A stretch of DNA of 20,732 nt from a virus. The DNA is taken from IMG/VR virus record IMGVR_UViG_3300033064_001266, positions 1-20,732 of that record; one strand, 5' to 3'. The notes beneath the pieces are model-generated. The model was not told where the DNA came from. It ran no database searches and was given only the letters and a program-made list of their open reading frames with translations. The translations under genes and the position numbers were made by a program. Below are positions 1-20,732 of this stretch, one piece after another. Position 1 is the first letter of the stretch; every line of letters starts with the position of its first letter.

Positions 1-709
1 CATTTAGGTTGACATTTCCTTCTCCGGCACCTCCTCCACCACCACCATAGTAAGTACCTGTTCCTGTAATTGTCGAGTAGCGCCCATTACCACCTGTACC
101 GCCGGTACTCCCGCTTGCGTTACTGCCTGTAGATGGGCCAGCACCACCACCTCCGCCACCATTCCAATTCGCTGTTCCGACACCACCAGCGCCGCCTTGA
201 TTTGATGTTCCGTTGCCAGCGCTTCCATTTCCTCCCGGTAGCCCTACTCCGTAAGCACCACCGCCACCAGAACCACCAGTTTGACCAGAAATTGTTGGGC
301 CTCCGTCTGAATATCCACCACCACCTCCACCACCTAATGCGGTTTGACCAGCAAAAGATGAACTTCCACCGTTACCACCCTGCCCACCAACACCAGAATA
401 CGCAGTAAAAACGCCACCCAAACCAACCACAACATTATTGCTATAAGCAGTTGTAGTAACAGTGCCTTCTAAAGCACCACCACCACCTCCACCACCTGCG
501 TGGCGACCACCGCTTGCTCCACCTCCTGCAACAATTAGGTAATCAAAAGGGCCAACACCCTTACTATGAGTAAACGCTGTTGTACCAGTTGTGGTTATTG
601 TGTGATAGCGATATTTTGTAGATCCAACTGTAATATCGGTTGGGCCAGTTCCACCAGATGCACCGCGAACGCTCTGATTAGCATTAGAAAATTGGCCAAA
701 TGGCATCAT
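1..709 (-). CDS. Glycine-rich tail/adhesin protein, C-terminus cut off by window
   Basis: The frame is open from an ATGATG pair at 709/706 down to base 1, giving at least 235 residues; the end lies outside the window. The first roughly 45 residues are not glycine-rich. Then comes a beta-strand motif FDYLIVAGGG that introduces long runs of Gly with Ser, Thr, Asn and Ala. This layout is known from glycine-rich domains of phage tail fibres and adhesins, where polyglycine sheets display receptor-binding loops; a receptor-binding role here is inference. The start at 709 overlaps the stop of the upstream gene (ATGATG/TGA), and a GGTGA sequence lies about 9 bases upstream of it. The ATG at 706 is an equally legal start. 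The gene is last in a run of fibre-like genes and resembles the protein encoded at 1346-2512 in composition. Confidence 0.8.
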   Translation of the reverse strand, partial: MMPFGQFSNANQSVRGASGGTGPTDITVGSTKYRYHTITTTGTTAFTHSKGVGPFDYLIVAGGGASGGRHAGGGGGGGALEGTVTTTAYSNNVVVGLGGVFTAYSGVGGQGGNGGSSSFAGQTALGGGGGGGYSDGGPTISGQTGGSGGGGAYGVGLPGGNGSAGNGTSNQGGAGGVGTANWNGGGGGGAGPSTGSNASGSTGGTGGNGRYSTITGTGTYYGGGGGGAGEGNVNLN

Positions 710-1068
710 GCCGACAAGTCACCAATTGCAACCCAAGTATCAGTTGCGCGCTTGATTAGTGTTGCGCTGGACCACTGCGTTCGGCATTTAAGACCCGGAG
801 TAGAGTTAATAGTCACGCCAGCGCCAGCCGTGATCGTAGTCTGGCCTGCTCCAGTTTGAAGAATAGAAATCTGAGCGCCGATAGGAAACGCAACAGTTGA
901 ATTAGGAGGAACAGTTAAAGTATTAGCTGAAGCATTACTTATTTCAACTAGATTATTTCTATCAGTTAGGGCAAGAGTGTAGGAAGCAGTTTGGGCGTTA
1001 ACTGCAACATCGGCGGCCCCAGCAGTAACTTTTTGTTGCCCTAGGGAAGTATAGAATCCCCATCCCAT
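706..1068 (-). CDS. Small tail-fibre-like structural protein
   Basis: The protein has 120 residues. It begins MGWGFYTSLGQQKV and ends in a beta-rich region with GAQISILQTGAGQTTI followed by QWSSATLIKRATDTWVAIGD. That last pattern recurs at the C-terminal end of phage fibre and baseplate-associated proteins (family knowledge from memory), so I call it a fibre or spike domain protein. The ATG overlaps the stop of the preceding gene by one base (TAATG at 1070-1066), implying translational coupling. Its own TGA overlaps the next start. There is no signal peptide and no membrane segment. The exact role is not known: it could be a tip protein, or a stand-alone domain shared with the neighbouring glycine-rich proteins. 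Confidence 0.75.
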   Translation of the reverse strand: MGWGFYTSLGQQKVTAGAADVAVNAQTASYTLALTDRNNLVEISNASANTLTVPPNSTVAFPIGAQISILQTGAGQTTITAGAGVTINSTPGLKCRTQWSSATLIKRATDTWVAIGDLSA

Positions 1069-1346
1069 TATGTCAGTTCTAGTGCGTCAATGACCTGCGC
1101 AACTACCGCGCTGATTTCGTCAGTAGAAGTAGCGGCCGCTAGTTCGTCCCGCAAGCCTTGAAGCGCGCTCGGCTCCGGCTCTATTGGTTCGGGGGCCGTG
1201 AACTTCTTCCCGTCATACGCGAAGCCGCCGCCAACAGTGTCGGGGCATTTGACAAGTTTGATTCCCTCACCCGGATCGTATGGTGATTCGCCGTCCCACA
1301 CGATTACGTTGATTACTGTGACGTCTTTGATCAGTGCGTGTCTCAT
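1068..1346 (-). CDS. Small tail-fibre-associated protein
   Basis: The protein has 92 residues. The N-terminus carries the pattern ALIKDVTVINVIVWDGESPY, then a short beta region ending in FAYDGKKFTAPEP, a Pro/Glu linker, and a C-terminal helix rich in Ala, Glu and Asp. Small proteins with an N-terminal 'xALI.dg.V.NVIvWDG' block are common beside phage tail fibre genes and are often labelled tail fibre assembly or hypothetical. The position between two fibre-type genes agrees with that. ATG overlaps the upstream stop by one base (TAATG). It may be a structural partner or a chaperone for the glycine-rich adhesins; the sequence does not decide which. Confidence 0.75.
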   Translation of the reverse strand: MRHALIKDVTVINVIVWDGESPYDPGEGIKLVKCPDTVGGGFAYDGKKFTAPEPIEPEPSALQGLRDELAAATSTDEISAVVAQVIDALELT

Positions 1347-2512
1347 TAGCCGTACACCCAGATAGAGATTTGACCTGCTCCGCCAACGCCACCATTACCA
1401 CCATTGTTGTCGTTGTTAGCGCCGCCACCCCCGCCACCACCAGAACCAACGCCGCCAGCGCCGCCCGTGCCACCAACGCCAGCAATGTTTGAGCCACCGC
1501 CGCCACCAGCTCGCAGGAAGGTAGAGCCATCTTGACCAGCGCCACCACCCGAAGTTCCAGCGGTGCCACCGCCGCCGGTAGTCGGGTTTGTGTCAGAACC
1601 GAAAGGCCAAGTCAATACTCCATTTGTTGTCCCGTAACCACCCGCACCACCGGCAGAGTTGATGGTTGTTGCGCTACCACCGCCAGCGCCGCCGCCACCG
1701 TTATTCCAGCCGCATCGTCCAGCGCCACCGGCTGTTAGGCCACCGACACCCATTCCGTAGCTGCCGGTGCCCGGTCCCGGGTACGTCGTAGCGCGATTCT
1801 GCTGAAGGGAGTTGTTAGCACTGAACGCGCCCGGAACCCCAACCGAAGCAACTGAGCTAAGCGAACCAAAAACGGTAGCTCCACCGCTAGCAGCCGGAGC
1901 CGCGCCCGCTCCAGCCGAACCTGTCCTTCCTATCCCGCCCGGAGCGCCAGAACCAATCGTGATCGTAACCGGAGAGGAAACCTCAGCGGCACCCAAAGTA
2001 AAACGGAAAACCCCCATTCCTGCTCCGCCGGTACCGCCGTTAGAAGTTGTTGTTCCAGTTTGACGACTACCACCGGTGCCGCCACCGCCAGCACCAACAA
2101 CCTCAACAACCACAAACTTAGCCAACGCAGGCATCGTGTACGTCGTACTTGACGAGAACACCTGCGAGTCAAGCAACACCGATCCAAGAGCGCTTGACAA
2201 TTCTAGTCCGTAAATAGTCACGGCGATAGAACTAGCAGCACCGGCTTGAGCGACAATCGTATCTGCGGCTGCCATCGTCAGAGTACCATCGAACTCGGCA
2301 AATCCACCAGCATCAACGGTAGTTGCTGGCAGGATTACATTAGAATCTGCTGATCCGCCCTGCCAGAGCTTGATTGTGGTGGCAGTAGTGGCGTGGTAAT
2401 TGACAATCCGCATTGATTTAACGATTGTCTGTGCGCCAGATGGGACTGTATAAGCAACGCCAGAAGCAGTTGAAAGAGTACCCTGATAAAGCTTTTTGTA
2501 TGTATCGGCCAT
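1346..2512 (-). CDS. Glycine-rich tail adhesin-like protein
   Basis: The protein has 388 residues in three parts. Residues 1-110 are a non-repetitive beta-rich domain beginning MADTYKKLYQGTLS. Residues about 115-140 are a linker with the sheet motif KFVVVEVVGAGGGG. From about 140 to the end it is glycine-rich, with runs such as GGGGAGGG interrupted by Asn, Thr and Ser loops, closing with GQISIWVYG. The order N-terminal attachment domain then polyglycine-type domain resembles phage adhesins, where loops between glycine runs contact the receptor. A tail-tip receptor-binding role is inference. The start is well supported: AAGGAACCT directly precedes ATG. It lies 55 bases after the fibre gene ending at 2568, and no clear terminator is visible in that gap. 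The stop overlaps the next ATG. Confidence 0.82.
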   Translation of the reverse strand: MADTYKKLYQGTLSTASGVAYTVPSGAQTIVKSMRIVNYHATTATTIKLWQGGSADSNVILPATTVDAGGFAEFDGTLTMAAADTIVAQAGAASSIAVTIYGLELSSALGSVLLDSQVFSSSTTYTMPALAKFVVVEVVGAGGGGTGGSRQTGTTTSNGGTGGAGMGVFRFTLGAAEVSSPVTITIGSGAPGGIGRTGSAGAGAAPAASGGATVFGSLSSVASVGVPGAFSANNSLQQNRATTYPGPGTGSYGMGVGGLTAGGAGRCGWNNGGGGAGGGSATTINSAGGAGGYGTTNGVLTWPFGSDTNPTTGGGGTAGTSGGGAGQDGSTFLRAGGGGGSNIAGVGGTGGAGGVGSGGGGGGGANNDNNGGNGGVGGAGQISIWVYG

Positions 2513-2567
2513 AGGTTCCTTAGAAGAAGATGTTAGTTAGATAAAGAATACAGCATTGATAAGAAGA

Positions 2568-3206
2568 TCAAGCAAAGAATAGGACTAAAGCCCTTGTTGT
2601 TGGTTCTACTGCTGTGCGAGCCTGAGTATCGAAGTTAGAAATCGTAGATGCTGTCTGCGTTCCAGTATGGTTAGCGCGAGCAAGAGGATCAGTAGCCAAC
2701 TTAGAAAGCGCGATTGCAGCACTGGCACTAATGTCGGCGTTGACAACTGTTCCGTCAACTATTTTTGCTGAGGTTACTGAGTTATCCGTGGGGGTTCTTG
2801 TATCAGTTAGTCTTGTGTCTGATCCGTATACAACTTCGGTGGCCGAGGCGTTGCCAGTAGCAGGAATGTTTTTACTGGCGGCAGTTCCGGCATCTGAAAT
2901 CTTAGAAAGAGTTAGTGTCGGAACATCTGTAGCAGAAAGCGTAGTGCCGCTTGTTACCCGCCCCTTAGCATCGGTAGTTACTTTTGTGTAAGTTCCAGCA
3001 GTTCCAGCAGCAGCAAGAGTGGGATTTGGGTAAGTGCCTGTTAGATCTCCGCCTGCTGAGCCGCTTGGTGCGCGAGAATTTGAGAGACGAGAATCATTTC
3101 CTGCTGCCGCAGTAGTTGAAGTCGTGCCATACGAAACACTAAAAGTGTTGCCTGTTTTTACTAGGCCAGTTCCAGCTTTTACTGCTTTAGTGACTGACTT
3201 TGCCAT
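2568..3206 (-). CDS. Tail fibre protein with short-repeat stalk
   Basis: The protein has 212 residues. It contains motifs typical of phage fibre shafts: GGDLTGTYPNPTLAAAGTAG near residue 55, KVTTDAKGRVTSG near 75, a VVYGSDTRLTDTRTPTD block, and ANHTGTQTASTISNFDTQAR near the end. In known fibres the last block is followed by further stalk or a tip domain. Here the protein stops about 15 residues later with a hydrophobic tail, RALVLFFA. It is therefore either a short fibre stem carrying a separately encoded tip, or a truncated fibre. ATG overlaps the preceding stop by one base (TAATG). The next genes encode glycine-rich adhesins that could supply the tip (inference). Confidence 0.78.
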   Translation of the reverse strand: MAKSVTKAVKAGTGLVKTGNTFSVSYGTTSTTAAAGNDSRLSNSRAPSGSAGGDLTGTYPNPTLAAAGTAGTYTKVTTDAKGRVTSGTTLSATDVPTLTLSKISDAGTAASKNIPATGNASATEVVYGSDTRLTDTRTPTDNSVTSAKIVDGTVVNADISASAAIALSKLATDPLARANHTGTQTASTISNFDTQARTAVEPTTRALVLFFA

Positions 3207-3646
3207 TATGAGAGGTAGAGGAAGCTAACGCCTTCGCCATTTACAGTCGAGTCAATGTAAATTGTTGCTAAATTTGCGACATCAATAGCTAGAACATCGC
3301 TAGCGTCAAGCGGAACTCCTGTACGAGTAGCAAGAGAAGCAACTACGGTCGATCCTCCAACACAGATAACCCCTGTATTTCCTGAGAGTGCCGTAATAAA
3401 AACTTGGCGGGCTGGTGTTGAGGAAGTAACTAGCGCAACACGAGTTCCCGCAGTAGTTACTGTTTTCCTAGCGTCTGCCACGCCAGAAACCCCGTAAGTA
3501 ATAGGAAGAGGAGAAGATGTAGAGGCATCTGTGGCAGAGCCATCAGCGCCGTGAGAGATTTTTACTCTCTGATATTGAATGCCGCCAATGTCGTCTGCGG
3601 CAACAGAAACACCAGAACCGGCTGTGATCGAAACATTGTCGGAAAT
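3206..3646 (-). CDS. Beta-rich virion-associated protein, probable ATT start
   Basis: The protein has 146 residues if translation starts at ATT. It begins (M)SDNVSITAGSGVSVAADD followed by IGGIQYQRVKISHGADGS, an N-terminus closely like those of many small phage structural proteins that start with ATG. The rest is Ala/Val/Thr-rich beta structure ending GVSFLYLS. No in-frame ATG, GTG or TTG exists between the upstream in-frame TAA (3659-3661) and a GTG at 3481. That GTG would remove 55 well-conserved-looking residues and has no good ribosome site. A perfect AAGGAG lies 8 bases before the ATT. The stop overlaps the next ATG (TAATG). It is probably a fibre or decoration protein; the function is not established. 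Confidence 0.72.
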   Translation of the reverse strand: MSDNVSITAGSGVSVAADDIGGIQYQRVKISHGADGSATDASTSSPLPITYGVSGVADARKTVTTAGTRVALVTSSTPARQVFITALSGNTGVICVGGSTVVASLATRTGVPLDASDVLAIDVANLATIYIDSTVNGEGVSFLYLS

Positions 3647-3654
3647 TTTATTTA

Positions 3655-3660
3655 CTCCTT
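3655..3660 (-). promoter_or_regulatory. Strong Shine-Dalgarno that fixes an ATT start
   Basis: On the minus strand this is AAGGAG, followed by 8 A/T bases and then ATT at 3646-3644. It is among the best ribosome binding sites in the window. Together with the lack of any ATG, GTG or TTG nearby in that frame, it decides the start of the 146-residue protein. A TATAAG sequence (3666-3671, minus) inside the palindrome GCTTATAAGC could be a -10 box just upstream, but no convincing -35 accompanies it. Confidence 0.7.
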
Positions 3661-3680
3661 AAATGCTTATAAGCGACTTG

Positions 3681-3722
3681 CATAATAAAGAATACTACCA
3701 GCCAAGTAATTGACTTGGCTGG
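3681..3722 (-). terminator. Rho-independent terminator-like hairpin
   Basis: On the minus strand CCAGCCAAGT, loop CAATT, ACTTGGCTGG form a perfect 10-bp stem (3698-3722), followed by the T-rich but interrupted tract TAGTATTCTTTATTATG. It sits in a 92-base gap about 17 bases after the stop of the Ig-like protein gene and before the Shine-Dalgarno of the next gene. It probably ends or attenuates the head-region transcript before the fibre genes. The T tract is imperfect, so partial termination or an RNA-processing role is possible. Confidence 0.7.
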
Positions 3723-3738
3723 CAGATATTCAAGTTAA

Positions 3739-4422
3739 TTACGCTACTGACCAGTTGCCAGCATCGTCTAGAACAAACACCTTGACTACCTTCACGCCGT
3801 CACCGGCAGAAGCAGTCTCTAGATCGCGTCCGTCAATGACAGATGTGATTCCAGTGGTTGCTGCGTAGTTGAGATCAGTACCCGACATATTCGTTGAGAA
3901 CGTCTCACTGATGGTTGTTCCAGTGTTATGAAGGGCGTTTGAACTAGAAACGACCTTGATCTTGTACTCATCGAACTGAGTATCAGATTGCCAGATGAAA
4001 GTTACCGAACGCTTACCGGCAACCTTCGAGATACGGGAGACATCCGGCGCTGTCGTAATAGTGACAACTGGCGCTGTCGTATCGAGTGTGATGGAGTCAG
4101 ATAGCTGTGATGTCTCGTTGTAGACATCATCGCGGATCTTTCCGTAAAGAGTCTTGCTTCCATCACCAGACGAAAGCTTGACTGCTGTTGAACCGCTGTA
4201 GGCAATCCATGCAGAGTTAGCTTCTAGAGTCTGGATGTTAGCATTCTCGGCTGTATCAACTGCGCCCCAGATCTTAATCTGGTAGCCCGTTGTGCTTGCA
4301 TCTGCTGTAGTGAAATACGCTGTTACCGCACTGGTATTTGTAAATACATCACCATTATTAATGGCAAATGTACTGCCAGACGGTGCCAGCGTATCGAGGG
4401 TAATATTAAAATACGATGCCAT
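3739..4422 (-). CDS. Ig-like domain virion protein
   Basis: The protein has 227 residues from the ATG at 4422, beginning MASYFNITLDTLAPSGSTF. The start is set by GAGGAG 10 bases upstream; an ATG at 4431 would sit almost on top of that site. There are two Ig-like beta modules. The first contains TGYQIKIWGAVD and ends SQLSDSITLDTTAP. The second follows with VVTITTAPDVSRIS and TFIWQSDTQFDEYKIKVV, and ends VFVLDDAGNWSVA. Repeated 'DTTAP' joints and 'DDAGNWS' ends are typical of bacterial-type Ig-like domains on phage surfaces, where they bind host carbohydrates or decorate tails and heads. The position after the head genes suggests a virion surface protein (inference). A strong hairpin follows the stop. 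Confidence 0.75.
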   Translation of the reverse strand: MASYFNITLDTLAPSGSTFAINNGDVFTNTSAVTAYFTTADASTTGYQIKIWGAVDTAENANIQTLEANSAWIAYSGSTAVKLSSGDGSKTLYGKIRDDVYNETSQLSDSITLDTTAPVVTITTAPDVSRISKVAGKRSVTFIWQSDTQFDEYKIKVVSSSNALHNTGTTISETFSTNMSGTDLNYAATTGITSVIDGRDLETASAGDGVKVVKVFVLDDAGNWSVA

Positions 4423-4498
4423 TGGTGGCATTCTCCTCGTGGTTGTTGGCTGTTATTACTAATTAAATAGTAGTGCCAACTGAGGTGGCTAAGTGGCT

Positions 4499-4912
4499 TC
4501 AGTTTGAAGCATTTGAGGCCCCTAAACTTTTCCCTTGGATAATAAAGTCGAAGTCAAAAACTCCTTCTCGATCATTGTAATTAAAGGAAGGTCGCGCCCA
4601 GAATTCAAAGCTTTCGTTGGGGAAAGTACTCTCGGCAATCGTCCCAACAATTGATTCTCCTGCTGCTGCCCAGATGCCCGGCTTACCTTCCATGTCCTTA
4701 GAGAGCTGAATGAAATTAGCCCCCTCTCCATCTACATGTATCGACATTTCGCGTAAGATCGTGTCACCAGTATTGAAGGCGTAAATCTTCATCGCTTGAC
4801 CGTTGCCAAGATCACCATCTTGTGCCTCATCAATCTCAAAATCTGCCAGAGTAATACGCTCTACTGGATTGCTCATCTCTGAGTCGTGAAACAACTGAAC
4901 TTCAGAGGGCAT
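4499..4912 (-). CDS. Unknown beta-rich structural-region protein
   Basis: I do not recognise this gene. From the ATG at 4912 the protein has 137 residues, starting MPSEVQLFHDSEMSNPVERI. It alternates short hydrophobic strands with Asp/Glu-rich turns and includes MKIYAFNTGDTILREMSIHV and FEFWARPSFNYNDREG. This suggests one all-beta domain, perhaps jelly-roll or Ig-like, and there is no membrane segment. The start overlaps the end of the preceding gene by 11 bases, with a GAAGAAG purine run upstream. A TTG at 4939 would add nine Lys-rich residues and is less likely. By position it could be a head decoration, neck or baseplate component. A small GCTTCA/TGAAGC hairpin spans its stop but lacks a T tract. 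Confidence 0.7.
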   Translation of the reverse strand: MPSEVQLFHDSEMSNPVERITLADFEIDEAQDGDLGNGQAMKIYAFNTGDTILREMSIHVDGEGANFIQLSKDMEGKPGIWAAAGESIVGTIAESTFPNESFEFWARPSFNYNDREGVFDFDFIIQGKSLGASNASN

Positions 4913-5675
4913 CTTCGTCTTCTTCTTCAACAGACTCAATGAGGCCAGTAATAGGATCGCGCTTAACGATCTTCTTGCCGTTCTTAGGGGCTTGAACAGT
5001 TACATTAATTACTGGATTAGGAAGATTTGAAGCAATCTTCTGAGCCATCTCTGTGGGGTTTGTTTCGTATCCAGAATCTAGATCGTCCCAATCGTCCTCT
5101 GAAAAGTAGAGATCGTCGGCAACCCAGTTATCTGTCTCTGACATTTGAGCCTTTTTACTTGCCACCTGCGACATCACTTCCTCACCGAATTTCTTCTGGA
5201 AGAAGCCATCAATTTCTTCATCGCTATGCCCAATCGAGCGTAAGCGTAGAGAAACCTGCGCGATGGAATCAGAATCCATCGAGCGCAACAGGCGACGAAG
5301 ATAGCCACGCGGAGCAGAAACACGCAGCTTGCGGCGGCCACGCTTTAGCGGGCCTTGTGAGCGCAGATGATTGTCGAGTAGGTCGATCAGATCATTCTGG
5401 CGCTGCTCTAGTGTCAAGTCAAGGAACTTCTGAGTATCAACTTTGCTGGCATCTTTAGCTCGGCCAGCAACAAACTCTTTGATGTCTGCTTCTGATGGTG
5501 TGTCGTACTCGCGAGCAGCCTCACGAACAGCGTCCATCATTCTCATGTTTTCCGTCTTAGAAACATCGACGCTAATAGAATCAGCAACGGGGGCAACAGC
5601 TTCTGGTGCTTTTACTTTTTCTACTACCGGCGCTTCAGCCAGTCTTAAACCTTTTTCATCAAAGAAAATAGGCAT
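4902..5675 (-). CDS. Unknown protein directly downstream of portal
   Basis: I do not recognise a family. The protein has 257 residues. Residues 1-45 are Ala/Pro/Val-rich and probably flexible. Residues about 45-175 are mostly helical, with a basic patch GPLKRGRRKLRVSAPRGYLR near the middle. An acidic stretch DDLYFSEDDWDDLDSG follows, and the C-terminus is very acidic (ESVEEEDEDAL). A charged helical protein next to the portal might be a head completion, scaffolding-like or portal-associated factor, but it carries none of the motifs I would need to say so. ATG overlaps the portal stop by one base (TAATG at 5677-5673), suggesting coupled synthesis with the portal. Confidence 0.72.
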   Translation of the reverse strand: MPIFFDEKGLRLAEAPVVEKVKAPEAVAPVADSISVDVSKTENMRMMDAVREAAREYDTPSEADIKEFVAGRAKDASKVDTQKFLDLTLEQRQNDLIDLLDNHLRSQGPLKRGRRKLRVSAPRGYLRRLLRSMDSDSIAQVSLRLRSIGHSDEEIDGFFQKKFGEEVMSQVASKKAQMSETDNWVADDLYFSEDDWDDLDSGYETNPTEMAQKIASNLPNPVINVTVQAPKNGKKIVKRDPITGLIESVEEEDEDAL

Positions 5676-8044
5676 TATGCGATCTCGTCTAGAACCGACT
5701 TAATGATTTTCTTTTCTACTTCGCTGTCGATGCTGTCGCTGAGGCTCAGAGTCATTGTCTCATCATCCCACACGGCACCGCCAGCAACATCTTCGCTTCT
5801 ATCAATCTCAAAGTTAAAAGGCAAAGCCTTCCAAGAAATTAAACTGTCGGGGGCGATAGAGAATTCAGTTGCTTCTTCAATAGTAAAAATTGAGCCATCG
5901 TAATCAGCGCCTTCTTCAATTGCTACAACAAGATCTGACCCGTCAAAGACGGCACCAGATAAGATTGCTTTGTTGTAAGCGTCACGAACAAAAGAACGGA
6001 CAGCGCTGGCGCTTTTCCACTCTGGAAAATCTGCGAATTTGTCTCTTGCGTTGGCGGCAATCTTCTCTGTCTCTTGGACTCCATCTTGGATCTGTGACTG
6101 TACGAATGATTGCACCTCTTTCGAAATAGATTCTGCTCCTCGTGCTACGAGGCTTATAACGGTATCGGAATCTGCTAGGTAAATTCCTACAGAAATATCA
6201 ATGATAAGGTCAATAGCTAGAGCTAGATTTTCTGTTTCAACTAGAAGATTGGAAGGAATTTCTTCTACAGATTCTGCTTTCTCAATAGAATCAAAAACTG
6301 AATTGTATTCTCCCTTAAAGAAATCAGTAAGTGCTGCATTTAAATCACGCGCAGCAAACTTAACTCTTTTGTCTTCAAAGTGAACAGTGTTTGGCAAGCT
6401 GCCAAGGAAATTTGAATCTGAATCTGAGAGATAAACAACTTCTCTTGGCTGGATGTAAGAGAAACCATTTTGAGTTGGAACTGTCCCTACTTGCTCGCCA
6501 GCTACAGGTTCAACTTGGCCGACAGTAGAGTTCTGCTGCTGATTTACTAGCTCAGCATCACGGCGCTGCTGCTCAGCCCAAGAAACAACAGGCGTTCCGC
6601 GATCTTCAAGCACTTTCTGAAGATCGACAAGCTTAAGAATTTCCTTAGCGCCTGAATCCTGCTGACCAAGAAGTTGAACAAGCTGACGCATAAACTCTGT
6701 GTCTTCTTCAGCAAAACCTTGAACAACAATCTCAGCGTGGCCACCGGCCAAAGCAAACTCAGGGTAGTTAACAGCAATCCACTGCGGAATAATAAAACGG
6801 TTGATGCTGTCAGTAATACGCGAAGAAAGAACAGCTTGAGACTCAAGGAATGAGTTACCCATCTCTGCGGCTACGTTGCGCGAAGATGTTCCACCCTTGC
6901 CCTCAAGGAAAGCCTGCTCTGGGATAAAGAGCGAGCGGATCTTCTGAACGTCTAGGTACTCGAAGCTCTTATCGAACGGATCAAAGTTAACTGCGTCCTT
7001 AGTAAATTCAACTTCCCACTGGCGCAGAGTTCCTCGACCATTGGCATCTTCGTAAGGCTCTGATGGGAGGGCGATAACGCCTCCTGAGCGGATGCGCGAA
7101 CCCATTTCTAGGGCGTAGTCCTGATAAGAAGTCTCAGCGCCTGTAAGAGAATCTACGAAGTATCCCTCTGGATACCTGATGATTACTGATGGGTCAGCCT
7201 TGCGCTCAAAGGCGCGGTCTGCGATAGCCCAGCGGAACCAGTAGCTCCACCAATAGCGGTAGGCATAACCAAGGCGTGGGTAGCCGAAGATAGAACCGAA
7301 GGTTGCGTCCTTCTCATTTGTTACCCAAAGAGAATGGTCGAGATCAATTTTGTAAGAAGCTTCCTGATCAGATCCGCCTGCTCCGCCACCAGTGTCAGTA
7401 ATTCCTAGAGCGGTAGCCGCATCTGATGGCGTGTACTGAATCCCGTCAAACTCACCATTTTTATTCCACTGTGGCTCAACAGCTTCTGGGCGAAGCGCAA
7501 CAAATGGCTTCCAAGCAATTGGCTCAATACCGCCTTGGCTCCAGATTGGCTGCTCGCTTTGCTCGCCAGTTGTAGGATTAATCTCGATGTAAGTACCGGC
7601 TGGCTTGCGAAACTCAAAGCGCTTAGCGATAGCTTGGAAACCGAAGTCCAGCATATTTGTGTGCTGTAGAACAATGCCACCATAAACACGGCGAAGGTCA
7701 TAGTCCAAGTGAGCAGCGATCTGCGCGTTAGGGCCTTTGTCATCCTTTGCGTTAATAAACCACTTAGCACGAACGTGAGGGGTCTTAATAAAAGAGAGTC
7801 CGAACCCAAGCATTGGGTCACGGCGCATCTGCCTGAGCTTTGAGAGAGGAATTCTTTCTACTTCAAACGGGCTACCAAGCTGATCTGAGGCATCCTTCCA
7901 GTTGCCAAAAATAGTTTGGATTCTGCTTGAGGGAGCTACCTCTTTTTTGCTAATAGAAGCTCTTACTCTTGCTGCCTCTTCTGGCGTTACAGCGCCTTCG
8001 GCTAGGCCGTTTTTATTGTTTGAGCTTGATGGTGTATCAGTCAC
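5675..8044 (-). CDS. Portal protein with long C-terminal extension
   Basis: The portal forms the dodecameric channel at the capsid vertex through which DNA is packaged and ejected. The protein has 789 residues, starting at GTG (MTDTPSSS) with a GAGAGA site 5 bases upstream. The N-terminal 450 residues carry portal-like features seen in DUF935/Mu gp29-type portals: RRDPMLGFGLSFIKTPHVRA, LQHTNMLDFGFQAIAKRFEF, WVTNEKDATFGSIFGYPRL, YWWSYWFRWAIADRAFERKA, and KSFEYLDVQKIRSLFIPEQ with EGKGGTSSRNVAAE. It follows the large terminase by 10 bases, the usual order. About 250 residues after FSYIQPREVVYLSD exceed a typical portal. They include helices and a VRDAYNKAILSGAVFDGSD stretch that could be a degenerate head-morphogenesis (MuF-like) domain fused to the portal; that part is speculative. 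Confidence 0.85.
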   Translation of the reverse strand: MTDTPSSSNNKNGLAEGAVTPEEAARVRASISKKEVAPSSRIQTIFGNWKDASDQLGSPFEVERIPLSKLRQMRRDPMLGFGLSFIKTPHVRAKWFINAKDDKGPNAQIAAHLDYDLRRVYGGIVLQHTNMLDFGFQAIAKRFEFRKPAGTYIEINPTTGEQSEQPIWSQGGIEPIAWKPFVALRPEAVEPQWNKNGEFDGIQYTPSDAATALGITDTGGGAGGSDQEASYKIDLDHSLWVTNEKDATFGSIFGYPRLGYAYRYWWSYWFRWAIADRAFERKADPSVIIRYPEGYFVDSLTGAETSYQDYALEMGSRIRSGGVIALPSEPYEDANGRGTLRQWEVEFTKDAVNFDPFDKSFEYLDVQKIRSLFIPEQAFLEGKGGTSSRNVAAEMGNSFLESQAVLSSRITDSINRFIIPQWIAVNYPEFALAGGHAEIVVQGFAEEDTEFMRQLVQLLGQQDSGAKEILKLVDLQKVLEDRGTPVVSWAEQQRRDAELVNQQQNSTVGQVEPVAGEQVGTVPTQNGFSYIQPREVVYLSDSDSNFLGSLPNTVHFEDKRVKFAARDLNAALTDFFKGEYNSVFDSIEKAESVEEIPSNLLVETENLALAIDLIIDISVGIYLADSDTVISLVARGAESISKEVQSFVQSQIQDGVQETEKIAANARDKFADFPEWKSASAVRSFVRDAYNKAILSGAVFDGSDLVVAIEEGADYDGSIFTIEEATEFSIAPDSLISWKALPFNFEIDRSEDVAGGAVWDDETMTLSLSDSIDSEVEKKIIKSVLDEIA

Positions 8045-8054
8045 TTAAGTCTCT

Positions 8055-9863
8055 CTATCTATCAACGCGGGTAACTGGCTCTCCAAGCGACTTGCGCCAG
8101 TTGTCATATTTATCATTCTTATTACTGAATCCTACAGGACTATTAGGCTGTGTCTGACTAATTGTTGCTCTACGGGGTATAGTTCTAGATGCTGGCAAGT
8201 TACCTGTTGTACTTAAAGCACGGTTCTTGACCTTCTTAATGTTAGCTACTGCGTACCTAAAATTCGACATCGCGTGATTAAATTTGTCAATTTGGTTGCC
8301 AGACTTAGGATCAGCCCGCCACGCCTTGATTTCTCGGACAAACATTGGGCAAGCTTCGCCGTCTACAACGAAGAGATCGTCATCAAACATTGAGCGAATC
8401 GCTTTTGTGTGTTCATCGAACTCACGAGTAGCGTGCCAGCGGGTAGCTAAGCCCATAGCTTTCCAGTCCATTCTTGCTGCCTTACCCTGCGGATCAGCGA
8501 ATCTTTCATAGACACGGAAGCCGCCAGAAAACTTTTCTGCCCAGCGCTTCTCACGCTCTTGAACCAGTTTTCCTAGCTGCTCATTGCCAATCTCAGAAAT
8601 ATAAATCTCGCCAAAGCAAACCAGAGTTCCTTCTTTTAGGCGGCGAGTAATAATTTTATCTGTGGGCTGGTTCCAAGATTCAACTTCTACCTCGTAAGCA
8701 AGTAGCTGATACCAGTTGACAGCGTGTGGGTTTGTTCCGCCCCAGTCCACAGAAAGAAAAATAGGGCCGTTAGCTGGATCTGGCTCAAAGTTTCTAATGC
8801 AGTGTCGATCATCTCGCCAAGTTGGGACATAGTGATGACGCATTTCTGGCTTAGAACAAAGCTGCTGAACCTCAAAAGTTATTCGATCATTCTCTGTAAA
8901 TTGCTTAACGAGGTCAGAGAACGGCTGCCATCCACGACTCTTGTGGAAATCCCCATTACAAACATCGCGTAGAAGTCTTGGCGAACCGTCTTCCCACTCG
9001 CCCTTACGAATCTTGTCGCAGGTGCAGCGATGCTCTTCGGTTAATTCAGGGCAAGCGATCTGACAATTCTTCTGCTGGCTAGCTGTTTCCTTGATACACC
9101 AGATATAAAGTTTGCGAGGAGGCTTAAATCCTTCTGAGATAGCTTTCTCGATCTCGTCAATAAGAAGCTGAACACGACCTGATGGGCCTTTACGAGTTGA
9201 TGTTGCGATGTCCTGCGGGTTCATCAGGCGGCCATCTTTAATCTTTTTACTAATCGTCATGTTTCGAGACTCTTGCCAAGTGTCGTCGCGCATCAGTTCG
9301 ATCTCGTCTGCGTGAGCAATCTGTGGGTGCGGCCCGTTTACTGCTTCTGGTGTGGAGCCGAGAACCTCAATCTTGGAGCCGTTAGTAAAAACTGTTTCGC
9401 GCATAAGAGAGGAAACAATTTCAGGACGACGATTTCCTTTCTCGTCAAAGACCCAGTTCTTAAGGTGTGCGTAAGCGCGGAATGACTGAGCCTCAATAGC
9501 GCCGAAGGTGCAAGACTCAATGCCCGGCTTAAAACGAGCATTCAGCCAGTGAAGTACGGCAACCATAAAAGTCTTAGCCCCGCCACGATTAGCGACAGCC
9601 AGAGAAGCGTCTGAGCGTTCGAAGTAAAGGTCAGCAAGGAAGTTAAACGGAGCGCTGTGGCCTTCACAAACGGCCACACGCGGCACATCAATGCCAAGCT
9701 CATACTTCATCCATTCGTGAAGCTCATCGTCGTTCTGAGGCCCTTTTTCATTTAGCTGCTGCTCAAGCTCCTGCTGTGCTGCAAGCATTTCCTTAAGCTC
9801 GTCATCTGTCATCGAGCCTAGAAGAGCGATCATTTCTTCTTCGCTAGGAACCTTGTCAGTCAT
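8055..9863 (-). CDS. terL: Terminase large subunit
   Basis: This is the ATP-driven DNA packaging motor and headful/cos nuclease, which docks on the portal. From the ATG at 9863 it has 602 residues. The ATPase domain shows a Walker A-type loop ANRGGAKT at about 91-98 and a Walker B strand IAHADE at about 182-187. The nuclease domain begins near 368 with FLSVDWGG, whose Asp is a likely metal ligand, and continues with RFADPQGKAARMD. Between them lies a Cys-rich segment (Cys 256, 267, 271, 280, 282, 302) with CTCDKIRKGEWEDGSPR, a pattern I recall from related terminases and possibly zinc-binding. ATG overlaps the small-subunit candidate by 8 bases; a TTG at 9875 would add four residues. The portal gene follows. 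Confidence 0.92.
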   Translation of the reverse strand: MTDKVPSEEEMIALLGSMTDDELKEMLAAQQELEQQLNEKGPQNDDELHEWMKYELGIDVPRVAVCEGHSAPFNFLADLYFERSDASLAVANRGGAKTFMVAVLHWLNARFKPGIESCTFGAIEAQSFRAYAHLKNWVFDEKGNRRPEIVSSLMRETVFTNGSKIEVLGSTPEAVNGPHPQIAHADEIELMRDDTWQESRNMTISKKIKDGRLMNPQDIATSTRKGPSGRVQLLIDEIEKAISEGFKPPRKLYIWCIKETASQQKNCQIACPELTEEHRCTCDKIRKGEWEDGSPRLLRDVCNGDFHKSRGWQPFSDLVKQFTENDRITFEVQQLCSKPEMRHHYVPTWRDDRHCIRNFEPDPANGPIFLSVDWGGTNPHAVNWYQLLAYEVEVESWNQPTDKIITRRLKEGTLVCFGEIYISEIGNEQLGKLVQEREKRWAEKFSGGFRVYERFADPQGKAARMDWKAMGLATRWHATREFDEHTKAIRSMFDDDLFVVDGEACPMFVREIKAWRADPKSGNQIDKFNHAMSNFRYAVANIKKVKNRALSTTGNLPASRTIPRRATISQTQPNSPVGFSNKNDKYDNWRKSLGEPVTRVDR

Positions 9864-10326
9864 TGTTCTCTTCAACTACTTCAGCGTCAACAATGACCTG
9901 ATCTTCAATCTGTCTCCTGATAACGCTTGCTGTTGGGCCTGAAGTCAGCTTGCTAGATAGCATCTGAATAAGTTCTTCACGCGAATGCTTGGCTGCTTCG
10001 TGAGCTTCTTCTTGAAGCTCAAACCTGCCGTGCTGAACAGCGATGTCTACCCAAGCCTGTGCGCCTTTCAGCCTTATGCTTATTGGCTGAGACGGATCAA
10101 TCGCGTCTTTAAAAACTTCCACAATTTGTTTGGCAGATTTTTCTTCTTGAGCCGACTCCGCAACTCGCTTAGAAATTCGCTCACCCTTACGAGTCGCTCT
10201 GCCGCCCATAGCACCATATTTAGCTCCACCCATTTTACCATCTGCGTGGCGCTGTTTGGCTAATTCAGAAAGTTTTTGCCTAGACTCAGGTGAAAAGTTT
10301 CTTTTAGGCTTATTATTTTCGGTCAC
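9856..10326 (-). CDS. Probable terminase small subunit / DNA-binding protein
   Basis: The protein has 156 residues, starting at GTG. The basic N-terminus, KRNFSPESRQKLSELAKQRH then GKMGGAKYGAMGG, resembles a NUMOD3-type DNA-binding motif with glycine-rich turns. A helical centre follows (FKDAIDPSQPISIRLKGAQAW, then helices) and an acidic tail. The small terminase recognises the packaging site and stimulates the large subunit. Immediate overlap with the large terminase gene, size and the DNA-binding N-terminus all favour this role, but I see no decisive family signature. No Shine-Dalgarno precedes the GTG. A TAAACT -10-like box 6 bases upstream suggests a leaderless transcript. Confidence 0.65.
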   Translation of the reverse strand: MTENNKPKRNFSPESRQKLSELAKQRHADGKMGGAKYGAMGGRATRKGERISKRVAESAQEEKSAKQIVEVFKDAIDPSQPISIRLKGAQAWVDIAVQHGRFELQEEAHEAAKHSREELIQMLSSKLTSGPTASVIRRQIEDQVIVDAEVVEENND

Positions 10327-10332
10327 TAGAAA

Positions 10333-10338
10333 AGTTTA
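10333..10338 (-). promoter_or_regulatory. Possible -10 box for a leaderless packaging transcript
   Basis: The minus strand reads TAAACT, then six bases, then the GTG start at 10326. It fits the TAnnnT form of an actinobacterial -10 box with transcription beginning at or next to the start codon, and the gene has no ribosome binding site. The -35 region (TTTATG at 17-base spacing) is poor, so this is tentative. Confidence 0.35.
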
Positions 10339-10350
10339 CACGCTGGGATC

Positions 10351-10725
10351 TTATTCATAAAACTTGGGATAAAGTTCCCATAAAGCATTGTTGCCTTCAC
10401 GAGTTATAGCAGTATCTACAGTATGAAGTGGAATCTCTTCGATAATTCTAAGTCGGCCTTTTTTGTCAATCTCTTTGCCAGTCCTCCAGCGATGGACTGA
10501 GCGAGGACTTGTTTCAATAATTAAAGAAAATTCTTCGATTGAGTAAACCCTTAAGCGGTTTTCAATCCATTCTTGGAATGGCTCTATGGGAACTAAGTCC
10601 TGAGCGCAAGATCTTTTGTAAGTAGATTTTTCCACTTCGATAGTTCCTAAACCATTTTGTCTTCTTAATTCATCAGCGCTAAAACTATTTCGTTCTTTTA
10701 CTAAAGAAGAACTATCTTTTTTCAT
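10351..10725 (-). CDS. Helix-turn-helix DNA-binding protein
   Basis: The protein has 124 residues. A helix-turn-helix is visible at about 61-82: YSIEEFSLIIETSPRSVHRW, where 'ieefs..i.tS.rsVhRW' matches a positioning helix plus recognition helix. A further 'IPLHTVDTAI' helix and a C-terminal ALWELYPKFYE follow, an ending like those of HTH proteins I recall from actinobacteriophages. It is probably a transcriptional regulator or a small DNA-binding packaging/replication factor. The start has an excellent AAAGGAG 10 bases upstream. It overlaps the end of the RusA-like gene by 14 bases, so the two are co-expressed. The stop is followed by a 24-base gap before the packaging genes, where it might regulate (inference). 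Confidence 0.72.
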   Translation of the reverse strand: MKKDSSSLVKERNSFSADELRRQNGLGTIEVEKSTYKRSCAQDLVPIEPFQEWIENRLRVYSIEEFSLIIETSPRSVHRWRTGKEIDKKGRLRIIEEIPLHTVDTAITREGNNALWELYPKFYE

Positions 10726-11173
10726 TCGGGCAAAACTCCTTTATATTAATGACAGTTTTAGGCCACTCTCCCCAGTGGCGCACCATAATTACTTTTGCTA
10801 CTTGAACATCGTCTTTGTATGCGCGTGAATTTAAAGCATCCATTGCAAGCTTTAAAGCATTATCCATATCTGGTTTTTTATTTCTAGGTATTGGGTGTCG
10901 CAAGCCTTCTGTTGAAAGCTCGCCATTCTTTTTAAAGTGCGATTGCGGCCTCTGCACATAGAGGTCGAGGTTTAATTCCAGAGCTACATCAGGGAGCCTT
11001 TGCTCTCCTGCTTCTCTCCAAGCCTGTCTGATTTCTCTCTCTGCGAGAACAGTTGCCTTGGGGGTATAGACAGCACCAGTTTTAGTGCTGAACTTGGCTC
11101 TCCCCTTGCCTACGGGAGCGCCTTGGATTACTAAATCAATCTCTAGTGCGCGGTCAGTCATAAGACTAATCAC
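10712..11173 (-). CDS. RusA-like Holliday junction resolvase
   Basis: RusA nucleases cut four-way DNA junctions, resolving recombination and replication intermediates, often before packaging. The 153-residue protein has the family core: GAPVGKGRAKF near the N-terminus, YTPKAT, and KPDMDNALKLAMDALNSRAY followed by KDDVQV. Likely metal ligands are D102, D104 and D121/D122, and K108 matches the family lysine. Length is close to the usual 120-150. I chose the GTG at 11173 because AAGG lies 5 bases upstream; the ATG at 11161 would be 17 bases from that site. It lies 7 bases after the membrane protein gene and overlaps the HTH gene. The window also carries RecA and Cas4-like proteins, so a phage recombination pathway is apparent. 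Confidence 0.9.
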   Translation of the reverse strand: MISLMTDRALEIDLVIQGAPVGKGRAKFSTKTGAVYTPKATVLAEREIRQAWREAGEQRLPDVALELNLDLYVQRPQSHFKKNGELSTEGLRHPIPRNKKPDMDNALKLAMDALNSRAYKDDVQVAKVIMVRHWGEWPKTVINIKEFCPNEKR

Positions 11174-11180
11174 AAGCGCC

Positions 11181-11363
11181 TTAGATTAAATTCCAACTCC
11201 AATTGACTATTTCTACTAATAAGTGAATATAAATTGGTGCTGTTACAGCAAGGAATGCCAAGCTAATTGTTGCAGCGATAAATCCTGCTAGCGGTGAAGA
11301 TTGCTTTTTAGACACAGTGACCGGCTCCTCAATTTCTTGCTGGATATCAAAAATATTTGGCAT
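11181..11363 (-). CDS. Small single-span membrane protein
   Basis: The protein has 60 residues. Residues 1-26 are soluble and charged (MPNIFDIQQEIEEPVTVSKK). Residues about 27-55 form one hydrophobic helix with FIAATISLAFLAVTAPIYI, ending in aromatic residues VNWSWNLI. The predicted topology is a cytoplasmic N-terminus with the tail in or through the membrane. The start is well supported by GAGGG in front of ATG, overlapping the stop region of the preceding gene. The function is unknown. A holin-like role cannot be excluded, but there is no endolysin neighbour and only one membrane segment. It could equally anchor a replication or host-takeover complex. Confidence 0.7.
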   Translation of the reverse strand: MPNIFDIQQEIEEPVTVSKKQSSPLAGFIAATISLAFLAVTAPIYIHLLVEIVNWSWNLI

Positions 11364-11369
11364 CTACCC

Positions 11370-12548
11370 TCACCTATAGTTGGATTGACCAGACCGCTGC
11401 CATTCTTGTTGCCTCATAGTCTCGAAGCGACTGAGTGATTCTACCAGTTTGTAAAGGGAATCGCGCTCTCGTCTAGCGGAAGCTGTAAAAGCATCGTGCT
11501 TGTACTGGAGCCTGCGCCAGTTGAGAACATGAGGGTCTGCTTCTACTTCTTTTTCTAGAAGCGTGAGAGTCTTGTGCTTTCCCTTGTCGTCGTACTTGTC
11601 GATTGCTTTTAGAAGCTCGTTAGCAAGTTCATCTGCGGCGCGCTTACATTCAAGCGCTACGCGATCTTCTCGCAGCAAGACAAAGCTCTTGTGGTAGGCA
11701 AGAAGGGAGTAGTAGGAGTAAAGACGCTGAATCTCGCTGTCTGATGCCTTAGTCCAGTCCCAAGGAAGCTGCGGAACATCATCCTCTGGCGGGTCTGGAA
11801 CATGACGGCGATCCTTCGCTAGTTCGTCCTCGACCTTTTGAATGATCGAGTGGTAGACAGAGCTATCTACAGGAGGTCGGCTATCTTCGACAACCGGCGC
11901 GGCTTCAACTTCTGTGGGCCGATCTTCTTCGCTCGGTTCAATAGCTTCTGGCTCTGCAATAACTCCGGCATCGGATTCTTCTCGTTCTTCTCCAATGACC
12001 TGTTCTTCGGCTTCCTGCTGCGCCTCTTGCGGCTCTTGTATGGCAGAGGACTCTGTAGTGTTTTCTTCATTACCGTTCTTTCTTGCTAAACGCTCGTTGG
12101 TTTTAGCAACTTGGTTGAGAATAGTTGAGCGATTTTTATTCGCTGTCTCATATTCAAAAATAGAATCAAGAACAACTTTGGTGTCTTCGTCTTCGTCCTT
12201 GTACGAATCGCTAATCGCTTTAAGAACGTCTGCTACTGAAGTTGATGAGTAATCAGCCCAAGGCTCGTCTGTGTCAGTCTCAGCTTCTTCAACGGCTTCT
12301 GGCTCTTCCACAGCTTCTGGAAGATCACCGCCGTCAAAGTCATCGCTGGCAATCCTAAGAATAGATTCAACTTCAGGGCCACGGACTAGTTGATCCCAAG
12401 CGTCCATGGCTAGTTGATAAAGCTTCTGCGCTTCTTCGATTGCCTTATCGTCTTCTTCAGGAATAGGGCCTTCGTAGATCTCGGCAATCACTGCTTGGGC
12501 GATAATTGCTCTTGCTTTGTCTGGTGATATTTTTATTGTGTTTGTCAT
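11370..12548 (-). CDS. Acidic unknown protein with disordered centre
   Basis: I do not recognise the family. The protein has 392 residues. Residues 1-130 look helical and acidic (IISP-type start MTNTIKISPDKARAIIAQAV). Residues about 165-235 are low-complexity Glu/Pro/Ala (EEQVIGEEREESDAGVIAEP) and probably disordered. Residues about 240-392 form an aromatic helical domain with LPWDWTKASDSEIQRLYSYY and ECKRAADELANELLKAIDKY, ending in a basic coil MRQQEWQRSGQSNYR. The acidic linker could mimic DNA or tether two domains; this is only inference. No ribosome site precedes ATG, but a promoter lies so close that a leaderless mRNA is likely. It sits between a nuclease and a RusA gene, so a DNA-metabolism role is plausible. 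Confidence 0.72.
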   Translation of the reverse strand: MTNTIKISPDKARAIIAQAVIAEIYEGPIPEEDDKAIEEAQKLYQLAMDAWDQLVRGPEVESILRIASDDFDGGDLPEAVEEPEAVEEAETDTDEPWADYSSTSVADVLKAISDSYKDEDEDTKVVLDSIFEYETANKNRSTILNQVAKTNERLARKNGNEENTTESSAIQEPQEAQQEAEEQVIGEEREESDAGVIAEPEAIEPSEEDRPTEVEAAPVVEDSRPPVDSSVYHSIIQKVEDELAKDRRHVPDPPEDDVPQLPWDWTKASDSEIQRLYSYYSLLAYHKSFVLLREDRVALECKRAADELANELLKAIDKYDDKGKHKTLTLLEKEVEADPHVLNWRRLQYKHDAFTASARRERDSLYKLVESLSRFETMRQQEWQRSGQSNYR

Positions 12549-12557
12549 AATGATGTG

Positions 12558-12586
12558 ATCTTATCAACCTTTAGCCCATCGGTCAA
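12558..12586 (-). promoter_or_regulatory. Candidate promoter, near-leaderless
   Basis: On the minus strand TTGACC (12586-12581), a 17-base spacer and TAAGAT (12563-12558) match a housekeeping sigma promoter at 5/6 and 4/6 positions. Expected initiation about seven bases beyond the -10 falls at about 12551, two or three bases from the ATG at 12548. That gene lacks a Shine-Dalgarno, which agrees with leaderless translation. Confidence 0.5.
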
Positions 12587-12632
12587 GCACTCTTTTCCGC
12601 GACTCCGTGTAATCGTAGTCTTCTCGCACCAA
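12564..12632 (-). CDS. Possible 22-residue micro-ORF
   Basis: A TTG at 12632 (or GTG at 12629), with AGGG about six bases before the TTG, opens a frame reading MVREDYDYTESRKRVLDRWA then KG. It begins just after the nuclease stop codon region and fills most of the gap before the acidic protein. The peptide is highly charged and looks codon-like rather than random. However, the same bases hold the -35 and spacer of a promoter, so it may be leftover sequence. The function is unknown. Confidence 0.3.
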   Translation of the reverse strand: MVREDYDYTESRKRVLDRWAKG

Positions 12633-12633
12633 C

Positions 12634-13545
12634 TTAGCCCTGTTGATTCCAACTGAATCTAAGCTTGTCGATGCCCTGCTCAAAATCGAGCTTACAGGTT
12701 TTCTTGAAGTTGCACCATTGGCAAGGTTGGTAGCTCCAGCGCCAGCCCATCGGGTGCTTTTTAGACGGGTTATAGGAGACAAGTTCTCCATTGATAAACA
12801 TCTCTCGCCATTCCTTGAGCTGTTTAATTCCCATCTCAAAAAACTTTTCGTCGTAATCAACGCGGAACTCAGCAGTATCGGCTGGCCTATCGCGAGATAG
12901 ATAATAAATAAAACCGTGAGTAACAGGATCAAGCTCAGACCACAGGCCGCCGTTCTCTTGCTCGTGACGAATCAAGGCAAGCTGAACCTTTGTCTGGAAG
13001 ATGTGTCCTTCATCTGGCTTTCTAGCGCCGACCTTCATTTCGTCAATAGCAGACTGATACTTAGACTTGATCTCAATTGGTAGCGGTGCTGTGTAGCCCT
13101 CTGGAAGCAGCACACAGTCAACTGAGCCGGTAAGCCAAGCAGATGGATACTCAAACCCAGTCTGTACTTCTGCGTCAGGTGACGCGCTGATAAGGATTCC
13201 AGCCTTCTCAAAGGTAGATACAAGCTCGTACTCGACAGACTTACCAGCAGCCATTACTGTGCGCGAGCTCCGATTAAAAGGCTCTGCACTAGGAAGATCC
13301 ATCATCCCATACATCGCTTGACGCGGGCAAGCCATTGGATCGTCACCCGGAAACTGGGAAGCGTGAAAAGAAACATGCCAAGGATTGCCGTGTGGACTCT
13401 TGCCAGAGCCATCGCGCCAGATCTCTTCTTCAACCTTCTTGTAAGCAGCAATAGTCAGCGGCTCAATTGTCCGCTTGATCTGAAGTCGCGTAAGCATTTC
13501 TGCCCTACTTAATTTTTGCAGCCTTGTGACTGTCCTTGATCCCAT
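12634..13545 (-). CDS. Cas4/RecB-like Fe-S exonuclease
   Basis: This is a PD-(D/E)XK nuclease of the Cas4/AddB-like type, which resects DNA ends using a 4Fe-4S cluster. From the ATG at 13545 it has 303 residues. Cys73 (MACPRQAMYG) and the C-terminal trio Cys275, Cys278 and Cys284 (CQWCNFKKTC) form the expected cluster ligands. The catalytic site is visible as TGSVDCVLL (Asp143) and PIEIKSK (Glu158, Lys160). A following FQTKVQLAL helix matches the usual Gln-containing motif. AAAGGA lies six bases before ATG; the TTG at 13569 has no such support. No CRISPR array or cas1 is present, so it is a stand-alone phage nuclease. It probably works with the RecA-like and RusA-like proteins in recombination. 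Confidence 0.87.
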   Translation of the reverse strand: MGSRTVTRLQKLSRAEMLTRLQIKRTIEPLTIAAYKKVEEEIWRDGSGKSPHGNPWHVSFHASQFPGDDPMACPRQAMYGMMDLPSAEPFNRSSRTVMAAGKSVEYELVSTFEKAGILISASPDAEVQTGFEYPSAWLTGSVDCVLLPEGYTAPLPIEIKSKYQSAIDEMKVGARKPDEGHIFQTKVQLALIRHEQENGGLWSELDPVTHGFIYYLSRDRPADTAEFRVDYDEKFFEMGIKQLKEWREMFINGELVSYNPSKKHPMGWRWSYQPCQWCNFKKTCKLDFEQGIDKLRFSWNQQG

Positions 13546-13572
13546 TTTGATCCTTTCATTTTTTCTCAACTC

Positions 13573-13601
13573 ATAATTACATAAGATCCTACTAAAGTCA
13601 A
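13573..13601 (-). promoter_or_regulatory. Candidate promoter for nuclease and downstream genes
   Basis: The minus strand has TTGACT (13601-13596), a 17-base spacer and AATTAT (13578-13573), matching consensus at 5/6 and 4/6. It lies in the 70-base gap between the glycosyltransferase stop and the nuclease ATG, one of the few gaps in the window. A transcript starting near 13566 would carry a leader of about 20 bases with the AAAGGA site. Confidence 0.5.
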
Positions 13602-13615
13602 GAGCCTTGATAATT

Positions 13616-14521
13616 CTATGCTGGTTTTATAGCAATAGTTGAACTGATGCCGCAGCTTTCAGCGTGATTCCACCACAGAATAGTGTTTACGCTTTCTCCA
13701 CATTTCGGACACAAACAATCAAAAGCTTTGCCGTCCCTATCAACCATAAAAATCCCGCTGCCCTCAACCCAAGGGTGACGATCATTCAGCATTGGAACAT
13801 CGCGTGCATTGCGCTCTAATTGAAGAGCATTATTTATTGGGTGAGATAAGTGAAATCCTCGTGCTTTTCCGCACCACGAAATTGCAACACCCATAGCAAC
13901 TGCGCGGAGTCCAAGCTCGCCATCTTCGCAACGCCCGTGATGGATTTGATTCCAAAATCCACCGACTCTTTTAAATTCTTCGACAGGCCAAACCAGATTC
14001 CCAGAAAAGCAAGCCAAGCCAGAAGAAATGTCTCCAATGATTTCTTCTGTGGGATCATGCTCTTCAAATCCCGGCAGCCTGAAATCTGTTTTTACTGCTC
14101 TCGCGGCTCTAAAAAAATCTTCAAGATTAGATTCTGGCTTGACGCTATCTGGCAGCCACTCATATGGACATATCATAATTCGATTAGGCGATCCAGAAGA
14201 ATAAGCTTCCTGAATTTCCGCAAAAGTTTCTGGTGCCATCATCACATCGCTATCAACAAACCAAACGTGAGTTGTATCTGGCCAAAGACTTGACACTTCC
14301 CGCACTCCGATATTGCGCGGCTGCTCCATGCCGGGATAATGCTTGCCTGTGCGCACTACCACGCAGTTGCGTTCGCCATCTTGAAACTGAAGATCGCCAC
14401 CATCATCAACAATTAAAACTTTTTGAATTGTTGAAGTCTGTGCTTCTAAAGAATCGAGAACCATATGAAGATTCTTTTCCCTGCCGTGAAAGCAAGGAAT
14501 AACAACAGCAAAATTCAGCAT
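13616..14521 (-). CDS. GT-A family 2 glycosyltransferase with C-terminal zinc-finger-like motif
   Basis: It transfers a sugar from a nucleotide donor. The 301-residue protein begins MLNFAVVIPCFHGREKNLHM, the classic family 2 nucleotide-binding strand. It continues with LIVDDGGDL (39-41 Asp/Gly), WFVDSDVMM (Asp90-Ser-Asp92, the metal-binding DxD) and CEDGELGLRAVAMGV, whose Glu-Asp is the usual base motif. About 35 residues from the end there is CLCPKCGE and then HAESCG, a Cys/His set that may bind zinc and is not part of the core fold. ATG overlaps the preceding stop (TGATG), with GAGG upstream; a TTG three bases earlier is less likely. The acceptor is unknown: virion protein, DNA base or host surface are all possible. 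Confidence 0.85.
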   Translation of the reverse strand: MLNFAVVIPCFHGREKNLHMVLDSLEAQTSTIQKVLIVDDGGDLQFQDGERNCVVVRTGKHYPGMEQPRNIGVREVSSLWPDTTHVWFVDSDVMMAPETFAEIQEAYSSGSPNRIMICPYEWLPDSVKPESNLEDFFRAARAVKTDFRLPGFEEHDPTEEIIGDISSGLACFSGNLVWPVEEFKRVGGFWNQIHHGRCEDGELGLRAVAMGVAISWCGKARGFHLSHPINNALQLERNARDVPMLNDRHPWVEGSGIFMVDRDGKAFDCLCPKCGESVNTILWWNHAESCGISSTIAIKPA

Positions 14522-15207
14522 CAAGAAACCTCGTATTGCCTCATCTTAATTTCTTCTACTGCGCCAGAAGCATTTACAACTGTTGATGGACCTATGCCAA
14601 ATCCTTGATTATGAACTAAATCATTATCTGGCAAAGCGCAAACAAACTCTTCGCTTTCTGTAACCATGTCTTGAAAGTGCCAGTCTTCAGAGAACGCAGG
14701 GCTTCGTTCTATGAATGGCCCAACCTCTTCCCAGCACTTTCTTGTTACAGCAAAGCAAGACCCAAGTATGTGTGTTCTTGAAGACCATCCATCAAACTGT
14801 TCGATGATTGTTTTCTTTGAATCACACGGGTCAAGCCAGTAATGAAAAGCTCCAAGAAGACCAATGTTTTCATTTGCTGACAGGATTGTTTCGGCTTGCG
14901 CTAACCAGTCGTTATGAAATATTAGGTCTTGATCTACTTTCCAGATTACATCGCCTTTTGCGGCATGAAACATTCGATTTAAAGCAATGCCTTGTCCCTG
15001 ATTATAAGTACGGGGAGAGAGCATTAAAAGAGAAATTTTTCCATTTCTTTGCAAATCTAAAAGATAGTCATAAACTTTTTCATCTTTTGATCCGTCATCG
15101 TGAACAATTATTTCAATTGGCTTATGCGAATTAGAAATAATTGTTTCTATGCACTGTCTTAAAAATTCTGGCCGGTTAAAAGACAGAATACAAAGCGAAT
15201 GATTCAT
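14521..15207 (-). CDS. GT-A family 2 glycosyltransferase
   Basis: The 228-residue protein is a compact family 2 glycosyltransferase. It has MNHSLCILSFNRPEFLRQCI at the N-terminus, VHDDGSKDE at about 36-43 (UDP-sugar binding), GQGIALNRMF and KGDVIWKVDQDLIF at about 84-97. In the last, VDQD supplies the DxD-like metal site. FSEDWHFQDMV later carries the acidic pair often used as catalytic base. It has no membrane segment, so it is cytoplasmic. It overlaps the methyltransferase stop and the next glycosyltransferase start by one base each (TAATG, TGATG), so all three are translated together. It is different in sequence from its neighbour, so the two probably add different sugars or act in sequence (inference). 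Confidence 0.85.
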   Translation of the reverse strand: MNHSLCILSFNRPEFLRQCIETIISNSHKPIEIIVHDDGSKDEKVYDYLLDLQRNGKISLLMLSPRTYNQGQGIALNRMFHAAKGDVIWKVDQDLIFHNDWLAQAETILSANENIGLLGAFHYWLDPCDSKKTIIEQFDGWSSRTHILGSCFAVTRKCWEEVGPFIERSPAFSEDWHFQDMVTESEEFVCALPDNDLVHNQGFGIGPSTVVNASGAVEEIKMRQYEVS

Positions 15208-15848
15208 TATCGCTTCTTAAGAGTCACTCGAAGTTCACGGTGATCTTTATTACTCCACCATTCTTGCGGGTCAGAAAGTCTTGGCGTGGATTCTTGACTT
15301 GTCTTCATAAATCTTGCTTTTGTGTATGGGACAGAAAATGATTCAGTCCAAAATGTGCCATCGGGATCTCCAACAAATGAATTCCATGTGGAAATCTCTT
15401 CACTTTCAGCCATAAAATATCTTTTATGATCTGGGTCAGACACTGCTGCTGTTGAAGGAAACAGAGGGGTAATGGCGCGCAAGTGACCGCCCGGCTTTAA
15501 GACTCTGTAAATTTCATCCATAAGCTCGATAAAACCATCACCGACATGCTCAAAAAAGTGATGACTAATGACATGCTCAATTGAGTTATCAGCAAATGGC
15601 AAGATAAAATCTACATCTAAATTCATTGCAATATTCACGTCGGGTGCGTAATAACGATCAATTCCAATACGGCCCTTCTTCAGAGTTCCGCATCCGAGAT
15701 CAACGTGGTATTCAATCTGATCATCTGGATTAATTCTGCTTGCACCGGGATGCCAAATAGGGTCTTGCCGAGGCCACGCTTCATATGACCAGTCAATTTC
15801 ATTTAAAGGCCCAGCAATTTCTGCGCCCTCGTTTGTAAATATTTTCAT
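15207..15848 (-). CDS. SAM-dependent methyltransferase (class I)
   Basis: The 213-residue protein has the Rossmann signatures of a type 11-like methyltransferase: YHVDLGCG at about 47-54 (SAM loop), acidic IGID at 61-64, LPFADNSIEHVISHHFFEHV at about 83-102, and YRVLKPGGHLRAITP at about 114-128. These domains methylate small molecules, sugars or lipids more often than DNA; no (D/N)PPY DNA methylase motif is present. It is translationally tied to two glycosyltransferases, so methylation of the same glycan or of a sugar precursor is a reasonable inference. The ATG overlaps the TGA of the 49-residue gene upstream (ATGA). Confidence 0.85.
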   Translation of the reverse strand: MKIFTNEGAEIAGPLNEIDWSYEAWPRQDPIWHPGASRINPDDQIEYHVDLGCGTLKKGRIGIDRYYAPDVNIAMNLDVDFILPFADNSIEHVISHHFFEHVGDGFIELMDEIYRVLKPGGHLRAITPLFPSTAAVSDPDHKRYFMAESEEISTWNSFVGDPDGTFWTESFSVPYTKARFMKTSQESTPRLSDPQEWWSNKDHRELRVTLKKR

Positions 15849-15994
15849 TTTATTTGCTCAACTTTCTTAAGCTTATCTCGCTTAATTATTTTATAAAGAG
15901 GGCTAGTAGGAAGATTTTTTACTGCTGCTCTTGCATCAAGTAATGCAATAGTTGTTGGGTCTACCCTGCCGTGAACACTGTCAACTAGATTCAT
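15845..15994 (-). CDS. Small unknown protein (49 residues)
   Basis: The frame runs from an ATG at 15994 to a TGA overlapping the methyltransferase start by four bases (ATGA). The protein begins MNLVDSVHGRVDPTTIALLD and ends with the Lys-rich stretch KIIKRDKLKKVEQIK. One amphipathic helix and a basic tail are likely. It overlaps the end of the zinc-knuckle gene by 14 bases, so it exactly bridges two genes that would otherwise be separated by about 130 bases. That packing is the main evidence that it is real. GAGAG lies just before ATG. I do not recognise a family; a basic peptide could bind nucleic acid or a partner protein. Confidence 0.65.
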   Translation of the reverse strand: MNLVDSVHGRVDPTTIALLDARAAVKNLPTSPLYKIIKRDKLKKVEQIK

Positions 15995-16187
15995 TGCTCT
16001 CAAGCCCTATCCAATCCTTTTTCCAGCGGTTGACGACCTTGATCCTACCACTTTGAATTTCTTTAGCAAGTTCAGATTCTGGGTTGTCAAGCCTAGAAAC
16101 ATGAACCGTAGTGCCATCTGATAATTCTGCCATATCGCAAAGTCCAGAATGTTTTTCGCGGCTACAGAGATGACAATAATTTGGCAT
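15981..16187 (-). CDS. Small zinc-knuckle-like protein
   Basis: The protein has 68 residues. Its N-terminus MPNYCHLCSREKHSGLC holds Cys5, Cys8, His13 and Cys17, a plausible CCHC zinc site. The remainder is polar and mixed (VHVSRLDNPESELAKEIQ, then VVNRWKKDW). Small zinc-binding proteins in phages often act as DNA- or protein-binding adaptors; nothing here tells which. It starts 11 bases after the RecA-like stop and overlaps the next small gene by 14 bases. The function is unknown. Confidence 0.68.
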   Translation of the reverse strand: MPNYCHLCSREKHSGLCDMAELSDGTTVHVSRLDNPESELAKEIQSGRIKVVNRWKKDWIGLESNESS

Positions 16188-16198
16188 AGCTCATAATT

Positions 16199-17212
16199 CT
16201 AGATCCTAGAAATCTCTAAAGCCTTTGCTCTTACTTCTTCTTGGAAGGTTAAATCTCCAGCAATAAAATTACGAAGGTTCTTCTCGCCCTGAAACTTCTG
16301 CTCGCCGTAGTAATACCAGCCGCCCTTCTGCTCCACAAGCCCGTAATAACGAGCAGCCTTAGAGATCTCAAACAGGCGATCAAACTCTAGGGTTTCAAGA
16401 TCAAGTCGCATAGTGGCAGTCCTAAATGGACGGCACACACGAGACTTCTGAACGCGGGCTTTAATCTCTACGCCGTCCGGCTCCACCTGCCCGCTAGCAC
16501 CCTTTGCTTGCGTAGCCTTTTCATCGAGATAGCCATCGGCATTACGAGATACCCAGCTTCCCTTCTTAAAGTGGACAGTCATTGAAGACTGGTGATCAAG
16601 GATGCGCCCGCCCGGAGCTTCCTCAGCGCCGGTACGGAAGTTGACACGCACTTGGTCAATCATAATTACGGTGTTTTCGTTGGGATCGAAGCGCTCGTTA
16701 AGCCTGCGGAAAGACTTGCCCCAAGCGCGAGCGGTAATGCCCGGTCGCCAGTCACGAACATCTGCCGTAAGCTCGTCCTCTGAAACTGCTGCCGTACAAG
16801 AGTCAACAACGTGAAGGTGGACAGCGCCAAAGAGGGCTTCCATCTTGTCTGTGATCTCTTCGATTGTCGTTCCTTCGACAACGATCAGTTCGTCAATGTT
16901 CACGCCAATCTTTTCTGCTGCAAACTTTGGGTCGTACTGCTTCTCGACGTTGTAATAAGCGCACTTAAGACCAAGCTTTTGAGCTTCACGGATAACGCTG
17001 AGAGTTGTCAGAGTCTTGGTAGATGAGTACCCGCCATAAAAACGTGACCAGCGCCCAAGAGGTAGCCCACCACCCATCGCTACATCTAGTTCTAGGCTTC
17101 CAGTAGATACTCTGGCCGCGCTCTCAAAGTCATTACCCATACGAATTGAGTTTTCGTACTTGCGATTAATCTTTGAAACAATCTCGTCATAATCACCTGT
17201 ATTAACTGGCAT
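16199..17212 (-). CDS. RecA/UvsX-like recombinase
   Basis: It forms ATP-dependent filaments on single-stranded DNA for strand exchange. From the ATG at 17212 it has 337 residues. RecA landmarks in order: STGSLELDVAMGGGLPLGRW at about 36-55, P-loop GGYSSTKT at about 60-67, CAYYNVEKQYDP with the catalytic Glu region, Walker B LHVVDSCTAAV, and VIMIDQVRVNF with GGRILDHQSSMTVHFKKGSW matching the DNA-binding and core end. The P-loop has Thr where bacterial RecA has Gly (GPESSGKT). T4 UvsX also lacks that Gly, so activity is still likely. The length is near that of RecA core proteins. The ATG overlaps the polymerase end by 11 bases; a TTG at 17233 would add seven residues. Confidence 0.88.
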   Translation of the reverse strand: MPVNTGDYDEIVSKINRKYENSIRMGNDFESAARVSTGSLELDVAMGGGLPLGRWSRFYGGYSSTKTLTTLSVIREAQKLGLKCAYYNVEKQYDPKFAAEKIGVNIDELIVVEGTTIEEITDKMEALFGAVHLHVVDSCTAAVSEDELTADVRDWRPGITARAWGKSFRRLNERFDPNENTVIMIDQVRVNFRTGAEEAPGGRILDHQSSMTVHFKKGSWVSRNADGYLDEKATQAKGASGQVEPDGVEIKARVQKSRVCRPFRTATMRLDLETLEFDRLFEISKAARYYGLVEQKGGWYYYGEQKFQGEKNLRNFIAGDLTFQEEVRAKALEISRI

Positions 17213-20200
17213 TGGTTTCCATTTCTTTAGCAAATTTTTCGATTGTCGCTGCGTGTTCGCAGACTACGCTGACAGATCCTTTCCAAGAGTCAGTCTTGCC
17301 AGTAACCATAATGGTTTGTCCCTCTACGAGCAAGTCTCCGTACATCGCCAATGACTCTTTCCAGAACCTGACGCGCCACTCGTTCATTCCGTAGGCGATG
17401 ATAGCCGTAGCGAATGGACTCCCGCCCTTAGTCAACTTACGATCAAATTTAATTATCTCGCCACCGATAATTACACTTCCAGTTTCATTCTCAGCTACTT
17501 CTTCTTGAGTAAAAATATTGGCTTCTATTAAGTCTGAATACTTCTGCACATCAGCAGCAACAGTAAGGCTCATGCTAAGACGGTCGCGCTCCCAGAGTGA
17601 GATTTCATTTTGCGTAGCGTCATCTCGCCCGCCGCAGAAGTCAAAAGCTCCTGCTTCTTGGAGGGCAACGAGAGCGGAGTTATTAATAGAACGCGGAGCG
17701 ATTCTATTACGGAAGTTCTCCATAGATTCATAGATGCCCTTCTCGCGATTAGCAATAATCGACTTGGCACCCACTTCTCCTACACCCTTAATAGAAAGCA
17801 GGCCGACTCGGATACCGGCATCGTCAACAGTCCAGCCAACGCTAGAGCGGTTTACGCAAGGCGGGTCAATGCTTACTCCCCGCAGGCGAGCCTCACGAAT
17901 AACTTGACTGACAAACTGCTGCTTCTCCTGCGGCTTAGATCCTGATGGGTAAGTCAGGATTGCTGCGTAGAACTCAAGCGGGTACTTAGTTTTCAGCCAC
18001 ATATCTTGGTAAGCCTGCAAAGCGTATGACGCAGCGTGTGACTTATTAAAGCCGTAGTGTCCGAACTCCAGAATCTTGTGCCATATTTCATCGGCTGACT
18101 TACGATCAATGCCGCGCTCGATGCAGCCAGCGAACCACTTTTCCTCAAAGCGCTTCATAAAGATTTTTGCCTTAGAGCCGCCCTTGATCCTGTAGAGCTT
18201 GCCCATTGCCTTGCGCAGATCATCAGCTTCTGCGCCAGAGAAGCCGCCAACAACCTTTGAGATCTCCATTACCTGTTCCTGATAGGTAACGAGGCCATAG
18301 GTTTCTTCTAGAACAGGCTTAATGCTGTCGTGCCAGTAATCAACGAGGGAGTTATCGCGCTTGCGCTTGGCGTAATCCCAAGTAACGCCACCCTTCATCG
18401 GACCGGGACGGTAGAGAGCGTTAGCTGCTGCCAAGTCGAAAGCAACATCGGGCTTGATTTCTTTTAGAAGGGTGGTGATGCCACGACTACCGAACTGGAA
18501 GATGCCAATCGTGTAGCCATTCATAAAGCCTTCCATAACGTCCTTCTCTACGTCATAAGGGTCACTAAGAGGGCCAAGCTCGTAAAGATCAACCTCTACG
18601 CCGTAGCGAGCCTTTATGAGGTCACAGGCGTATGCGTGACGGTCTAGGCCAACGATGCCTAGAGCATCAATCTTTAGAAAGCCATAATCAGAGACAACAG
18701 GGAAGTCTGCCGCGTCTGACCAAGAGGTAACGAGATCGCCCTGCTTGCCTCGCTCAAGAGCCATGTATTCGACAACTGGCCTCGGAGTAATAATAATTCC
18801 GGCAGCGTGCTTGCCAGCATTTTTTACTGAACCCTCAATGCGCAGAGCGTGCTGCCAGATATCGGGGTGCTTTTGCTTAAAGTCTTTTAACTTGTCGTTA
18901 GTAGGAAGAATCTCTTCAAGAGTCGTTTCCTCATCGTCTTGGCGAATCTCAATCGTGTCTGTTACAGCGTGGGCTTCGTCGTAAGGAACGTCGTAGACGC
19001 GGCACAAGTCTTGAATCGCTGACTTAGGCTGAAAGCGCGAGTGAGTGATGATGTCTGCAACGTGGTCAGCACCATACTTGCGGGCGATGTAGGCTTTTAC
19101 TTCTCCCCTTCGCTCGCTCTGGAAGTCAAGGTCGATGTCTGGCAATCCTTTGCGCTCTGGATTCAAGAAGCGCTCAAACAAAAGACCCCAAGAGATCGGG
19201 TCAATGGCAACAATTCCGACAAGATAAGAAATAAGACAACCGGCAGCAGACCCACGGCCAAGCCCAACACGGATTTTCTGACTCTTAGCCCACCGAACAA
19301 CATCGCCTACGAGAACAAAATAATCAATAACCCCCTTGCTGGCGAGAATCTCCCATTCCATTTCGATTCGCTCGTAATAAGTTTCTTTAGGCCATTTCTC
19401 CCAGTGACTGTCAGGGTAATTGGCAAACATTTTTTCTAAGCCATCGTCAATCCACTCGCGCAGAATTTGCTCTGGCGTTTGGTCGTCATCTACAACCTTC
19501 GGCAGCTTAGGAGATTTATCTAGTAAAAACGGAGTGGATCGCCGGACAAATACTTCTGTGTTAGCAATTGATTCTTCAACAACAGAGTCTGAAATGCCCG
19601 GATGATTCTCTTTAAACCACTCCAACATTTCTTCTTCGGAGCATAAGTACAAAGTTGGATTAAGCTCGGCTAGGTACGAGTCTTTGCCACTCTCTTTATC
19701 TTTCTGAACCTTTGAGAAAGAAGTAGAAGCTCCGCACATCTTCGCGATCTTGTGCGTCTCAGCCCATTCCTTGTAAGGGAAGTGAGCGTCGTTCGTGGCG
19801 ATGATTCCAATGCCTCTTTCCTGACCAATTTTGATAAGTTCAGTATTCAGTGTGCGCTGCTCATCAAAACCGTGCGGCATTATCTCTAGCCAAAAATCTT
19901 CGCCAAAAATAGAAGTCATCTTGTCGATGTATTCACGGGCTGCTACAGAATCTCCCCCGCTAATAAGCTCGTTGAGCCAAGACGATACGCAAGCAGAAGA
20001 GCAAGCAAGACCTTCTGAGTAAAGCTCTAGAAGCTCGTAGTCAACGCACGGGTATTGGTAGAAGCCCCCGCCATCGTCAATCTCACCATAAGCAGAGCTA
20101 ACGATACGAAGCAGGTTGTGCCAGCCCCGCAGGTTCTTCGCGTAAAGGCACAGGTGCCAAGCCTTCCTGCTCTCTTTATTAGAGCGATCTGGCCTGAAAT

Positions 20201-20402
20201 AAGCCTCTACGCCAGAGATAGGAAGCACCCCTGCTAGACGGCAAGCCTCGATGTGTTCTAGCGCGCCGGAAAGAGTTCCGTGATCTGTCTGCGCTAGAGC
20301 AAATTGACCCATCTCGGCGGCTCTGTCGGCGTAGTTCTTTGCCGACCCTAAGCCATCGAGTCTTGAGTATTGGCTATGTCTGTGGAGGTGTACGAATGAC
20401 AA
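17202..20402 (-). CDS. dnaE: DNA polymerase III alpha subunit (DnaE-type) with PHP domain
   Basis: The phage carries its own C-family replicative polymerase. The protein has 1066 residues. The PHP domain (1-210) shows HLHRHSQYS, AQTDHGTLSGALE, GVEAYF, WHLCLYAKN and IATNDAHFPY. The polymerase core has GRGSAAG at 382-388, PDIDLDFQ with D422 and D424, LKIDALGI with D579 as third Asp, ALYRPGPMKGG, VTYQEQVMEISKVVGGFSGA and FGHYGFNKSHAASYALQAYQ. A helix-hairpin-helix region (LLSIKGVGEVGAKSI) and C-terminal OB fold (VIIGGEIIKFDRK) follow. The start is TTG at 20402, the only candidate after the in-frame stop of the previous gene; the N-terminus then matches the family exactly, although no Shine-Dalgarno is visible. 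It is slightly shorter than E. coli DnaE. Confidence 0.95.
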   Translation of the reverse strand: MSFVHLHRHSQYSRLDGLGSAKNYADRAAEMGQFALAQTDHGTLSGALEHIEACRLAGVLPISGVEAYFRPDRSNKESRKAWHLCLYAKNLRGWHNLLRIVSSAYGEIDDGGGFYQYPCVDYELLELYSEGLACSSACVSSWLNELISGGDSVAAREYIDKMTSIFGEDFWLEIMPHGFDEQRTLNTELIKIGQERGIGIIATNDAHFPYKEWAETHKIAKMCGASTSFSKVQKDKESGKDSYLAELNPTLYLCSEEEMLEWFKENHPGISDSVVEESIANTEVFVRRSTPFLLDKSPKLPKVVDDDQTPEQILREWIDDGLEKMFANYPDSHWEKWPKETYYERIEMEWEILASKGVIDYFVLVGDVVRWAKSQKIRVGLGRGSAAGCLISYLVGIVAIDPISWGLLFERFLNPERKGLPDIDLDFQSERRGEVKAYIARKYGADHVADIITHSRFQPKSAIQDLCRVYDVPYDEAHAVTDTIEIRQDDEETTLEEILPTNDKLKDFKQKHPDIWQHALRIEGSVKNAGKHAAGIIITPRPVVEYMALERGKQGDLVTSWSDAADFPVVSDYGFLKIDALGIVGLDRHAYACDLIKARYGVEVDLYELGPLSDPYDVEKDVMEGFMNGYTIGIFQFGSRGITTLLKEIKPDVAFDLAAANALYRPGPMKGGVTWDYAKRKRDNSLVDYWHDSIKPVLEETYGLVTYQEQVMEISKVVGGFSGAEADDLRKAMGKLYRIKGGSKAKIFMKRFEEKWFAGCIERGIDRKSADEIWHKILEFGHYGFNKSHAASYALQAYQDMWLKTKYPLEFYAAILTYPSGSKPQEKQQFVSQVIREARLRGVSIDPPCVNRSSVGWTVDDAGIRVGLLSIKGVGEVGAKSIIANREKGIYESMENFRNRIAPRSINNSALVALQEAGAFDFCGGRDDATQNEISLWERDRLSMSLTVAADVQKYSDLIEANIFTQEEVAENETGSVIIGGEIIKFDRKLTKGGSPFATAIIAYGMNEWRVRFWKESLAMYGDLLVEGQTIMVTGKTDSWKGSVSVVCEHAATIEKFAKEMETNAS

Positions 20403-20411
20403 TTTAAGTTG

Positions 20412-20585
20412 TTATTTTTGTTCTTTTTTATGGTTTTGAATTATTTCTAGCATTGCGTCAATTGCTTCTTCGTTAAACGGAATGTGAAACATTGTTTCTG
20501 ATTTTTCATCGAGGAAGTTGAACTGAACTCCGTCTTCAGTTTCGTCTGCTCCCCACTTGCAATTTTCGATATAGATTCTAAGCAT
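20412..20585 (-). CDS. Small unknown protein (57 residues)
   Basis: The start is the ATG at 20585, with AAAGGA six bases upstream; it overlaps the upstream stop by 8 bases. An in-frame ATG at 20606 is less well placed. The protein begins MLRIYIENCKWGADETEDGV, continues with beta-type residues (QFNFLDEKSETMFHIPF) and ends in a helix with a Lys-rich tail. It may be a small alpha-beta fold. The function is unknown. It is in the same frame as the polymerase, with one TAA and three codons between them. Confidence 0.68.
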   Translation of the reverse strand: MLRIYIENCKWGADETEDGVQFNFLDEKSETMFHIPFNEEAIDAMLEIIQNHKKEQK

Positions 20586-20732
20586 TGTTCCTTTCGCAGA
20601 TCTCATTCGTAAGCGATCTAATTTGTATTTTTAAATCATCAAAATTAATATTCATAACGTGAACATCAATTAGCTTTGTCGAGATGCCCCGCTCGGTAGC
20701 GTGCTGATCAACCGTATCAAGATTGCGATCAA
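20578..20732 (-). CDS. C-terminal end of an unknown gene
   Basis: An open frame enters from the right edge of the window and ends at TAG (20580-20578), giving 50 residues. It includes DRNLDTVDQHATERGISTKL and ends LTNEICERNNA. No domain is recognisable in this fragment. Overlap with the next start (ATGCTTAG) and the absence of a competing frame support it as real. Confidence 0.6.
   Translation of the reverse strand, partial: DRNLDTVDQHATERGISTKLIDVHVMNINFDDLKIQIRSLTNEICERNNA

Follow-up and report, generated by a model that had tools for sequence, protein, structure and literature searches.

An ATT codon at the predicted initiator position of a putative phage tail gene, private to a single viral record

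Comparison of a 20,732-nucleotide stretch of viral DNA (IMG/VR record IMGVR_UViG_3300033064_001266, positions 1 to 20,732, referred to here as the window) with related phage sequences indicates that an ATT codon on its minus strand stands at the initiator position of a conserved protein family, and that this ATT is private to one record. We slightly favour the interpretation that the codon is a real, working AUU start at position 3646, backed by a strong Shine-Dalgarno (SD) sequence, and give it about an even chance as a judgement and not as a computed value. Its closest competitor, which we regard as somewhat less probable, is that the T at 3644 arose as an error in the consensus, or belongs to a rare damaged variant that the assembly picked up, and that the population uses ATG.

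At the site, AAGGAG (3660-3655, minus strand) is followed by a spacer of eight bases, TAAATAAA (3654-3647), and by ATT (3646-3644). The frame, which opens SDNVSITAGSGVSVAADDIGG, continues after ATT with TCC GAC AAT GTT TCG ATC ACA GCC (SDNVSITA) and comprises 146 codons including ATT, ending at TAA 3208-3206 (gene 3206..3646, minus strand). The upstream in-frame stop, TAA 3661-3659, lies four codons ahead of ATT and overlaps the full SD, TAAGGAG (3655..3661), and the first in-frame ATG, GTG or TTG is the GTG at 3481-3479, 55 codons downstream of ATT. A sequence-only reading of the window had reported AAGGAG, the 8-base spacer, ATT, the stop four codons before it and the lack of ATG, GTG or TTG for 55 codons; all of these, with their letters and coordinates, were reproduced, and the strand, which it left unstated, is minus. 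Translation from ATT would give the N-terminus (M)SDNVSITAGSGVSVAADDIGGIQYQR. The minus strand of the window contains AAGGAG three times and the plus strand not at all, and the chance of finding it at a spacer of 5-10 bases is ~0.0009 per random position. Judged from the alignments, homology is stronger evidence than this chance figure that the position of the ATT codon is non-random.

The nearest relative (IMGVR_UViG_3300034073_002471; loci L013, L033, L049 and L078) is syntenic and 82% identical over the full protein, and it reads ATG GCC GAT AAC at the position aligned with ATT. Two other full-length relatives (L050 and L051, 59% identical) read TAAGGAG-AAACG-ATG. Across the fetched loci, ATG directly precedes the M[A/S/T]DN block in 115 of 115 distinct start sites, a set gathered by an ATG pattern, so that the sites are ATG by construction and the count signifies at least 115 relatives. 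Less biased support comes from protein and alignment searches, the latter permitting either I or M as the first residue, and from a scan for ATT, ATC or ATA starts. The alignment-based loci have ATG everywhere apart from one GTG (L010), and the relatives align gap-free with their ATG falling on the ATT codon (3644..3646). In 2.9 million viral contigs, the module with an ATT, ATC or ATA start gave 16 pattern matches, none of them in the family; these lie in short frames or in other proteins, and were put down to chance and rejected. The same collection holds at least 120 matches of the module with ATG. An exact-context pattern scan, which may omit very near records, found no second record of the same phage.

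A conserved ATT start was thus rejected, the collected relatives having ATG or, once, GTG. The alignment bears out the earlier placement of ATT at a start position, and the caution that a single base may have changed is upheld by relatives both close and distant. The suggestion of an established, regulated ATT start fared worse: the codon is private to this record, the comparisons made do not separate an AUU start from a G-to-T error or minority variant, and the proposed comparison with relatives returned ATG at the position, which speaks against a conserved ATT start.

The first 48 residues of the protein correspond to a widespread phage N-terminal module, M[A/S]DNVxITxGSG...DDIGG, whose block lies at the extreme N-terminus with residue 1 encoded by ATT instead of ATG. 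The module (approximately residues 1-48) is followed by a predicted beta-rich C-terminal domain (approximately residues 55-146), and it heads many phage proteins whose C-terminal domains differ. For example, Pam2_65 of Pseudanabaena phage Pam2 and EVB93_337 of Rhizobium phage RHph_TM30, both annotated as 'hypothetical protein', share a homologous N-terminus with the ATT gene but have ATG at the aligned residue and different C-terminal domains. Codons 2-55 are constrained as coding sequence in comparison with the nearest relative (dN 0.13, dS 0.54). In the same comparison pS is 0.38 in codons 2-55 (window 3482-3643, minus strand) and 0.76 in codons 56-146; the much smaller synonymous divergence of the first segment suggests that phages have exchanged the N-terminal module recently.

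A start at the in-frame GTG at 3481, named as an alternative in the sequence-only reading, would yield a protein of 91 residues that lacks the N-terminal module. Although this is the first canonical in-frame start, and the C-terminal domain alone matches stand-alone proteins in two loci (L002 and L004), the nearest relative has GTC at this codon, no good SD precedes the GTG, and upstream of it, in the same frame, lies the conserved module, which has an SD of its own. The GTG start, not being conserved and removing the whole conserved N-terminal module, was rejected, and we consider it extremely improbable.

The structure model of the protein is of low confidence (pLDDT 64), with the C-terminal part predicted to be beta-rich. 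Its predicted fold has no PDB match at E <= 0.001, the best fold matches in BFVD are uncharacterised viral proteins only, and the protein itself has no Pfam or PHROG match. The ATT gene lies in a minus-strand run of late genes after the terminase and portal (Pfam Portal_Mu) and among tail-like genes. Pam2_65 likewise neighbours genes for a distal tail protein and a minor tail subunit. From these neighbours, the product of the ATT gene is a putative small tail or virion protein of an uncultured tailed phage. The neighbours and the N-terminal module agree with the initial description of a structural gene with a typical phage N-terminus. The upstream gene (3739..4431, minus strand) belongs to phrog_10898, of unknown function, and is syntenic in the nearest relative; the phrog_10898 family (loci L033-L047) is widespread in phage contigs, and the gene that comes after it varies between phages. 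In L084/L085 (locus 9001-13884), several pieces separated by gaps of ~1 kb make up the terminase homologue, a pattern expected of introns or homing elements.

An erroneous or minority base at 3644 would accord with ATG in all 115 collected relatives and with the absence of an ATT, ATC or ATA member of the family from the viral collection; ATT and ATG differ by a single base (G to T), and the source is a single uncultured IMG/VR contig. A switch from AUG to AUU has been found to be extremely rare, with one case among 61,358 reconstructed ancestral AUG starts (PMC5622118), a rarity that counts against an AUU start and at which even a low error rate competes. The window shows no further sign of error, however: homologous genes are unbroken, and start codons match those of relatives, among them the TTG of the DNA polymerase (17202-20402, minus strand) and the GTG of the portal (5675-8044, minus strand), both common to relatives. 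Because the genes with relatives are intact and the unusual starts agree with those of relatives, the contig looks sound. The SD, moreover, is unusually strong, which is easier to reconcile with a real weak start than with chance.

This SD, TAAGGAG, is 7 nt long with a spacer of 8, a strength found in 5 of the 115 family start sites, and an SD of at least 6 nt precedes two of the 23 other genes of the phage. Because it is unusually strong for both the family and the phage, ATT is favoured as a real weak start. It has been demonstrated that mapped AUU and AUA starts in Staphylococcus aureus have strong or extended SDs and ~10% of AUG expression (PMC13009471). With the start position in a conserved family, the SD with its spacing and the stop/start overlap all present, we infer that the phage itself carries this base and that initiation occurs at ATT and is weak. 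The SD, eight bases upstream, would place the 30S subunit at the ATT at 3646, where initiator tRNA would read AUU with a third-position mismatch, and the product, fMet-SDNVSI..., would be made at a fraction of AUG efficiency. Counting against the AUU start are the confinement of ATT to one metagenomic record and a weak hairpin predicted at the start that pairs most of the SD. This hairpin does not rise above shuffled sequences (z -1.4), and a regulatory RNA fold at the start was rejected as not significant, 19 of 200 shuffles folding as well. No Rfam family was found in the window.

A 13-pair hairpin with a T-rich tail, terminator-like in form, lies between the upstream gene and the ATT gene (3695..3725, minus strand) and is also present in the nearest relative. 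Between this shared hairpin and the ATT gene, the window has 38 extra bases compared with that relative, and the extra stretch carries both the SD and a candidate 11-codon upstream frame, ATG...TAA (MQVAYKHLRSK; 3648..3683, minus strand), which is one frame off and ends one base before ATT. No source of the stretch was found beyond chance matches in the window or the fetched loci. The stretch also contains a perfect 10-base palindrome, GCTTATAAGC, at 3665-3674, which occurs once in the window.

A very unlikely history for this arrangement is that ATT never was ATG, and that an insertion of 37-38 bases separated the old ATG, now at 3683, from codon 2, leaving expression to re-initiation at ATT, to a +1 shift at AAA-TAA, or poor. 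Consistent with such an insertion, the ATG of the nearest relative directly follows the same hairpin and the window has an ATG at nearly the same place, followed by the extra stretch, with the 11-codon frame ending at 3648 where it adjoins the SD and ATT. The alignment gap, however, fits equally well before the ATG, an extended N-terminus occurs in no relative, neither the window nor the fetched loci supply a source for the extra stretch, and short ATG frames 5' of a gene are common by chance. Because the more distant L050 has TAAGGAG-AAACG-ATG, it is also suggested that the SD is ancestral and was lost in the nearest relative. Re-initiation from the 11-codon frame at ATT may in principle take place, and an SD eases re-initiation in Escherichia coli (PMC2268962).

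The downstream gene (2568..3206, minus strand), which resembles minor-tail and tail-fibre PHROGs, has an ATG that begins within the stop of the ATT gene (TAATG), an overlap also found in the nearest relative and in L050, and it is without an SD of its own in the window. It is likely to be translationally coupled to the ATT gene. Because of the TAATG overlap and the lack of its own SD, a weak start at ATT would probably reduce expression of this tail-like gene as well, and through the overlap both genes could be held down. That AUU and the strong SD, maybe with re-initiation from the 11-codon frame, serve to keep the tail protein and its TAATG neighbour low in an IF3-dependent manner is an unlikely extension of the weak AUU start.

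Among known near-cognate starts, infC, which encodes IF3, begins with AUU in E. coli, AUA in S. aureus and ATC in Streptomyces (PMC5472188, PMC13009471) and resembles the ATT gene in its third-base mismatch and SD-directed start, but it encodes a host factor and is autoregulated by IF3, whereas the ATT gene is a phage structural gene without a known link to IF3. The staphylococcal gene cvfC1 likewise has its AUU behind a strong SD (PMC13009471); its start and SD are conserved among Staphylococci and mapped by ribosome profiling, whereas the start of the ATT gene is private and known from its sequence alone. Of the traits expected of genuine AUU-initiated genes of the infC and cvfC1 kind, the ATT gene has a strong SD, a workable spacing and no nearby in-frame canonical start; conservation of the non-canonical start among close relatives, also expected of this kind, is not seen here, L033 and L049 having ATG. 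No phage example of an AUU or ATT start was found in the literature searched.

Gene callers limited to ATG, GTG and TTG would lose the N-terminal 55 residues of the gene. If the base is an error, the site is an ordinary one-base artefact, exposed by homology. If the base is real, the gene joins the known AUU starts with a strong SD and calls for no new mechanism; it would enlarge the small set of documented AUU starts by one in a phage structural gene, and together with the 82% identical relative would provide a natural ATG/ATT pair for gauging the effect of a near-cognate start on tail protein dosage.
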